Positions 1-64,000 of a stretch of DNA of 64,000 nt are shown one piece after another (position 1 is the stretch's first letter; each line of letters opens with the position of its first letter). Origin of the DNA: Deltaproteobacteria bacterium. Lineage in GTDB: Bacteria > Desulfobacterota > Desulfobacteria > Desulfobacterales > Desulfobacteraceae. Location of the stretch: positions 81,813 through 145,812 of the forward strand of contig JAADHV010000001.1 in assembly GCA_013151635.1 (NCBI GenBank), written 5' to 3'. The notes beneath the pieces are model-generated. The model made no database searches. It worked only from the letters and a program-made list of their open reading frames with translations, and was not told the DNA's origin. The position numbers and the translations under genes are program-made.

Positions 1-147
1 TAAGGTGGTTGATTTGCCGGCACCATTTCTTCCAAGAAGGATGGTTGCGCCGCCTTTGGCTTTCATATTAAGAGAGATGCCCTGGAGTATGTGATGCTGG
101 CCGATATGTGTATGAACCTTGTCAAGGGACAGGATCGGATCATTCAT
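1..147 (-). CDS. ABC transporter ATP-binding protein (LivF-like), 5' part only
   Basis: Read on the minus strand, an ATG at 147 opens a frame beginning MNDPILSLDKVHTHIGQ and reaching a Walker A motif, GRNGAGKSTT, at the window edge. This is the N-terminus of a LivF-type ATPase that powers uptake of branched-chain amino acids or similar ligands. The start overlaps the stop of the upstream LivG-like gene by 8 bases, so the two are probably translationally coupled. A GGAGG-type ribosome site lies just upstream. The rest of the gene, and presumably the permeases, are outside the window. The substrate cannot be told from this piece. Confidence 0.85.
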   Translation of the reverse strand, partial: MNDPILSLDKVHTHIGQHHILQGISLNMKAKGGATILLGRNGAGKSTTL

Positions 148-907
148 TTTTCACACCTCCTCCCAGGTAGGCTTCAAGCACTTTTTCATTGTTTGAAACA
201 GCGTCCGGCGTATCATCGCAGATGATACGGCCTTCTTTAAGTACGGCAATGGAATCAGACAAGGCCATGATCATATCAAACTTATGCTCGACCAGTAGAA
301 TGGTCCTGTTTTTCAGGGACTTGATTTCCCGGATGAGCTCAAGAATGGCAGGCACATCCTCAAGGCTCATGCCTGCAGTAGGTTCATCAAGAAGCAGGAC
401 TTCAGGATCAAGGGCCAGGAGGATGGCAATTTCAAGTTTCCGCTGCTCCCCATGGGTGAGAAGATTTGCCCGGGACAAATACTTGTCATGGAGCAGCACC
501 TGTTTGAGAAGTTCATAGGCTTTTTCTTCAAGTTCCGGATAGTCTTTATAATGTTTCCAGAAAACCATGCCGATGTTTTCTTTAGCCTGGAGCGCCAGCC
601 GGACATTTTCCAATACCGTGAGGCTCGGGAAAATATTGGTAAGCTGGAATGACCTGCCGATGCCTAAATTTGTCCGTTTGGCTACCCCCATTTTTGTGAT
701 GTCTTTGCCGTTGAACAGAACCTGTCCTGCTGTCGGCGCATATTGTCCGGAAATAAGGTTGAACAATGTGGTTTTACCGGCCCCGTTGGGGCCGATAATG
801 GATTTAAGGCAGAAGGGTTCAACCTTGAGATTCAGGCTGTTGACAGCAATATGGCCGCCAAAGCATATGGTAAGATCACGGGTTTCTATTACAGGTGCTT
901 GACTCAT
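140..907 (-). CDS. ABC transporter ATP-binding protein (LivG-like)
   Basis: This is the LivG-type ATPase of a branched-chain amino acid type (HAAT) importer. The Walker A motif GPNGAGKTT is near residues 39-47, the signature appears as the variant THGEQRK, and Walker B is LLLLDEPTAG. The track starts at a TTG (919), but the ATG at 907 (MSQAP) has GGAG about six bases upstream and is preferred, giving about 255 residues. It follows the binding-protein gene with almost no gap and overlaps the next ATPase, so all three probably share one transcript. The ligand is unknown; HAAT systems also carry amides, urea and aromatic acids. Confidence 0.93.
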   Translation of the reverse strand: MSQAPVIETRDLTICFGGHIAVNSLNLKVEPFCLKSIIGPNGAGKTTLFNLISGQYAPTAGQVLFNGKDITKMGVAKRTNLGIGRSFQLTNIFPSLTVLENVRLALQAKENIGMVFWKHYKDYPELEEKAYELLKQVLLHDKYLSRANLLTHGEQRKLEIAILLALDPEVLLLDEPTAGMSLEDVPAILELIREIKSLKNRTILLVEHKFDMIMALSDSIAVLKEGRIICDDTPDAVSNNEKVLEAYLGGGVKNE

Positions 908-919
908 AAAAGGCTCCAA

Positions 920-2122
920 TTAGTTGCGCGTGTTCCTGATGGGGATGTTCATGTCCTTGTATGAAATCACTTTGGTGACTTCAGGTATTCCCCATGCAAT
1001 ACCTTTACGGGTTGTGATTTTAAAGGCATACATATCCTGGAGAGCCTGGTGGTCTTCCTTCCTGAATACCATTTCCCCCTTGGGAGTTTGAAAATGCATG
1101 CCTTCCATGGTCTGGATCAGAGTTTCGGTGTCTGTTGTTTTAGCTTCTTTTAAAGCTTTGACCACGGCAAGGGCTGCACTCATGCCACCGCAGGTAAAAA
1201 AGTCAGGCGGTGCGTTAAACCGTTTGAAATGCTCTTTGACAAGCCAGTCGTTGATTTTATTGTTTGGACTCTCATAGTAGTAATAGTTACCGCCTTCTGC
1301 ACCCACGAGGGTTTTATAGGTTTTAAGCACGTCAATGATATTTCCGCCCACAGCCAGCTTGATATTGTATCTTTTGTCCAGCTTCATGGCATTGAGTTTT
1401 GCTGTGGGGTTATTTTTTCCAGCCCAGTAGATGGCAAGATATTTTTTGCCTTTAACCTTGCTCATGGCTTTAATGATTCTCTGGGCCGGTGCGGTAAAAT
1501 CAACCGTATTAAGCGGCATGTATTCTTCGTGGACAACCTTTGCGCCCGTGGCTTTCAAGGCTTCTTTGGCCGTGGCCACACCATCCCGGCCAAATGTATA
1601 GTCCTGGGCAATATAAGCCACGTTCACGCCCGGACCCCCAATGGCTGTTGCCCCTGCAATGGCATCCTGAGAAGAGTTCCTGCCGGTCCTGAATATATAC
1701 CTGTTCCAGGCTTTCCCGGTGATGGAGTCAGCCACCGCAGGTTCAACAATAAGGATTTTCTTGAATTCCTTGGCAACCGGAAGACAGGCCATGGCAACTG
1801 CTGAAGACACAGGCCCCACTGCAAGATCCACCTTGTCATCCTGAAAGGCCGCGGTTAAAAGCTGTTTCCCCATATCCGGTTTCATATGGGTGTCTTTGAC
1901 AATGACTTCAATGGGTCTTCCAAGAACCCTGAACGTACCATGGGTCGCATACTCAAGCCCGAGCTTGAACCCTTCAACAGATTGCTTGGCATAGGCTTCA
2001 TATGGACCTGTCAGACAGACAAGCTGGGCTACTTTAATAGGTTGTTCAGCCCTGAGAGGGGATGCCAGGGCAAGGATCATCAGAAACAGGCCTGCCATTT
2101 TTAAAAATTGTTTTTTTCCCAC
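920..2122 (-). CDS. ABC transporter periplasmic binding protein, HAAT family
   Basis: A 400-residue secreted binding protein with a clear signal peptide: MGKKQF, then a hydrophobic core ending near SPLRA. The mature part begins PIKVAQLVCLTGPYEAYAKQ, the typical opening of LivJ-type ligand-binding domains (Peripla_BP_6). It delivers its ligand to the membrane complex whose two ATPases lie directly downstream on the minus strand. Its stop codon abuts the leader of the LivG-like gene. Similarity to AmiC/LivJ proteins does not fix the ligand. The neighbouring TRAP and dehydrogenase genes hint at an organic-acid degradation locus, which is only an inference. Confidence 0.9.
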   Translation of the reverse strand: MGKKQFLKMAGLFLMILALASPLRAEQPIKVAQLVCLTGPYEAYAKQSVEGFKLGLEYATHGTFRVLGRPIEVIVKDTHMKPDMGKQLLTAAFQDDKVDLAVGPVSSAVAMACLPVAKEFKKILIVEPAVADSITGKAWNRYIFRTGRNSSQDAIAGATAIGGPGVNVAYIAQDYTFGRDGVATAKEALKATGAKVVHEEYMPLNTVDFTAPAQRIIKAMSKVKGKKYLAIYWAGKNNPTAKLNAMKLDKRYNIKLAVGGNIIDVLKTYKTLVGAEGGNYYYYESPNNKINDWLVKEHFKRFNAPPDFFTCGGMSAALAVVKALKEAKTTDTETLIQTMEGMHFQTPKGEMVFRKEDHQALQDMYAFKITTRKGIAWGIPEVTKVISYKDMNIPIRNTRN

Positions 2123-2258
2123 TTTGTGCCTCCTTTGTTTTAAATGAATATATAAATGTTCTTTTTAATAAAATCATTAATTATTCTAAAATCGTCATCT
2201 ATCAATAACCACCCTGCCGTCTCCCTGATCAATTCTTTCCATTGCCTGTTCCTTATAA

Positions 2259-3644
2259 CTATTTATAAACTAAGGCTGGCAGCCATGTCACAAGCTCCGG
2301 CCAGATTGCAATGATTAAAAGACCTGTAAGCTGTAGAATAATAAAGGGTACCACTCCTTTATAGATATCAATCAATTGGATTTCAGGGGGGCAGACACCC
2401 TTTAGATAAAAGAGCGCAAAGCCTACCGGCGGCGTTAAAAACGATGTCTGCAGGGTAACAGCCATCAGGATCACAAACCAGAGAAGTTCCGGATTCGATA
2501 CCACACCAAACCCGTTGATATTAAATCCCAGGGTTGAAATGACCGGAGCAATCAGGGGCAGGATGATCAGCGTGATTTCAATCCAGTCCAGGAAAAATCC
2601 AAGCAAGAAGACACAACCAAGGACTATGGCTAAAATCCCGTGAGGCCCGAAGGGTATCCCGGTCAGGATCCTTTCAATGAATTCATCCCCTCCAAGGCAT
2701 CTTAAAACCAGTGCAAATGTTGTTGCACCAAGAAAAATTGCAAATATATAGGCAGTGGTGTTGAAACAGCCTTCCATCACATCAACGATAACCGATAAAT
2801 TCAGTTTTTTATTATACCAGGCCAGTATGGTGGCACCAAGCGCTCCAACCCCGCTTGCTTCTGTAGGTGTCGTAATGCCGGCAAAAATTGAGCCCAGAAC
2901 TGCTATGATAAGAATCACCGTGGGCAGTATGGTCTTAAGGACATCAAATAGCATTCGCCATTCAATTGGCCGCCTGTTCTGGGGAATTGGCGCGGTATCC
3001 GGTTTCAGAAAACTGGAAATAAGAATATACATGATATATAAAAATCCCAGCAGCACTCCGGGGATCACGGCACCCATAAAAAGATCCCCTACTGAAAGTC
3101 CCAACTGATCTGCCATGATGACCAGCATGATGCTCGGCGGGATAAGTATTCCCAGTGTTCCGGCGCTGGCAATGGTTCCAAGGGCCAGTGTTTTTGAGTA
3201 TCCCTGTTTCATCATGGCAGGAAGAGATAACAGGCCGAGCAGGACCACGGAGGCCCCGATAATTCCGGTGGATGCGGCAAGAACAATCCCTATGAGGGTT
3301 ACGGTCACGGCAAGCCCGCCATGAATTTTCCCGAAAAGCTCCTGTATTGATTCCATCATCCTTTCGGCAACACCGGATTTGTCAAGCATCAGGCCCATGA
3401 AAATAAACATGGGCAGGGCCACCAGAACCCAGTTGTCCATGTATTTGAAAATCCGGTTCACTGACATGCCAAGGGTCATATAGTCAAGTCCTGTCATTGT
3501 CCCGAACCATGTGTCAGTTATGGTGGCGATAAGGGTAAAAAGGACTGCAACACCACCCATAACCCATGCAACAGGAAAGCCTGTAAACAAAAGGCCTATA
3601 AAAGTCAAAAACATTGCTATGACAAAATAATCACCTGTTTCCAT
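2259..3644 (-). CDS. dctM: TRAP transporter large permease (DctM type)
   Basis: A 461-residue, very hydrophobic protein with about twelve to thirteen membrane segments and the glycine/proline-rich pattern of DctM, for example GFPVAWVMGG near the start and LGILIPPSIMLVIMAD in the middle. DctM is the channel-forming subunit of sodium-driven TRAP uptake systems for carboxylates. Its start overlaps the end of the small-permease gene by 14 bases, so translation is coupled. Order on the minus strand is dctP, dctQ, dctM, the standard arrangement. Length is near the upper end for DctM but normal. Confidence 0.95.
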   Translation of the reverse strand: METGDYFVIAMFLTFIGLLFTGFPVAWVMGGVAVLFTLIATITDTWFGTMTGLDYMTLGMSVNRIFKYMDNWVLVALPMFIFMGLMLDKSGVAERMMESIQELFGKIHGGLAVTVTLIGIVLAASTGIIGASVVLLGLLSLPAMMKQGYSKTLALGTIASAGTLGILIPPSIMLVIMADQLGLSVGDLFMGAVIPGVLLGFLYIMYILISSFLKPDTAPIPQNRRPIEWRMLFDVLKTILPTVILIIAVLGSIFAGITTPTEASGVGALGATILAWYNKKLNLSVIVDVMEGCFNTTAYIFAIFLGATTFALVLRCLGGDEFIERILTGIPFGPHGILAIVLGCVFLLGFFLDWIEITLIILPLIAPVISTLGFNINGFGVVSNPELLWFVILMAVTLQTSFLTPPVGFALFYLKGVCPPEIQLIDIYKGVVPFIILQLTGLLIIAIWPELVTWLPALVYK

Positions 3645-4170
3645 CTGGTATTCCTTCCCGCATGAAGTTGAAAATTCGAACCGCCCGTGAAATCGCAGCG
3701 AGAATCAACAAGGCAAAACTGATAGGGATAACCCCTTTTATCATCCATCTGAACGGGAGCCCTAAAGGTGCGTCAGAACTTTCGTTAACCCGGAAGGATT
3801 CATGCACAAAATCCAGGCTCTGGTGAAATATAACAAATGCAAATGGCAATAAAAGGAAGACAATTCCAAATAATTCCCATCTGTTTTTCCATTTCCGGGA
3901 CATGCGTGCCTGGATGATATCTACCCTGATATGGGAATCCGTAACCATTGCATAGGAAGCACCGATCATAATTCCAAGGCCGTAAAGATGCCATTGCAGT
4001 TCCTCGAAAATCACCATGCCGTGGCTGAACCCATACCTTAATACGACCTGAAGAATAATGACCAGTACCAGTATGCCGTTGCCCCACATGACAATATGCC
4101 CGATACCTTTGATAAAATTATCTGCTGCATCACATAATCTGATCGATAATTTCTGGATTTTTTGTGCCAT
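3631..4170 (-). CDS. dctQ: TRAP transporter small permease (DctQ type)
   Basis: A 179-residue membrane protein with four predicted helices and the DctQ core pattern (FEELQWHLYGLGIMIGASYAM, then a stretch reading DSHIRVDII). DctQ is the small membrane subunit of tripartite carboxylate transporters and pairs with DctM, whose gene overlaps its 3' end. The binding protein gene lies 113 bases upstream on the same strand. Together the three make a complete TRAP system. The substrate is not deducible from the sequence alone. Confidence 0.93.
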   Translation of the reverse strand: MAQKIQKLSIRLCDAADNFIKGIGHIVMWGNGILVLVIILQVVLRYGFSHGMVIFEELQWHLYGLGIMIGASYAMVTDSHIRVDIIQARMSRKWKNRWELFGIVFLLLPFAFVIFHQSLDFVHESFRVNESSDAPLGLPFRWMIKGVIPISFALLILAAISRAVRIFNFMREGIPDGNR

Positions 4171-4283
4171 AAAAACACCTGTAAAAATTAGATATGCAAA
4201 AATTCATTAAAACTGTGCAGGAAAATTGATTTTTCCTGTACACCCATTCAATCATGGTTGTCTGCATATGAATCCGCCGGGGT

Positions 4284-5360
4284 CTATTTATCAAGTCCCC
4301 TGGGCAGGAAAGCATAATTAACCCATGTTGCATAGTCCTTTCTGAAGGCACTTAAGTCTGTCCATGCTTCCTTGAACATCGGGCTGGTTGCCGATAATTC
4401 ATCAGCAACTTCAAACCAGGTCTTTTTAAATGCCGCCAGGATTTCTTTTGAGAAATACTTGTTCTGGACTCCGTGCTTTTTCACATTGTCCTCCATTACT
4501 TTTGCCTGGAGTGATTCTGTATATGCATAAGCATCAATTGTTGCAGCCTTGCAAATGATTTCCATAAGCATTTGCTGGCTTTTGCTCATGCTGTTCCAGG
4601 TGTTTTTGTTGATAAGGAGTTCAAACAGGGTAGCCTGCTGATGCCATCCCGGGAAATAGTTCAGTTTTGCGATTTTGTAGAACCCAAGCTTTGTATCAAT
4701 TGCCGGCATGGAAAATTCTGTTGCGTCAATGGCATTTTTTTCAAGGGCCGGGAAAATTTCACCGCCGGGCAGTAAGCTGACTGAGGCGCCTAATTTCTGC
4801 AGGACCTTGCCGCCAAAGCCGTAATACCTTATTTTCAGTCCTTTGATGTCATCAACCGAATTAATCTCTTTTTTAAACCACCCGCCGGTTTCAGGAGAAA
4901 TAATGCCGCATGGGATCACATGAACATTAAAACCCCCATTATCATACATCTTCTGGTATAATTTCAGACCGTTTCCATAATACATCCATGCCAGAAATTC
5001 GCCGATTTCAGGTCCGAACGGGATAGTTGAAAAGATGGATGCTCCAGGCAGTTTGCCTTCCCAGTACCCTGAGATAGCGTATCCGGCATTGACTTTTCCT
5101 GTTGATACCGCATCAAGGATTTCAAAGGGGGCCACTAGTTTTCCCGGCTCATAAATTTTCATTTTCAGACTTCCTTTGCTGGCAATACCAATCCTTTGGG
5201 CCACCCAGGTCGTTGTTGAACCAAGACCCGGCAATGCAGCGGCAAATGTTGTGGGAACCTTTAATAGAATAGGTTTCTCCGCTGCCAGCAGCGGGTTTGG
5301 TGAAAATAACAATACAATAAAAACAAATACCGATAAAATTGTAATAGTTCTTCTTTCCAT
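4284..5360 (-). CDS. dctP: TRAP transporter solute-binding protein (DctP type)
   Basis: A 358-residue periplasmic protein with a signal peptide (MERRTITI, a hydrophobic run, then LLAAEKP). It has the DctP-family core, including the IKGLKIRYYGFGGKVLQKLG stretch and the LEKNAIDATEFSMPAIDTKLGFY region that normally contacts the ligand and its carboxylate-binding arginine. The sequence resembles the subgroup annotated for unspecified C4-dicarboxylates, 2-oxo acids or mannonate-like ligands, so the ligand stays open. A strong ribosome site (AAAGGAG) precedes the ATG. A sequence element shared with the sigma-54 regulatory region lies just upstream at 5385-5413. Confidence 0.93.
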   Translation of the reverse strand: MERRTITILSVFVFIVLLFSPNPLLAAEKPILLKVPTTFAAALPGLGSTTTWVAQRIGIASKGSLKMKIYEPGKLVAPFEILDAVSTGKVNAGYAISGYWEGKLPGASIFSTIPFGPEIGEFLAWMYYGNGLKLYQKMYDNGGFNVHVIPCGIISPETGGWFKKEINSVDDIKGLKIRYYGFGGKVLQKLGASVSLLPGGEIFPALEKNAIDATEFSMPAIDTKLGFYKIAKLNYFPGWHQQATLFELLINKNTWNSMSKSQQMLMEIICKAATIDAYAYTESLQAKVMEDNVKKHGVQNKYFSKEILAAFKKTWFEVADELSATSPMFKEAWTDLSAFRKDYATWVNYAFLPRGLDK

Positions 5361-5384
5361 TTTACTCTCCTTTGTTAATTAATT

Positions 5385-5413
5385 GTATACGTAGAATACG
5401 ATACGGGTTATGG
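5385..5413. promoter_or_regulatory. Shared regulatory element, copy C (before dctP)
   Basis: Written on the plus strand this site is GTATACGTAG, five bases, GATAC, three bases, TTATGG. It matches copy A at 6548-6580 (GTATACATGTAG, seven bases, GATAC, three bases, TTATGG) and part of copy B at 7775-7803. It sits 25-53 bases before the dctP start, between the dehydrogenase and dctP. The repetition is seen directly. A role as a binding site for the sigma-54 activator encoded at 7835 is inferred. Confidence 0.45.
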
Positions 5414-5480
5414 GTTTTTGGTATTTTAAAAATCTTACTTCAACATAAAGCCTCCCCAATTATGCTGCCGGACTTCAGGT

Positions 5481-6320
5481 TTAGTAGGTGAGCACAGATC
5501 CACCATCAAACAAGAGATCTCCGCCGACAAGGTACCTGGCATGTTGTGAAAAGCCGAAAATGATCAAGTTTGCCACCTCCATGGGGGTCATCATTTCCTT
5601 GATACGGGATTTCCCCATCATGACGTTTTTAATCACGTCTTCTTTGCTTATGGCCCTTTGTTCAGCCTGGGCCTCTATCTGTCTGTCGGCAAGCGGTGTT
5701 TTTACAAATCCTGTGCTAACGGTAAATGATCTGATTTTTCCATTTCCCTCGGCTGAAATCGACTGGGTCAATGCTCTTAGTCCAAACTTAGTAATATTAT
5801 AAACCGGCTTGTTCATAGTACAGATATGCCCGTGAATCGAGGACATGTTGGCAATAACCCCATTCTGGTCCGAACTTTTTCTCATATGTGGGATGACAAG
5901 CTTTGATAATAAAAATGGTGCCCTGAGCATCAGTTTCTGCATGAGATCATATTTTTCCATTGGAAAATCTTCAATCGAGTTAACATGTTGAATCCCGGCG
6001 ATATTGGCCAGGTATTTAATCTGTCCGAGCTTTGAAGCTTCTTTAACCGAGTTTTGAACATCTGTATCATTACAGAGATCGGTTTTAATAAAAACCATCT
6101 GCCCTCCCTGGTCCCTGGCGATTTTCTGGGTGGTTTTGCCTTCCTTTTGATTAATATCAAGCCCGACGGTCATGAGCTGGTTTTTAGCGGCTGCAATTGC
6201 AGTAGCCCTGCCTATCCCGGTTCCTGCACCTGTTACAATACAGACATTGGCCGGGTTAAAATTTTTATTTTTAATAATTAATGTTTTTTTAGAATTGATT
6301 TCAGGTTCTCTAATCAACAT
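5481..6320 (-). CDS. Short-chain dehydrogenase/reductase (3-hydroxybutyrate dehydrogenase-like)
   Basis: A classical SDR of about 279 residues. It has the NAD(P)-binding motif TGAGTGIGRATA after a roughly 25-residue N-terminal extension, the NIAG motif, and a catalytic serine (ANMSSIHG) followed by YNITK. The closest recalled pattern is D-3-hydroxybutyrate dehydrogenase, but other hydroxy-acid substrates are possible. The ATG at 6320 has AAGGAGG six bases upstream, so it is preferred over the longer track start. The gene leads a minus-strand set with the TRAP transporter and lies about 100 bases downstream of a sigma-54 promoter, suggesting that an imported hydroxy acid is oxidised here. Confidence 0.9.
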   Translation of the reverse strand: MLIREPEINSKKTLIIKNKNFNPANVCIVTGAGTGIGRATAIAAAKNQLMTVGLDINQKEGKTTQKIARDQGGQMVFIKTDLCNDTDVQNSVKEASKLGQIKYLANIAGIQHVNSIEDFPMEKYDLMQKLMLRAPFLLSKLVIPHMRKSSDQNGVIANMSSIHGHICTMNKPVYNITKFGLRALTQSISAEGNGKIRSFTVSTGFVKTPLADRQIEAQAEQRAISKEDVIKNVMMGKSRIKEMMTPMEVANLIIFGFSQHARYLVGGDLLFDGGSVLTY

Positions 6321-6422
6321 ATTCCTCCTTTCCAATATCCCTCCGGTATCTCTCAAGGAAGGTTTTTAATTCATAAAATTTTGATCCGATCATCCATATT
6401 TGATCTTAATAATTTTTTTTGA

Positions 6423-6437
6423 GCAAGTTTCAGGCCA
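6423..6437 (-). promoter_or_regulatory. Sigma-54 (RpoN) promoter, -24/-12 type
   Basis: The minus strand reads TGGCCTGAAACTTGCT, with GG and GC exactly ten bases apart. This fits the RpoN consensus TGGCAC-N5-TTGC in all key positions. It lies about 100 bases upstream of the dehydrogenase start (6320). A sigma-54-dependent activator gene is divergent at 7835, and the repeated element at 6548-6580 sits about 115 bases upstream, the usual place for an activator site. Confidence 0.72.
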
Positions 6438-6547
6438 GACCGAAATGATGTAAGATATAAAAGCCCAATATTACTGTGGTTGTATGCTTTAAAAGTTTTA
6501 TGAATAATTGTCCTATCTGATTTTCAACTTAAAAGATGTTGCTCAGA

Positions 6548-6580
6548 GTATACATGTAGTTTTTTTGATACAGTTTATGG
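6548..6580. promoter_or_regulatory. Shared regulatory element, copy A (candidate upstream activator site)
   Basis: On the plus strand the site is GTATACATGTAG, seven T, GATAC, three bases, TTATGG. It contains the perfect palindrome TACATGTA. The same layout appears before dctP (5385-5413), and the first half plus ATAC appears before the sigma-54 activator gene (7775-7803). Its distance to the sigma-54 promoter is typical of an enhancer site. Function is inferred. Confidence 0.5.
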
Positions 6581-6658
6581 ATTGAAGCACCACAAGGTTT
6601 GTTCCGGCTATATTTTAGATTTATCCACAATTTGGTTTAATTTTACGGATAAACCTGA

Positions 6659-6910
6659 CAATTCAAAAAAAACATTCAACGGTTGGATGAATTTCTGAGT
6701 CCATTTGAAATTCTTTCATATGATGACAATGCCTCAAGATATTACGGAAGAATTCGTTCCCAGCTTGAAAAGAAAGGGCAGATTATAGGTCTGTTAGACA
6801 TGTTAATAGCAGCTCATGCATTGAGTAAAAAATTAATACTAATTTCAAATAATGTTAAAGAATTCAACAGAATAAAATCATTGCGGGTTGAAAACTGGGT
6901 GGAAAAATAA
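6659..6910 (+). pseudogene. VapC-type PIN-domain toxin, C-terminal remnant
   Basis: An open frame without a convincing start encodes about 83 residues matching the C-terminal half of VapC ribonucleases: NIQRLDEFLSPFEILSYD, then GQIIGLLDMLIAAHAL, ISNNVKEF and VENW. The D-hLIAAHA and NN--EF motifs carry two of the acidic PIN residues. The N-terminal LDTN motif is missing. A stop precedes the frame at 6656, and no VapB antitoxin gene is visible. A weak possible N-terminal trace (YILDLST) occurs in another frame near 6610. The protein would not be an active toxin. It looks like a leftover of a mobile toxin-antitoxin pair. Confidence 0.75.
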
Positions 6911-6968
6911 AAAAATAAATAGTCTTAAAACCTGCTACAAACACAAGTATGCTGTTTAGAAGGGGAAG

Positions 6969-7057
6969 GCTCAATTAGTATCAATTTTTTCCAGTGGACC
7001 GCAAAAAGCCGCGGCCACTGAAGAGCACGAACCCCGCGGTCAGAACAAAAGTTAGGC
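6969..7057 (+). other. Degenerate integron attC-like site
   Basis: CAGTGG at 6992-6997 pairs with CCACTG at 7015-7020, and CCGC at 6999-7002 pairs with GCGG at 7011-7014. One A (6998) is unpaired, as in attC sites with extrahelical bases. GTTAGGC at 7051-7057 fits the GTTRRRY core, and GCTCAAT at 6969-6975 matches six of seven bases of the RYYYAAC core. The spacing on the 3' side is longer than usual, so the site may be decayed or composite. A HEAT-repeat gene starts right after it, as a cassette gene would. Confidence 0.4.
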
Positions 7058-7068
7058 GCAATTGGAAG

Positions 7069-7706
7069 GTGTCTAAAACTAAAAAAACAAGAAGAACTCC
7101 GTTCAATTTGGTAAAGCAAATGAAATCGTTCAGGAAATAGCAAACAATCCAGAGCTTTTCAAAGCGGTTTTTAGTGGGCTCTATGACAATGAATCTGTTG
7201 TAAGAATGAGATCAGCGGATGTAGTAGAAAAGATAACTAAAGACAGGCCGGAACTATTATCGGGTTATTCCTCAAAAGTTATTTCCGTATTGGAGTCTGC
7301 TGAACAGCAGGAAGTTTGCTGGCATATGGCTCAAATCTCGCCACGCCTTGATTTAACCAAAATAGAAGAGAGGCGACTTACTGAATTATTAATGAAACTT
7401 CTGTCTCATAAAAGCAAAATCGTGAGGGTTTCCGCAATGGATGCCTTGACAAGTTTTGCAGAAAGAAATGAATCAATCTTGAAAGAAGTCATTGCTCATG
7501 AAAATACACCTAATAAAATTTCCCATGACTTTAATCAGAAAAAATACCTGATGACGGAATTCCTTAATCGGGACCCGGAGCGTCCTGCTTTATGTGACCT
7601 CTACAGACTAAAAACTTCAATTCTGCTTCCAGCAGGTCAGCTAAGCAACCTTCAGACCATTATGGAAGTTATCAGGATTTTATCAGGCGTAACTCATCGG
7701 TATTAA
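7069..7706 (+). pseudogene. HEAT-repeat protein, 5' end disrupted
   Basis: The track starts this ORF at 7206, but the same frame codes clearly from about 7098: SVQFGKANEIVQEI, VFSGLYDNESVVRMRSADVV and so on. This matches a small family of HEAT-like repeat proteins found in accessory regions. No start codon exists in that frame, and a stop lies at 7080-7082. A GTG at 7069 (SKTKK) is in another frame. One extra A in the run at 7081-7087 would join the two. So either the gene has a frameshift or the sequence has a homopolymer error. The last 50 residues do not resemble the family. No function is known beyond a likely protein-binding scaffold. Confidence 0.6.
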
Positions 7707-7774
7707 AAATATTTTATATTTTTCTCGACTTTTATTTTTTAAAGTTTTATATATGGAAGAACTGTAGCAAAATT

Positions 7775-7803
7775 TATACATGTAGTCACTTTAATACGTA
7801 GAA
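7775..7803. promoter_or_regulatory. Shared regulatory element, copy B (before the activator gene)
   Basis: The sequence TATACATGTAGT is identical to copy A over 12 bases and is followed after five bases by TAATAC. It also contains ATACGTAGAAT, which occurs in copy C. It lies 32-60 bases before the sigma-54 activator start at 7835, suggesting that the activator controls its own gene. The role is inferred from position and repetition. Confidence 0.45.
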
Positions 7804-7834
7804 TCAGCAATGCAGTTCATAAAAGGAAATTAAT

Positions 7835-9241
7835 ATGGCAGAAAATAAAAATGAGAGTTCCATACATGAATTACATAAAGAAAATGAACTTTATGGACTG
7901 GTGTTTGATAATATCAATGCTGGGGTTATCATCATAGATGCAGACGGTTATATCACCCATTTTAATAAACCCTACGGGCGGTTTCTAAATCTTGATCCGG
8001 ATGCCCAGATCGGCAGGCATTGTACCAAAGTTATTGAAAATACCAGAATGCATATTGTTGCAAGGACCGGAAAGGCGGAAATCAATAAATCACAGCGCAT
8101 CAACGGCCATGATATGGTTGTTCAGCGAATTCCCATTAAGAAAGACGGCAGAGTAATTGCGGTCTACGGCCAGGTCATGTTCCGGAATGTTGAAGAAGTA
8201 AAGGAGCTTGCGGCAAAACTGTCCATGCTTGAATCAAAAGTTCAGCTGTTTGAAAAGGAACTCTTTGACCTTAGGTCGACAAAATATACATTCAACTGCA
8301 TCATCGGGAAGAGTGATGAGATAAAATACCTGAAAGACGAAGCCCGGAATGCAGCATTAAACGATTCAACCGTTTTGATCACAGGGGAGAGCGGGACCGG
8401 CAAGGAGCTTTTCTCCCAGGCAATTCACAATGCGAGCAAAAGAAGACACCACCCGCTTGTACGGATTAACTGCGCGGCAATACCAAAGGATCTTTTGGAG
8501 TCGGAATTGTTCGGGTATGAGGAAGGTGCCTTTACAGGGGCTAAAGTCAAGGGGAAACCCGGCAAATTTGAGCTTGCCAACAATGGCACCATATTCCTTG
8601 ATGAAATCGGCGATCTTCCCCTTGATATGCAGCCCAAGCTGCTTCGGGTCCTTGAAGAGAAGGAATTTGAAAGAATAGGCGGCACTAAAATCATCAGATC
8701 TGATTTCAGGGTGATTTGTGCCACAAATCAAAATCTTGAAGAGTTGATGGAAAAACTAAAATTCAGAAAAGACCTTTTTTATCGCCTGAATGTCATCCCT
8801 ATCTATATACCGCCTTTAAGAGAACGACAAAAGGATATCATACCCCTTGCCAGGCATATGTTAAAAAAAATGACCCTGGCAGCTAATCATCCACAAATGG
8901 ATATAGAGAAAAATGCGGCAAAGGAATTAAAAAATTATGACTGGCCCGGTAATGCCCGTGAATTGTCAAATGTTCTGGAACGTGCCATGTATTCATCCAG
9001 CAACAACACAATTTACAAGGGTGACCTGCCTTTCAATCTGGATTACAGCTCCCACACCCCGGGAAACAAGACAAGCCCCACACTAAAAAACGCACAGAGC
9101 CAGGCCCAGGTAAAAGCCATTTATCAGGCCCTTGCCAAGACAAATTACATCAAGGCCAGGGCCGCAAAACTGCTTGGGATTCACCGGACACTTCTGTATA
9201 AAAAGATGAAAGAATACAATATCGGACTTAAGCCTGAATAA
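7835..9241 (+). CDS. Sigma-54-dependent transcriptional activator with PAS domain
   Basis: A 468-residue enhancer-binding protein. Domain order: an N-terminal PAS domain (about residues 20-125, NINAGVIIIDADGYITHFN), a short coiled coil, the AAA+ domain with Walker A GESGTGKE, the sigma-54 contact loop GAFTGA and Walker B IFLDEIGDLP, and a C-terminal Fis-type helix-turn-helix (KARAAKLLGIHRTLLYKKM). It resembles regulators of organic-acid catabolism that sense the substrate through PAS rather than a receiver domain. The divergent position, the sigma-54 promoter at 6423-6437 and shared elements at three places make the dehydrogenase/TRAP genes its probable targets. Confidence 0.95.
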   Translation: MAENKNESSIHELHKENELYGLVFDNINAGVIIIDADGYITHFNKPYGRFLNLDPDAQIGRHCTKVIENTRMHIVARTGKAEINKSQRINGHDMVVQRIPIKKDGRVIAVYGQVMFRNVEEVKELAAKLSMLESKVQLFEKELFDLRSTKYTFNCIIGKSDEIKYLKDEARNAALNDSTVLITGESGTGKELFSQAIHNASKRRHHPLVRINCAAIPKDLLESELFGYEEGAFTGAKVKGKPGKFELANNGTIFLDEIGDLPLDMQPKLLRVLEEKEFERIGGTKIIRSDFRVICATNQNLEELMEKLKFRKDLFYRLNVIPIYIPPLRERQKDIIPLARHMLKKMTLAANHPQMDIEKNAAKELKNYDWPGNARELSNVLERAMYSSSNNTIYKGDLPFNLDYSSHTPGNKTSPTLKNAQSQAQVKAIYQALAKTNYIKARAAKLLGIHRTLLYKKMKEYNIGLKPE

Positions 9242-9431
9242 CCGGCATGACCGGAGCAGAATGGTTTCTGGCGGCAGAATATTCTGCAATTTTCTAACCG
9301 GACATCACTGATTTTCCTATCGTTTTTAATTATTAACAGTTTAATATTGAAAATATTTGTAAAACCATATAACCTGGCTATATAATAGATAAAAAGAAGC
9401 TATTGAAAAATACATTAAGAAGGGGCTTTAA

Positions 9432-9647
9432 GTGGATGCAGTTAAAGCTTGTATTAAGGGGTGGGAAAAAAGGGGTGTTTATGATGACCCTAAGTTAACC
9501 CAGATTGTAGAGACCTATGAGGACTTAGGCTTTTTGGTCAGACTTGGGCCATTTCAACCGGAAATTAAAGCAGGATGTATAAAATGTTTTAAAAAGAATC
9601 CTGATAAATATAAGGTGGTTTACACAAAAAAAAATGACTCGGAATAA
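9432..9647 (+). CDS. Small protein of unknown function with a CxxC motif
   Basis: A 71-residue soluble protein starting at GTG (9432), with AGGGG a few bases upstream. It has no signal peptide or membrane segment. A GCIKCFKKNPDKYK stretch provides one CxxC pair, and the N-terminal half (ACIKGWEKRGVYDDPK) looks helical. I do not recognise the family. It precedes the DUF2080-like gene by 45 bases on the same strand and may share its transcript. Codon use and the ribosome site support it as real. Confidence 0.6.
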   Translation: MDAVKACIKGWEKRGVYDDPKLTQIVETYEDLGFLVRLGPFQPEIKAGCIKCFKKNPDKYKVVYTKKNDSE

Positions 9648-9691
9648 AAAAATCGGTATTAAACATTTTTTTTGTAAAAATAGGATGTTAT

Positions 9692-9877
9692 ATGGCAGAT
9701 AAAGATAAAAGACAAAAAAGCAGTGAAAAGCAATCCATGCCCCGGACCAAGGTCAAGTTTGAAGTCTATGGAGAAGAGATGATTGAAAAAGAAGTAAAAT
9801 CCAGTGGTAACAGCGGTAGAATTTATCTTCCGCCCAACTGGGTCGGCCACACTGTAAAGATCATAAAAGTAGAATAA
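9692..9877 (+). CDS. DUF2080-like small transposon-associated protein
   Basis: A 61-residue protein whose last 45 residues match the DUF2080 pattern: a short strand region, then GNSGRIYLPPNWVGHTVKII. This resembles AbrB/SpoVT-like swapped-hairpin folds. Such proteins are annotated as transposon-encoded, mostly in archaea and anaerobes, and often sit beside a transposase. None is visible here. The charged N-terminus (KDKRQKSSEKQ) is probably disordered. It may bind DNA; this is an inference from the fold likeness only. Confidence 0.7.
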   Translation: MADKDKRQKSSEKQSMPRTKVKFEVYGEEMIEKEVKSSGNSGRIYLPPNWVGHTVKIIKVE

Positions 9878-9891
9878 CAATGGAGGACCTT

Positions 9892-10332
9892 GTGGAAAAC
9901 GCAGTCAAGATAAGAGAAATCACTCTTAAGGATGCACAGGCAATACAGAATATAAGAGAGGCGATTTCAGAAGATGATGCAGAAGTCGATTTTGTGAAAA
10001 TTATCGAGCGGCAGATATCTGAGAGCACAGCTAAGTCAAGCCTGGTGGCCTTGATTAATGGAAAAGTGGTGGGATATATGATAAGTACAAGCCTTCTTGC
10101 AGGCTTTGGAATTAAAAAGAGTGCATGGATAATGGCTATTGGTGTTCATCCTGATTTTATGGGCCAGGGCATTGGATTAAAGCTTGGCGAAAAGATTTGT
10201 GACATTTATAGAGTTAAAGGAATTAGAAATATATACTCGTCTGTCCGCTGGGACTCCACAGATGTTCTTTCCTTTTTTAAAAAACTCGGGTTTGAAAGAA
10301 GCCAGTTTATCAATTTAAAAAAGAAATTGTAG
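9892..10332 (+). CDS. GNAT-family N-acetyltransferase
   Basis: A GNAT acetyltransferase of about 146 residues. The acetyl-CoA binding region reads IGVHPDFMGQGIGLKLGEKI, the Q/R-x-x-G-x-G/A signature of the family. The C-terminal part (VRWDSTDVLSFFKKLGFE) is the usual GNAT ending. The track starts at ATG 9880, but GGAGG lies five bases before a GTG at 9892, which is the more likely start. The acceptor substrate is unknown. The gene follows the DUF2080-like gene closely and is closed by a terminator. Confidence 0.88.
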   Translation: MENAVKIREITLKDAQAIQNIREAISEDDAEVDFVKIIERQISESTAKSSLVALINGKVVGYMISTSLLAGFGIKKSAWIMAIGVHPDFMGQGIGLKLGEKICDIYRVKGIRNIYSSVRWDSTDVLSFFKKLGFERSQFINLKKKL

Positions 10333-10340
10333 ATCATAAG

Positions 10341-10378
10341 AAAAGCTGCCGGAACTATTGCACCAGCAGCTTTTTTTT
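10341..10378. terminator. Intrinsic terminator between convergent genes
   Basis: AAAAGCTGC at 10341-10349 pairs with GCAGCTTTT at 10366-10374, followed by a run of T. It lies nine bases after the GNAT stop. The A-run on the opposite side means it can also end the livF transcript arriving from the other strand. Confidence 0.85.
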
Positions 10379-10398
10379 GTATGAATAATCAGTTGTTT

Positions 10399-11106
10399 TT
10401 ACATGCCGAGGTATGCTTTTCTTACATCATCATTGGCCAGAAGATTTTCACCTGTGTCGGTTATTGTAATTGTTCCGTTTTCCATTACATAGCCACGGTG
10501 GGCAGCCTTTAGAGCAAGGTTGGCATTCTGTTCAACAATAAAGATGGTGGTTTTCTGCTCCTGGTTTATTTTTTTTATAATACTGAAAATCTGTTTGACA
10601 ATAATGGGGGCAAGTCCAAGGGATGGTTCGTCAAGGAGCAGCACCTTGGGCCTTGACATCAGGGCTCTTGAAATGGCCAGCATCTGCTGCTCCCCACCGC
10701 TTAAGGTGCCTCCGGCCTGGTTTTTCCTGTCCGCAAGAATGGGGAAAAGGTTGTAAACATAGTCAAAATCATTTTTGATTCCTTCTTTGTCATTTCGCAG
10801 GAAAGCTCCCATATCAAGGTTCTCGGCAACTGTAAGGTATGGAAATATCCGCCGGCCTTCCGGCACCTGGCAAATCCCCATTTTAACTATAGCATCAGGG
10901 CTCTTGCGGGTGATATCCTGCCCTTTGAATATAATCCTGCCCTGTTTGGCAGGAACAACACCGCAGGTGGTCATCAATGTGGTGGACTTCCCGGCACCAT
11001 TAGCCCCGATAAGGGAAATAACCTCTCCTTCAGATACCTCAAGGTCAATACCTTTGAGTGCGTGAATATTACCATAATATGTATGTATGTTTTTTAATTT
11101 AAGCAT
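10399..11106 (-). CDS. livF: Branched-chain amino acid ABC transporter ATPase LivF
   Basis: A LivF-type ATPase of about 235 residues. Walker A is GANGAGKST, the signature LSGGEQQMLAI and Walker B VLLLDEPSLG, followed by the LivF-typical LAPIIVKQIF. It drives import together with LivG, LivH and LivM encoded directly upstream on the same strand. The ATG at 11106 (MLKLKNIHTYYG) overlaps the livG stop and is preferred to the TTG at 11124. It is the last gene of the operon and ends just before a bidirectional terminator. Confidence 0.95.
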   Translation of the reverse strand: MLKLKNIHTYYGNIHALKGIDLEVSEGEVISLIGANGAGKSTTLMTTCGVVPAKQGRIIFKGQDITRKSPDAIVKMGICQVPEGRRIFPYLTVAENLDMGAFLRNDKEGIKNDFDYVYNLFPILADRKNQAGGTLSGGEQQMLAISRALMSRPKVLLLDEPSLGLAPIIVKQIFSIIKKINQEQKTTIFIVEQNANLALKAAHRGYVMENGTITITDTGENLLANDDVRKAYLGM

Positions 11107-11890
11107 CTTCAGAATCGTCTCCAAGATAGGCTTTGATTACGTCGGAATTGGACTTCACCTCCCGGGGTGTGCCTTCGGCAATCTTCCTGCCGTAATCCAC
11201 AACATGAATATTATCTGACAGGCTCATGACAAGCTTCATGTCATGCTCAATCAGCAAGATGGATAAATCCTCGTTATCCCTCAGCCAGATTATGAGTTCA
11301 TCCAGCTCTTTTGTCTCCTGTGGGTTCATGCCGGCAGCAGGTTCGTCCAGAAGAAGCAGAAACGGATCTGTGGCAAGGGCCCTTGCAATTTCAAGCCTTC
11401 GCTGGGCACCATAGGGCAGATTAACAGCCATTTCATTCACGTATTTGTCCAATCCTATTTTTTCAAGGATTCTATAACTGTCGGAAACCGCCTTTTGCTC
11501 TTCATCCTTTTGAGCGGATGGCCTGAGCATGGCGCTGATAATTCCTGATTTCAATCTGCAGTGCCTTCCGATCATGACATTTTCCAGAACGGTCATTCCC
11601 TCGAAAAGCCTGATATTCTGGAAGGTTCTTGCAAGGCCTTTTTCAGCCACAATATTGGTTTTTAGCCCGTTTAATCTCTGGGTCGGTTTGCCTGGCGGCG
11701 TGATTTCCACATGCCCTTCACTTGGCTCGTAAATACCGGTAATACAATTGAAAAAGGTTGTTTTACCAGCACCATTCGGGCCGATAAGGGCAGCGATCTG
11801 CCCCTTTTCAACAGCAATGTTCACATTGTCCAGGGCTTTTAATCCTCCAAAATTCATTGTGAGGTTCTTTACATTGAGTATAGGTTCCAT
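11099..11890 (-). CDS. livG: Branched-chain amino acid ABC transporter ATPase LivG
   Basis: A 263-residue LivG-type ATPase. Walker A GPNGAGKTTFFN is near residue 38. The LivG-typical RTFQNIRLFEGMTVLENVMIG follows, and the signature region is a degenerate NLPYGAQRRLEIARAL. Walker B is LLLLDEPAAGMN and the switch histidine is in IEHDMKLV. It pairs with LivF on the LivHM membrane complex. The gene begins four bases after livM and overlaps livF, showing a tightly coupled operon. Confidence 0.96.
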   Translation of the reverse strand: MEPILNVKNLTMNFGGLKALDNVNIAVEKGQIAALIGPNGAGKTTFFNCITGIYEPSEGHVEITPPGKPTQRLNGLKTNIVAEKGLARTFQNIRLFEGMTVLENVMIGRHCRLKSGIISAMLRPSAQKDEEQKAVSDSYRILEKIGLDKYVNEMAVNLPYGAQRRLEIARALATDPFLLLLDEPAAGMNPQETKELDELIIWLRDNEDLSILLIEHDMKLVMSLSDNIHVVDYGRKIAEGTPREVKSNSDVIKAYLGDDSEDA

Positions 11891-11894
11891 AAAT

Positions 11895-13097
11895 TTATTC
11901 TTTTACTTTTTCAAATTTATATGTTTTACGTACACTTTTAATAAGCCCTTCTGGTTTAAATACCATAACAATGACCTGGAGTGCGCCAAATACGAGCATC
12001 CTGTATTCTGCCATCGCCCTTAAATATTCAGGCACCAGGATAAGGACAAGGGCTCCTGCAATAACACCAATGGCAGAGCCCATGCCACCTATAACAACAA
12101 CGCAGAGGATAGTGATGGACTCCCAGATCGTAAAAGACATCGGATTAATATAAGATGTCTTGGCTGCGAAAACGACCCCGCCCAGGGCAGCCCATGTGGC
12201 GCCAAGGGCAAAAGCTGTAAGCTTGGTCTTGACCTTGTCAATTCCCATGGCCTGGCAGGCAATTTCATCATCCCTTAAAGCAATCCAGGCCCTCCCGATG
12301 CGTGAATTTTCAAGCCGGTTAACAAAAAATATGGTTAACAGCACCAGTGCAATAACAATAAAATAAATATAAACAACAGAAGCATGCTGCTCAAATTGGT
12401 AACCGAAGAATGATGGAGCAGGAATATTCGGAATGCCCCTTGGGCCGTTGGAAAAGCTGTCCCAGTTTTCTAAGATAATCCTGATGATTTCGCCGAATCC
12501 CAGGGTAACGATGGCCAGGTAATCACCTTTCAGTTTAAGTACCGGATACCCTAACATAGTCCCGCAAATTGCACCGAGCATTGCACTTATGGGCAGAACC
12601 ACCCAGAAACTCAGGCCGTAATGAAGGTTCAACAGGGCATAGGCATAGGCACCAACTGCATAAAAGGCTACATATCCAAGATCCAGGAGGCCTGCAAGCC
12701 CTACAACAATATTCAAGCCCAGTCCCAGCATGACATATACAAGGGCTGTAATCATGATGCTTGTGTGGTACATGGGAAAAATGAACGGATAAGCAAGAAA
12801 AAAGACCCCGACGGCAGCCAGAAACGGATTCCTGAATTTTTCATTTTGAAGAAGTCTGTGGACAACAGGAATATCGTCCTTGACACCTGTTTTCTTTTTT
12901 TCCTCTTTCATCCGTAAAAAATAATTCCAGACCAGTGAAGCCCCAAAGCCTGCAATGCCGACCCAAAGAATATTGCCCCACCTGAAAAGCACAGTATGCT
13001 TTATGGTGTTGATTTTAATAACCATAATCGGAAAGGTCAGCACTATAAACCATAAGGCGATAAAAAATGATTGTTTGATTTCTTTTTTTGTAACCAT
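11895..13097 (-). CDS. livM: Branched-chain amino acid ABC transporter permease LivM
   Basis: About 400 residues with around ten membrane segments. The central LivM region includes GLGLNIVVGLAGLLDLGYVAFYAVGAY and the EAA-like cytoplasmic loop GRAWIALRDDEIACQAMGID that contacts the ATPases. The first 90 residues add two helices before the conserved core. The ATG at 13097 is preferred over the TTG six bases earlier. LivM and LivH together form the membrane channel. Confidence 0.95.
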   Translation of the reverse strand: MVTKKEIKQSFFIALWFIVLTFPIMVIKINTIKHTVLFRWGNILWVGIAGFGASLVWNYFLRMKEEKKKTGVKDDIPVVHRLLQNEKFRNPFLAAVGVFFLAYPFIFPMYHTSIMITALVYVMLGLGLNIVVGLAGLLDLGYVAFYAVGAYAYALLNLHYGLSFWVVLPISAMLGAICGTMLGYPVLKLKGDYLAIVTLGFGEIIRIILENWDSFSNGPRGIPNIPAPSFFGYQFEQHASVVYIYFIVIALVLLTIFFVNRLENSRIGRAWIALRDDEIACQAMGIDKVKTKLTAFALGATWAALGGVVFAAKTSYINPMSFTIWESITILCVVVIGGMGSAIGVIAGALVLILVPEYLRAMAEYRMLVFGALQVIVMVFKPEGLIKSVRKTYKFEKVKE

Positions 13098-13120
13098 AAT
13101 CAACTTTCTAAAAAATGTGG

Positions 13121-14104
13121 TTAGACTTTAGACGTTTCATTTCTGCCCAAAATGCCGGAAGGTCGGAAAATCAGTATAATTACGAGAATGACAAAGGCAA
13201 ATACATCTTCGTACTCACTCCAGAAATAGCCTGTGAAAAGACTTTCTGAAATGCCCAGTACAAGACTTCCCAGAACAGCTCCCGGAATACTGCCTATCCC
13301 ACCTAATACCGCCGCAATGAACGCCTTAAGCCCTGCTAAGAACCCGATATAAAAATTTATCTGGCCTACATGGCAGGCAATTAAGACACCGCCGATAGCT
13401 GCAGTGGCTGACCCGACAACAAAGGTTGTTGAAATAACCCGGTTCACATTTATCCCGACAAGTGACGCCATAATCTGATCCTGGGCCGTGGCTCTCATGG
13501 CCTTGCCGATCCTGGTGAATTTAATCAGTATTCCCAAAAGAATCATGACAATTACAGTGGTTGCAATAATGGTCATTTCAACAGAAGTTATAATGTCGGC
13601 AAAGGGTTCCCAGAATTCAAAATCAGGAATCAGGCTTTCAAAAGGAAGAAATCCCGGGGTCTGGGCAAGCATGACATAATTTTGTAAAAAAAGACTCATT
13701 CCAATGGCAGAAATGAGTGCGGAAAGCCTTGGCGCTGTCCTTAATGGCTTATAAGCGATTTTTTCAACGGTAAATCCATAGGCGCAGGAGTAAAAGATGG
13801 CAAAAACAAAGGCAAGGATAACAATAACGGCAGAATTCCAACCCCATAATCCCAGGACAGTTGAAACAATGAGGGCTGTCATGGCACCAATCATATATAT
13901 CTCGCCATGGGCAAAATTAATCAGCTCGATAATACCGTAAACCATGGTGTACCCGAGAGCTATCAAGGCATAGATGCTGCCCCTTGTAAGACCTCCCAGG
14001 AGTAGTGCAAAAAAATAGGCAGGGTCTGCGAGCACCTCTTTGATACCGAAAAATCCCAGTATTCCGGTGACTGCAACACCCAGTATAATATTAAACAGGC
14101 GCAT
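13121..14104 (-). CDS. livH: Branched-chain amino acid ABC transporter permease LivH
   Basis: A 327-residue membrane protein of the LivH type. Conserved stretches are GLTRGSIYALIALGYTMVYG and ELINFAHGEIYMIGA, and the ATPase-contact loop is GKAMRATAQDQIMASLVGIN. About eight to nine membrane helices are expected. It is the first permease gene after the binding-protein gene, separated from it by a terminator-like hairpin at 14161-14199. That would let the binding protein be made in excess of the membrane complex. Confidence 0.95.
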   Translation of the reverse strand: MRLFNIILGVAVTGILGFFGIKEVLADPAYFFALLLGGLTRGSIYALIALGYTMVYGIIELINFAHGEIYMIGAMTALIVSTVLGLWGWNSAVIVILAFVFAIFYSCAYGFTVEKIAYKPLRTAPRLSALISAIGMSLFLQNYVMLAQTPGFLPFESLIPDFEFWEPFADIITSVEMTIIATTVIVMILLGILIKFTRIGKAMRATAQDQIMASLVGINVNRVISTTFVVGSATAAIGGVLIACHVGQINFYIGFLAGLKAFIAAVLGGIGSIPGAVLGSLVLGISESLFTGYFWSEYEDVFAFVILVIILIFRPSGILGRNETSKV

Positions 14105-14160
14105 GTTAATTAATTTGAGTCTCCTAAACTTTGTTAAATTTAAGTAAAATTACTGCTTAT

Positions 14161-14199
14161 AAAAACAGGAGCTGCAATATTTTTTTATTACGCTCCTGT
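14161..14199 (-). terminator. Attenuating terminator between binding-protein gene and livH
   Basis: On the minus strand ACAGGAGC and GCTCCTGT form an 8-bp stem followed by TTTTTATA. It sits between the binding-protein stop (14220) and livH (14104). Partial termination here would give more binding protein than permease, a common pattern in ABC operons. Confidence 0.7.
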
Positions 14200-14219
14200 C
14201 TCCATTATGCATTCAGATA

Positions 14220-15338
14220 TTAATTAACCTGCACATATTTCCCGTTTTGAACCTGATATACAGAAAAACCTGCACCCACAACATCACCGTTTTTATCAAA
14301 ACCGATTCTTCCTATAGGAGAGTCGATTTTGTTGGCAAACAAGGCTGCACGCATTTTGGTATAATCCAGGGAGCCTGCTTTTTCAGCGGCATTTGCAAGG
14401 GCCTGAACACAGGCATATGCATTAAAAAAGAATGTGCCCGGATCTTCATTGTATTTTTTCTGATGTTTTTTAGTTAATGCAATATGAAGAGGATTTGAAG
14501 ATGTTTCATTAGGGCCTGTTGCATAAACACCGTCACCGTATTTTCCGGCCAAGGCTACAAACTCGCTGCCATAGATACCGTCACCGCCGAAGAAAGTGGT
14601 TTTAACTCTTTTCTTTTTGAGAAGTGCGACAATTTTTGATGCGTCAGAGTGATACCCTCCCCACATTGTAACGTCTGCCTTGGATCTTTTGATTTTCTGT
14701 ACTATGGCAGAAAAATCAACAGCCCCGGTTGTGATACCTTCAAAAAGAACTATTTCAACGCCTCCGAGTTTGCCAAAGTATTTCCTTGCAAGTTCCATCT
14801 GGCCCTTGCCGTAATCACCTTTGTCATGAATCAAGGCTACTTTTTTGGCATGAAGGTTGTTTTTAACAAAAGAGGTCATAAGATCTGCCTGGGCGCCATC
14901 ATAGGAAATGGTTCTAAAAAAGTTGGGCTGTTCGCCTTTAAGGGTCAGATCATTATTGGTTGATGCAGGGGAGATAACCAGAAGTCCTGCATCCTTGTAA
15001 ATTTTGTTTGCAGCAATGGTACAGCCGGAACAGACATGACCGACAATCATCTGGGCACCGTCTGATACAAGTTTGGTCGCAACGTTGACTGCGACTTCGG
15101 GTTTACATACATCATCACCGATCAGCAATTCAACCTTTTTGCCCAGAATACCGCCTTTGGCATTCAGGTCATCGACAGCAATTTCAACACCTCTTACAGA
15201 AGAAATTCCATAAGGTGCCAGGTCACCGGAAATAACACCGGCAACACCAATTTTGATTGTATCACCGGCAAAGCTGGGTGCGGTAAAGCCGATTAAAATT
15301 AATAGTGCAAGCGCTAACGTTTTAAAAAATGATTTCAT
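14220..15338 (-). CDS. Branched-chain amino acid ABC transporter binding protein (LivJ/LivK type)
   Basis: A 372-residue periplasmic protein with a signal peptide (MKSFFKTLALALLILIG, cleavage near SFAGD). The mature protein opens TIKIGVAGVISGDLAPYG, and the VGHVCSGCTIAANKIYKDAG and ISPASTNN stretches match LivJ-type leucine/isoleucine/valine binding proteins well. It heads the livHMGF operon on the minus strand. The match is closer to the canonical amino acid type than the protein at 920-2122, so leucine-type amino acids are the best guess. Confidence 0.94.
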   Translation of the reverse strand: MKSFFKTLALALLILIGFTAPSFAGDTIKIGVAGVISGDLAPYGISSVRGVEIAVDDLNAKGGILGKKVELLIGDDVCKPEVAVNVATKLVSDGAQMIVGHVCSGCTIAANKIYKDAGLLVISPASTNNDLTLKGEQPNFFRTISYDGAQADLMTSFVKNNLHAKKVALIHDKGDYGKGQMELARKYFGKLGGVEIVLFEGITTGAVDFSAIVQKIKRSKADVTMWGGYHSDASKIVALLKKKRVKTTFFGGDGIYGSEFVALAGKYGDGVYATGPNETSSNPLHIALTKKHQKKYNEDPGTFFFNAYACVQALANAAEKAGSLDYTKMRAALFANKIDSPIGRIGFDKNGDVVGAGFSVYQVQNGKYVQVN

Positions 15339-15359
15339 TTTTTTTACTCCCCTCTAGTT

Positions 15360-15707
15360 TAAATTAACTGGTTAGTACAGCATAACTACAATTACAATTA
15401 TAAGTTTCGCAACTATAAAAAAGATGAATTCCCATAGTCAAGCAAAAAAACTGATTTGGATAAAAAAAATAATGGCCACATGTTCAAAACATTAGGAAAA
15501 TTGCCCCTTTGTCTTGTATATACAGGATAAAGCTACCGAATTTAATTCGTTGGTTTCAGGGTAACTAAAGCCTTTTGAATTAACATGTAAAATGTCTTAA
15601 AAATTTTGCCTGATATGTGATTTTCTATCCCGGGATATTATCTTTATTTTTAAAGACCTCCTTTGCCTTTGCGGTTTATTCCAAATGGTTCTATAATAGT
15701 CTTCATT
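15360..15707. other. Intergenic region upstream of the liv operon
   Basis: About 350 AT-rich bases between the binding-protein start and the TetR-type gene. It must hold the liv promoter. I see no ORF with coding character, no clear sigma-54 or sigma-70 promoter, no hairpin terminator and no recognisable riboswitch. Confidence 0.5.
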
Positions 15708-16286
15708 TCATGTTCCTGCATGGTATTTGCTTGTGTTATTCAATTCAACATAGGTTTCAAACATTTCCATTAAGGCGTCTAATTTTTTTTTATAAATTTT
15801 TTCTTCAATGGCCGGAATTATCTGGTGGGAGCCAATATAAAAACAATACCGTATCAGGGAAATCATTTCTACCTGTTCAGGGTCACTGGTCATAAGCGAA
15901 AACATAGCGCGTAAAAATCCAAGTCTCTGGTTGTCAATCCTTTCCTGGAAATCCCTTGCCAGAGGGTCTCTTAATGCCCAGGCCCGGATGGCAACTTCAA
16001 TCTCCGGGTCCATATTTTCTTTTGAAAGCTTTAAGAGTGTTGAATTGATGCCTTTAAATGTTTTTTCCTGCTTACTGATTTCTATTATATCAAAGGTCTG
16101 TTTTTCTTCCCAGAATTCTAGAAGTTTTTCAAAATAATCGTCACGGTTTTTAAAATGGTGATAAAAAGACCCTTTGGTTTTATTTAATTTTCTTGTGAGG
16201 TTTTCAATGGTGAGGTCGGCGGCACCACTTGCTTTAAGGATGTTAAGTCCTTGTTCAAACCATGCTGTTTTATTGAGCCTTTTCAT
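15708..16286 (-). CDS. TetR-family transcriptional regulator
   Basis: A 192-residue TetR-type repressor. The N-terminal helix-turn-helix reads DLTIENLTRKLNKTKGSFYHHFKNRDDYFEKLLEFW, the family hallmark. The C-terminal ligand domain has no recognised specificity. A perfect 7-bp dyad (16308-16322) lies about 20 bases upstream of its start, which suggests self-control. Nearby candidates for regulation are the liv operon and the divergently placed promoter region of patB; this is an inference from position only. Confidence 0.92.
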   Translation of the reverse strand: MKRLNKTAWFEQGLNILKASGAADLTIENLTRKLNKTKGSFYHHFKNRDDYFEKLLEFWEEKQTFDIIEISKQEKTFKGINSTLLKLSKENMDPEIEVAIRAWALRDPLARDFQERIDNQRLGFLRAMFSLMTSDPEQVEMISLIRYCFYIGSHQIIPAIEEKIYKKKLDALMEMFETYVELNNTSKYHAGT

Positions 16287-16307
16287 ATTGCCGCCTTAAT
16301 TATTCAA

Positions 16308-16322
16308 ACCATACGGTATGGT
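16308..16322. promoter_or_regulatory. Candidate TetR-type operator
   Basis: ACCATAC, one G, GTATGGT: a perfect 7-bp inverted repeat 22 bases before the TetR-type gene. Position and symmetry fit an autoregulatory operator. Confidence 0.6.
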
Positions 16323-16424
16323 ATGTTGTAGTCACATATCAGCTATCTTTTTTCGAATCAAGAAAAAAAATCAATTTTTTTTGCTTTTTAATTATCAGAA
16401 AGATTGCAAAGGCCATCAAAGCGT

Positions 16425-17567
16425 CTAAAGGCTTTCTAAAGCTGCTCCCATTCTTTTTAATCCCTCTTTCAGCAATGATACAGGGCACCCGAAATTCAGC
16501 CTTATAAAACCTTTCTGGCCGAAAAAACTGCCGTCTGACACCCCTATGCCTGCTTTTTCAAAGAAACTGACAGGGTCTTTCAGCCCTGTTCCCCTGACAT
16601 CAACCCAGGCAAGATAGGTGGATTCAATGAGGTTGAGTTTGCATCCTTTCATTTTATTGACACGATACTGGACAATATCCCTGTTTTTTCTAAGGTAGGC
16701 AATCAATGCTGAGAGCCATTTATCACATTCGGTATAGGCTGCTTTTGCAGCAAACAGCCCTAAAAGGTTTACATCCGGTATCAGGCCTTTTAAGCTGGAT
16801 TTGAATTTATTTCTTAACCCTTTGTCCGGAATGATGGCAAAAGAGCATCCAAGGCCGGGGATATTATAAGTCTTGGAAGGTGCCATCAAAGTAATGGTTT
16901 GTCCGGCTGCCGTTTTCGACAAAGATGCGGCGGGAATATGGTGCCTGCCCTCATCAAGAATAAAGTCACTGTGGATTTCATCTGAGCATATTATTACATC
17001 ATAGGCTGCACAAAGTTCCACAAGCTTGTTGATTTCTTCTTTTGCAAAGACAGTTCCGCAAGGATTATAGGGGTTACAGAACATGAACAGGCCCGTATTT
17101 TCCTTCAGCTCATTTTCAAGTGCATTAAAATCAAGCGTGGCCCGCTGGTTGACGTCTATCATGGGAACAGTGGCCAGAATTTTTCCACAGTTTCCCGGGG
17201 CTGATAAAAACGGGGGATATATAGGCGTGGTAGTGACAATTTTATCCTGCGGTGCGCCAAATGCTGCACAGGCAACATTCAATCCGCATACAACACCGGG
17301 AAGCCATATGACCCAGCCCTTTTCAACTTTCCAGTCATAGAGGACCTTTAATCTTGCAATAACGGCATTATTAAGTTCGTCAGGAATAATAGTATATCCT
17401 AAAATACCATGTTCAATAGTTTTTTTAAGGGTTTCCTGAATGGCTGGCGGGGTTTTAAAATCCATGTCTGCCACCCACATGGGGATGATACCGGTGCTTT
17501 TATATTTTTCCCATTTCAATGAATAGGTGTTTGAACGGTCAATTATTTCATCAAAATTATATTTCAT
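16425..17567 (-). CDS. patB: PatB/MalY-type PLP-dependent C-S lyase or aminotransferase
   Basis: A 380-residue fold-type I PLP enzyme. The start IIPMWVADMDFKTPPAI is characteristic of the MalY/PatB cystathionine beta-lyase group. The cofactor lysine is in APSKTYNIPGLG, CNPYNPCGTVF is the conserved substrate/PLP loop, and RLNFGCP carries the carboxylate-binding arginine. It probably cleaves cystathionine or cysteine conjugates, releasing a thiol, pyruvate and ammonia. It is alone on its strand, between the TetR gene and the chemoreceptor gene, and its physiological substrate is uncertain. Confidence 0.92.
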   Translation of the reverse strand: MKYNFDEIIDRSNTYSLKWEKYKSTGIIPMWVADMDFKTPPAIQETLKKTIEHGILGYTIIPDELNNAVIARLKVLYDWKVEKGWVIWLPGVVCGLNVACAAFGAPQDKIVTTTPIYPPFLSAPGNCGKILATVPMIDVNQRATLDFNALENELKENTGLFMFCNPYNPCGTVFAKEEINKLVELCAAYDVIICSDEIHSDFILDEGRHHIPAASLSKTAAGQTITLMAPSKTYNIPGLGCSFAIIPDKGLRNKFKSSLKGLIPDVNLLGLFAAKAAYTECDKWLSALIAYLRKNRDIVQYRVNKMKGCKLNLIESTYLAWVDVRGTGLKDPVSFFEKAGIGVSDGSFFGQKGFIRLNFGCPVSLLKEGLKRMGAALESL

Positions 17568-17870
17568 ATTTCCATAAAACTCCTGTATTATAATCTAAAA
17601 TTCAAAAGGAATAATACTAACATAGCCGGGGAAAAAATTCTTGTGTTTTTCAGATTCGCTGTTGCAGCCGATTTTTAAAATACGGGTTGGCTTCATGTAT
17701 TTTAACAAAATTATAATATAAATCATCCTTCATAGTGTAATGGTTAGACTTTTTTCTCTGGATGTGCAAAAAAACAATTGTGGGAAGGATTTAAAATATA
17801 GTATGTTCTCTTGTAAACTATGTGGGGGAGTGTAAGTTTACCTGGTAATTTTAATAAATTAAGGTGGGAT

Positions 17871-19997
17871 ATGAATTTTTTTTCCTTAAAATTAAAACAG
17901 AAAATTTTAAGTGTTATCGTACTGGTTGTCGCAATTGTCATGGTTGTTTCATCCCTGGTGGTGTCATATGTGATTTATCAGCAGAATGTCGCAACAACAA
18001 ATGCGAATATTGTTGTTGCCGTCAATAATATCAAAAACAGACTTTCAGAGATTCAGGATGACCTTATAAAAAAGACTGATCAAATGAAAGGGGTATTTAA
18101 GGTAGGTGAGAATGTGAAGTTCATAGTCGAATTCAAGGAAAAATATGACCTTGGCATGACGGAAACCTCATTCCTGGACATTGCCAATGCTGTTTTTGCC
18201 ATGTCTTCTGCCAATGATATAAATAAAATGGCCATATATGATGCAAGGGGTGAACTTGTCGCATTTTCTGAAAAAAAAGGGAAAAATTCAAGGCTTGCGG
18301 GATACTATTATATTAATCCCAAAAAGGCATTCAATTATGCTGTTTTAAACGACAATGATGATTTAAAGAAAACCAAATGGATAACAGGTAAAAAGCCCAG
18401 TGGCCTTGAAATTCCTGTTGAAAGGAAAAACCTTCCTTTTAACGGGATCGCAAAAATTTTGGAAAAATCTGGTGACCAGTTGTCCCTGGAGTTCGTGATC
18501 CCGGTAATGGTTGATGATTACAATAAAAAAACCGAAAAAATGGAACCAAAGACTTTTGGATTTATCATATTGTCTAAATATTTAGGTAAGACCTTTGTAA
18601 GAAAGATGGCGGAACTTACAGGGATGGATATCAATATTTTTGCCGGTGACAAATTATCTTTGGGGGATCTTGCAATGTATAAAGTCATTGACAAAGACAG
18701 TTTTGCCAACAATGTTGATGCATCGTGGACATTAAAAAAACAAGAAGCCATACTCAATACAATCAGTGTTGGCGGCAGTAAATATCTACAGGGAATTTTG
18801 CCGGTCTATTCCAACGGGCAGTTCAACGGGGCCATAACAGCGCTTAATTCCACAGGGACAGTGATAGATAACACTTTGCAGGTTGTTTATGTCCTGGTGA
18901 TTGTATTTCTTTGCTGTATTGTGTTTATCATTCCTTTTGCACTCTTTGTTTCCGGTACCATTGTGAAATCAATTATCAAAGTGACTCAAAGCCTCAAAGA
19001 TGTTGCACAGGGTGAAGGCGACCTGACCAGGAGAATTGATATTAAGTCAAAAGATGAAATCGGGGAATTGTCACAATGGTTTAATATATTCATAGAGAAA
19101 CTGCAGGCCATGATTGTTGATATTTCAAATAGTTCCCAGGCCCTGTCCAGGTTTGCAGATGTTACCAAAGAGCAGTCAGGGCAGATATCAGAAAGCTCCC
19201 ATGATATGTCAAAAGTTACGGAAACCGTAACAGATTCAACAACAAAAATGAGTTCAGGTATTTCATCTATTTCCGGGGTTGTGGGGCAAGCTGCTGATAA
19301 TCTTGAAATCGTGGCTTCTTCGACAGAAGAAATGACAGCAACGATTAATGAGATTGCGAAAAATGCAGAGACTTCAAGGGCCATGAGTATTGAAACCGGT
19401 CAGAAAATAGAAAAAGCATCCTTGCAGGTTAATCAGCTCGGTCTTGATGCAAAAGAAATAGATACATTTACAGAATCAATAAATGAGATTTCCGAGCAGA
19501 CAAATCTTTTGGCACTGAATGCAACCATTGAAGCTGCAAGGGCTGGTGAAGCAGGGAAGGGCTTTGCTGTTGTAGCAGGAGAAATAAAGGAACTGGCAAG
19601 ACAGACAGCAGTTGCAACCAGGGATATCAAGGCTAAAATTGATAATATCAGGAATTCAACCGGCATTACCGTAAATGAAATGGCAGGAATTTCAAAGACA
19701 TTTGGCGATATGAATGAAGTTATCAATGAAATAGCATCAGCCATTGAAGAACAATCTGCTACCACAAAAGAAATTGCCGATAATACAGCAACGGTTGCAG
19801 GGGGCATAAGTGATGTGAATACGAATATTGCCAGGTTTGATGATCTTACAACCGATATTTCCAAAGATATGGAAAAAGTGAATGAAGCAAGTAAAAGGAT
19901 GTCAAAAAACTGTAGTAATATCAATTCAGATGCAGAAAAAATGCAGCAGCAGACTAAAAGGCTGGATAGTTTGATTCGCAGGTTTGTTATTGAGTAA
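17871..19997 (+). CDS. Methyl-accepting chemotaxis protein
   Basis: About 708 residues. The ATG at 17871 has AAGGTGGG upstream and is preferred to the longer track start. A first membrane helix lies near residues 10-35, followed by a periplasmic sensor of about 300 residues (Cache-like) and a second helix ([21 protein letters not shown]). A HAMP domain ([23 protein letters not shown]) leads to the signalling hairpin, whose tip reads [20 protein letters not shown]. It relays a ligand signal to CheA/CheW. The ligand is unknown. The C-terminus lacks the NWETF-type CheR tether. Confidence 0.95.
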
Positions 19998-20048
19998 GAT
20001 AAAGATATGTCCTCCTTTATCCTTTTGAAAGGAACCAAGGGTATAAGT

Positions 20049-21827
20049 ATGAATATAAACCAGAAAATTGATAGTATCAGGCAATTGATGAAAACCCGCA
20101 ATCTTGCAGCGGTCATCATTCCAAGCGATGACCCCCATAAGAGTGAATATGTTGCCGAACACTTCCAGGCAAGAAAGTGGCTGACAGGGTTTGCAGGTTC
20201 TGCCGGCACTGCGGTTGTTACCCTTGATCGCGCTGTATTATGGACGGATTTTAGATATTATATCCAGGCTGAAAAACAGATTTCAGGTTCACAGTTCGAG
20301 CTTTTTAAGATGGGCGAACCTGGTGTTCCTGCATTTCAAAAATGGTTGATTGACACCCTGAAACCACAAGATGTCATCGGGATTAATGGGAGTGTCTTTT
20401 GCGTGGCCGATGTAAAAAAGTATAAAGCAAAGTTTGAGGCCAAAGAGCTTTTGCTGGATACTAAAATTGATTTTATAGATGAACTATGGAAAGACAGGCC
20501 GCCCATGCCCTTGTCAGAAGCTTTTTCCCTGTCTGAAAAATATGCAGGGAAAACCAGAGCAGATAAAATCAAGGAAATCAGAAAGCAGATGAATACTTCG
20601 GGTGCTTTTTACCATTTGATGGCGACCCTTGATGATATCGCCTGGACACTTAATCTCAGGGGAAAAGATGTCCGTTCCAACCCGGTTAATATTGCCTTTT
20701 TATTGATGAGTCAAAAAAAGGTGTCTTTGTTTGTAAACCGTGAAAAAATCAATGATAATCTTGCTAAAGAGCTGGGCCGGGACGGCATAGATATTGTTGA
20801 GTATGAAGGCATAATCCCGGCATTATCGAAAATACAGGATAAAAAAACGATCCTGGTTGATCCGGAGAATACCAACTGCAATCTTTACCAGGCCATTAAT
20901 AAAAAATGCAGGATCATTGAGAAATCCAATCCTGCTATTGCGCTTAAAGCCATAAAAAATGATACACAAATATCTCATTTGAGACATACGGCTGTAAAAG
21001 ATGGCACAGCAGTTGTAAATTTCCTTTACTGGCTTGAACATCAGGACGAAAACGGGAAAATTACGGAACTTGCTGCGGCGGATAAGCTTTATGAATTTAG
21101 AAAAAACCAGGAATTGTTTGTTGATAACAGTTTTGATCCGATCATGGCCTTTGGTGAGCATTCTGCCATGTGCCACTATTCCGCTTCAAAAGAAACAGAT
21201 GTAATAATTGGCGAAAACGGTATGTTTTTAACAGACTCAGGTGGAAATTATCTTACCGGAACCACAGATATTACAAGGACTGTATTCCGGGGGGAGCCGT
21301 CCAAACAGGAAATTTTTGATTATACCTTGGTGCTCAAGGGCCATATTTGTGTAGCAACAACCTTGTTCCCCAAAGGCACCAGGGGCTTCCAGATTGATAC
21401 CCTTGCAAGGCAGTACCTATGGAACGAGGGAATGGATTTCGGTCATGGTACGGGACATGGCGTGGGGTTTTTTTTATGTGTTCATGAAGGCCCTGCCAGA
21501 ATAAGTTCCCATCCTGTTGATGTAAAACTTGAAAAAGGCATGGTGCTGACAAACGAACCTGGCGTTTACAGGGAGGGCGCTTATGGTATAAGGCTTGAAA
21601 ACATGATTCTCGTGGTCCAGGCTTTTAAAAATGAGTTTGGTATATTTATGAAATTTGAGAACATGACATACTGCCATTTTGAACGTAACCTGATTGACCG
21701 GTCGATGCTGTCCTGCAAGGAAAAAGCTTTTGTCAATGCTTACCATGGCCTGGTATATGAAAAACTTTCTCCAGGACTTGACAAGGATGTGGCATCCTGG
21801 TTCAGGGAAAAAACAAAGCCGATATAA
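20049..21827 (+). CDS. Xaa-Pro aminopeptidase (M24B, aminopeptidase P type)
   Basis: About 592 residues, starting at ATG 20049 with AAGGG upstream. It has the three-domain layout of long aminopeptidase P enzymes: two creatinase-like N-terminal domains and a C-terminal pita-bread domain. The metal ligands are seen as LTDSGG..TTDITRT, the histidine in GHGTGHGVGFF, TNEPG and IRLEN. It removes the first residue from peptides with proline (or hydroxyproline) second. This is of interest given the hydroxyproline dehydratase and peptide transporter at 53-63 kb, although the genes are not linked in one operon. Confidence 0.95.
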   Translation: MNINQKIDSIRQLMKTRNLAAVIIPSDDPHKSEYVAEHFQARKWLTGFAGSAGTAVVTLDRAVLWTDFRYYIQAEKQISGSQFELFKMGEPGVPAFQKWLIDTLKPQDVIGINGSVFCVADVKKYKAKFEAKELLLDTKIDFIDELWKDRPPMPLSEAFSLSEKYAGKTRADKIKEIRKQMNTSGAFYHLMATLDDIAWTLNLRGKDVRSNPVNIAFLLMSQKKVSLFVNREKINDNLAKELGRDGIDIVEYEGIIPALSKIQDKKTILVDPENTNCNLYQAINKKCRIIEKSNPAIALKAIKNDTQISHLRHTAVKDGTAVVNFLYWLEHQDENGKITELAAADKLYEFRKNQELFVDNSFDPIMAFGEHSAMCHYSASKETDVIIGENGMFLTDSGGNYLTGTTDITRTVFRGEPSKQEIFDYTLVLKGHICVATTLFPKGTRGFQIDTLARQYLWNEGMDFGHGTGHGVGFFLCVHEGPARISSHPVDVKLEKGMVLTNEPGVYREGAYGIRLENMILVVQAFKNEFGIFMKFENMTYCHFERNLIDRSMLSCKEKAFVNAYHGLVYEKLSPGLDKDVASWFREKTKPI

Positions 21828-21835
21828 AAAAAAAT

Positions 21836-22534
21836 TTAACTTGACAGGCTGTTGAATTTATACCCTACGCCTGAAATAGTAATAATAAGGGCAGGGGTTT
21901 CAGGGTTTTGTTCAATTTTTTTTCTTAATCTCTGGATATGGACATCCAAAGCCCTGCTGTGGGAATAGAGTTGTGAATCCCACCAGATCTGTTTTTCGAT
22001 AAATTTTCTTGAAAGGGTTTTATCCGGGTGGGAGACAAAAAGTTCTAAAAGTTGAAATTCTGTTTTTGTAAGTTTCACTATTTGTCCCCTGATGGAAACC
22101 TGCCTTGTCTTATAGTTTATCTCAAGGCCTTTGAATTCTTGTTTTTCCTTAACGAGTGATCTGTCAACCCTGTTGAAAATCGCCGTGATCCTTGCTGAAA
22201 GTTCCAGGTATTCAAAGGGTTTTACTATATAATCATCAGCACCGCTTTTAAGCCCTAAAACCTTATCGGGCAGTGAGTCTCTTGCTGTCAGCATGATGAT
22301 GGGAAAATCAAATGATTTTCTTAAAATTTCACAAATAGAGATGCCATCCATATCAGGAAGGTTCAGGTCAAGCAGAACAAGGTTCGGCTGATAAGTTTCG
22401 GCCATTTCAATGCCTTGCCTGCCAAGATAGGAGCAAATAACCTTATACCCGTCCAGGCTTAAATTGCCTTTAACGGTTTGAACAATGTCTTTATCATCGT
22501 CTATGATCAAAATGGTTTTGGAAGGTCCGGTCAT
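21836..22534 (-). CDS. OmpR-family response regulator
   Basis: A 232-residue regulator with an N-terminal receiver domain: acidic pair in IIDDDKD, the phosphoacceptor aspartate in LVLLDLNLPDMDG, and the switch lysine in DDYIVKPF. A winged-helix DNA-binding domain follows (LTKTEFQLLELFVSHPDKTLSR, RALDVHIQRLRKKIE). Its ATG overlaps the stop of the histidine kinase gene by four bases (ATGA). The pair is divergent from the selenoprotein redox operon beginning at 24414 and may control it; this is an inference from position. Confidence 0.95.
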   Translation of the reverse strand: MTGPSKTILIIDDDKDIVQTVKGNLSLDGYKVICSYLGRQGIEMAETYQPNLVLLDLNLPDMDGISICEILRKSFDFPIIMLTARDSLPDKVLGLKSGADDYIVKPFEYLELSARITAIFNRVDRSLVKEKQEFKGLEINYKTRQVSIRGQIVKLTKTEFQLLELFVSHPDKTLSRKFIEKQIWWDSQLYSHSRALDVHIQRLRKKIEQNPETPALIITISGVGYKFNSLSS

Positions 22535-24174
22535 TTATCAGCCCTTTTTCCTTTGGGAAGTGTTATAAAAAATGTGCTGGATGATCCTTGCAGGCTTTGA
22601 ACGCTGATGCTGCCTTTATGTGCATTTACAATGGCTTTGGATATGGCAAGTCCCATGCCTGCTCCTTGATTTTTTATATTTGATTCACTTTTAGCAGTGT
22701 AAAATTTTTTAAAAACAGTTTCAAGATTTTCTTTGGGAATACCAGGCCCTTGGTCTTTTATGGATATTTGAATATTATTGTTTTTGGTTTTAACCTGTAT
22801 ATTGATCAAGGCCCCTGTTTTGGAAAATTTTATGGCATTGTCCAGAAGGTTGACAAGAACCTGCTCCATCCGTTCAAGATCAATAACAGCATAAAGGTTG
22901 GCAGGGCAGTCGTGCAGAATTGTAATATTTTTTTCCAGGGCCAGGGGGCTCATGATGTCTATCACCTCGTTAACGAGTTGTGAAATATCCTCTTGTTCAA
23001 ATTCCCAGTCGATTTTCCCTGCTTCAAGTTTGGTAAAATCAAACAGGTTTGAAATCAGCCGGGTGAGCCTTGAATTATTTTTTTCAATGATCTGGACAAA
23101 TTCAAGCTGATCCGGGTCTGAAAGCGTCCTTTCAAGATAATTAATACTGCCTTTGACGGCTGTTAAAGGGGTGCGAAGTTCATGGGACATATTGGCAATG
23201 AAATCTGATTTAAGTTTGTTTATTTTTAAAAGTTCATTATTGGCAAGGGCAAGGTTTTTTGTGGCCTTTGCCACTTTTTCTTCTAAAGTGTTCCTGTTGT
23301 GCATAAGGCTTTCGGCCATGAGGTTGAAGCTTTTTCCCAGTCTTTCAAGTTCATCATTTGTATCAAGTGATACCCTTGCACCAAGATCACCAAAGGACAG
23401 CTCCCGGCTTTTTTTTTCCAGTTCATTGATTGGTTTTAAGACAAGGGTATGGATAAGGAAAACCAGTACAATAATGGTGACCAGGGTGATACATATCCCT
23501 GCTCCTGCAAGCAGTTTTATGTTTTTCTTCAAGGCAAGCCTTATATGTTCATATGGAATGGTTATCCTTAATCCACCGATGATGCCGGTCTTTTGCCTGG
23601 CCTCGCTGGTGTGACATTTGATGCAGCCTTTTTTATTATAAAGGGGTACCATATAATCAAAGGATTGATCAGTGAACCGGAAATATTCTGTTGTCTTATC
23701 CATTTTAAAACTGTTCAGGGCTGTTTTTTCAAAACTGTCCGGGGTGTTGGCAATATTGATGGGTGTAAGGCTGGACAGGTTAAACCGGTATGATTTTTTC
23801 TTAAATGAATATTGAGACAGTTTTTGTGTCACCATTGACGGTGTAAATAACTGGTAAGTATCATGCGACGTGGAAATCTGCTTTTTTTTTGCAAATATAA
23901 CCCTTTTTGCCCCGGGGCTTTTAACATTGACAAAGACCCCGCCCATACAGTCTGTCACCCATTGGCGGGTTAAAACAATCTGGTCCGCAAGTACCCTTGC
24001 TTTTTCAAGGGTTTCTTTTTTGCCCTGGTTGGATATGCGAAAGCCAATCCAGGTAAAAAGAAGCCCCAGGATCGGGACAATAATGATAATAACACCAAAA
24101 ACAAATTTCCTTTTCAATGGATAATTTATTTTCGGTAAAGGCTTTTTTATGGTATAAACATTATTATTCTGCAT
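22531..24174 (-). CDS. Sensor histidine kinase with DUF3365 (Tll0287-like) CxxCH domain
   Basis: About 547 residues from the ATG at 24174; the track start is longer but lacks a ribosome site. A membrane helix (22-44) precedes a periplasmic DUF3365/Tll0287-like domain carrying CIKCH at 184-188, a c-type heme attachment motif. A second helix (221-243) and a HAMP domain follow. The HisKA domain has SHELRTPL and the ATPase domain has NLLDNAIKFSK and GAGMGLAI. A heme-bearing sensor suggests detection of redox state or a small gas or sulfur/oxygen species. It is co-transcribed with the response regulator. Confidence 0.93.
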   Translation of the reverse strand: MQNNNVYTIKKPLPKINYPLKRKFVFGVIIIIVPILGLLFTWIGFRISNQGKKETLEKARVLADQIVLTRQWVTDCMGGVFVNVKSPGAKRVIFAKKKQISTSHDTYQLFTPSMVTQKLSQYSFKKKSYRFNLSSLTPINIANTPDSFEKTALNSFKMDKTTEYFRFTDQSFDYMVPLYNKKGCIKCHTSEARQKTGIIGGLRITIPYEHIRLALKKNIKLLAGAGICITLVTIIVLVFLIHTLVLKPINELEKKSRELSFGDLGARVSLDTNDELERLGKSFNLMAESLMHNRNTLEEKVAKATKNLALANNELLKINKLKSDFIANMSHELRTPLTAVKGSINYLERTLSDPDQLEFVQIIEKNNSRLTRLISNLFDFTKLEAGKIDWEFEQEDISQLVNEVIDIMSPLALEKNITILHDCPANLYAVIDLERMEQVLVNLLDNAIKFSKTGALINIQVKTKNNNIQISIKDQGPGIPKENLETVFKKFYTAKSESNIKNQGAGMGLAISKAIVNAHKGSISVQSLQGSSSTFFITLPKGKRADK

Positions 24175-24413
24175 ACTGCTTGTCCTAAATGAGTTAATGT
24201 TTGTCCCTCCTATAATGGATAATCTCATGCTAGGGTATAAAATGATTTGATAAAAATATCCATATAAAAAAGATGGCATGCTTTTTGAGTAGTTTGCTTT
24301 AAAAGATTTGATAAGAAAAGAAAGATAGTAAACCGAAATGCATGGCTGAATCAGAATGGATTTTGCCTGGGATAAAAAAAATAAAACAAATAATTTTAAA
24401 AAGGAGAAAAATT

Positions 24414-24581
24414 ATGGTCAGCTGGTTATGCAGTAAATGCGGATATACCCTGGAAGCAGACACCCCGCCTGAAGAATGCCCGTCCTGTAAGGGCGATTGT
24501 TCCTTTGTCGATAATTCGTGTTATACACCGGATTGCGCGGGAAAGCCAAATGATCCCCAGATCAAGGGTGATGGAGAATAA
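24414..24581 (+). CDS. Rubredoxin-like iron-binding protein
   Basis: A 55-residue protein from the ATG at 24414, where AAGGAG sits eight bases upstream (the longer track start is not supported). CSKCGYTLEADTPPEECPSC gives two CxxC knuckles, the iron site of a short rubredoxin. Two extra cysteines in SCYTPDC follow. Such mini-rubredoxins carry electrons to diiron ferritin-like proteins. The next gene encodes one 18 bases downstream, and both probably belong to one operon through 28753. Confidence 0.85.
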   Translation: MVSWLCSKCGYTLEADTPPEECPSCKGDCSFVDNSCYTPDCAGKPNDPQIKGDGE

Positions 24582-24599
24582 AAAAAAGGAGAACTTGGG

Positions 24600-25430
24600 A
24601 TGAAATGGATGCAGTTTTTTACTCCGGCTGAATCTTTAGATTTTAAGGAAACCCAAAGCTATATTTCGCAACATCCGGGCGATGAGATGACGATACTGGA
24701 TGTCAGGCAGCCATCAGAATATCAGGAAAGCCATATCCCGGGGGCCACCTTGATCCCTTTACCCAAACTTGCGGACAGGCTCAATGAGCTTGATCCTGAA
24801 AAACCCGTCCTGGTCTATTGAGCTGTTGGTGGCCGCAGTCGTGTTGCTGCGCAGATGTTATCAGGAAACGGGTTTAAAAAAGTTTTCAATGTCACCGGCG
24901 GAATAAAGGCATGGCATGCGAAAACAGCTGTAGGACCACAGGATCTTGGAGTGGATCTTTTCTGTGGTAAAGAGGAACCTGAGGATGTGTTAACGGTTGC
25001 TTATTCCCTTGAACAGGGACTGCGTGATTTTTATATGACAATGGAAGAAAAAGCTGCACGTTCTGAAGTAAAAGATCTTTTTGCCAGATTATCTGATATT
25101 GAACTAAAGCACCAGATGTCGATTTACCTGGCATATAATGAAATCAGCAATGAGGGACTGAGCAAAGAAAACTTTGAAAAAAAGGTTGAAAAAAAGGCCA
25201 TGGAAGGCGGGCTGTCCACCAGGGAATACCTTGATATTTTTAAACCTGACCTTGGTTCTGAAACAGATGTGATTTCCCTTGCCATGTCCATAGAAGCCCA
25301 GGCTCTTGACCTTTATCAAAGAGTGTCTTCAAAGATTTTAAACCCCCATTCAAAAGATATTATCAATAAAATTGCCAATGAAGAAAAGGCACACCTGGCA
25401 AGCCTTGGCAAACTCATGGACAGCCTTTAA
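24600..25430 (+). CDS. Predicted selenoprotein: rhodanese (Sec at catalytic position) fused to ferritin-like domain
   Basis: The track splits this gene at a TGA (24819-24821), but both parts are in one frame and together give 276 residues. Residues 1-105 form a rhodanese domain: LDVRQPSEYQESHIPGA, then PVLVY, TGA, AVGGRSRVAAQML and VTGGIKAW. In ordinary rhodaneses the residue after VVVY is the catalytic cysteine, so TGA at codon 74 would insert selenocysteine there. Residues about 125-276 are a ferritin/rubrerythrin-like helical domain with LKHQ and EEKAHL metal-ligand motifs. A small hairpin follows the TGA. Expected role: sulfur or selenium transfer, or peroxide reduction, using the neighbouring rubredoxin. 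A premature stop is the alternative. Confidence 0.82.
24834..24851 (+). other. Candidate bacterial SECIS hairpin
   Basis: Starting 13 bases after the TGA, CGCAG pairs with CTGCG around an eight-base loop (TCGTGTTG), with a possible T-G closing pair. The loop starts about 18 bases from the TGA and has a G in its second position when the T-G pair forms. This fits the loose rules for bacterial SECIS elements. Stem strength is modest. Confidence 0.45.
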
Positions 25431-25444
25431 AGGGAGAATGTAAA

Positions 25445-26566
25445 ATGAGAAAAAATCTTGTGCTTGTAGGTGGTGGTCATGCACACATGATGACCCTTGA
25501 AAGCATCAGCCGGTTTATTGAAAAAGGGATAAAAGTTACAGTGATAGGCCCAAGTTTTTACCACTACTACTCCGGTATGGGCCCAGGGATGCTGGGCGGG
25601 ACATACACCCCGTCCGATATCCGGTTTGAAACAAAAAAGGTGGTCCAAAAACAGGGGGGCGTTTTTGTAAAGGATAAAGTTGTCCGGGTTGATCCTGATA
25701 AAAAAGAAGTTCATACCGGGACCGGGCATGCATTTTCCTATGATGTGCTTTCCTTTAATGCAGGCAGCTATGTTCCAATGCATAAATCCCATAAGGAAAG
25801 TGATAACATCTATTCGGTCAAACCCATTGAAAAGCTTATGGAAGCTGCGGATAAACTCAAAGCCCTGTTTGCAGAAAAGAAGATCATTGTAAGCATAGTA
25901 GGCGGTGGCCCTTCATCTGCAGAGGTAGCAGGAAATGTGTGGCAGTTGGCAAGAAAAGTGAATCGCCATATGCCTGGCATTTATATCTTTGCAGGAGTAA
26001 AATTCATGGCAAGATTTCCAGAGTCTGTAAGAACACGGGTTATTCTTTGTCTTCGCAAAAGAGGTATTCAAATTTTTGAAACAGGCTATGTGAAAAATAT
26101 TTTGCCCGATGAAATCTGCCTTGAGTCAGGTGAAACATTTTCAACAGATTTTATTTTCATGGCCCTGGGAGTCAAACCCTCCCCCATCTTTGAAGAATCA
26201 GGCCTTCCTGTCGGCCCTGATAAAGGGCTTTTAGTAAACAAATACCTGCAGTCGGTAAAATATCCTGAAATATTCGGCGGCGGTGATTGTATCTATTTTA
26301 AGGACCAGCCCCTGGACAAGGTCGGGGTGTATGCTGTCCGGGAAAATCCTGTTTTATTGCATAACCTTATGGCAAGCCTTGAAGGCGGCAGTCTTGATGT
26401 GTTTGATCCCGGGCCTGAATATCTTTTGATTTTCAACGTGGGTGGCAGCCATGGCGTATTAAAGAAAAAAGGACTGGTGTTTGGCGGCAGGCTGGCTTTT
26501 ATGATTAAAGACCATATCGACCGCAAATTCATGAAAAAATTCCAGGCCTTTGAAAAAGTGTTATAG
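25445..26566 (+). CDS. FAD-dependent pyridine nucleotide-disulfide oxidoreductase (type II NADH dehydrogenase-like)
   Basis: A 373-residue flavoprotein. The N-terminal FAD motif is LVLVGGGHAHMMTLE, the second nucleotide-binding motif is VSIVGGGPSSAEVAG, and the FAD-contact aspartate is in IFGGGDCIYF. The GGGHAH start marks the group found as an N-terminal fusion to selenophosphate synthetase in some organisms. That is notable beside a predicted selenoprotein. It has no redox-active CxxxxC pair, so it is Ndh/SQR-like rather than a thioredoxin reductase. It probably feeds electrons from NAD(P)H to the rubredoxin-like/ferritin-like partners or to quinone. Confidence 0.88.
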   Translation: MRKNLVLVGGGHAHMMTLESISRFIEKGIKVTVIGPSFYHYYSGMGPGMLGGTYTPSDIRFETKKVVQKQGGVFVKDKVVRVDPDKKEVHTGTGHAFSYDVLSFNAGSYVPMHKSHKESDNIYSVKPIEKLMEAADKLKALFAEKKIIVSIVGGGPSSAEVAGNVWQLARKVNRHMPGIYIFAGVKFMARFPESVRTRVILCLRKRGIQIFETGYVKNILPDEICLESGETFSTDFIFMALGVKPSPIFEESGLPVGPDKGLLVNKYLQSVKYPEIFGGGDCIYFKDQPLDKVGVYAVRENPVLLHNLMASLEGGSLDVFDPGPEYLLIFNVGGSHGVLKKKGLVFGGRLAFMIKDHIDRKFMKKFQAFEKVL

Positions 26567-26608
26567 GTATTTTTAAATGCATCAAATTCTTGAAAAGGAA
26601 AAACTTGA

Positions 26609-28753
26609 ATGAAAAAAAGTCCGGGAATGAAAATTGTTCTGCTGTTTATTATCGCAGGTTTGATCTGGATATTTTTTTTGTTTGACCTGGATCAGTATTT
26701 TTCCCTTGCCAACCTTAAAAATGAACTTGCTGCCTTTAAAGATTATTATGGGCAGCATAAGGCTTTGACCATGGTGATCTACATGGCCGCCTATATTCTC
26801 ATGGCAGCATTGTCCCTGCCTGGTGCAGTCATTATGACGCTGGCAGGCGGCGCCTTGTTCGGGATTTTTTACGGGACCATTCTTGTTTCCTTTGCAAGCA
26901 CCATAGGGGCAACATTGGCATTTCTTTTTTCCCGGTATATGTTCAGGGACTGGGTCCAGAATAAGTTTTCTTCAAAGCTTGCGGCTATAAATAAGGGGAT
27001 AGAAAAAGAAGGTGGATTTTATCTTTTTACCCTTAGGCTTGTGCCAATATTTCCTTTTTTTGTGATTAACCTTGTCATGGGCGTAACCACAATTCCTATT
27101 GCTGTCTATTATATTGTGAGCCAGATAGGAATGCTGCCCGCGACCATTGTATTCATCAATGCGGGAACCCAGCTTGCAAAAATAGAATCCCCCGGCGGGA
27201 TTTTATCTTTTAATATTCTTTTGTCTTTTGTCCTGTTGGGTATTTTTCCATTCATCGCCAAGCGCTTCACGGAATATGCAGGACAGCAAAAAGTGTTTTC
27301 TAAATTTTCAAAGCCCGGATCTTATGATTATAACCTTGTGGTCATCGGCGCCGGGTCCGCAGGTCTTGTGGCGTCCTATATTGCAGCGGCTGTCAAGGCA
27401 AAAGTGGCTTTGATTGAAGAACACAGGATGGGGGGGGACTGCCTTAATACCGGTTGCGTACCAAGCAAAGCGCTTATTGCCAGCGCCAAGCTTCTTTCAT
27501 ATGCCGGAAGAGCAAAGGAATACGGGTTTGACAGAGTCTCAATTGATTTTGATTTTGCAAAGGTCATGGATCGGATTCAATCCGTTATTAAAAAGGTTGC
27601 TCCCCATGACTCGGTTGAGCGGTACCAGGGGTTGGGCGTGGATTGTATCCAGGGCAGGGCAAAAATTTTATCCCCTTTTAAAGTCAGGGTTAATGATAAA
27701 ATCTTAACCACAAAAAATATCATTGTGGCAACTGGTGCAGATCCTATGGTGCCTGGTCTGCCTGGGCTGGAGAAAATAAATTATTTTACATCGGATAATA
27801 TCTGGGATATGAGAACACAGCCAAAACGTATGGTGGTGCTGGGTGCCGGACCCATAGGGTGTGAACTGGCACAGGGTTTTTCAAGGCTGGGATCAAAAAT
27901 AATCCTTGTCCAGCGGGGTTCTTTGATAATGAAAAAAGAAGATCCTGATGCATCTAAAATAATTCTTGAAAAGTTCCGGGCGGAAGGCATTGAAGTTTTG
28001 TTAAATCATTCAGCTAAAGCATTTGAAGTTTCGGGAAAAGAAAAGCAATTGATTTGTGATCATGAGGGTGAAAAGGTCAGGATAGAATTTGATGAAATTT
28101 TGATTGCTCTTGGCAGAGTCCCGAATGTTGCTGGCTTTGGCCTCGAAGAACTGGGCGTTGAGCTTTCCGGGAACAAGTATATTGAAACCAATGAATTTTT
28201 ACAAACCAATTTTCCCAATATCTATTGCAGCGGGGATGTCCATGGCAGGTTCCAGTTCACCCATACGGCCGCACATGAATCATGGTATTCGGCTGTAAAC
28301 GCATTGTTTGGCGGATTCAAGAAATTCAGGGTTGATTATGGCACCATACCATGGGCCACCTATACCGATCCTGAAGTTGCAAGGGTAGGGTTAAATGAGA
28401 CAGATGCAAAATTTGCAGGTATTGATTATGAAATGGTCAAGTATGGCATTGATGATCTGGACAGGGCTATCGCAGACTCGGAAGACCATGGATTTGTAAA
28501 GGTTCTGACCGTACCGGGAAAAGATAAAATATTGGGTGTTACCATTGTGGGGAATCACGCGGCTGATGTGATTGCGGAATTTGTCCTTGCGATGAAGCAT
28601 GGAATAGGGTTGAATAAAATTCTTGGCACCATCCATATTTATCCGACAATGGCTGAGGCCAATAAGTACGCAGCAGGCTTGTGGAAGAAAAATCATGCAC
28701 CTCAAAAACTGCTTGCATGGGTTAAAAAATATCATACCTGGATGCGGAAATAA
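26609..28753 (+). CDS. TVP38/DedA-like membrane domain fused to dihydrolipoamide/mercuric reductase-like flavoprotein
   Basis: A 714-residue fusion. Residues 1-230 form a TVP38/TMEM64 (VTT) membrane domain with a first helix at 8-26 and the LPGAVIMTLAGGALFG core plus FTLRLVPIFPFFVINLVMG. Residues 240-714 are a class I disulfide oxidoreductase: FAD site VVIGAGSAGLVAS, redox pair GGDCLNTGCVPSKAL, NAD site VLGAGPIGCELAQ, and a dimerisation domain ending with a HIYPTMAE motif. The C-terminal Cys pair of true MerA is missing, so mercury is not the likely substrate. It may reduce a membrane-near disulfide, polysulfide or selenium compound. It is the last gene of the redox operon. Confidence 0.9.
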   Translation: MKKSPGMKIVLLFIIAGLIWIFFLFDLDQYFSLANLKNELAAFKDYYGQHKALTMVIYMAAYILMAALSLPGAVIMTLAGGALFGIFYGTILVSFASTIGATLAFLFSRYMFRDWVQNKFSSKLAAINKGIEKEGGFYLFTLRLVPIFPFFVINLVMGVTTIPIAVYYIVSQIGMLPATIVFINAGTQLAKIESPGGILSFNILLSFVLLGIFPFIAKRFTEYAGQQKVFSKFSKPGSYDYNLVVIGAGSAGLVASYIAAAVKAKVALIEEHRMGGDCLNTGCVPSKALIASAKLLSYAGRAKEYGFDRVSIDFDFAKVMDRIQSVIKKVAPHDSVERYQGLGVDCIQGRAKILSPFKVRVNDKILTTKNIIVATGADPMVPGLPGLEKINYFTSDNIWDMRTQPKRMVVLGAGPIGCELAQGFSRLGSKIILVQRGSLIMKKEDPDASKIILEKFRAEGIEVLLNHSAKAFEVSGKEKQLICDHEGEKVRIEFDEILIALGRVPNVAGFGLEELGVELSGNKYIETNEFLQTNFPNIYCSGDVHGRFQFTHTAAHESWYSAVNALFGGFKKFRVDYGTIPWATYTDPEVARVGLNETDAKFAGIDYEMVKYGIDDLDRAIADSEDHGFVKVLTVPGKDKILGVTIVGNHAADVIAEFVLAMKHGIGLNKILGTIHIYPTMAEANKYAAGLWKKNHAPQKLLAWVKKYHTWMRK

Positions 28754-28952
28754 AAAAATTTGGAAGATTTTAAATAAACCATATTAAAGTGAGACGTTTG
28801 TGTCTTGCTCACTGTGTCTCGGTTCTTGTATTAATTCATTTGTATCCTTTATATTTCTATTCCCATTGAGCCCTTTTGGCAAATAAGGCCATACAGGCAC
28901 GCAATTTGCTTTATTAGAAATTGGGTTTAATTCAAAATAACCGGAGGTAAAT

Positions 28953-29306
28953 ATGAGTCTTAAGGATATAAAAAAAAATTTTGACCTGGTGAATTCCGTA
29001 GACTGGGAAATGACGCCGGAAGAAGCCATTGCGCTTCACCTTGAATGGGGGCCTTTAAGGTCTCAGGCATATTATAATTCAAGGGATAATGATAACGAAA
29101 CCGTGTATTTTGTCATTAACACATGGAAAAGGCCGCCTATATTAACCCTGGTCAGGAGAAGGGGATTTGATTCCGAGGACCTGGGAAATTTCAGGCTTCC
29201 TTTAAACCTTGAAAAAGAGTTTATGAAAGGGATCGGTCAATACAAGGGTGTTTATGCGGTTGAAGGAGAAGTAAGGGACTGGCTAAAAAAGGAACTTGAA
29301 GTTTAA
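28953..29306 (+). CDS. Conserved small protein, possibly DVU0772-like
   Basis: A 117-residue soluble protein with a good ribosome site (GGAGG). The sequence MTPEEAIALHLEWG followed by a beta-rich middle (ETVYFVINTWKRPPILTLVRR) resembles a small protein family I recall from sulfate reducers (DVU0772-like), but I am not sure. No catalytic motif is visible. It stands alone, about 200 bases after the redox operon and before a bidirectional terminator. Function unknown. Confidence 0.7.
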   Translation: MSLKDIKKNFDLVNSVDWEMTPEEAIALHLEWGPLRSQAYYNSRDNDNETVYFVINTWKRPPILTLVRRRGFDSEDLGNFRLPLNLEKEFMKGIGQYKGVYAVEGEVRDWLKKELEV

Positions 29307-29323
29307 GCCTGGGCCTGTAAGAC

Positions 29324-29362
29324 CCGGGGCAAAAATAAACCCGTGAAGAATTTTTGCCCCGG
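29324..29362. terminator. Strong bidirectional intrinsic terminator
   Basis: CCGGGGCAAAAAT at 29324-29336 pairs perfectly with ATTTTTGCCCCGG at 29350-29362. It separates the convergent 28953 gene and proC and has A/T tracts inside and after the stem for both directions. Confidence 0.9.
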
Positions 29363-29369
29363 ATATTTT

Positions 29370-30227
29370 TTAAATTCCTTTTTTATTATTCTCTATAAAA
29401 TTTTTTACCATCATGTCTCCCAGCTCTTTTGAGCGTTTTGTGGCTGATTCAACAGTATTGATCATGGTTGTTCTAAGCCCCCCCTGCTCAAGAGTGTGGA
29501 TGCCTGCAATGGCTGTCCCGCCAGGGGATGCCACCCTGTCCTTTAGCTGGCCCGGGTGTTCTTTTGATTCAAGCAATAGTTTTGCCGCCCCGAGAACGGT
29601 CTGTGTGGATAAAAACAGGGAGTCTTTTCTGGATAATCCCATTTTAACACCAGCATCTGCCATAGCATCAACAATGATAAAGATATAGGCAGGGCCGCTT
29701 CCGCTTAAACCTGTAAACGCATCCATAAGAACATTTTCCTGGATAAAGACAGTCTGACCCACTGAATCAAAAATAGCCCTTGCAAGCGATACATCCTCTT
29801 TGGAAGCGAATTCACCAGCCGCAATGGCAGTTGCGCTTTCCTTTACAAATGCGCAGATATTAGGCATAGCCCTGATAAGCCGGAGTTCCTTGTGAAGCCC
29901 CGCTGCGATGGCGGCCAGCGGGACACCTGCTGCTATTGAAATGACCAGTTTTGACTGATCAAGAGCGAATGCTGTTTCTTTTAAGACTGATCCCAGGATC
30001 TGGGGTTTTGTGGCATATATGACAATTTCAGATTTTCTGGCAACTTCAATATTGTCTGTTGTTGTTGAGACTTTATATTTGTTTTGAATTTTGTCTAAAA
30101 GGTCCCGGGCAATATCCGAACAGATTATATTTTCAGGTTTTGCAGCTTTGGAAAGAACCAAACCGCTGATCAATGCTTCACCCATATTTCCGCTTCCAAT
30201 AAATCCTATCTTTTTTTCTTGTAGCAT
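29370..30227 (-). CDS. proC: Pyrroline-5-carboxylate reductase
   Basis: A 285-residue enzyme that reduces pyrroline-5-carboxylate to proline with NAD(P)H. The Rossmann motif is IGFIGSGNMGEALI. The conserved RAMPNICAFVKESATAI and GLSGSGPAYIF match ProC, and the C-terminal signature (GGTAIAGIHTLEQGGLR) is complete. It is a single gene. Since HypD turns 4-hydroxyproline into pyrroline-5-carboxylate, this enzyme would complete a hydroxyproline-to-proline route with the gene at 55005. Confidence 0.97.
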   Translation of the reverse strand: MLQEKKIGFIGSGNMGEALISGLVLSKAAKPENIICSDIARDLLDKIQNKYKVSTTTDNIEVARKSEIVIYATKPQILGSVLKETAFALDQSKLVISIAAGVPLAAIAAGLHKELRLIRAMPNICAFVKESATAIAAGEFASKEDVSLARAIFDSVGQTVFIQENVLMDAFTGLSGSGPAYIFIIVDAMADAGVKMGLSRKDSLFLSTQTVLGAAKLLLESKEHPGQLKDRVASPGGTAIAGIHTLEQGGLRTTMINTVESATKRSKELGDMMVKNFIENNKKGI

Positions 30228-30428
30228 ATCCGGTTGTACTCCTTAATAATATTAATTAAAGCAAAAATTTATATTAGGACGTTCAAATTAATATAGTCAA
30301 GATAAATAAATATCATGTTTTTAAAAGAATTTTGTTATGGGCGTCCTGTCCTGGCCCTGAATTTGCTTGTGCCTATCACAGGATAAAACTAAGCTGGTAT
30401 TTGCAACCAGGATGCCAGGGGGCTAATT

Positions 30429-31211
30429 ATGAGTTTGAAAAACAAGCTGGAATATATCTATTCAAAGTATAATAAAAGGGAATATGTGGATCCAGACCCA
30501 CTTTTGTTCCTGTATGATTATCCTGAAAAGAAAAACCGGGAGATTGCAGGGCTTATTGCAGCCTGCTTTGCCTATGGGAGAGTTGACCAGATCATGAAAA
30601 CCGTGGGCCATATACTTGAAAAGCTTTGTCCGTCCCCTTATGAGTACCTCTTGGGCGTGGCAGAGAAGGAAATTGCAAATGATTTTAAAGGGTTTCGATA
30701 CAGGTTTGCAAGTGAGTCCCACCTTGTCAATTTTTTATGGGGCATAAAGAATGTCTTAAATGAGTTTGAATCCCTTGAAAACTGTTTTTATTCAGGACAC
30801 TCACCAGTCAATGAGACAGTTTTGCCGGGGCTTGTCTTTTTTTCTGGAAAGATTAATAAAAATAAAAAAATCGGCCATCTTATGGCTGACCCTGAAAAGA
30901 AAAGTGCCTGCAAAAGAAGTTTGTTGTTTCTACGCTGGATGGTAAGAAAGGATTTAGTTGATCCGGGAGGTTGGAAAAAGATAAGTCCTTCACAATTGAT
31001 TGTCCCTATAGATACGCATATGTATAAGACAGGTAGGATGCTTGAGTTTACCAGGAGAAAAAGTCCGGATATGAAGACAGCCCTTGAAATTACCCGGGGG
31101 TTTAGAAAAATTTTAAGCTGCGATCCGGTTAAATATGATTTTAGCCTGACCCGGTTTGGTATCAGGAAAGGATTAAACATGGATCATTTAAAAGATTTTA
31201 TTTTAGGCTGA
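30429..31211 (+). CDS. TIGR02757 family protein
   Basis: A 260-residue protein with the pattern of the TIGR02757/DUF2400 family: DPLLFLYDYPEKKNREIAGL, then IAACFAYGRVDQIMK and LIVPIDTHMYKTGRMLEFT. The fold is thought to be related to helix-hairpin-helix DNA glycosylases; the PIDTHM stretch is at the place of their conserved acidic residue. Biochemical function is not known to me. It stands alone, 200 bases upstream of the isc operon. Confidence 0.85.
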   Translation: MSLKNKLEYIYSKYNKREYVDPDPLLFLYDYPEKKNREIAGLIAACFAYGRVDQIMKTVGHILEKLCPSPYEYLLGVAEKEIANDFKGFRYRFASESHLVNFLWGIKNVLNEFESLENCFYSGHSPVNETVLPGLVFFSGKINKNKKIGHLMADPEKKSACKRSLLFLRWMVRKDLVDPGGWKKISPSQLIVPIDTHMYKTGRMLEFTRRKSPDMKTALEITRGFRKILSCDPVKYDFSLTRFGIRKGLNMDHLKDFILG

Positions 31212-31321
31212 AAAATGAGGCAAAAGAAAAGTGCTATGTAGAGGTGAAAAATTGAGAAGAGCCGTGAAAAGCGGCTTGGGAACGCCAGCCGGCATACTTT
31301 ATAAAAAAGGAACCAGGTTTA

Positions 31322-31349
31322 TTGACATTCTACCACTTTGTAGTATCTT
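31322..31349 (+). promoter_or_regulatory. Candidate sigma-70 promoter of the isc operon
   Basis: TTGACA at 31322-31327 and TATCTT at 31344-31349 are 16 bases apart, about 60 bases before the iscU-like start. A short dyad (CTAC...GTAG) lies between them. A separate hairpin, AGCCG-loop-CGGCT, lies near 31260 with no T-run; its role is unclear. Confidence 0.4.
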
Positions 31350-31409
31350 AAACAAAGATATTTGAATAACGAGTTCAATCCTGTGGAGATTTGATTAAGG
31401 AGAAGTTAT

Positions 31410-31973
31410 ATGTGGGATTATACAGATCAGGTTAAAGATCATTTTTTAAACCCGAGAAATGTGGGTGAGCTGGAGGGTGCCAATGCCATTGGCGAAACAG
31501 GTTCTTTAAATTGTGGGGATGCATTAAAATTATATTTAAAAGTCAATGAGAATGAAAGAATTATGGATGCAACCTTTATGACCTTTGGATGCGCAAGTGC
31601 TGTGGCATCTTCATCAGCCTTGACTGAGATAATTAAGGGAATGACCCTTGATGAGGCTGCAAAAATAACCAATGATGATATTTCAGATTATTTGGGAGGA
31701 CTGCCAAAAGCCAAAATGCATTGTTCGGTCATGGGACAGTCTGCTTTAAAAAAAGCCATTGCAAATTACAGGGGGGTTCAGATTCTTGAAAAACCAGGTG
31801 AGCTGGTTTGTGAATGTTTTGAAGTTACCGACCTTGAAATTATTGAAGCGGTAAAGGCAAACGGCCTTGAAACAACCGAGGATGTGACAGACTACCTGAA
31901 AGCCGGCGGCGGATGCGGCCAGTGCCTGGACAGGATAGAAGAAGTGATTGAATCTGTTAGAGCCAAAGGATAA
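31410..31973 (+). CDS. NifU-like iron-sulfur scaffold with BFD-type [2Fe-2S] domain
   Basis: A 187-residue two-domain protein. Residues 1-125 form the IscU/NifU scaffold with ligand cysteines in [21 protein letters not shown] and KMHCSVMG. Residues 130-187 form a BFD-like [2Fe-2S] domain: CECFEVTD, then [11 protein letters not shown]. It lacks the C-terminal Nfu domain of true NifU, so it is a shortened form seen in anaerobes. It assembles iron-sulfur clusters with the cysteine desulfurase gene four bases downstream. No nif genes are near, so general cluster assembly is likely. Confidence 0.93.
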
Positions 31974-31977
31974 TTGA

Positions 31978-33150
31978 ATGAAAATTGTATATACGGATAA
32001 CAATGCAACAACAAAAGTCGCAGATGAAGTCATAGAAGAGATGTTGCCTTATCTGGGCGAATTATATGGTAACCCTTCTTCCATGCATACCTTTGGCGAC
32101 AAGGTGAACAAAAAGTTAAAACAGGCAAGGCTCAGGGTTGCGGGTTTGATAAATGCCGATCCCGGGGAGATTATTTTTACCAGTTGTGGAACAGAGAGTG
32201 ATAATGCAGCTATTTATTCTGCTATTAATGCCTATCCTGAAAAAAAGCATATCATTACCTCCAGGGTTGAGCATCCGGCCATTAATAATCTTTATCAACA
32301 CCTTCAGGGAGAAAAAGGGTATGATGTTACATTTGTGCCGGTGGATAAAAAAGGGTTGTTAGATCTTGACCTTTTATACGACAGCATGTCTGATAACACG
32401 GCCATTGTATCAATAATGTGGGCCAATAATGAAACAGGTGTAATTTTCCCCATTGAGGAAATTTTCAAAAAAGCAAATGAAAAGGGAATTTTATTCCATA
32501 CGGATGCTGTCCAGGCAACCGGTAAGATTCCCATAGATGTTAAAAAAACAAAAGTGGATATGCTGTCTTTTTCCGGGCATAAAATTCATGCCCCAAAGGG
32601 TATTGGTGTCCTTTATGTGAAAAAGGGGTTCAAGTTTTCATCCTTCCTGGTTGGAGGACACCAGGAGGAAGGGCGCCGGGGCGGCACGGAAAATACCGCA
32701 TCCATTATAGGGCTTGGAAAGGCCTGTGAGCTTGCAAAAGAAAATTTACCTGTTATGAATACCAAGGTCAGGGAACTTCGGGACTATCTTCAGGCCCGGC
32801 TCCTTGAAAAAATCCCTGGTTCTTCTGTCAACGGAGCGCTTGATGCACGGCTTCCGAACACTTTATCGATAGGATTTGACGCAGTGGAGGGAGAATCCAT
32901 ACTTCTTTTGCTGGACCGTGAGGGGATCTGTGCTTCTTCAGGGTCTGCGTGTACATCAGGGTCTCTTGATCCTTCCCATGTGCTCATGGCTATGGAAGTT
33001 CCTTTTAAGTCAGCCCATGGTTCCATTCGATTCTCGTTATCCCATTATAATACAAAAGAAGAAATGGATCATATCGTGTCCACCCTTGTTCCTGCGATTC
33101 AAAAATTAAGAGACATGTCGCCCTTCTGGAAGGACGGGGAAATGATATGA
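31978..33150 (+). CDS. Cysteine desulfurase (NifS/IscS type)
   Basis: A 390-residue PLP enzyme that takes sulfur from cysteine for cluster assembly. The start VYTDNNATTKVADEV, the PLP region HTDAVQATGKIPID and the cofactor lysine in SFSGHKIHAPKG are all present. The sulfur-carrying cysteine is in SSGSACTSGSLDPSHVL, the IscS/NifS loop type. It is coupled to the scaffold gene upstream and overlaps the hdrC-like gene by four bases, so all four genes of the cluster appear to form one operon. Confidence 0.96.
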   Translation: MKIVYTDNNATTKVADEVIEEMLPYLGELYGNPSSMHTFGDKVNKKLKQARLRVAGLINADPGEIIFTSCGTESDNAAIYSAINAYPEKKHIITSRVEHPAINNLYQHLQGEKGYDVTFVPVDKKGLLDLDLLYDSMSDNTAIVSIMWANNETGVIFPIEEIFKKANEKGILFHTDAVQATGKIPIDVKKTKVDMLSFSGHKIHAPKGIGVLYVKKGFKFSSFLVGGHQEEGRRGGTENTASIIGLGKACELAKENLPVMNTKVRELRDYLQARLLEKIPGSSVNGALDARLPNTLSIGFDAVEGESILLLLDREGICASSGSACTSGSLDPSHVLMAMEVPFKSAHGSIRFSLSHYNTKEEMDHIVSTLVPAIQKLRDMSPFWKDGEMI

Positions 33151-33683
33151 TAAATCTGGATGGAGACCACCAGGCCTTTGCCGAGGAAATCAAGGTACGA
33201 TCAGGTATCAATTTTAACACCTGCCTGCAATGCAGATCCTGTACAAACGGCTGCCCCTTTTTAGAGGGAATGGATTATGCGCCCAATGCTGTCATTCGCC
33301 TTGTCCAGCTCGGGCTGGAAGATCAGGTTCTGCAATGCTCTGCTATATGGGTGTGTGTAGGGTGCAATACATGTTGCAGTTTTTGCCCCATGGCAATTGA
33401 TATTCCTGCGGTGATGGATAGCCTTCGTCATAAAGCCCTTGAAAAAGGGATTAAAATACCAGAGTCTGATATTTTAAGTTTTCATACAGAAGTATTGAAT
33501 ACGGTAAAAAAATACGGCAGGACCCATAAGCTTGAGATCATGATGCGGTATAAACTTAAGACAATGGATCTTCTAAGCGACATGGGAGTGGGCCTTAAAA
33601 TGTTGAAAAAAAGAAAATTGGATTTAACACCATCAAAGATTCAGGATAAAAAAGCCATTGAAAAAATTTTCAGAGAAAAATGA
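33147..33683 (+). CDS. HdrC-like [4Fe-4S] protein
   Basis: A 178-residue protein with two ferredoxin-type cluster motifs, CLQCRSCTNGCPF (near residue 25) and CVGCNTCCSFCPM, followed by a helical region, as in heterodisulfide reductase subunit C. It would pass electrons between a donor and the HdrB-like protein encoded next. It overlaps the iscS-like gene (ATGA) and the hdrB-like gene. No hdrA, mvh or flavin-bearing partner lies nearby, so the electron donor is unknown. Confidence 0.92.
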   Translation: MINLDGDHQAFAEEIKVRSGINFNTCLQCRSCTNGCPFLEGMDYAPNAVIRLVQLGLEDQVLQCSAIWVCVGCNTCCSFCPMAIDIPAVMDSLRHKALEKGIKIPESDILSFHTEVLNTVKKYGRTHKLEIMMRYKLKTMDLLSDMGVGLKMLKKRKLDLTPSKIQDKKAIEKIFREK

Positions 33684-34554
33684 AGCCAGCCGCCGGCCGG
33701 AAAGATTGAAATTCTCTTTTTTCCCTGGGTGTTCGCTTAAAACATCCGGGCATGAGAATACCCTGTCCCTTTTAAAGTTTTGCGATCGTGTAAATGTTGA
33801 GCTTATTGAGCTTGAAGACTGGAATTGCTGTGGATCATCATCTGCCCACAGCGTTGATCATGCCGTGGCAAAAATGCTTTCCATGAGAAACATTTCCCTT
33901 GCGCCAAAGGGTATCCCGCTGATGATTGCCTGCCCAAGCTGCCTTATACGGATAAAATCCATGTATTTAAAGCTTAAAAAAGATAATGCGTTAAAGTGTG
34001 AATATGAAGAACTATGGGGAAAACCCTTTGATGAAGATCTTGAAATCATTCATTTTTTTGAGATTCTTAACAGGGTTCGCCTTGAAGATCATATTGACCA
34101 TCCAAAAGAAAAATTAAAAAAACTGAAGATTGCGCCCTATTATGGCTGCATGCTTTCCATGCCGCCGGATTTAAGATTTGAAAAAAGCTATTACGGAATA
34201 ATTGAAAAGACCCTTGGAAAGCTTGGAGCTGATCCTATCTTTTTTGGGTATGGAGCAAGGTGCTGCGGGACTTACCTGTCTGTTGCAAAACCAAAAATTG
34301 CCCAGAAGGTTGTGAACGAGATCGTATTAAAAGCAATGGAAGCAGGAGCGGAGTGCATAGTAACCGCCTGTTCCATGTGTCATCTCAACCTTGAAATCAG
34401 GTGCTCACTTGAAAACCCCATTCCGATCCTTCATTTTTCCGAGCTGCTTTCAATGGCCTTGGGGGCCGGGGATAAGAAGAAATGGTTCCCGCGGCACCTG
34501 ATTGATCCTGTCCCTCTTTTGGAAAAAAGAGGTTTGTTAACACTTTTAAACTAG
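33658..34554 (+). CDS. HdrB-like CCG-domain protein
   Basis: About 298 residues from a TTG at 33658; a second TTG at 33706 (KFSFFPGCSLKTSG) would match typical HdrB starts. Two CCG-type cysteine motifs that bind the noncubane cluster are present: DWNCCGSSSAH with CPSCLIR, and ARCCGTYLSVAKPK with CSMCHLN, plus YYGCML. In methanogens HdrB reduces the CoM-CoB disulfide. In sulfate reducers its homologues probably reduce another disulfide or take part in sulfite/thiol chemistry. Fusion to an isc-type operon is unusual. Confidence 0.9.
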   Translation: MKKFSEKNEASRRPERLKFSFFPGCSLKTSGHENTLSLLKFCDRVNVELIELEDWNCCGSSSAHSVDHAVAKMLSMRNISLAPKGIPLMIACPSCLIRIKSMYLKLKKDNALKCEYEELWGKPFDEDLEIIHFFEILNRVRLEDHIDHPKEKLKKLKIAPYYGCMLSMPPDLRFEKSYYGIIEKTLGKLGADPIFFGYGARCCGTYLSVAKPKIAQKVVNEIVLKAMEAGAECIVTACSMCHLNLEIRCSLENPIPILHFSELLSMALGAGDKKKWFPRHLIDPVPLLEKRGLLTLLN

Positions 34555-34557
34555 GGT

Positions 34558-35484
34558 TCAGGAAGTTTTAAACAGATCTGTACTCAGATATCTTTCTCCG
34601 GTATCAGGGATGATAAAGACAATATTTTTGCCTTTATTCTCAGGACGCGATGCAATGGCCTTTGCTGCGTGAAAGGCAGCACCTGATGAAATACCGCAGA
34701 GAATACCTTCATTCTGTGCAAGATCTTTTGCCCCGAGAATGGCTTCTTCATTTTCAACGCTGAAAATTTCATCAAGGATATCCACGTTCAGATTTCCAGG
34801 AATAAAGCCTGCACCAATACCCTGAATTTTGTGGGGCCCGGGGGCTCCGCCCGAGATAACAGGTGAGTTGGAAGGTTCCACGGCCACTGATTTTATACCG
34901 GGTTTTTTTTCTTTCAATACTTCCGAAACACCTGTGATGGTTCCGCCGGTGCCCACTCCTGCAACAAAGATATCAACTTTTCCATCAGTATCATTCCAGA
35001 TTTCCAATGCAGTGGTTTTCCTGTGGATCTCAGGATTGGCAGGGTTGGAAAACTGGTCCGGCATATAAGAAAAAGGGGTCTCTGCAACAATTTTTTTTGC
35101 TTCCTCAATTGCCCCTTTCATTCCTTTAGACCCAGGGGTCAGGACGAGCGAAGCCCCTAGATGTTTCAAGAGCTGCCGTCGTTCAATGCTCATGGTTTCA
35201 GGCATTGTTAAAATCAGTTTCAAGCCTTTGACCCGGGCTACAAATGCAAGGGCAATGCCTGTATTGCCGCTCGTCGGCTCAACAATTGTGGATTCCTGCG
35301 TGATCCTGCCTTTTTGAAAAGCATCATCGATCATGGATAGGCCGATTCTGTCCTTTACACTGCCGGCCGGGTTGAAAAATTCAGACTTTCCATATATGCT
35401 GGCCCCGGTTTCCAAACTTGCTGATTCAATATATACCAATGGTGTGTTAAAACATGTTTTTGTTATATCAGACTTGGTATTCAT
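34558..35484 (-). CDS. cysK: Cysteine synthase A (O-acetylserine sulfhydrylase)
   Basis: A 308-residue fold-type II PLP enzyme that makes cysteine from O-acetylserine and sulfide. The PLP lysine is in NPAGSVKDRIGLSM. The substrate loop PTSGNTGIALAF and the phosphate-binding GVGTGGTITGVSE are present, followed by VEPSNSPVISGG and HKIQGIGAGF, where the serine acetyltransferase tail docks. Its start overlaps the end of the cysE gene by 17 bases, so the two are coupled. It converges on hdrB with only three bases between the stops. Confidence 0.97.
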   Translation of the reverse strand: MNTKSDITKTCFNTPLVYIESASLETGASIYGKSEFFNPAGSVKDRIGLSMIDDAFQKGRITQESTIVEPTSGNTGIALAFVARVKGLKLILTMPETMSIERRQLLKHLGASLVLTPGSKGMKGAIEEAKKIVAETPFSYMPDQFSNPANPEIHRKTTALEIWNDTDGKVDIFVAGVGTGGTITGVSEVLKEKKPGIKSVAVEPSNSPVISGGAPGPHKIQGIGAGFIPGNLNVDILDEIFSVENEEAILGAKDLAQNEGILCGISSGAAFHAAKAIASRPENKGKNIVFIIPDTGERYLSTDLFKTS

Positions 35485-36454
35485 GGTTTTCTTTCTCCTG
35501 TGTTTCCTGGTATTTGTAAATCAGGTGCGGGGATTCAATGAACACTTTGGTATCTGTCGGGATAGAACTGGTGAGCCACACATTGCCACCCACAACAGAC
35601 CTGGTACCGATGATAGTTTCTCCCCCGAGAATAGTGGCGCCGGAGTAAATGATGACATCATCTTCAATAGTGGGGTGACGTTTGGCTCCCCTGAGTTTTT
35701 TCCCTGCATTCGGGGGCAGTGACAAGGCGCCAATGGTAACATTCTGATAAAGCCTGACATTATTGCCAATGACACTGGTTTCACCTACAACAACGCCTGT
35801 CCCGTGATCAATGACAAATCTTTTCCCTATTTCTGCACCGGGGTGAATATCAATTCCTGTCAGGCTGTGAGCATGTTCTGTCATGATTCTCGGCAATTGC
35901 GGGATATTAAGGTTGAAAAGAATATGGGCAATCCTGTAAACCGTAATGGCATATAATCCAGGGTAAGAGAAAATGACCTCATCATGGCTTTTGGCAGCAG
36001 GGTCTCCGTCATAGGCACCTTTTATATCTTCGGCAAGGGATACGCGAAGGTCAGGAATTGCCTGAATTATTTTTAACGCAGCATCATTGCCACTGGCTTT
36101 GCATTCGGAACAGGTGCGGCCGTACCTCAGGCAGTCATGTCTCAGGACGTGAACGATCTGTTCGGAAAGGATATCATAAAGTTTAGATATGCACTGGCCC
36201 AAATTATATACAATGTTTGCCCCGTCGATTTTTTCGCTTGAAAAGTAACCCGGAAACAGAACCTCCCTGAATTTATCAATCATTTCTTTTACAGTTATTG
36301 AAAAATGAATCGGTTCATCCCCTATATGTGCAAAGCACCTGTCGTCATCCATGGACGCAAGAATGGTATTAATCGCCTTTGGCAGCTCTTTGCGATACTC
36401 GGAAGCATCCTGTCTTCCGGTCTGGCATATATTATTGATAAAAAAATTATCCAT
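35468..36454 (-). CDS. cysE: Serine O-acetyltransferase
   Basis: A 328-residue enzyme of the long EpsC-like type found in anaerobes, not the 270-residue E. coli form. The N-terminal 180 residues are helical. The C-terminal left-handed beta helix has GIDIHPGAEIGKRFVIDHG and VVVGETSVIGNNVRLYQNVTIGA, including the catalytic Asp-His pair, and then IEDDVIIYSGATILGG. It makes O-acetylserine for the CysK encoded immediately downstream. The extra length at the C-terminus may alter feedback by cysteine. Confidence 0.95.
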   Translation of the reverse strand: MDNFFINNICQTGRQDASEYRKELPKAINTILASMDDDRCFAHIGDEPIHFSITVKEMIDKFREVLFPGYFSSEKIDGANIVYNLGQCISKLYDILSEQIVHVLRHDCLRYGRTCSECKASGNDAALKIIQAIPDLRVSLAEDIKGAYDGDPAAKSHDEVIFSYPGLYAITVYRIAHILFNLNIPQLPRIMTEHAHSLTGIDIHPGAEIGKRFVIDHGTGVVVGETSVIGNNVRLYQNVTIGALSLPPNAGKKLRGAKRHPTIEDDVIIYSGATILGGETIIGTRSVVGGNVWLTSSIPTDTKVFIESPHLIYKYQETQEKENHEYQV

Positions 36455-36459
36455 TGCAG

Positions 36460-36855
36460 TTAATTTCCTTTTCCAGTTTTAAAAAAACTTTTAAACACCT
36501 TGCAGTTTCTGCATTCTTCCATTTTATTTTCCCATGAATTATGGGCTTCGCCGCTACAATTGGTCCCGTTGATAAACCAGCACAGATCACCTGATTTGAA
36601 TTCCCAGGCCGGGCAGGTTTTCAGCTTTTTTTCAGGGCATTTCCGTATGTCCCAGCACTTATCTGAATGTTTGTTATTGGCCATGATTGCCCTGGAAAGC
36701 AGGAAAAGCAGTTGGCGCTCAACATGATGTGGAATTTTGCGCCACCCCTGCTCATAGCTGTGAATTGCTTTAATGGAAACCCCGAGAAGCTGCGCCAGCT
36801 CTTTTTGCGTTTTGTTCAGTGTTGCCCTGGAATCCTTGAATTCACTGCTTTTCAT
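36460..36855 (-). CDS. Xre-type helix-turn-helix regulator with cysteine-rich C-terminus
   Basis: A 131-residue protein with an N-terminal helix-turn-helix (LNKTQKELAQLLGVSIKAIHSYEQGWRKIP) and a C-terminal region with nine cysteines (CWDIRKCPEKKLKTCPAW, DLCWFINGTNCSG, CRNCKVF). The cysteines could bind a metal or iron-sulfur cluster. The gene sits five bases upstream of cysE on the same strand, so it probably regulates cysteine synthesis in response to iron-sulfur, metal or thiol state. That role is inferred. A palindrome lies 30 bases before its start. Confidence 0.85.
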   Translation of the reverse strand: MKSSEFKDSRATLNKTQKELAQLLGVSIKAIHSYEQGWRKIPHHVERQLLFLLSRAIMANNKHSDKCWDIRKCPEKKLKTCPAWEFKSGDLCWFINGTNCSGEAHNSWENKMEECRNCKVFKSFFKTGKGN

Positions 36856-36884
36856 TAGTCAGCTTTTTTTAATTTAAAGGTTGC

Positions 36885-36904
36885 CTGATAACAATTATTA
36901 TCAG
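36885..36904. promoter_or_regulatory. Candidate operator before the cysteine-synthesis operon
   Basis: CTGATAA, six bases, TTATCAG: a perfect 7-bp inverted repeat about 30 bases upstream of the helix-turn-helix gene. It may be the binding site for that regulator. Confidence 0.5.
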
Positions 36905-37059
36905 ATAAATATATACCACAGAGTGGGGGTTGTCAATGGCAAAACTTAGAGCTTCAAAGGGTAGCAGGGCAAGGAAAATTGGTAAAAAAAGTTTCTTGAC
37001 GCGAAAATATTTTGCATTACTTTATATGATAAATTATAAAAAATAATGAAAGGTGTTTT

Positions 37060-39648
37060 ATGAAACTTGAAAAACTGACGGTAAAATCACAGGAACTCCT
37101 TCAAACATCCCGTGATTTAGCCCAAAAGCATGGTAACCAGGCCATTGAACCGGTCCATTTTTTAGAGGCCATGATGAAAGACGGACAGGGAATCTTCCTG
37201 TCCATATTAAAAAAGATTGACGTCCGGATTGATGCCCTGAAACAAGATATCCTGGCAGGCATTGAAAAACTAGTCAAGGTGTCAGGTTCAGCAGATATCT
37301 ATCTGTCCCGGGATGGGAAAAAGGTGTTGGATCAATCCTTTTCGGAAAGCCGGAAAATGAAGGATCAATACGTGAGCCTTGAGCATATTATCCTGTCTCT
37401 TGCAACAATAAAAGCAGATGCCTCAAAGATATTGAAACAAAATGGTGTCACAAGGGATGTGATACTGACGGTGTTAAAGGATATCCGGGGAAACCAGAGC
37501 GTGACCGACCAGAATCCTGAAGAAAAATACCAGGCTCTTGAAAAGTTTGGCCGGGATTTAACAGCCCTTGCCCGGGACGGGAAACTTGATCCTGTCATAG
37601 GAAGGGATGAGGAAATCCGGCGGATAGTTCAGGTTCTTTCAAGAAGGAGGAAAAACAATCCTGTATTGATAGGTGAGCCGGGCGTAGGTAAAACCGCTAT
37701 TGTAGAAGGCCTGGCCCAGAGAATTATAGACGGGGACGTATCCGAGACCTTGAAAAACAGGCGGGTGGTTGCCCTTGATATCGGGGCCCTGCTTGCCGGG
37801 GCCAAGTTCCGGGGTGAGTTTGAGGAACGGCTGAAAGCAGTATTAAAAGAGGTGGAAGCTGCAGAAGGCGAGGTGGTCCTGTTTATTGATGAGCTTCATA
37901 CCGTTGTCGGTGCAGGCGCGGCAGAAGGGTCAGTGGATGCTTCAAATATGTTGAAACCCGCCCTTGCCCGTGGAACCCTGAGATGTGTCGGTGCCACAAC
38001 ATTGAACGAATATAGAAAGTATATTGAAAAGGATGCAGCTCTTGAAAGAAGGTTCCAGCAGGTTTTTGCAAAAGAGCCCACAGTGGAAGACACAATTTCC
38101 ATTTTAAGGGGATTAAAGGAAAAATATGAGGTGCATCACGGGATAAGGATAAAAGATTCAGCTATAGTGGCTGCTGCCACTCTTTCCAACCGTTATATCG
38201 CAGACCGGTTTTTACCGGACAAGGCAGTTGATCTTATAGATGAATGCGCATCACGCCTGAGAATTGAGATTGACTCCATGCCACAGGCCATTGACAAGAT
38301 CCGGAGAAAAATTACCCAGGCACAGATAGAAAGGCAGGCACTGCTGAAAGAAAGGGACAAGGCATCTTTGCAAAGGCTTGAAAAATTGGAAATGGATATT
38401 GCTGCCATGAAAGAGGAAGCAGGACCTTTAAAACTTCACTGGGACAATGAAAAAAAGATTATCCGTAAGATCAGCGCAATAAGGGAGGATATTGACAGGT
38501 TCCAGACAGAGGCCCGTGTGGCCGAACGAAATGGTGACCTGGAAAAGGTTGCCAAAATCAGGTATGGAACCATAGAACAATTGCAAAAGGATCTTGAAGC
38601 CCAGAAACAGACACTTAACGACCTTCAAAAGGACAAGAGAATGCTCAAAGAAGATGTGGAAGAATCAGATGTGGCTGAAGTTGTCTCTGCCTGGACAGGT
38701 ATCCCGGTGTCAAAAATGCTGAAAGGCGAGCAGGAAAAACTGGTCCTTATGGAAGAGCATATTAAAAAGAGGGTCATAGGTCAGCAAAAAGCCATTGATG
38801 CTGTGTCCAATGCGGTCAGGCGCGCCAGGTCAGGATTGCAGCCCGAAGACCGTCCCATTGGCACCTTTATTTTCATGGGGCCGACCGGGGTTGGAAAGAC
38901 CGAACTTGCAAAATCCCTTGCTGAATTCATTTTTGACAGTGATGAGAATATAATCCGGGTGGACATGTCCGAATACATGGAAAAACATTCTGTGGCGCGG
39001 CTTATAGGGGCACCTCCGGGGTATGTGGGATATGACGAAGGAGGGCTTCTGACAGAGGCGGTCAGAAGACGACCTTATTCGGTAATCCTTTTTGATGAGA
39101 TAGAAAAAGCCCATCAGGATGTTTTTAATGTGCTTTTGCAGGTACTGGATGACGGCAGGATGACGGACGGGCATGGCAGGACAGTGGATTTTAAGAACAC
39201 CATTATTATCATGACATCCAATGTGGGCTCCAGATTCCTGCAGGAGTCAGGATTGAACGGGTTTGAGGATTCAAGTGTCAGACAGGGTATTGCTAATGCA
39301 CTAAAAGAGGTTTTCAGACCGGAGTTTTTAAACAGGATTGATGAAATAATTACCTTCCATTCCCTGACAATGGATAATATAAAACAGATTGCTGCCATAC
39401 AGATTGAAAAATTAAATGAAAGGCTTAAGTCCCGTAACCTTAAAATCCACCTGGACGACAGGGCAATGGAACATATGGCACAAAAGGGATATGACCCCAC
39501 CTTTGGGGCACGCCCCTTAAAAAGGGCCATCCAGCAGGAGATTGAAAACCCTTTGTCTATGGCTATTCTTAAAGGAGAATTCAGCCCGGATGAGACTGTC
39601 TTTTTTGGTTTTGATGAAAATAACAAAGGCTTGAAAATAATCAGGTAA
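37060..39648 (+). CDS. clpB: ATP-dependent chaperone ClpB
   Basis: An 862-residue Hsp100 disaggregase of normal length. It has the N-terminal Clp repeat domain (1-150), first AAA+ module with Walker [11 protein letters not shown] and Walker [10 protein letters not shown], and the long coiled-coil middle domain (about 400-520). The second AAA+ module has GPTGVGKTE and [11 protein letters not shown]. The IGF-type ClpP loop is absent, which separates it from ClpA/ClpC. With DnaK it pulls proteins out of aggregates. It is a single gene with GAAAGGTG before the ATG. No CIRCE element is seen in the 200-base leader. Confidence 0.98.
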
Positions 39649-39663
39649 AAATATTTGAGTCCT

Positions 39664-40455
39664 TCATGGGTTTTTCTTTTTATTCAGTTTTGGAACACAG
39701 ATTTTTCCAAAATCATCATCATGGCGGAGTCTGACTTTTATCCCGTAGATTTGTGATAATATTTTTTCTGTAATGATTTTTTGCGGGCTATTGACATGGC
39801 TTATTGATTTATCAAACATTATGCCGACTTTATCGGAAATCATAAAAGCATGATCAGGGTTGTGGCTGGTCATTATAACAGATGTCCCTTTCCTTGAAAG
39901 ATGATGTATAAGGGATAGTATTCTTACCTGGTTGCCGTAATCCAGATGTGAAGTAGGTTCGTCTAAAACGATAATTTCAGGTTCCTGGGCAAGGGCTCTT
40001 GCAAATATTACAAGCTGTCTTTCGCCGCCACTGATTTTTGTATATGGTTTGTCTGAAAGATGGCTTATCCCTAAGGATTCAAGGGCATTTTTCACAATCA
40101 CTTCATCCCTGGTATCAGGAAAGGAAAAAAAATTAAGATAGGGGGTTCTGCCCATGAGTACAGTGTCAAATACGGAATAGGCAAATACAGGATAATGAAT
40201 CTGGGGTACATAGGATATCGTCCGGGCCGTCTGGAAGCGTTTCATTTTTTTTATATCAATGCCTTTTAACAGGACTTTACCTTGTGAAAGGCCTGAAAGA
40301 CCTGAGATGCATTTGAGAAGGCTTGTTTTCCCAACGCCATTAGGCCCTAAGATGCAAAAAATTTCTCCGGAATCAACACTTAAGTTTATATTTTTAAAGA
40401 CAGGGTCGCCTGATGATTCATATTTAAAACCTGCATTTTTAATTTCCAGGATCAT
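39664..40455 (-). CDS. FecCD-type ABC transporter ATP-binding protein
   Basis: About 263 residues. Walker A is GPNGVGKTSLL, the signature ISGGERQLVIFARAL and Walker B IIVLDEPTSHLD. This is the FecE/BtuD group that powers import of iron complexes, cobalamin or, in the MolABC system, molybdate/tungstate. The ATG at 40455 overlaps the permease stop (ATGA). A broken modE-like gene upstream favours molybdate or tungstate. The binding protein of the locus is truncated, so the transporter may be non-functional unless another binding protein serves it. Confidence 0.9.
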   Translation of the reverse strand: MILEIKNAGFKYESSGDPVFKNINLSVDSGEIFCILGPNGVGKTSLLKCISGLSGLSQGKVLLKGIDIKKMKRFQTARTISYVPQIHYPVFAYSVFDTVLMGRTPYLNFFSFPDTRDEVIVKNALESLGISHLSDKPYTKISGGERQLVIFARALAQEPEIIVLDEPTSHLDYGNQVRILSLIHHLSRKGTSVIMTSHNPDHAFMISDKVGIMFDKSISHVNSPQKIITEKILSQIYGIKVRLRHDDDFGKICVPKLNKKKNP

Positions 40456-41501
40456 GACCACCCGAAATCCCCTTTTCTAAGGATAAGGGCAAAAACAGGA
40501 GCACCAATAGTGGCAGTGAGTATTCCAAGGGGCACTTCCCCTGTAGTGAGGTTCCGGGCCAGGGTGTCAATAAGCAGCAGGTAAGATGCGCCAAGGGACA
40601 TTGAAAGGGGGATCAGACGTCGATAATCAGGGCCGCTTATCATGCGTGCCAGATGTGGTATGACAAGTCCGACCCACCCTATAACTCCGCTTACTGCCAC
40701 AGCAGACGCCGTCACAAGGGTTGCGGCCATGATAAGGAACATTTTCAAACGCCTTGGTTCAAGGCCAAGGGACCGGGCCTCTTCTTCGCCCATGGAGAGT
40801 ATCCCTATTTTCCATCTAAGGCTGAAAATGATGCCGGTCCCGACGGCTATGGGCAGGATAATGACAAAAAGATCATCTTTTGAAATGCTTGCAAGAGAGC
40901 CCATGAGCCAGAACACAATGACCGGCAGTTTATCAAACGGGTCGGCAATATATTTGATCAATGAGATCAATGCGGAAAAAAAGGCTCCAACAATTACACC
41001 TGACAATACCATCACCATAATGGAAGATGTTTTATACATTTTTGTCAGCCCGTAACTTATCATGACTGCAAGCATGCCAAAAACAAATGCACTTGCCTGA
41101 ATGACATAATTCTGGCCGGATAAAAGAATTCCAAGTGCAGCACCAAATCCTGCGCCGGTTGCTACACCGAGAATAAATGGCGATACAAGTGGATTCCTGA
41201 AAAGCCCCTGAAAAGAAGCACCGGATACGGCAGGCCCGCTCCCGATAAGCATTGCAGAGCAGATCCTGGGCAGCCGTATATTAAAAATAACGGTTTCAAG
41301 TGTAGCAGACCATTCTCCCTTTTGCCCTGTGAGTTTTTCAAAAATCATTTTGACTACCTCAAGGGGATGAGTTCCGAACCTGCCGGAAAAAAGTGCTAAG
41401 AAAAAACAGATCAGGGGAAGTCCCACAAGAAGAAAAGTTCTTGATGTAAAAACACACACGACCGGGTTACGGGTATTTTGCAGAGTTTTTTGGGCCTGCA
41501 T
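40452..41501 (-). CDS. FecCD-type ABC transporter permease
   Basis: A 349-residue membrane protein with about ten helices. The typical FecCD stretches are present: RLPRICSAMLIGSGPAVSGASFQGLFRNPLVSP, then ILSGVIVGAFF-like and the ATPase-contact region GWVGLVIPHLARMISGPDYRRLIP. It forms the channel of a BtuC-like importer. Its start overlaps the stop of the truncated binding-protein gene (TAATG) and its end overlaps the ATPase gene. The protein itself looks intact. Confidence 0.93.
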   Translation of the reverse strand: MQAQKTLQNTRNPVVCVFTSRTFLLVGLPLICFFLALFSGRFGTHPLEVVKMIFEKLTGQKGEWSATLETVIFNIRLPRICSAMLIGSGPAVSGASFQGLFRNPLVSPFILGVATGAGFGAALGILLSGQNYVIQASAFVFGMLAVMISYGLTKMYKTSSIMVMVLSGVIVGAFFSALISLIKYIADPFDKLPVIVFWLMGSLASISKDDLFVIILPIAVGTGIIFSLRWKIGILSMGEEEARSLGLEPRRLKMFLIMAATLVTASAVAVSGVIGWVGLVIPHLARMISGPDYRRLIPLSMSLGASYLLLIDTLARNLTTGEVPLGILTATIGAPVFALILRKGDFGWS

Positions 41502-42247
41502 TAATTATTTCCCGTATAGGGAATGCCATAAAAGGTTCTATAAAAATCATCTGCATATGCCTGCATATCAATGTCCATGAACTTATCAGGATACAGCTTT
41601 TTGGCCATCCATAATTCACCAAGCCCTATGGATTCAGGGCAGGGGTGTCCCCAGGGCTTTACATATTCAGGAGTGATGAAAACCTTTTTATCAACAACAG
41701 CCCGGATGGATTTCCAGGCTGTTGATCCTTTGATCTCGTCAGCAACAAATTTATATCTGTCCTGAGTAAAGATTACCTGGGGGTCCCAGCGTAAAACATC
41801 CTCCATGGACACCTGCTTGTAGCCTGAAAGCCCCATGGCGACATTCAGCCCTCCGGCCCTTTCCATTATGACAGAAGCATATTTTCCCGTACCCATGGTA
41901 AACATTTTCGGGTAAGCCATATAGGTTGTTATCCTCTGGTTCTTTGTCAAATTGCCGACACGGTCTTCGATGAGCTTCCGGTTTTTGAAGATATGGGATA
42001 AAAGTTTTTCAGCACGGTCTTTTTGTCCGAAAATATCTCCCAGAAGCCTTACTCCTTCTTTCATGCCTTCTGTATATGATTTATTCGGATCCTTTAGTGC
42101 AGGGTTTAAAACAGATGTTTTTTCGTATCCTGCCTTATAAAAGGAGAGGCCTGCCACCGGGAGCCCGGCAGCTTCAATCTGCTTTCCTGTCTTGTTCATC
42201 ATATAATAGATCTTCGACCCGCAGCTTGAATTTTCTAAATTGTTCAA
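41501..42247 (-). pseudogene. FecCD-type ABC binding protein, N-terminus deleted
   Basis: The frame encodes 248 residues at most (about 230 from the ATG at 42202). It matches the C-terminal two thirds of FecB/MolA-type binding proteins: TGKQIEAAGLPVAGLS, GNLTKNQRITTYMAYPK and VSMEDVLRWDPQVIF. The N-terminal lobe start and signal peptide, about 100 residues, are missing. A stop lies right upstream in the same frame, and the upstream sequence is instead the end of a modE-like gene. A deletion probably joined the two. Without a signal peptide it cannot serve as a periplasmic receptor. Confidence 0.72.
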
Positions 42248-42448
42248 CCATTATTTTTGCATCAGGTGTTAAAACGGATTTGTCGCCGGATGCCCCTCCT
42301 TTCCTGCGGATTAAAAGAGGTTTTTCAATTCTTTGTTCGATTTTTTTTAGCCTGCCCCACATGGAACGGTATCCCATTCCCATTGATTTTGCAGCAGCAC
42401 TGATGGACCCTTTTTTTCAATGGCTTCCAGGATCTGTTGTGCAGGGTC
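42174..42448 (-). pseudogene. ModE-like DNA-binding domain, broken
   Basis: The pieces DPAQQILEAIEKK, then GSISAAAKSMGMGYRSMWGRLKKIE and KPLLIRRKGGASGDKSVLT match the N-terminal helix-turn-helix of ModE, the molybdate-responsive repressor. The first piece and the rest are in different frames. The break is at the A7 run (42411-42417 on the plus strand); one more base would restore it. There is also no start codon, since a stop lies directly before DPAQQ, just after the sigma-54 activator gene. So the gene seems shortened at its 5' end as well as frameshifted. An internal restart at MGMGYR would lack half of the domain. Confidence 0.7.
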
Positions 42449-42455
42449 TTATCTT

Positions 42456-43841
42456 TTAAAACTGGTCCACATACTTTTTAATTTCTTTGTTCCGGGCAAG
42501 GAACCTGTAAAGTGTTGCTCTTCCCACACCCAATACCCTTGCTGCCTTGGATTTATTGCCGCCTGTCTGTTTGATCGCAGCCTTAACCGATTCAATATCA
42601 AGCTTGCCTCTGGCAGGCATGACTTCCTGTGAAGGATACTTTTCTGCAACAAGTGGACGGATGTCCTTGTCCTGTGCGATTTCCCGCGGGAGATCCGATG
42701 GCAGGATTTTATTTCCCCTGGATCGCACCACGGAAAACTGGATCACATTTTTCAATTCCCTTACGTTTCCCGGCCAATGGTAATCAAGCATGACAGCAAG
42801 GCTCTCCCGGGCAAGCCCTGGAACGGTATTCGGGCTTTCCTGTTCAGCTTCCTTTAAAAAATGCAAAGCCAGAAGGGGGATATCGCTTTTTCGTTCTCTT
42901 AAAGGGGGCAGATGGATAGGTATGACATTCAGCCTGTAAAAAAGATCTTCCCTGAACCTGCCGGCCTTTACCTCTTCTTTAAGATTTTTATTGGTGGAGC
43001 TGATGATCCTGACATCCACGGTGACTTTTTTTTCACCGCCGACTTTTTCAAAAGAACCTTCCTGTAAAAATCTTAAAAGTTTTACCTGGGTTTTCAAGGG
43101 CAGTTCAGCTACCTCATCCAGAAGGAGGGTGCCCTTGTCAGCCAGCTCAAATCTTCCTTTCCTCTCTTTTATGGCGCCTGAAAATGCTCCTTTAACATGT
43201 CCGAATAATTCGCTTTCCACAATCCCTTCAGGAATGGCACCACAGTTTACCGGCACAAAAGCACCTGTACCATATGAGCTTATATCATGAATGGCATATG
43301 CAACGCGCTCTTTTCCCGTGCCGGTATCACCCGATATATGGACAGGATAATTGTACATTGCAACATCCCTGATCTGCCTGAAAATGTCCTGCATGGCTTT
43401 GTCTTTGCCGATAATGCCTGCAAAGTTTGAAAGATTTTCAGCTTTTAAAGACAGGTTAAAAGATTCAGTCACATCCCTGAAGGATGCAAGTACTCCCTTA
43501 AATACATCATCATTGCTGATAATGGCGGAGACGGTCATTTCAAGCTGGCGGGCGGAGCCGTCTTTTGTGATTATGTTCAACGGATATTCTTTTGTCCCAA
43601 AAGGAAATAGCGGGTTTCCATCACAAAAAGAGCATTTGCCGCCGCAAAAAGGTGCCTGGAAAACCGTGTGGCAGTCTTTGCCGATAACCTCTTCTTTTAA
43701 ATAACCTGTAATCCTTTCTGCTTCTCTATTAAAAACCGTGATGATTCTGCCGGGAGTGTGGGCAATGATGCCAAGTTTCAGGTTGTCGAGTACAAGATCC
43801 AGGTTGGCATGGTCAAGCATGGTGTGCGTAGGGTCAGTCAT
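42456..43841 (-). CDS. Sigma-54-dependent transcriptional activator with PAS domain
   Basis: About 461 residues from the ATG at 43841. An N-terminal PAS domain contains a cysteine cluster (CHTVFQAPFCGGKCSFC) that may bind a metal or cluster. The AAA+ domain has GDTGTGKE, the sigma-54 loop as GAFSGA (usual form GAFTGA) and LLLDEVAELPLK. A Fis-type helix-turn-helix (NKSKAARVLGVGRATLYRFL) ends the protein. Its stop lies just before the modE remnant, so it may have controlled the adjacent metal-uptake locus. No clear -24/-12 promoter was found nearby. Confidence 0.92.
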   Translation of the reverse strand: MTDPTHTMLDHANLDLVLDNLKLGIIAHTPGRIITVFNREAERITGYLKEEVIGKDCHTVFQAPFCGGKCSFCDGNPLFPFGTKEYPLNIITKDGSARQLEMTVSAIISNDDVFKGVLASFRDVTESFNLSLKAENLSNFAGIIGKDKAMQDIFRQIRDVAMYNYPVHISGDTGTGKERVAYAIHDISSYGTGAFVPVNCGAIPEGIVESELFGHVKGAFSGAIKERKGRFELADKGTLLLDEVAELPLKTQVKLLRFLQEGSFEKVGGEKKVTVDVRIISSTNKNLKEEVKAGRFREDLFYRLNVIPIHLPPLRERKSDIPLLALHFLKEAEQESPNTVPGLARESLAVMLDYHWPGNVRELKNVIQFSVVRSRGNKILPSDLPREIAQDKDIRPLVAEKYPSQEVMPARGKLDIESVKAAIKQTGGNKSKAARVLGVGRATLYRFLARNKEIKKYVDQF

Positions 43842-44039
43842 TTTGTAATTTTCCAAATATAAAAAAACAGTTGTTTTTAATGTTTGCTGACCAGGTAAAT
43901 GACACATTTATGTATCAGGCGCAATGTTTTTTTTAGCTGCTTGGAAAAAATAATCATCAAATTAGAAATAGCGGAGAATATCAGTTGGGAAGGTAAAACA
44001 GGACCCGGAGATTGGAAAAAAAATCTCCGGGCCAAAAAT

Positions 44040-44225
44040 TTATTCCCAGGTGATACAGTCCCTGGGACAATTTTTTATAGCTTCGAGGGTGTCTTTGTCT
44101 GAGTAGTCATCAAGAGACAGGACTTCGACAAAACCTGCATCGTTTATCTGGAATGCGTGAGGGGCAAGCTCAACACATACTTTACAAAGAATGCAGCCAC
44201 CTAAATCCACAACAGGTGTCTTCAT
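44040..44225 (-). CDS. Single-cluster [4Fe-4S] ferredoxin
   Basis: A 61-residue ferredoxin. GCILCKVCVELAPHAFQI supplies three ligands and NCPRDCI the fourth, like the monocluster ferredoxins of sulfate reducers (ferredoxin I type). The gene lies 18 bases after the rubrerythrin gene on the same strand and is the last of a three-gene set. It probably donates or accepts electrons for the rubrerythrin reaction or shares its oxidative-stress regulation. Confidence 0.9.
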   Translation of the reverse strand: MKTPVVDLGGCILCKVCVELAPHAFQINDAGFVEVLSLDDYSDKDTLEAIKNCPRDCITWE

Positions 44226-44243
44226 ATGTTTATTGTTTTCATA

Positions 44244-44786
44244 CTAATTAAAAAAACGGTTTAACAGCCCTTGAAATGCCTTCCCATGGCGCGCCTCATC
44301 CTTGCACATTTCATGTACGGTGTCATGGATGGCATCATAGCCAAGTTCTTTTGCTTTTACAGCAATTGCTTTTTTCCCGGCACAGGCGCCGTTTTCTGCA
44401 AGAACCCTGGCAGTCAGGTTTGCCTTTGTGTCAGGTTCAAGAACTTCGCCTAAGAGTTCTGCAAATTTTGATGCATGTTCCGCTTCTTCAAAAGCTATCC
44501 TCTTATAAGCCTGTGCCACCTCAGGATATCCCTCGCGGTCGGCCTGGCGGCTCATGGCAAGGTACATCCCGACTTCTGTGCATTCACCCATGAAGTTATC
44601 CCGCAATCCCTGGAGTATTCCTGCATCAGCGTCTTTTGCAACACCTATTGAATGGCTGTCGGCCCAGACAAGTTCGCCTTCCTGTACGGAAAATTTTGAT
44701 TTTTCAGCACCGCATTGCGGGCATTTTTCAGGTGCTGAATTTCCATTATAAGAATAACCGCATACTGAACAAACATAAGTTTTCAT
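44244..44786 (-). CDS. Rubrerythrin with N-terminal rubredoxin domain
   Basis: About 180 residues from the ATG at 44786, preceded by AGGAGAAG. The order is reversed compared with classical rubrerythrin: the rubredoxin domain comes first ([21 protein letters not shown]) and the diiron four-helix bundle follows, with ligands in [28 protein letters not shown] and CKDEARHG. Such reverse rubrerythrins reduce hydrogen peroxide to water with NADH or ferredoxin. Its start overlaps the stop of the small gene upstream. Confidence 0.95.
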
Positions 44787-45046
44787 TAAATCTTCTCCTT
44801 TTTTATTGAATTCTCCCACCAGCCTTTTTGAATATGTGCATGCTTTTCTTTTTGTGCAAGGTCAAGAAGCCTGTAACCGGAATCCAGCAGGATACCGTAA
44901 AGGACACCGCATCCCGGGTCTTCTCTCTGCTCGTAACCTGTTTGCGCAAGTTTAATCATTTCATGTGCAAGGCCAATGGTCCGGGCAATATTTATGTCAC
45001 ATTTTTTTTTAAGCATTTGCTCATAATCATTATTTGATTCACACAT
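44786..45046 (-). CDS. Conserved small protein next to rubrerythrin
   Basis: An 86-residue soluble, mostly helical protein ([21 protein letters not shown], then [15 protein letters not shown]). It contains [19 protein letters not shown], which looks like one helix of a small bundle. I do not recognise the family. It is translationally coupled to the rubrerythrin gene by overlapping stop and start, so a role in the peroxide response is likely but unproven. Confidence 0.7.
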
Positions 45047-45101
45047 GTCAGACTGGCTTTATTTTTAAAACTTTTATTCAATAAGCATGCCACAAAATAA
45101 A

Positions 45102-45800
45102 CTATGCAAATATTTTATGGGTTTCGCAGGAGAGTGCCATGTCAGAAATTCTGGTTTTGATAAAATTCCAATTATCAAAAATGTCAATCAGGCGATTGTC
45201 TTTGATAATATTTTCCGGTACAAGGCTGCAGTCAAAACTATTTGCATTTATCAGGGCTCTTACTGCATATCCGATTTTTACAGGATCAGAAGAATGCAAG
45301 AAACTAAAAAGGAGCCCTTGGGTTTTTTTATTCAGATCGTTTGGAAATGATTTAAGGTATGTACCGGCTCCCCATATAAGACCCCTTTGAAGTGCGTCGT
45401 GCTCAAGATAATTTCCTTTTGGATCAAGATATGAGAAAAGAATGGATTTGAATTCCAGGGCAAGTTCCTGGCTTTGGCTGAGGATTTCTCCCATGGCTTC
45501 AGGGGAGCCCCACCCAATCCCGCCGGATTCGTCATTCAGGTTCCACATGATTCTCCTAAGGACAACCCTGGCCTGTTCCATATTTTTTTTCCCCATTCGT
45601 GATACAAGTACTCCCATTGCAGCAATACTACGGAATTTAACAAGTTCGTCCTGGTGGTAAAAATGAGAAAACAGGTGGCCGGCCATCTGCTCATCCGGTA
45701 TTTGTGCCAGCATTGCAAGGGCGGTTTCCCGATGAGGTTTAAGAAGAATTTGAATTTTTCCCACTTTTTTCTTTGTTTTTCTTCCATATGGTTTTGTCAT
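45102..45800 (-). CDS. DVU0298-like HEAT-repeat protein
   Basis: A 232-residue helical repeat protein. The stretch WNLNDESGGIGWGSPEAMGEIL is a hallmark of a family I recall as DVU0298 from sulfate reducers. Surrounding helices (FRSIAAMGVLVSRM, DPVKIGYAVRALINA) follow the HEAT pattern. No catalytic role is known. AGGG stands nine bases before the ATG. The ATG overlaps the stop of a short upstream frame (45797-45859). Confidence 0.8.
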   Translation of the reverse strand: MTKPYGRKTKKKVGKIQILLKPHRETALAMLAQIPDEQMAGHLFSHFYHQDELVKFRSIAAMGVLVSRMGKKNMEQARVVLRRIMWNLNDESGGIGWGSPEAMGEILSQSQELALEFKSILFSYLDPKGNYLEHDALQRGLIWGAGTYLKSFPNDLNKKTQGLLFSFLHSSDPVKIGYAVRALINANSFDCSLVPENIIKDNRLIDIFDNWNFIKTRISDMALSCETHKIFA

Positions 45801-45859
45801 GTCTCAGCCCTTTTCCCTTTAGATTTTAATACTTTATAATGATCAAAAGCATAAATCAT
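45797..45859 (-). CDS. Possible small upstream ORF
   Basis: A 20-codon frame (MIYAFDHYKVLKSKGKRAET) ends in ATGA, overlapping the start of the DVU0298-like gene. The open frame continues upstream for about 25 further codons that look coding (AQQYCRFHASIEIATLG) but has no standard start. It could be a leader peptide, the 3' end of a damaged gene, or chance. Confidence 0.25.
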   Translation of the reverse strand: MIYAFDHYKVLKSKGKRAET

Positions 45860-45943
45860 ACCAAGCGTGGCAATTTCTATCGATGCGTGGAAACGGCAGT
45901 ATTGCTGTGCATAACCTGTATAAAAAATGTCTCAAATATATGG

Positions 45944-45976
45944 TACATTTTTGTTTCTAGATACAAAAATAATGTA
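45944..45976. promoter_or_regulatory. Inverted repeat between divergent genes
   Basis: TACATTTTTGT and ACAAAAATAATGTA face each other around TTCTAGAT. It lies between the divergent DVU0298-like and transglutaminase-like genes, where an operator could act on both. Confidence 0.3.
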
Positions 45977-46072
45977 TTTAAAACAGATCGTGCCTTTTAA
46001 AAGATCATTCTATTTTGTATATGATATTATAAGCAATAAATTTAATAATAAGGATAAAATCAGGTTTGTACA

Positions 46073-46735
46073 ATGGAAAAATATCTTAATCACACATACT
46101 ATATTGACAGTGATCATCCAAAAGTATTTGAATTTGCCAGGTTAAACTGTGAACAATGTGTCACAGATATTGAAAAAGCGATCAGGCTTTATTACTCCGT
46201 CAGGGACGGTATCAGGTACAACCCGTACAGTATTGAGCCTGTAAAAGAATCTATGAAGGCAAGTTCCATACTGAATAAAGGGTATGGATATTGCGTTGCC
46301 AAGGCAGTTTTGCTTGCCGCCTGCGCCAGGAGCCAGGGGATTCCTGCCAGGCTTGGATTTGCTGATGTCAAAAACCATCTGAACACCAGAAGACTGCAGG
46401 AATTGATGGGAACGGATGTCTTTGTTTATCACGGATATACCGAGTTGTTTTTAAAGGGCAAATGGGTAAAGGCGACTCCTGCTTTTAACCTTGAGCTTTG
46501 CAATAATTTTAATGTAAAGCCCCTGGAGTTTGACGCAACAAAAGATTCCATATTTCATGCTCTTGATAAAAAAGGGAACAAACATATGGAATATGTAAAG
46601 CAGCATGGAAGCTTTTCAGATCTTCCATGGGATAGAATTCTCAGCGAGTTAATGAAAAGCTACCCCACATATTTTGAAGATCAAAAAAGACGTTCCGGGG
46701 ATTTTTCAGCAGAAGCCTTAAAGGAGAATCACTGA
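46073..46735 (+). CDS. Transglutaminase-like (cysteine protease fold) protein
   Basis: A 220-residue cytoplasmic protein with a transglutaminase core. The catalytic cysteine is in NKGYGYCVAKAVLLAACARSQGIPARLG and the histidine in VYHGYTELFLKGKWVKATPAFN. The third catalytic position, usually Asp, falls in ATPAFN, where the family often keeps an Asn/Asp one turn on. No signal peptide is seen. These proteins can act as proteases or amidases. The substrate is unknown and the gene has no obvious partner. Confidence 0.88.
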   Translation: MEKYLNHTYYIDSDHPKVFEFARLNCEQCVTDIEKAIRLYYSVRDGIRYNPYSIEPVKESMKASSILNKGYGYCVAKAVLLAACARSQGIPARLGFADVKNHLNTRRLQELMGTDVFVYHGYTELFLKGKWVKATPAFNLELCNNFNVKPLEFDATKDSIFHALDKKGNKHMEYVKQHGSFSDLPWDRILSELMKSYPTYFEDQKRRSGDFSAEALKENH

Positions 46736-46751
46736 CAGTTTTAAGGGTTTG

Positions 46752-47816
46752 TTATTGCCTGAAGGCCTTAGACACTTCCTTTGTCAGTTTTAATACCTTT
46801 TTAGCAGATTCAAGGTCAAGGGAGCCAGTACCGCAGCTTGGTGTTATAAAAGATTGCGATATGACGGTTTCTTTATCAATTCCTGTGGTTTTTGACAATT
46901 CATCCATCTGGTCATTGAGCAGTTGAACAAGGCCACGGGTGGTCTGCGCTGCAATTATTTCTGCCTTGTGGGTTGGGACAATTCCCCAGGCAAGAATTTT
47001 ACCCTGGTTAAAATATGATTTGATCATTTCAGGGTAAAGGACAAATTTATCAAAAAAGGAAAAAGAATCAAAGCTGATAATATCAATATTTGAACCTAAA
47101 AGCATATCCCATTCAGTGTTGGCGCATACATGGACACCGGCAAGCCCGTTTTCAGCGTGTATTTCCCTTGCAATCTCTTCAATGCTCTGTGTGACATCTT
47201 CTCTTGTGATTGTAATATACGCAGAAGTCCCGAAACCTGCCAGTGCAGGCTCATCAAGAAAAATAACCGGGGTCGCGCCTCTTTTTGAAAATTCCTTTGC
47301 CTGCCACCTGGCATTCATGGCAAGCTTTTTTATGGCGGCGTCCTTTAGCTGGTCGTTATAAAAAATATTTTTATCCTGTTCATCCTTTACAGCAGTTCCA
47401 AAGGTAACAGGGCCTGTCACCTGTCCTTTCAGGGCTATAAAGGGAGTGCCCTTTTCATCCACCTGCTTTAAAAATTCAAAAAACCCTTTCCCTCTTGCAC
47501 CTGACAGGGCAAATCTTGAGTCACCAATATCTGCACCGGATTCTGATACAGCTAAATAGTCTTCAAAATAGGCAAGGAATTCTTCGTCAAATCCTGGTTT
47601 TGCCGTATCAAGAAAGTTTTTCCCGGTTCCATCTGTAAACCCGGGGAGTCCGGGAAGAAACTGGCTTATCATGCCTTCTTCCTTGTAAACAGGCAGTTGT
47701 ACCCAAAGCGGGATGTCGGGTGTATGTTCAAGGACAAGTCTTGTCGCTTGTTCGTGGTTATCCATGGGAAGGCTGCCGATTAAAAGGGGCAGCCCGTTTG
47801 CCTTAAAATTTTCCAT
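46752..47816 (-). CDS. Methionine synthase-core/UroD-like methyltransferase
   Basis: About 354 residues of a TIM-barrel protein from the MetE/UroD superfamily. GVHVCANTEWDML provides the His-x-Cys zinc pair and SQSFITPSCGTGSLD the distal cysteine, as in the C-terminal half of cobalamin-independent methionine synthase. The N-terminal half of MetE, which binds folate polyglutamate, is missing, so it belongs with short core MetE proteins of anaerobes that take methyl groups from a corrinoid protein or other donor. It is three genes downstream of a TetR operator, together with a TetR regulator and a PNPOx-like protein. Confidence 0.8.
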   Translation of the reverse strand: MENFKANGLPLLIGSLPMDNHEQATRLVLEHTPDIPLWVQLPVYKEEGMISQFLPGLPGFTDGTGKNFLDTAKPGFDEEFLAYFEDYLAVSESGADIGDSRFALSGARGKGFFEFLKQVDEKGTPFIALKGQVTGPVTFGTAVKDEQDKNIFYNDQLKDAAIKKLAMNARWQAKEFSKRGATPVIFLDEPALAGFGTSAYITITREDVTQSIEEIAREIHAENGLAGVHVCANTEWDMLLGSNIDIISFDSFSFFDKFVLYPEMIKSYFNQGKILAWGIVPTHKAEIIAAQTTRGLVQLLNDQMDELSKTTGIDKETVISQSFITPSCGTGSLDLESAKKVLKLTKEVSKAFRQ

Positions 47817-47836
47817 TTGGTATTTTCCATCCAAAG

Positions 47837-48418
47837 TTATTTGCCGTTTAAAAGTCTCATGATAAAGGATTTATGGTTTTCAAGCGGAGTTGCATTTTTA
47901 ACAATTTTCATTTTAATCAATGCACCATGCCAGGAGGCTGCGATGAAACAGGCTGTTTCGTAAGTGTCCAGATCTTCGGGGATATCACACGATTGCCTGG
48001 CCTGCTCCAGAAGATCCTGGTAAAGCTTGACTATCAGGTTCACCGATTCCAGGAGTTTGTCACAAAAAACACGGTTCAAATCACCCATTTCCTGGGAAAG
48101 ATTCCCAATGGGGCAACCGCACTGGTACTCCAGATCGGAGAAAAGATCTATAAACCAGTCCAGCAACCCACTGATTTTTTCCAATGGTTTTAATGATGCA
48201 TCATTAATTATGGGCTTTACCATATCCATATACATATCATTAAAATAATCAATGACCTGGAGGCCAAAATCTTCCTTGCTGGCAAAGTAAAAATAAAAAG
48301 AGCCCTTGGGCACATTGGCAGCCTTTAATATTTCCTGTATGCCAGTGTGGTGATACCCCTTACGGTGTATCACCCTGGCCCCGGTCTCGATTATTTTCTG
48401 TTTTGTGTCCTGCTTCAT
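47837..48418 (-). CDS. TetR-family transcriptional regulator
   Basis: A 193-residue TetR-type repressor. The helix-turn-helix reads YHHTGIQEILKAANVPKGSFYFYFASKEDFGLQVI, the AcrR/YcdC-like subgroup. The C-terminal domain (TetR_C_11-like, CGCPIGNLSQEMGDLN) has cysteines that may respond to oxidants or electrophiles. It lies between the PNPOx-like and methyltransferase genes, and a matching operator (48991-49005) precedes the set, suggesting self-regulation of the three-gene operon. Confidence 0.92.
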   Translation of the reverse strand: MKQDTKQKIIETGARVIHRKGYHHTGIQEILKAANVPKGSFYFYFASKEDFGLQVIDYFNDMYMDMVKPIINDASLKPLEKISGLLDWFIDLFSDLEYQCGCPIGNLSQEMGDLNRVFCDKLLESVNLIVKLYQDLLEQARQSCDIPEDLDTYETACFIAASWHGALIKMKIVKNATPLENHKSFIMRLLNGK

Positions 48419-48474
48419 ACAAATCCCAATAAAATATCTGTGACCTTTATAGCAAATATTTCAGGATTTGTATT

Positions 48475-48924
48475 TTAAAAATTCAGTTCTTCTGTATGGG
48501 CAAAAGAAATGGTGTTATCAGTCACAAGAGCCTGCTTTATTACAATTTTTACCCCGGCAGAATCAGAAGGATCACCAGGCAGGTTTGCAAGGAAAGGAAA
48601 TTTTTTAATAAGAAGCCCGAATGCCATTTTCATTTCTTCATCAGATTCAATCAGGGTTGCCGTCCCCGTCCCCTTGATATATTTAGCTTTTTCAAGATCT
48701 TCCCATGCCGGGCAATCATGATCAATGGCAATGGCCACATTGGGATCATTTTTTATCTGAGCTATTTTCCTTGAGGTTTTCTGGGTTGCAAAATATAAAA
48801 TATTTGGTGCATCCCCCACGGCGTAAACAACCCCCCGCAGGCAGGGACGACCCTTATCAAGGGTTGCAATATGCAAAAGGTTATGTGTTTTTACAACTTC
48901 TTTCATGGTTTCAATAGCAGACAT
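48475..48924 (-). CDS. Pyridoxamine 5'-phosphate oxidase-like flavin-binding protein
   Basis: A 149-residue split-barrel protein. The pattern NLLHIATLDKGRPCLRGVVYAVGDAPNILYFATQKTSRKIAQI is typical of FMN- or heme-binding members of the PNPOx-like clan, not of true PdxH. It probably binds FMN or F420 and reduces a small molecule, or acts as a heme-utilisation-type protein. First gene of the operon with tetR and the methyltransferase. Confidence 0.85.
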   Translation of the reverse strand: MSAIETMKEVVKTHNLLHIATLDKGRPCLRGVVYAVGDAPNILYFATQKTSRKIAQIKNDPNVAIAIDHDCPAWEDLEKAKYIKGTGTATLIESDEEMKMAFGLLIKKFPFLANLPGDPSDSAGVKIVIKQALVTDNTISFAHTEELNF

Positions 48925-48990
48925 TTTTTTCTCCTTAAATTATAATTTTTAAAAAATACAAAATACATTAAAAATGTACAGAAGCAATAT

Positions 48991-49005
48991 TAGACCGGTC
49001 GTCTA
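48991..49005. promoter_or_regulatory. Candidate TetR operator
   Basis: TAGAC, five bases, GTCTA, including the ACCGGT core typical of AcrR/TetR-type sites. It lies about 70 bases upstream of the PNPOx-like gene, whose operon includes a TetR repressor. Confidence 0.6.
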
Positions 49006-49073
49006 TAGAAATCAAGTTTTTTATAAAATATATCTTTACCGGGGCTCAAAGTTAAAACAAGGCATGAAAAATA

Positions 49074-49105
49074 AAACAGGTTGCTTTATTTAAAGCAACC
49101 TGTTT
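49074..49105 (-). terminator. Intrinsic terminator after the acyl-CoA dehydrogenase gene
   Basis: AAACAGGTTGCTTTA and TAAAGCAACCTGTTT form a perfect 15-bp stem with a two-base loop. On the minus strand it is followed by TTATTTTT. It ends the transcript coming from 49134. Confidence 0.88.
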
Positions 49106-49133
49106 GCAATTAAGAATAAAAACTTATTATTGT

Positions 49134-50948
49134 TTATTTGGGGAACATGCTGTCTTCAATATCCACGGCAACGCTGCTGGTGTTCATTAATGCACTGAAC
49201 CTGCCAAGAGTTATTGGGAGCTGGGTATCAACATAAAACTGCAGGGATTTGAGGATTCCTTCATAAAAGGGTTTGTCTTTCCTTTTTGCTTTTTCAAGTT
49301 TTTGTGCGGCAATTGTGGCTCTCCAGAGCAGCATCCATGCCATGGTAACATCGCCTGTTGCATCCTGGAAAGGATGGGCATTGGCAAAGGCATTCAATAC
49401 TTTTTCAGACATGGCGGTCTGGCCCATGTGGATGGCAACTTCTGCAAGCCTGTTCATGGCTTCTTCAACCTTGACAGCCTGTTTTTCAAGTTCAGGCATG
49501 GCTTTGCCGGCAGCAATGGTTTTCTGCATTTCGCCAAATAGATCCATTAGGGGTTTGCCTTTATTCAAGCCAAGTTTTCTTCCGAGAAGATCCATGGCCT
49601 GGATACCGTTTGTCCCTTCATAAATCAGTGTTATCCTGCAATCTCTCAAAAGCTGGGCCATGGGATATTCTTCGATGAATCCATACCCGCCGTATACCTG
49701 CATGCCCTGGCTGCATACCTCAAAAGACCTGTCGGTTACATATCCCTTGGCAATGGGGGTCAATACTTCAACAAATCCCTGGTATTTATTTTTTTCTTCC
49801 CTGGTTGGTGCATAAAGAGCCATGTCAGCACAGAATTGAACAAAATAAAGAAGGGACCTTATGCCTTCGACATTGACCTTCATCATCATTAACTGTCTTT
49901 TGACATCCGGGTGTTTCATTATGGAAACAGATTTGGCATCCGGGTTCATGAATTCAAGGATATCTTTGCCCTGTACCCTGTTCCTTGCATAATCAAGGGC
50001 ATACATATAAGCTGCTGTGGCGCAGGCAAATCCCTGGAATCCAACAAGACGTCTTGCTTCGTTCATCATAAGGAACATGGCTTTCATTCCCTTGTTTTCT
50101 TCTCCCAGGAGGGTGCCGATGCAATTGCCCTTTGAACCAAGGGAAAGAGAGCAGGTGCTGTTGCCATGGATGCCGAGTTTATGCTCAATGCCTGTGCAGA
50201 TGACATCATTAAATTCACCCGGGGTTCCGTCTTTGTTCACGCGGTATTTTGGAACAAGAAAAAGGGAAATCCCTTTTGTGCCTTCCGGGGCATCTTCAAT
50301 TCTTGCAAGAACAGGATGAATGATGTTTTCAGCCAGATCATGCTCTCCGCCTGAAATAAATATTTTTTCACCGGTGATAGAAAAAGTACCGTCATCATTC
50401 CTGGCAGCTCTGGTTGTCAAGGCCCCTACGTCTGATCCTGCACCGGGCTCGGTCAGAAGCATGGTGCCTGCCCATTTGCCTGTGAACATATTTTTAAGAT
50501 AGATTTCTTTTTGTTCCTTTGTCCCGAATTTTTCTACAAGGTGGCCTGCACCCTGGGTAAGGCCGGGATACATCATAAAAGGAAAATTTGCCCCGTTGAA
50601 ATATTCGGCCGCGGCAGAGGCAACGGTTCTTGGCATCCCCTGGCCGCCCCATTCAGGATCTTCGGTTACAGCAAGCCATTCGCCCTCATTAAATATTTTA
50701 TAGAGTCTTTTAAAAGAATCAGGTGTGGTTACCTTGCCGTTTTCCAGTGTGCAGCCCTGTTCGTCGCCTTCTTTGTTTGCCGGCAAGAGTTCTTTGACTG
50801 CAAAATTTTTTGCTTCGGAAATAACAAGGTCAATGGTCTTTTTATTAAAATCAGCAAAATTTTCATGAAGTTGTGAAAGGTTCTGGGCTTCCAGCTGTTC
50901 ATGAAGTACAAATTCAATATCCCTTTTGTCGGAAATAACTTGTGTCAT
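49134..50948 (-). CDS. Acyl-CoA dehydrogenase, DmdC/FadE-type (about 600 residues)
   Basis: A 604-residue flavoprotein. The N-terminal helical, middle beta (WAGTMLLTEPGAGSDVGALTT) and C-terminal helical domains are standard. The catalytic glutamate lies in YEGTNGIQAMDLLGRKL. An extra C-terminal domain of about 120 residues (acyl-CoA dehydrogenase C-terminal type) marks the long DmdC/FadE5-like group, which handles methylthio-, short- or medium-chain acyl-CoA. It transfers electrons to ETF. It is transcribed alone, with a strong AGGAGG site and a 9-bp dyad just upstream. Confidence 0.93.
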   Translation of the reverse strand: MTQVISDKRDIEFVLHEQLEAQNLSQLHENFADFNKKTIDLVISEAKNFAVKELLPANKEGDEQGCTLENGKVTTPDSFKRLYKIFNEGEWLAVTEDPEWGGQGMPRTVASAAAEYFNGANFPFMMYPGLTQGAGHLVEKFGTKEQKEIYLKNMFTGKWAGTMLLTEPGAGSDVGALTTRAARNDDGTFSITGEKIFISGGEHDLAENIIHPVLARIEDAPEGTKGISLFLVPKYRVNKDGTPGEFNDVICTGIEHKLGIHGNSTCSLSLGSKGNCIGTLLGEENKGMKAMFLMMNEARRLVGFQGFACATAAYMYALDYARNRVQGKDILEFMNPDAKSVSIMKHPDVKRQLMMMKVNVEGIRSLLYFVQFCADMALYAPTREEKNKYQGFVEVLTPIAKGYVTDRSFEVCSQGMQVYGGYGFIEEYPMAQLLRDCRITLIYEGTNGIQAMDLLGRKLGLNKGKPLMDLFGEMQKTIAAGKAMPELEKQAVKVEEAMNRLAEVAIHMGQTAMSEKVLNAFANAHPFQDATGDVTMAWMLLWRATIAAQKLEKAKRKDKPFYEGILKSLQFYVDTQLPITLGRFSALMNTSSVAVDIEDSMFPK

Positions 50949-50978
50949 TTTTAAATATCCTCCTGGTGGTTATGTTGC

Positions 50979-51002
50979 AAAATTTAATTGGCGTTAAATT
51001 TT
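50979..51002. promoter_or_regulatory. Candidate operator before the acyl-CoA dehydrogenase gene
   Basis: AAAATTTAA, six bases (TTGGCG), TTAAATTTT: a perfect 9-bp inverted repeat about 30 bases before the start codon. It may be a repressor site; no cognate regulator is evident next to the gene. Confidence 0.4.
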
Positions 51003-51259
51003 TGATTATAAGATAATGAATTGATGCTCATTAAAATATGACAAATAATATTTCTTTCCAAACAGGTTGAAACATCACGGCCTGTTAGTGTTTTGAATAA
51101 TAAAAATAGAAAGTTATCAAAAAAATTATGTGTCATAAATCAAAAAGCATCCTATCATTATACCTGTCTCTAAAAAATGAATACTCATTCATTACATTAT
51201 ATTTCAAACGTGTCAATGGTTATTTTTACAAATCCAGAATAATTCTCTATGCTTCCGAC

Positions 51260-51346
51260 ATGGGAAAAATATTAATAAGCGCCTGTCTTGCAGGGAATCT
51301 TGTCAGACATGACGGTAAAATGGTAATTTTAATCAAACCAGGATGA
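51260..51346 (+). pseudogene. DUF523 protein, N-terminal remnant
   Basis: An ATG at 51260 opens MGKILISACLAGNLVRHDGK, which matches the first 20 residues of DUF523 proteins (K-ILVSACLLG--VRYDGK). The frame then continues for eight unrelated residues and stops at the very end of the acr3 gene. About 130 residues are missing. The rest was probably deleted when the acr3 end joined here. Confidence 0.65.
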
Positions 51347-52513
51347 TGTTCTTTTGCATACACCAACCAGCATAAGCATGACTGGAACCTCAATTAAAAC
51401 TCCCACAACCGTGGCAAGGGCAGCCCCTGATGCCAATCCGAACAGCATGACCGCTGTGGCGATTGCAACCTCAAAATGGTTGGATGCACCGATCATTGCA
51501 GCAGGAGCAGCATCTTCATATTTCAGCTTTAGTACCTTTGCAGCACCATAACCAAGGGCAAAAATAAATATTGTCTGTATAAAAAGAGGGATGGCAATCC
51601 ATACAATGGTCAGGGGATTTGCCAGGATTACTTCACCCTTGAAGCTGAACAGCAGCACCAGGGTTAAAAGCAGTGCAAAGATCGTGACCGGCGTGAGGAT
51701 ATGCAGGAATTTTTCTTCAAACCATGCTTTTCCTTTTTTATTAATAATCCATATTCTGGACAAAAAACCAGCCACAAGGGGGAGTGCAACATAAATGGCA
51801 ACCGAGAGAAGCAGGGCCTGCCAGGGAATGGGAAGCTTGCCGACACCAAGCAGGAAGCCGCCCAGAAGACCGTATAAAACCAGCATTGTCAAGGAGTTAA
51901 CAGCTACCATGACAAGGGTCAGCCCGTCATTCCCCCGGGAAAGATACCCCCAGACCAGGACCATTGCCGTACAGGGGGCAATCCCGAGAAGGATGCAGCC
52001 TGCGAAATAGCTTCTCCATAAGGGGATCTGCAACATTTTTATTCCTTCTTGAAGCACGACAACGCCTGCCCCATGATGAGCTCCAATGGGCAAATCAAGA
52101 CCAAAAGGCATTTTAACAAGATCAGTGGCATCTGCCCCGATAAAGGTTTTGAGTAAAAAGCCAAGGAAAAAAAATGAAATGGCATACATGGTAAACGGCT
52201 TTATGCACCAGTTTATAAAAAGAGTTAAGAAAACAGGTTTGCCACTTTTTCCTGCCTTTACAACAGAGGCAAAATCAATTTTTACCATGATGGGATACAT
52301 CATGAAAAAAAGGCAGATGGCAATGGGTATGGAAACAACAGGCGCATCATTAACATTTATGGACATGCTGTCCAGCGTTTTTGCAAATTTTGGTGCGAAT
52401 TTTCCAAGCAGAACACCCCCTGCGATACACAATCCTATCCAAATAGTCAGGTAACGTTCAAAAATACTGGTCATTCTCCGTTCATCCGGGGTGGTACGAT
52501 TGCTGCGGTTCAT
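51329..52513 (-). CDS. acr3: Arsenite efflux transporter Acr3
   Basis: About 394 residues with ten membrane helices of the Acr3 (BASS) family. [18 protein letters not shown], the conserved [17 protein letters not shown] with its essential cysteine, and [19 protein letters not shown] are all present. The C-terminal [30 protein letters not shown] is complete. It exports arsenite driven by proton motive force. The ATG at 52513 has GGAGAT upstream and is preferred over the longer track start. Third gene of arsR-arsC-acr3. Confidence 0.97.
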
Positions 52514-52526
52514 TTTTATATCTCCA

Positions 52527-52973
52527 TTAATTATCAAGATTGTCAGGTAACCCTTTAACAAATGTTTTTATTTCATCCCTTACCCTTCTAAAACAATCAA
52601 GTTGAGTCTCTTTACCGGCCCCTTGGCCGGCAAGCTTTTTTGCCATCTTTGGGGGGTCATCAAAACCTATGTGGATCACTTTACACCGGGGTGGAAAATA
52701 GGGGCAGGTTTCATGGGCATGACCGCAGACCGTGACAACCACATCAAGGTCAACCTCTTTAAATTCATTTATGTGTTTTGACCTGTGATCTGAAATGTCC
52801 ACACCTGCTTCTGCCATGACCTTTACGGCATCCGGGTTAAGTCCGTGGGTTTCAACGCCTGCTGAAAAGACCTGGATTCGATCATTTTTAAGGGCCCGGG
52901 TCCAGCCTTCTGCCATCTGGCTTCGGCATGAATTCCCTGTACACAGAAATAATAATTTTATTTTATTTTTCAT
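52527..52973 (-). CDS. arsC: Arsenate reductase, low-molecular-weight phosphatase type
   Basis: A 148-residue ArsC of the thioredoxin-coupled family. The catalytic loop is [17 protein letters not shown]; further cysteines in [18 protein letters not shown] match the Cys82/Cys89 relay of Gram-positive ArsC. The acid residue is in IGFDDPPK. It reduces arsenate to arsenite, which Acr3 (13 bases downstream) exports. Confidence 0.96.
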
Positions 52974-52989
52974 AATAATTTCCTTTTTT

Positions 52990-53370
52990 TTAGTCCCTGG
53001 GGCAGCAGGCTTCTCCTCTTTGTTGCCGGCAAAGATCTTCAGGTGGTATTGTCATGATTTTTTTTAAAGCCTTTAAATCCTTTTTAATTTCATCGGAATA
53101 TTTTAATTTTGATTCCACCCATTCCGGAACAGGAGACTGCACGTCGCCTGATTTGTTTAAGCTATAATATACCCATCTTCCTTGTTTCCTGTTTTTAATC
53201 AGACCTGCCTGGACCATGATGGCCATGTGCCGGGAAGCCGTTGCTCCTGCCACCTTAAGCAGCTCGGTAACCTGGCAGGCACAAAGTTCGTCGTATGCCA
53301 GTAACGCTGCAAAAATTCTAAGCCTGTTCCTGTCGGAAAGTGCTTTAAAAACCGCAATTAGATTTTTCAA
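52990..53370 (-). CDS. arsR: ArsR-family arsenic-responsive repressor
   Basis: A 126-residue winged-helix repressor. The recognition helix is ATASRHMAIMVQAGLIKNRKQG, and the metal-sensing cysteine region appears as YDELCACQVTELL, close to the ELCVCDL motif of classical ArsR. Extra cysteines near the C-terminus (DLCRQQRGEACC) may join in sensing arsenite. First gene of the arsenic operon; it probably represses its own promoter. Confidence 0.94.
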   Translation of the reverse strand: MKNLIAVFKALSDRNRLRIFAALLAYDELCACQVTELLKVAGATASRHMAIMVQAGLIKNRKQGRWVYYSLNKSGDVQSPVPEWVESKLKYSDEIKKDLKALKKIMTIPPEDLCRQQRGEACCPRD

Positions 53371-53384
53371 TTCAACTCCTTTCT

Positions 53385-53410
53385 ATAATTAGCTAAATGA
53401 CTAAATATAG
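53385..53410. promoter_or_regulatory. Candidate ArsR operator
   Basis: The palindrome TTAGCTAA with a repeated CTAAAT (CTAAATGACTAAATA) lies about 20-40 bases upstream of arsR. Position suits an ArsR site; the sequence match to known sites is weak. Confidence 0.3.
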
Positions 53411-53526
53411 AAAATTTATTACTCTGTCAAGATTTAAAAAATCTTTTGACAAATTAATATAAAACAATTAAACTGTTAGACAATTTGATGAAACTAATTG
53501 AAATCACTAATTAGGAAAATGCCCGG

Positions 53527-54246
53527 ATGAATATTAAATTTAAAAAGATGAAGCCGATAAAGTCATACCAGCATGTTGTGGATGAAATTGTGACGGCCGT
53601 GTGCGACGGGACTATCAAGGAAGGGGACAGGCTGCCTTCTGAAATGAAACTCAAGGAAATGTTTGATACAAGCAGGGGAACCATCCGGGAAGCCTTGAGA
53701 GTGTTGGAACAAAAAGGATTGGTGTCCATTAAAACAGGTGTAAAAGGCGGGGCAACCATTCAAAAAGCAAACACAAAGCCAATGAGTGACAGCGTGGCTA
53801 TTCTTATCCGCCAGAAGAAAGTTTCCCTTAAGCACCTTGCGGAATTCAGAAAGATGATGGAGGGCCATATTTCAGAGCAGGCTGCAAAAATTGCAGAAAA
53901 GGAAGATATAAAAAAGTTGAAAAATATTTTGCAGGAAGCTGAAACTCACATAAAAACAAAGCCCTCCGGATGGAAAGAATTTCACAAAATGGATGCAAGA
54001 TTCCACAGGGTTCTGGCAAGCATTGCCAAAAATCCCCTTATCGAGGCAAATCTTGCCATAGTCCATGATAATATCCAGATTTATTTTCACCACTATCTTC
54101 CCTGGAGTGAGGCACTGCTCAACAAGAATTTCAAGGATTTATGCGATATTGTTGAAGCTGTGGAACAACAAGATCCTGCAAAAGCAAGGCGACTTGCCCA
54201 GGACCATGTGGTCCGGTTTAATGAATTGATGGAGAAGAATCTTTAA
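53527..54246 (+). CDS. GntR-family (FadR/FCD subfamily) regulator
   Basis: A 239-residue regulator. The N-terminal winged helix reads DGTIKEGDRLPSEMKLKEMFDTSRGTIREALRVLEQKGLV, typical of GntR. The FCD ligand domain (LAEFRKMMEGHISEQAAKIAE) carries metal-binding histidines, including FHKMDARFHRVLA. It begins a plus-strand operon with the glycyl radical activase and HypD-like enzyme. It probably responds to a substrate such as hydroxyproline or a downstream acid; this is inferred. Confidence 0.94.
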   Translation: MNIKFKKMKPIKSYQHVVDEIVTAVCDGTIKEGDRLPSEMKLKEMFDTSRGTIREALRVLEQKGLVSIKTGVKGGATIQKANTKPMSDSVAILIRQKKVSLKHLAEFRKMMEGHISEQAAKIAEKEDIKKLKNILQEAETHIKTKPSGWKEFHKMDARFHRVLASIAKNPLIEANLAIVHDNIQIYFHHYLPWSEALLNKNFKDLCDIVEAVEQQDPAKARRLAQDHVVRFNELMEKNL

Positions 54247-55001
54247 TGCCTGGAAATCCGTATATTTTTAAGATACAAAGATATTCCATTCATGATGGCC
54301 CCGGCATCCGAACCACCTTGTTTTTTCAAGGATGCCCATTGTCCTGCCGCTGGTGCCATAATCCCGAAAGCCAGGCCATGCCGGAAAAGGCAGGATCCGA
54401 AAATATGGACGGGATTGCTTTGGCATTAATGGCAATAATTGAAAAAGACCTGATTTTCTATGATGATTCGGGCGGCGGGGTCACTTTCTCCGGCGGGGAA
54501 CCATTGTGCCGGCCTGGATTATTATTCAGGCTTCTGGGCATGTGCCGGGAAAAAGAAATTCATACCTGCCTTGACACTTCAGGATATGGTGATACCAAAA
54601 TCCTTTTGAAGGCCGCTCAAAAAGTTGATTTGATCCTTTATGATATTAAATTATTTGATAAAGCAGCCCACGAAAAATATACAGGAAAAACAAATGGCAT
54701 AGTGCTGGAGAACCTGAAACAATTGTCAAGAAGAAAGGCTGATATCAGGCTGAGGTTTCCCCTTATTCCGGGGATGACTGACACGGATGAAAACATTGAC
54801 AGGGTAATAGATTTTTTAAGAGAAAATACGGTTTACAGGGATATTCATATCCTGCCGTTTCATAAGGCAGGTGAAAGAAAATATAAATTATTGAATATGA
54901 AAAATGATCTAAAGGACATACAAGAGCCTTCCGTGGCATGGGTAGGAACGATAAAGAAAAGATTTGAAGCCTTTGGGTTCAATGTAAGGATCAGGGGATA
55001 A
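54246..55001 (+). CDS. Glycyl radical enzyme activase (radical SAM)
   Basis: A 251-residue radical SAM enzyme that makes the glycyl radical on its partner. The cluster motif is CPLSCRWCHNPES, preceded by YSIHDGPGIRTTLFF as in PflA. SGGEPL binds S-adenosylmethionine. The insert with two extra ferredoxin clusters found in many GRE activases is absent (only about 250 residues), which matches the short activases paired with HypD-type enzymes. It starts in the stop of the GntR gene (TAATG) and ends three bases before the partner enzyme. Confidence 0.95.
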   Translation: MPGNPYIFKIQRYSIHDGPGIRTTLFFQGCPLSCRWCHNPESQAMPEKAGSENMDGIALALMAIIEKDLIFYDDSGGGVTFSGGEPLCRPGLLFRLLGMCREKEIHTCLDTSGYGDTKILLKAAQKVDLILYDIKLFDKAAHEKYTGKTNGIVLENLKQLSRRKADIRLRFPLIPGMTDTDENIDRVIDFLRENTVYRDIHILPFHKAGERKYKLLNMKNDLKDIQEPSVAWVGTIKKRFEAFGFNVRIRG

Positions 55002-55004
55002 ATA

Positions 55005-57365
55005 ATGAATTCAAGAATAAAAAATTTAAGAAATAAAACATTGCAAAAACAAGTGACCATTTCCCATGAAAGGGCAGAGCTTGTTACTTCTTTTTATAAA
55101 ACCTATGTCAGCATGGAAGAATCCATCCCGGTTCAACGGGCATTGTGTTTAAAATACCTGCTTGAGAATAAGAAAATATTTATTGATGACAATGAGCTGA
55201 TTGTAGGAGAAAGAGGGCCTGAGCCCAAAGCTGTGCCCACGTATCCTGAAATCTGCCTGCATTCTCTTGAGGATCTTGAAATTTTAGACTCAAGGCCCAG
55301 GGTGGCCTATAAAGTTTCTAAAGAAACAAAAAAAATTTATAAAGAAAAGATCATCCCGTTCTGGAAGGGCAGGACCATACGCGAAAAGATATTTAAGGCC
55401 ATGGAGGATCAGTGGATTGATTCTTTTAATGCAGGAATTTTTACCGAGTTCCAGGAACAGCGCTCTCCAGGGCATACAGCCGGCGGGGAGCTTATTTATC
55501 AAAAAGGGTTCAATGATTTAAAAGAAGACATCCGGCAATGCATTTTAAATGTTGATTTTTTTAAAGATAAAGATGCTCTTGAAAAATATGAGGTTTTAAA
55601 ATCCCTTGATATCGCAGCTGATGCCCTTATTGCTTTTGCCAACCGCCATGCTGATGAACTGGAACAACTTGCAAGAGGTGAAAATGATTCGGAAAGGAAA
55701 AAAAGCATTGAAAATATGGCCCGTGTCTGCCGGAGAGTACCTGCAAATAAGCCTTCAAACTTTCATGAAGCATTGCAGTACTATTGGTTTCTGCACGTGG
55801 GGATCATAACGGAATTAAACCCCTGGGACGCTTATAACCCCGGCAGGCTCGACCAGAATCTTTATCCTTTTTATAAAGAAGATATTGAAAAAGGAATAAT
55901 AACAAGGAAAGAAGCAAAAGAGCTGCTCTGCTGCTTCTGGATAAAATTTCATAATCATCCTGCCCCTCCCAAAGTCGGGGTAACAGCAAGGGAAAGCAAT
56001 ACTTATGTGGATTTTTGCCTGATCAATCTTGGGGGCGTTACAAAGGACAACCAGGATGGGGTGAATGAATTGACCTGGCTTATTCTTGATGTAATCGAGG
56101 ATATGAGGCTCCTGCAGCCAGGCTCCATGATCCAGGTGTCAAAAAAGAACCCGGACCGGTTTGTTAAACGGGCGTTAAAAATTATTGCAACAGGGTTTGG
56201 CCAGCCTTCTGTGTTTAATACCGATGCCATTGTCCAGGAAATGCTTTTGCATGGAAAAACAGTGGAAGATGCCAGAAAAGCCGGGGCCTCCGGGTGTGTG
56301 GAAACAGGCGTTTTCGGAAAAGAATGCTATATCTTAACAGGATATTTCAACCTGCCTAAAATTCTTGAGATCATTCTTAATAACGGCTTTGATCCGGAGA
56401 CAAAAAAGCAGATCGGCCTTAAAACAGGTGAGCCTGAAAATTTTAAAACATTTGATGACCTTTTTGATGCCTATAAAAGACAACTGGAATATTTTGTTGA
56501 TATCAAGATCAAGGGAAGCAATATTATTGAACAGATTAACGCAAAGTATATGCCTGTTCCACTTTTGTCCCTTGTCACAGAAGATTGCATAAACAATGCA
56601 GAAGACTATAACATGGGTGGTGCAAAATACAATACCTCCTATATCCAGGGTGTTGGCATGGGAACCATTACAGACTGCCTTTCATCCCTTAAATATAATG
56701 TTTTTGATAAAAGGCTTGTTTCCATGGAAAAGCTTTTGGGTGCGGTAAAAAATAATTTTAAAGGGAGCGATACCATCCGCCATTGCCTGGAACAAGCTCC
56801 TAAATATGGCAATGACAATGATTATGCAGATAATATATTAAAAATAGTATTTAAGGTCTTTCATGGAGCTGTTACCGGCAGGCCCAATGCAAAAGGCGGG
56901 GTGTACAGGATTAATCTTCTACCAACCACCTGCCATGTCTATTTTGGTGAAATCACAGGGGCTCTGCCGGATGGAAGAAAAAAAGGGCTCCCTTTTTCCG
57001 AAGGAGTATCCCCGGTACAGGGGAGGGACCGTTGCGGTCCCACTGCCGTGTTGAAATCTGCAGCTAAAATTGATCACTTGAAAACCGGCGGAACTCTTTT
57101 GAATCAGAAGTTTCTGCCCGATCTTCTAAAGGAGGAAAAAGGAGTTCAGGCGATCGTTAATTTAATCCGGTCATATTTTAAAATGGACGGGCATCATGTC
57201 CAGTTTAACGTGGTGGATGAAGAAACTTTGAGAGATGCCCAAAAAAGCCCTGAAAACTATAGGGATTTAATTGTCAGGGTGGCGGGGTATTCGGATTATT
57301 TTGTGGATCTTACACTTGCCCTGCAAGAGGAAATCATCCTTCGAACGGCCCATGATATGTATTAG
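55005..57365 (+). CDS. hypD: Glycyl radical enzyme, probable trans-4-hydroxy-L-proline dehydratase
   Basis: A 786-residue glycyl radical enzyme. The glycyl motif VRVAGYSDYF is at the C-terminus (Gly761) and the thiyl cysteine lies in GASGCVETGVFGKE (Cys431, Glu433). From memory, HypD active-site residues are Asp278, Ser334, Phe340, Cys434, Glu436, Tyr450 and Thr645. Here the same residue types fall at Asp275, Ser331, Phe337, Cys431, Glu433, Tyr447 and Thr642, a constant shift of three. This is strong but recalled evidence. HypD removes water from 4-hydroxyproline to give pyrroline-5-carboxylate, which ProC reduces. Less likely: another PFL2/GRE dehydratase. The downstream peptide transporter fits hydroxyproline-peptide import. 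Confidence 0.82.
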   Translation: MNSRIKNLRNKTLQKQVTISHERAELVTSFYKTYVSMEESIPVQRALCLKYLLENKKIFIDDNELIVGERGPEPKAVPTYPEICLHSLEDLEILDSRPRVAYKVSKETKKIYKEKIIPFWKGRTIREKIFKAMEDQWIDSFNAGIFTEFQEQRSPGHTAGGELIYQKGFNDLKEDIRQCILNVDFFKDKDALEKYEVLKSLDIAADALIAFANRHADELEQLARGENDSERKKSIENMARVCRRVPANKPSNFHEALQYYWFLHVGIITELNPWDAYNPGRLDQNLYPFYKEDIEKGIITRKEAKELLCCFWIKFHNHPAPPKVGVTARESNTYVDFCLINLGGVTKDNQDGVNELTWLILDVIEDMRLLQPGSMIQVSKKNPDRFVKRALKIIATGFGQPSVFNTDAIVQEMLLHGKTVEDARKAGASGCVETGVFGKECYILTGYFNLPKILEIILNNGFDPETKKQIGLKTGEPENFKTFDDLFDAYKRQLEYFVDIKIKGSNIIEQINAKYMPVPLLSLVTEDCINNAEDYNMGGAKYNTSYIQGVGMGTITDCLSSLKYNVFDKRLVSMEKLLGAVKNNFKGSDTIRHCLEQAPKYGNDNDYADNILKIVFKVFHGAVTGRPNAKGGVYRINLLPTTCHVYFGEITGALPDGRKKGLPFSEGVSPVQGRDRCGPTAVLKSAAKIDHLKTGGTLLNQKFLPDLLKEEKGVQAIVNLIRSYFKMDGHHVQFNVVDEETLRDAQKSPENYRDLIVRVAGYSDYFVDLTLALQEEIILRTAHDMY

Positions 57366-57665
57366 AAAAAGGTTGAAAATATACAATTTAAACCCGGGGA
57401 AATAAAATGAAAGCAGGCTAAATCCATATGGACATATTTAAATTTTAAGGTATAATAGATCGGGCTGAAAGTTATAAAGCAGATAGGAAGACTTAAAGAG
57501 ATTAAAACCTCCTTTTTTTTTCTTGACTTGTTCGCCCGGTATTAATAAATATATATATTTTGTTAATTTCTGAATCCTGCAAATTATTTGTCTTGATTTA
57601 AATGGATTCACAAATTTTTTTGTTGGAATTTGTATTATTAATTACTTTTAAGGGGAGAGAGAAAA
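57366..57665 (+). promoter_or_regulatory. Intergenic region with candidate promoter for the peptide transporter
   Basis: About 300 bases, AT-rich, no convincing ORF. TTGACT at 57523-57528 with TAAATA at 57546-57551 (17 bases apart) is a possible sigma-70 promoter. No strong terminator follows hypD, so readthrough is possible. No riboswitch recognised. Confidence 0.35.
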
Positions 57666-59261
57666 ATGAAATGGCGTAAATTTTTATCTATCGCAGGCTT
57701 TGCAGCCCTTTTCTGCATGCTTGCCGTATCAGTTCAGGCTAAAACATTTGTTTACTGCTCGGAAGGAAGCCCGGAAGGGTTTACTCCGGCGCTTTACACA
57801 TCAGGAACAACATTTGATGCAACAGCAAAAACGATTTATGACCAGTTGGCCATGTTTGAGCGCGGTGGTACAAAGGTTCTTCCGGGGCTTGCAACATCCT
57901 GGGATGTTTCTGCCGATGGTAAAGTCTATACTTTCCATTTGAGAAAAGGTGTTGACTTTCACACAACTAAGTATTTTACACCCACGCGCCAGTTTAATGC
58001 AGATGACGTATTGTTTTCTTTTAACCGCCAGTTTGATAAAAATCATCCGTACCATAAAATTTCCGGTGGAAGTTATGAATATTTTTCCGGCATGAGCATG
58101 GGCACCCTGATTAAATCCATTGAGAAAAAAGACGACTATACAGTTGTTTTTACCCTGAATAAACCGGAATCTCCTTTTATTGCCAACATGGCAATGGCTT
58201 TTGCTTCCATTCATTCCGCAGAATATGCAGACAATATGATGAAAGCCGGAACTCCTGAAGAATTTGACCAGAAACCCATTGGAACAGGACCATTCCAGTT
58301 TGTTTCCTACCAGAAAGACTCTGCAATCAGGTACAAGGCATTTGATAAATACTGGCAGGGACGGGCTAAAATTGATAAATTAGTTTTTTCAATTACCCCT
58401 GATGCATCTGTCCGCTATGCAAAATTAAAAGCCGGCGAATGTCACCTCATGCCCTATCCCAATCCTGCTGATATTGCAGCAATGAAAAAAGACCCCAATA
58501 TAAACCTGATGGAAAAAGAAGGGTTGAATGTTGGTTATCTTGCGTTTAATACTAAAAAAGTACCGTTTACAAAAGTTAAAGTCCGTCAGGCCTTGAGCAT
58601 GGCCATTAACAAACAGGCCATTATAGATGCTGTATTCCAGGGTGCCGGTAAAATTGCTAAAAACCCGATTCCGCCAACTATCTGGTCTTACAATGACAAA
58701 GTAAAAGACTATCCCTATGATATTGCAAAAGCAAAAAAACTTCTTGCAGAAGCAGGCTACCCCAATGGTTTTGAGACTGATATCTGGGCCATGCCGGTAC
58801 AGCGGCCGTACAACCCCAATGCAAGAAGAATGGCTGAAGTAATCCAGGAAGACTGGTCAAAAGTCGGTGTTAAAGCAAAAATTATCTCCTACGAATGGGG
58901 TGAATACCTTAAACGTTCCATGAATGGCGAGCATTCTACAGTCCTCCTTGGCTGGACCGGTGATAATGGCGATCCTGATAACTTTCTGGCCGTTCTCTTA
59001 GGTTGCGATGCCGTGGGCTCTTCCAACAGGGCTGAGTGGTGTTATAAACCTTTTGACGATCTTATCATGAAGGCCAAACAGGTTTCAGATATTAAAGAGA
59101 GAACAAAACTCTATGAAAAAGCCCAGGTTATCTTTAAAGAACAGGCACCATGGGTGACCATTGCTCATTCAATTGTTTTTGAGCCCATGAGCAAAAAGGT
59201 AGTTGGTTATAAAATTGATCCTTTTGGTCAACATATCTTTTACGGTGTAGATCTTAAATAA
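57666..59261 (+). CDS. dppA: Dipeptide/oligopeptide ABC transporter binding protein (DppA type)
   Basis: A 531-residue family 5 extracellular binding protein. The signal peptide MKWRKFLSIAGFAALFCMLAVSVQA leads to KTFVYCSEGSPEGFTP, the DppA opening. NVGYLAFNTKKVPF and VRQALSMAINKQAII are family-typical, and GWTGDNGDPDNFL matches the DppA ligand-cleft region. It likely binds short peptides. A terminator after the gene suggests higher expression than the membrane genes. Context suggests prolyl-hydroxyproline-like peptides, which remains an inference. Confidence 0.93.
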   Translation: MKWRKFLSIAGFAALFCMLAVSVQAKTFVYCSEGSPEGFTPALYTSGTTFDATAKTIYDQLAMFERGGTKVLPGLATSWDVSADGKVYTFHLRKGVDFHTTKYFTPTRQFNADDVLFSFNRQFDKNHPYHKISGGSYEYFSGMSMGTLIKSIEKKDDYTVVFTLNKPESPFIANMAMAFASIHSAEYADNMMKAGTPEEFDQKPIGTGPFQFVSYQKDSAIRYKAFDKYWQGRAKIDKLVFSITPDASVRYAKLKAGECHLMPYPNPADIAAMKKDPNINLMEKEGLNVGYLAFNTKKVPFTKVKVRQALSMAINKQAIIDAVFQGAGKIAKNPIPPTIWSYNDKVKDYPYDIAKAKKLLAEAGYPNGFETDIWAMPVQRPYNPNARRMAEVIQEDWSKVGVKAKIISYEWGEYLKRSMNGEHSTVLLGWTGDNGDPDNFLAVLLGCDAVGSSNRAEWCYKPFDDLIMKAKQVSDIKERTKLYEKAQVIFKEQAPWVTIAHSIVFEPMSKKVVGYKIDPFGQHIFYGVDLK

Positions 59262-59285
59262 TAAGGGTTCTATTTAATGAATAAT

Positions 59286-59327
59286 GGCGGTGCAGTGCAT
59301 ATTTGATGCTGTACCGCCCCTTTTTTT
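59286..59327 (+). terminator. Attenuating terminator between dppA and dppB
   Basis: GGCGGTGCAG pairs with CTGTACCGCC (one G-T pair), followed by a run of seven T. It lies between dppA and dppB, in the same layout as the hairpin after the liv binding-protein gene at 14161. Confidence 0.85.
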
Positions 59328-59350
59328 ATATATAAGAATGTGGTTCCATT

Positions 59351-60361
59351 ATGATTCATTTTTTTTTAAAAAGATTTTCTCATGTTTTTCCAGCTTTCAT
59401 TGGTGTTACCCTCCTTACATTTTCCCTGATCCATCTGATTCCCGGTGATCCGGTTGAGCTTCGTGCAGGAGAGCGCGGGATTGACCCTGCAAGACATGCA
59501 GCCATGAAAGCGGAAATGGGCCTGGATAAACCACTTTATGTGCAATATTTCAGGTATATCGGCGGAGTTCTTAAAGGGGATTTAGGTAAGTCATTTGTAA
59601 CAAAAAAGCCTATCCTTGAAGAATTTTTTACTCTTTTCCCTGCAACGCTTGAACTTTCTATATGCGCTATGATTTTTGCGGTCCTGGTGGGGCTGCCGGC
59701 AGGTGTGATTGCAGGTGTCAAAAGGGGGACTGTTTTTGACCACACGGTCATGGGAGCCTCTCTTACAGGTTATTCAATGCCGATTTTCTGGTGGGGTCTT
59801 TTAATGATCCTGTTTTTTTCAGTCCACCTTGGGTGGACACCTGTATCAGGAAGGCTGTCGGCCCTTTTCTGGATTGATACGGATACAGGTTTTATGCTGA
59901 TTGATACCTTAAGGTCCAGTGAACCCGGGGCATTTAAATCAGCCGTCAGTCATTTGATTTTGCCGTCCATCGTTCTTGGGACTATTCCCCTGGCTGTTAT
60001 TGCCAGGATGACACGATCCTCCATGCTCGAGGTTTTAAAGGAGGACTATGTCAGGACTGCCAAGGCCAAGGGTTTGTCTTCCTGGCGCGTTATAATGGTT
60101 CATGCTTTAAGGAATGCGATGATACCTGTTATTACCGTTATAGGTCTTCAAACAGGTGTTCTTATGGCCGGCGCCATCCTGACCGAAACTATTTTTGCCT
60201 GGCCCGGAGTGGGGAAATGGATTCTCGAATCCATAAACAGGAGGGACTACCCGGCTATCCAGGGCGGAATTCTTATTATCGCCACAATAATTATTTTTGT
60301 GAATCTGGGGGTGGATATCCTTTATGGAATTATTAATCCTCGAATTCGTTACACCAGTTAG
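59351..60361 (+). CDS. dppB: Dipeptide ABC transporter permease DppB
   Basis: A 336-residue permease of about six helices. The start FLKRFSHVFPAFIGVTLLTFSLIHLIPGDP is typical of DppB/OppB. The ATPase-contact EAA loop is DYVRTAKAKGLSSWRVIMVHALRNAM. It forms the channel with DppC, encoded 12 bases downstream. Confidence 0.96.
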   Translation: MIHFFLKRFSHVFPAFIGVTLLTFSLIHLIPGDPVELRAGERGIDPARHAAMKAEMGLDKPLYVQYFRYIGGVLKGDLGKSFVTKKPILEEFFTLFPATLELSICAMIFAVLVGLPAGVIAGVKRGTVFDHTVMGASLTGYSMPIFWWGLLMILFFSVHLGWTPVSGRLSALFWIDTDTGFMLIDTLRSSEPGAFKSAVSHLILPSIVLGTIPLAVIARMTRSSMLEVLKEDYVRTAKAKGLSSWRVIMVHALRNAMIPVITVIGLQTGVLMAGAILTETIFAWPGVGKWILESINRRDYPAIQGGILIIATIIIFVNLGVDILYGIINPRIRYTS

Positions 60362-60373
60362 GGATTTTTTAAG

Positions 60374-61273
60374 ATGAGTGAAACTACTGCCATAACCCAG
60401 GGCAATGCAGCACCACCTCACCCGTTAAAAGAGTTCTGGAAATATTTTTCCGAGAATAAAGGTGCGGTCATTGGGTTATATTTTATTATATTCGCAATTA
60501 TTGTGGCTGTTTTTGCAAATATTCTTGCCCCTTACAGCCCGTTTGAGCAATACAGGGATGCCATTTTGCAGCCGCCGATCTGGATGCATGGCGGAAGCAG
60601 TAAATTTTTTCTTGGCACAGATGATGTGGGAAGGGATATCCTTTCAAGGTTGATTTACGGTTCAAGATTAAGCCTTTTTGTAGGGGTCATTGTTGTTACC
60701 ATTTCCCTTGCCGCCGGAATGATTCTTGGCGTGACATCAGGATATCTGGGGGGATATTATGAAGTTATTGTCATGAGGGCCATGGACATTATCCTTGCCC
60801 TGCCAAGCCTATTGCTTGCTTTGGCTATTGTGGCGATTTTAGGTCCCAGCCTGAAAAATGCAATTATCGCCATTGCCATTGTTGTCCTGCCCCACTATGT
60901 CAGGCTGACAAGGGCATCTGTCATGGCTGAAAAAAGCAAGGATTATGTAACCGCATCAAAAGTCTGTGGATCAGGCCCGTTTCGAATGATGTTTGCCGTT
61001 TTGCTGCCAAATTGTATGGCACCGCTGATTGTACAGGCTACTTTAGGATTTTCCAATGCCATCCTTGATGCGGCAGCCCTGGGGTTTTTAGGTATGGGTG
61101 CCCAGCCGCCCACCCCTGAATGGGGGGCAATGCTTGCCAATGCCCTGCAATTTATTCAAAGAGCCTGGTGGGTCGTGACATTTCCCGGGCTTGCAATACT
61201 TTTAACAGTGCTTGCCTTTAACCTGGCAGGTGACGGGCTTCGGGACGCGCTTGATCCGAAAATGAAGCGGTAA
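60374..61273 (+). CDS. dppC: Dipeptide ABC transporter permease DppC
   Basis: A 299-residue permease. The N-terminal motif for the DppC/OppC group (LKEFWKYFSENKGAVIGLYFI, LAPYSPFEQ) is followed by FFLGTDDVGRDILSRLIYGSR, and the EAA loop KDYVTASKVCGSGPFRMMFAVLLPN lies near residue 200. It partners DppB. Confidence 0.96.
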   Translation: MSETTAITQGNAAPPHPLKEFWKYFSENKGAVIGLYFIIFAIIVAVFANILAPYSPFEQYRDAILQPPIWMHGGSSKFFLGTDDVGRDILSRLIYGSRLSLFVGVIVVTISLAAGMILGVTSGYLGGYYEVIVMRAMDIILALPSLLLALAIVAILGPSLKNAIIAIAIVVLPHYVRLTRASVMAEKSKDYVTASKVCGSGPFRMMFAVLLPNCMAPLIVQATLGFSNAILDAAALGFLGMGAQPPTPEWGAMLANALQFIQRAWWVVTFPGLAILLTVLAFNLAGDGLRDALDPKMKR

Positions 61274-61295
61274 ACATATCACTTGAGATGAGAAT

Positions 61296-62267
61296 ATGAA
61301 TCAAATATTAGAAATAAAAAACCTTTCTGTCGATTTTGACGGATTCAAGGCTGTGGATGATGTTGAACTGTCCCTGGATCATGGAAAAATTCTTGGAATC
61401 GTAGGAGAATCAGGTTCGGGAAAGAGCGTGACCCAGCTTGCTCTTATGGGATTGATCCCATACCCGGGGATCATTGAGGCTGAACAATTGATTTTTAACG
61501 GTAATGATCTTCTTGGCATGTCAAAAAAGAAGAAAAGAAAGATCACTGGAAAAGAGATCGCCATGATTTTCCAGGAACCCATGACAAGCCTTAATCCTTG
61601 CTTTACAGTCGAATTCCAGCTTATAGAGGCATTAAAATTTCATGGGGGCGGATCAAAAAAACAAAAACGTGAGCGGGCCATTGAATTATTAAAACAAGTG
61701 GGTATTCCGGCAGCAGAAGAGCGTATCAAGAGTTTTCCCCATCAATTATCAGGAGGGATAAGCCAGCGTGTCATGATTGCCATGGCCATTGCCTGTAATC
61801 CCAGCCTTCTTATTGCGGATGAACCTACGACAGCCCTGGATGTAACTATCCAGGCCCAGATCCTCGATCTTTTGGTTGACCTTCAAAAAACAAATAACAT
61901 GTCCTTGATCCTTATCACCCATGACATGGCAGTCATAGCTGAGACAGTTGAAGATGTGGTTGTTATGTATGCAGGCCAGGTTGTGGAAAAAAATAGCGCG
62001 AAAAATATTTTTACAGCGCCTAAACACCCTTATACGGAAGCTTTATTAGGTTCTCTGCCTGAGCGGAATGTTAATTCAACAAGACTTCCCACCATTCCGG
62101 GCGTAGTCCCCGGCAAATATGACAGGCCCCCAGGATGCCTTTTTCATCCAAGGTGCAAGTTTGCAAAAGAAAAATGTTCAAGTGTAGCCCCTGTATTTGT
62201 TAAAGAAGGCGATAGCGCTTTCAGGTGTCACTTTCCATTGTTAAACGGAGTTCCTCAGTATGAATGA
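61296..62267 (+). CDS. dppD: Dipeptide ABC transporter ATPase DppD
   Basis: A 323-residue ATPase. Walker [17 protein letters not shown], then [12 protein letters not shown], the signature [15 protein letters not shown] (usual form SGGMRQR) and Walker [13 protein letters not shown]. The C-terminal oligopeptide/dipeptide domain has the cysteine pattern [17 protein letters not shown], which in DppD binds an iron-sulfur cluster. It forms a heterodimer with DppF, whose gene overlaps by eight bases. Confidence 0.96.
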
Positions 62268-63237
62268 AAAGACAGTTATAACAGCCAGAGACCTTAAAAA
62301 ATATTATACAGTTAAAGAGGGAATGTTTTTTAAAACTTCTGCAACATTAAAAGCACTGGATGGTGCCTCTTTTACAATAACAGCCGGCAAGACCTTTTCT
62401 GTCGTGGGAGAATCAGGCTGCGGGAAATCTACCCTTGCAAGGCTGATCACCATGATAGAAAGACCTACTTCCGGGGATTTTGAAGTGGATGGGATCAATG
62501 CCGTAACAAGCGGGCTCCATGCAATGAAAGCTCTGAGGGAAAAAGTTCAGATCGTTTTCCAGGATCCTTATGGCTCTTTAAACCCCAGAAAAAAAGTGGG
62601 CTCGATTTTAGAAGAACCCTTAAAAATTAACACAGATCTGACAAAGGTCCAGCGACGGGAAAAATCCCTTGCCATGATGGAAAAAGTCGGGCTTAGCCCG
62701 GAGCACTATGCAAGATATCCTCATATGTTTTCAGGAGGACAGAGGCAGCGGATTGCCGTTGCAAGGGCATTAATGCTCAATCCTGCCCTGGTAGTGGCTG
62801 ATGAACCGGTGTCTGCTCTGGATGTCTCGGTCCAGGCCCAGGCCCTGAACCTTCTCATGGACCTCCAGGATGAGATGAACCTGGCTTATCTTTTTATTTC
62901 CCATGATTTGAGCGTGGTCCGGTTGATTTCCGATGAAGTCATGGTGATGTACCTGGGCCGTCCTGTGGAACAGGGTGAAAAAAATACTATTTTTGACAAT
63001 CCGCTTCATCCTTATACCATGGCATTGCTTGCTGCGACTCCCCATGTGGATAAAAATGCAAGAAAGGACAGAATACGTTTGTCAGGCGAGATTCCGTCTC
63101 CGTTGAACCCTCCGCCGGGATGTACCTTTCATCAGCGCTGTGCCCATATGACGGATATCTGTAAAGAATCCGCGCCTGAATTAAGATTGGTGGCAGATAG
63201 AATGGTGTCATGCCACCATGCTGAAAAATTTTGTTAA
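62260..63237 (+). CDS. dppF: Dipeptide ABC transporter ATPase DppF
   Basis: A 325-residue ATPase with GESGCGKSTLARL, FQDPYGSLNPR, FSGGQRQRIAVARAL and VADEPVSALDV. The C-terminal PPGCTFHQRCAHMTDIC matches the DppF cysteine domain. It is the last gene of the dpp set; an inverted repeat of about 100 bases follows. Confidence 0.96.
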   Translation: MNEKTVITARDLKKYYTVKEGMFFKTSATLKALDGASFTITAGKTFSVVGESGCGKSTLARLITMIERPTSGDFEVDGINAVTSGLHAMKALREKVQIVFQDPYGSLNPRKKVGSILEEPLKINTDLTKVQRREKSLAMMEKVGLSPEHYARYPHMFSGGQRQRIAVARALMLNPALVVADEPVSALDVSVQAQALNLLMDLQDEMNLAYLFISHDLSVVRLISDEVMVMYLGRPVEQGEKNTIFDNPLHPYTMALLAATPHVDKNARKDRIRLSGEIPSPLNPPPGCTFHQRCAHMTDICKESAPELRLVADRMVSCHHAEKFC

Positions 63238-63251
63238 AAAAGAAAATAAAA

Positions 63252-63350
63252 GAGCTGTCTATCAAGAGGGGAGTTAAGAAAAGCATTAATTTTTTTAAGT
63301 ATGCTGTACTTTTAAAGGAACGCTAATCTAAGTTGTCTGATAAACAGCTC
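63252..63350. repeat. Imperfect terminal inverted repeat element
   Basis: GAGCTGTCTATCA at 63252-63264 and TGATAAACAGCTC at 63338-63350 are inverted copies with one mismatch. Flanking ATAAAA and TTTTAT extend the match with a one-base bulge. The 73-base middle holds AGCAT...ATGCT. It could be a small MITE-like element, a large bidirectional terminator, or a structured RNA. Confidence 0.45.
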
Positions 63351-63535
63351 GTTTTATCTCGTAAAATCAGGTTTAGATCAAAGAAATCAGATACGTAAAG
63401 ACCATCTCCTTTTATGCTTGTTTTCTAATCATGACAATTTTTTGTCTTGAATGTGTCTTATTTATATTGAGAATATAAAACTATTTTGATATTAAGTAAA
63501 ATTAAAACAATTAAATCTTAGGTTAAGCATTACTA

Positions 63536-64000
63536 ATGTTACCCGATTTTAACAGGCTCAAGGTTTTTTATTTTATTTTTAAAAAGAAGAGTGTGGCCAG
63601 TGCGGCCAGACAATTGAATATCACACCTTCGGCAGTCAGCCAGGCATTAAATAAGCTTGAGTCGGAATTAAAGGTTCTATTGTTTACAAGGCTTCATAAA
63701 AAACTTGTCCCGACTTTGGCCGGCAATCAACTATATGAAACACTCCAGCCCTTTATCATGGAGCTTGAAACCGCGATAAGGAAGATGGGGCAGGCAAAAC
63801 ATACCCCTTCTGGTATGCTTAAAATCGGTTCGCCAATTGAGTTTGGAAAATCTTATTTCACTGGCATATTTGCATCATTCAGAAAAAAATATCCAGAGGT
63901 CGTGTTTACAATGAAGCTTGGTGATCCTGCTGAGATTTTTCCCATGATTAAAGCAGGCAAGCTTGATTTCGGGCTGGTGGATATTTTTTTGAAACGGGAC
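63536..64000 (+). CDS. LysR-family transcriptional regulator, 5' part only
   Basis: An ATG at 63536 opens 155 residues to the window edge. The N-terminal winged helix (FNRLKVFYFIFKKKSVASAARQLNITPSAVSQALNKLESE) is a clear LysR domain, followed by the start of the ligand-binding domain (TPSGMLKIGSPIEFGKSYFTGIFASF, LDFGLVDIF). The target is unknown. It was missed by the ORF track because the frame runs off the window. Confidence 0.9.
   Translation, partial: MLPDFNRLKVFYFIFKKKSVASAARQLNITPSAVSQALNKLESELKVLLFTRLHKKLVPTLAGNQLYETLQPFIMELETAIRKMGQAKHTPSGMLKIGSPIEFGKSYFTGIFASFRKKYPEVVFTMKLGDPAEIFPMIKAGKLDFGLVDIFLKRD

Follow-up and report, generated by a model that had tools for sequence, protein, structure and literature searches.

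Selenocysteine (Sec) rhodanese-like proteins have been catalogued before. Table 1 of PMC13188914 distinguishes forms 1–5, among which forms 2 and 4 carry the motif UxxG, and a COG0607 form 1 Sec rhodanese-like protein is listed in PMC9312934. A Desulfobacula-like genome, Deltaproteobacteria-bbl-31, has been credited with Sec 'sulfurtransferase' and 'rhodanese-like domain' proteins, for which the passages concerned give no domain fusion, evolutionary analysis or SECIS analysis (PMC8318568). For the hairpin that directs Sec insertion, the bSECIS model places a G in the first two loop positions, at 16–37 nt from the UGA (PMC13188914).

Here we describe a gene in which a predicted Sec-rhodanese is joined to a ferritin-like domain, found in a 64,000-nucleotide stretch of the genome of a sulfate-reducing Deltaproteobacteria bacterium (the window). 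Judging from comparison with its homologues, the gene almost certainly encodes a genuine selenoprotein whose rhodanese has Sec as its catalytic residue. An orthologue that also carries TGA, 81% identical, occurs in the MAG CORE_19_RING (L092), which we take to come from the same site as Deltaproteobacteria-bbl-31. The gene and its parts lie as follows.

24586–24591, + strand: Shine–Dalgarno-like AAGGAG, read from the sequence, 8 nt 5' of the ATG
24600–25430, + strand: Sec-rhodanese/ferritin-like fusion gene, 276 aa plus TAA stop codon, with TGA at residue 74 read as Sec
24678–24923, + strand: rhodanese domain, aa 27–108 (Pfam PF00581, 8e-22; Foldseek matches to rhodanese structures)
24819–24821, + strand: in-frame UGA, predicted Sec74, the catalytic residue of the rhodanese loop U-A-V-G-G-R-S, placed by homologue alignment
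24835–24850, + strand: candidate bSECIS hairpin core, with arms 24835–24839 (GCAGU) and 24846–24850 (GCUGC) and apical loop 24840–24845 (CGUGUU)
24984–25418, + strand: rubrerythrin/ferritin-like domain, aa 129–273 (Pfam PF02915, 1.4e-11; 45.3 bits against a cut-off of 22.8)

A single frame interrupted at the catalytic codon

Between 24600 and 25430 on the + strand, 276 codons are open, with the TGA at 24819–24821 as the sole interruption. The ORFs at 24600–24821 and 24855–25430 are thus a single frame that this TGA alone divides, as the preliminary description had proposed, and readthrough gives a continuous 276-aa protein with Pfam matches to rhodanese and rubrerythrin. The same description had put the TGA at the catalytic Cys, and it does fall there, at residue 74 in Y-U-AVGGRSR. 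The six-residue active-site loop of rhodaneses is present, and residue 74 is Cys or Sec in all 111 homologues compared. Annotation with the standard code divides the gene in two and drops the catalytic residue, which applies to at least 73 distinct such genes in the public genomes examined.

The codon alternates between TGA and Cys

Six-frame translations of 97 related genomes, searched for fusion homologues, yielded full-length relatives that were 42–81% identical, the majority with exactly one internal TGA. Carriers in culture include Desulfospira joergensenii (L104), whose orthologue has the TGA, and Desulfosarcina alkanivorans (L170). A second scan, which sampled 84,980 species with a single genome per species, returned 80 loci (51 with TGA and 29 with Cys); nearly all were from Desulfobacterota, alongside two from Candidatus Scalindua and one from a Neomarinimicrobiota MAG. 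Once the two sets were pooled and identical ORFs dropped, 114 distinct homologues were left, in which the codon for residue 74 is TGA in 73 and a Cys codon (TGT or TGC) in 41, with no third state. This distribution agrees with the expectation that homologues would have either Cys or TGA at this codon, and with the earlier view that the TGA had not arisen at random. On a maximum-likelihood tree, built quickly and without bootstrap, parsimony counts 17 changes of Sec/Cys state, at least 9 of them forced by well-supported branches.

Under the standard code the frame does end at the TGA, and in principle the codon could reflect faulty sequencing or a nonsense mutation, or be a genuine stop that leaves a truncated rhodanese. 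Against this, 73 distinct homologues, drawn from many independent assemblies, carry the identical TGA, and the downstream half is intact in full-length homologues. Together with the SECIS constraint and the full Sec machinery described below, this makes all three readings extremely improbable. Given the TGA-or-Cys pattern across homologues and the tree, neither faulty sequencing nor an isolated nonsense mutation can account for the codon.

Loss of the Sec machinery was considered as a general cause of the Cys forms and rejected, since selB, tRNA-Sec or a Sec-type selD persists in most of the Cys-bearing genomes searched.

Two related copy-number observations were made. Desulfopila sp. IMCC35006 has two TGA copies on separate contigs (L158, 6001–6822; L159, 6001–6819). 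The genome of the window itself encodes a second rhodanese–ferritin-like protein (G000:C44:27178–27960), which is 28% identical and has no internal stop, a distant paralogue with the same architecture.

Selenocysteine machinery and a SECIS hairpin

The genome that contains the window has selB (356.8 bits), tRNA-Sec (selC; 76.5 bits), selA (596.7 bits) and selD, all above curated cut-offs, and its best selD carries an in-frame TGA. All four genes whose presence had been suggested as a check were therefore found. SelB also scored above its cut-off in 49 of the 53 relatives searched. In sum, the genome has selABCD, the TGA is no sequencing error and homologues continue past this codon, the three points at which the preliminary description had seen its reading as open to refutation. 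Two selD-like loci, G000:C2:34729–35658 (L088) and G000:C32:40694–41146 (L090), have one in-frame TGA each, as in Sec-type SelD; the match of the latter spans just half of the family.

We judged the SECIS element by the published bSECIS constraints and by comparative tests. After the UGA, positions +14 to +18 pair with +25 to +29 around a six-base loop, which is mostly C-G-K-G-U-N. With 18 nt from UGA to loop and a G at loop position 2, the hairpin fits the bSECIS model; an Rfam scan of the window returned no match at the gathering score.

Because the protein constrains this stretch, the test was placed on synonymous codon choice. All five pairs form in 70 of 73 Sec genes versus 9 of 41 Cys genes (Fisher P = 8e-17, with related sequences treated as independent). 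Ala83 is GCU in 70 of 73 Sec versus 11 of 41 Cys genes (Fisher P = 4e-15, relatedness inflating the P values), Arg79 is CGC or CGU in 72 of 73 versus 31 of 41, and Ser80 is AGC in 71 of 73 versus 31 of 41. In the Sec ORFs overall, AGC makes up 20% of Ser codons and GCT 20% of Ala codons, and the control codons G77 and Q85 did not differ significantly between Sec and Cys genes. Codon 79 starts the five-codon segment of lowest synonymous variation in Sec genes, with two other segments nearly as low. Measured against synonymous recoding, hairpin energy had a mean z of −2.5 in Sec genes and −0.7 in Cys genes.

Evidence from base pairing was less pronounced. One homologue (L132) has a single compensatory change from C-G to A-U, and a near relative (L022) has one pair broken. 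The RNAalifold consensus of 23 Sec sequences was weak (−3.07 kcal/mol), since most alignment columns are under constraint from the protein. The observed covariation was equalled by 23 of 500 shuffles; pairing by itself therefore counts as modest evidence, and the synonymous lock tests the hairpin more strongly. In single-sequence folding, the window's own 39 nt folded no better than shuffles (z = 0.23). The SECIS-type hairpin that had been predicted after the TGA is thus supported by the comparison of Sec with Cys genes, its own sequence alone being uninformative. Repeated Sec/Cys switches in one conserved protein, with a matching SECIS constraint, offer a natural series in which to ask what a rhodanese gains from selenium.

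Domain architecture and diiron ligands

The two Pfam matches uphold the proposed fusion of a rhodanese to a ferritin/rubrerythrin-like domain, and this fusion is widespread in homologues. The second domain contains a diiron ligand set, E138, E168-x-x-H171, E232 and E262-x-x-H265. Five of these ligands (E138, E168, E232, E262 and H265) never vary among 111 homologues, 110 of which also keep H171. A further motif outside the standard diiron ligand pattern, E202-G-G (window 25203–25211), is invariant in all 111.

An AlphaFold model, made with 47 homologues (mean pLDDT 83, pTM 0.84), shows a rhodanese fold, a linker and a helical bundle. Residues 105–111 and 118–120 of the linker are of low confidence, so the model fixes no active-site distances. 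By Foldseek, the rhodanese part resembles the rhodanese domains of CoADR-RHD, NADH persulfide reductase and the persulfide dioxygenase fusion, and the bundle resembles 2fzf; by sequence, its nearest relative is TM1526 (1vjx), a ferritin-like diiron protein. The chain ends after the bundle, without a C-terminal rubredoxin domain, and has no NF045767 match, and it is therefore not a rubrerythrin sensu stricto.

A conserved flavoprotein neighbour

The fusion gene is flanked by three genes on the same strand.

24414–24581, + strand: RCKP/rubrerythrin-type rubredoxin-like protein, 55 aa, directly upstream
25445–26566, + strand: FAD/NAD(P)H oxidoreductase related to TIGR03169 (Nterm_to_SelD), 14 nt 3' of the fusion-gene stop codon
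26609–28753, + strand: VTT membrane domain fused to a MerA/lipoamide-dehydrogenase-like FAD disulfide reductase, 714 aa, next in the run

The FAD oxidoreductase adjoins the fusion gene on the same strand within 400 nt in 83 of the 103 homologous loci with room for it. The VTT/MerA-like reductase is kept next door chiefly in nearer relatives, and the rubredoxin-like ORF is syntenic in near relatives at varying distance.

The oxidoreductase matches TIGR03169 at 2.2e-72 and is not SelD-fused. Because a relative of a SelD-fused domain sits next door, we considered selenium delivery, in which the Sec-rhodanese would carry perselenide to SelD together with this neighbour. The oxidoreductase is a relative of the Ndh domain found fused to SelD in other bacteria, the selenouridine synthase family uses a rhodanese fold (weak MnmH matches), and the SelB count among relatives given above also fits. 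However, the neighbour scores 244.4 bits, below the TIGR03169 cut-off of 310, and the selD genes are located on different contigs. Moreover, two Candidatus Scalindua genomes (L129 and L130) retain the Cys form with its FAD neighbour, while neither selD nor tRNA-Sec reached its cut-off in these assemblies, which may be incomplete. The Scalindua loci make selenium delivery unlikely as a shared function, and we regard it as quite improbable overall.

Proposed function

Residue 74 is the sole Cys or Sec in 84 of 111 homologues. There is thus no internal resolving thiol, and the sulfur must go to, or be reduced by, an external partner. Comparison across homologues establishes the predicted substitution of Sec for the catalytic Cys, the retained diiron ligands and the conserved flavoprotein linkage.

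From these features, a tentative scheme can be drawn. SelB and tRNA-Sec, with the bSECIS hairpin 18 nt past the UGA, would insert Sec into a single-domain rhodanese. Its selenol would most likely be loaded with sulfane sulfur by a persulfide or polysulfide, giving a selenenyl-sulfide. That sulfur would then be taken up or reduced by an external partner, for which the neighbouring FAD/NAD(P)H reductase and a small thiol are plausible candidates. Judged from the domain families only, the most likely task of the diiron domain is to remove peroxide or O2, and on the same basis the fusion would tie the handling of sulfane sulfur to defence against oxidants in anaerobes. We infer both the substrate and the coupling between the domains. 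Taken whole, this explanation (sulfane-sulfur chemistry on the Sec-rhodanese, external reduction, and diiron removal of peroxide or O2) has a somewhat less than even chance of being right.

Alternatively, the protein may be a sulfurtransferase, for example in Fe–S sulfur supply, whose ferritin-like domain merely stores or senses iron or oligomerises, with no coupled peroxide chemistry. The joining of a rhodanese to an iron-binding domain would suit such a role, as would the fact that the ferritin-like matches are uncharacterised proteins (TM1526, Pfu). By contrast, the ligand set is of the catalytic diiron type, the conserved gene next door encodes a redox flavoprotein, and Sec is favoured for redox chemistry, all of which count against this alternative and leave it rather unlikely.

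Returning to sulfane-sulfur chemistry coupled to diiron peroxide or O2 removal, a more specific version would be a hitherto undescribed bifunctional redox enzyme, in which Sec-rhodanese and flavoprotein pass sulfane-sulfur-derived electrons to a ferritin-like diiron centre for the removal of peroxide or O2. Such an enzyme would serve sulfate reducers and, with Cys in place of Sec, anammox bacteria. We consider this version a speculative one, with perhaps one chance in four. The conserved set of Sec-rhodanese, diiron domain and flavoprotein points to uncharacterised sulfane-sulfur handling under oxidative stress in anaerobes.

Comparison with known systems

Like the catalogued Sec-rhodaneses, the protein described here has a predicted Sec at the catalytic position within UxxG, and both are computational predictions. 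The entries in those lists name no ferritin-like fusion, and by their descriptions the fusion may set the present protein apart. Judged from listings, the literature searched contained no description of a rhodanese joined to a rubrerythrin/ferritin-like domain. The preliminary description had called this an unusual enzyme, which may hold for the diiron fusion but does not for the Sec-rhodanese, a type already present in the entries of PMC13188914 and PMC8318568. The Sec-rhodanese is therefore known, and the diiron fusion is possibly undescribed.

Among structurally characterised proteins, the CoA-disulfide reductase–rhodanese and NADH persulfide reductases (3icr, 3nta and 6pfz) also pair a rhodanese with an NAD(P)H flavoprotein, by fusion or linkage, and act in persulfide reduction. 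They use Cys, whereas the window gene has a predicted Sec, a diiron fusion partner and a flavoprotein of another subfamily encoded by a separate gene. The persulfide dioxygenase–rhodanese fusion PRF (5ve3) likewise combines a rhodanese with a non-haem iron enzyme, but its iron domain is a mononuclear metallo-beta-lactamase fold rather than a ferritin-like diiron bundle. With rubrerythrin and TM1526 (1vjx), the protein shares a four-helix bundle and the E...ExxH...E...ExxH ligands; unlike them, it lacks a rubredoxin domain in the chain and carries a predicted Sec-rhodanese at its N terminus, with a rubredoxin-like protein encoded separately, upstream.
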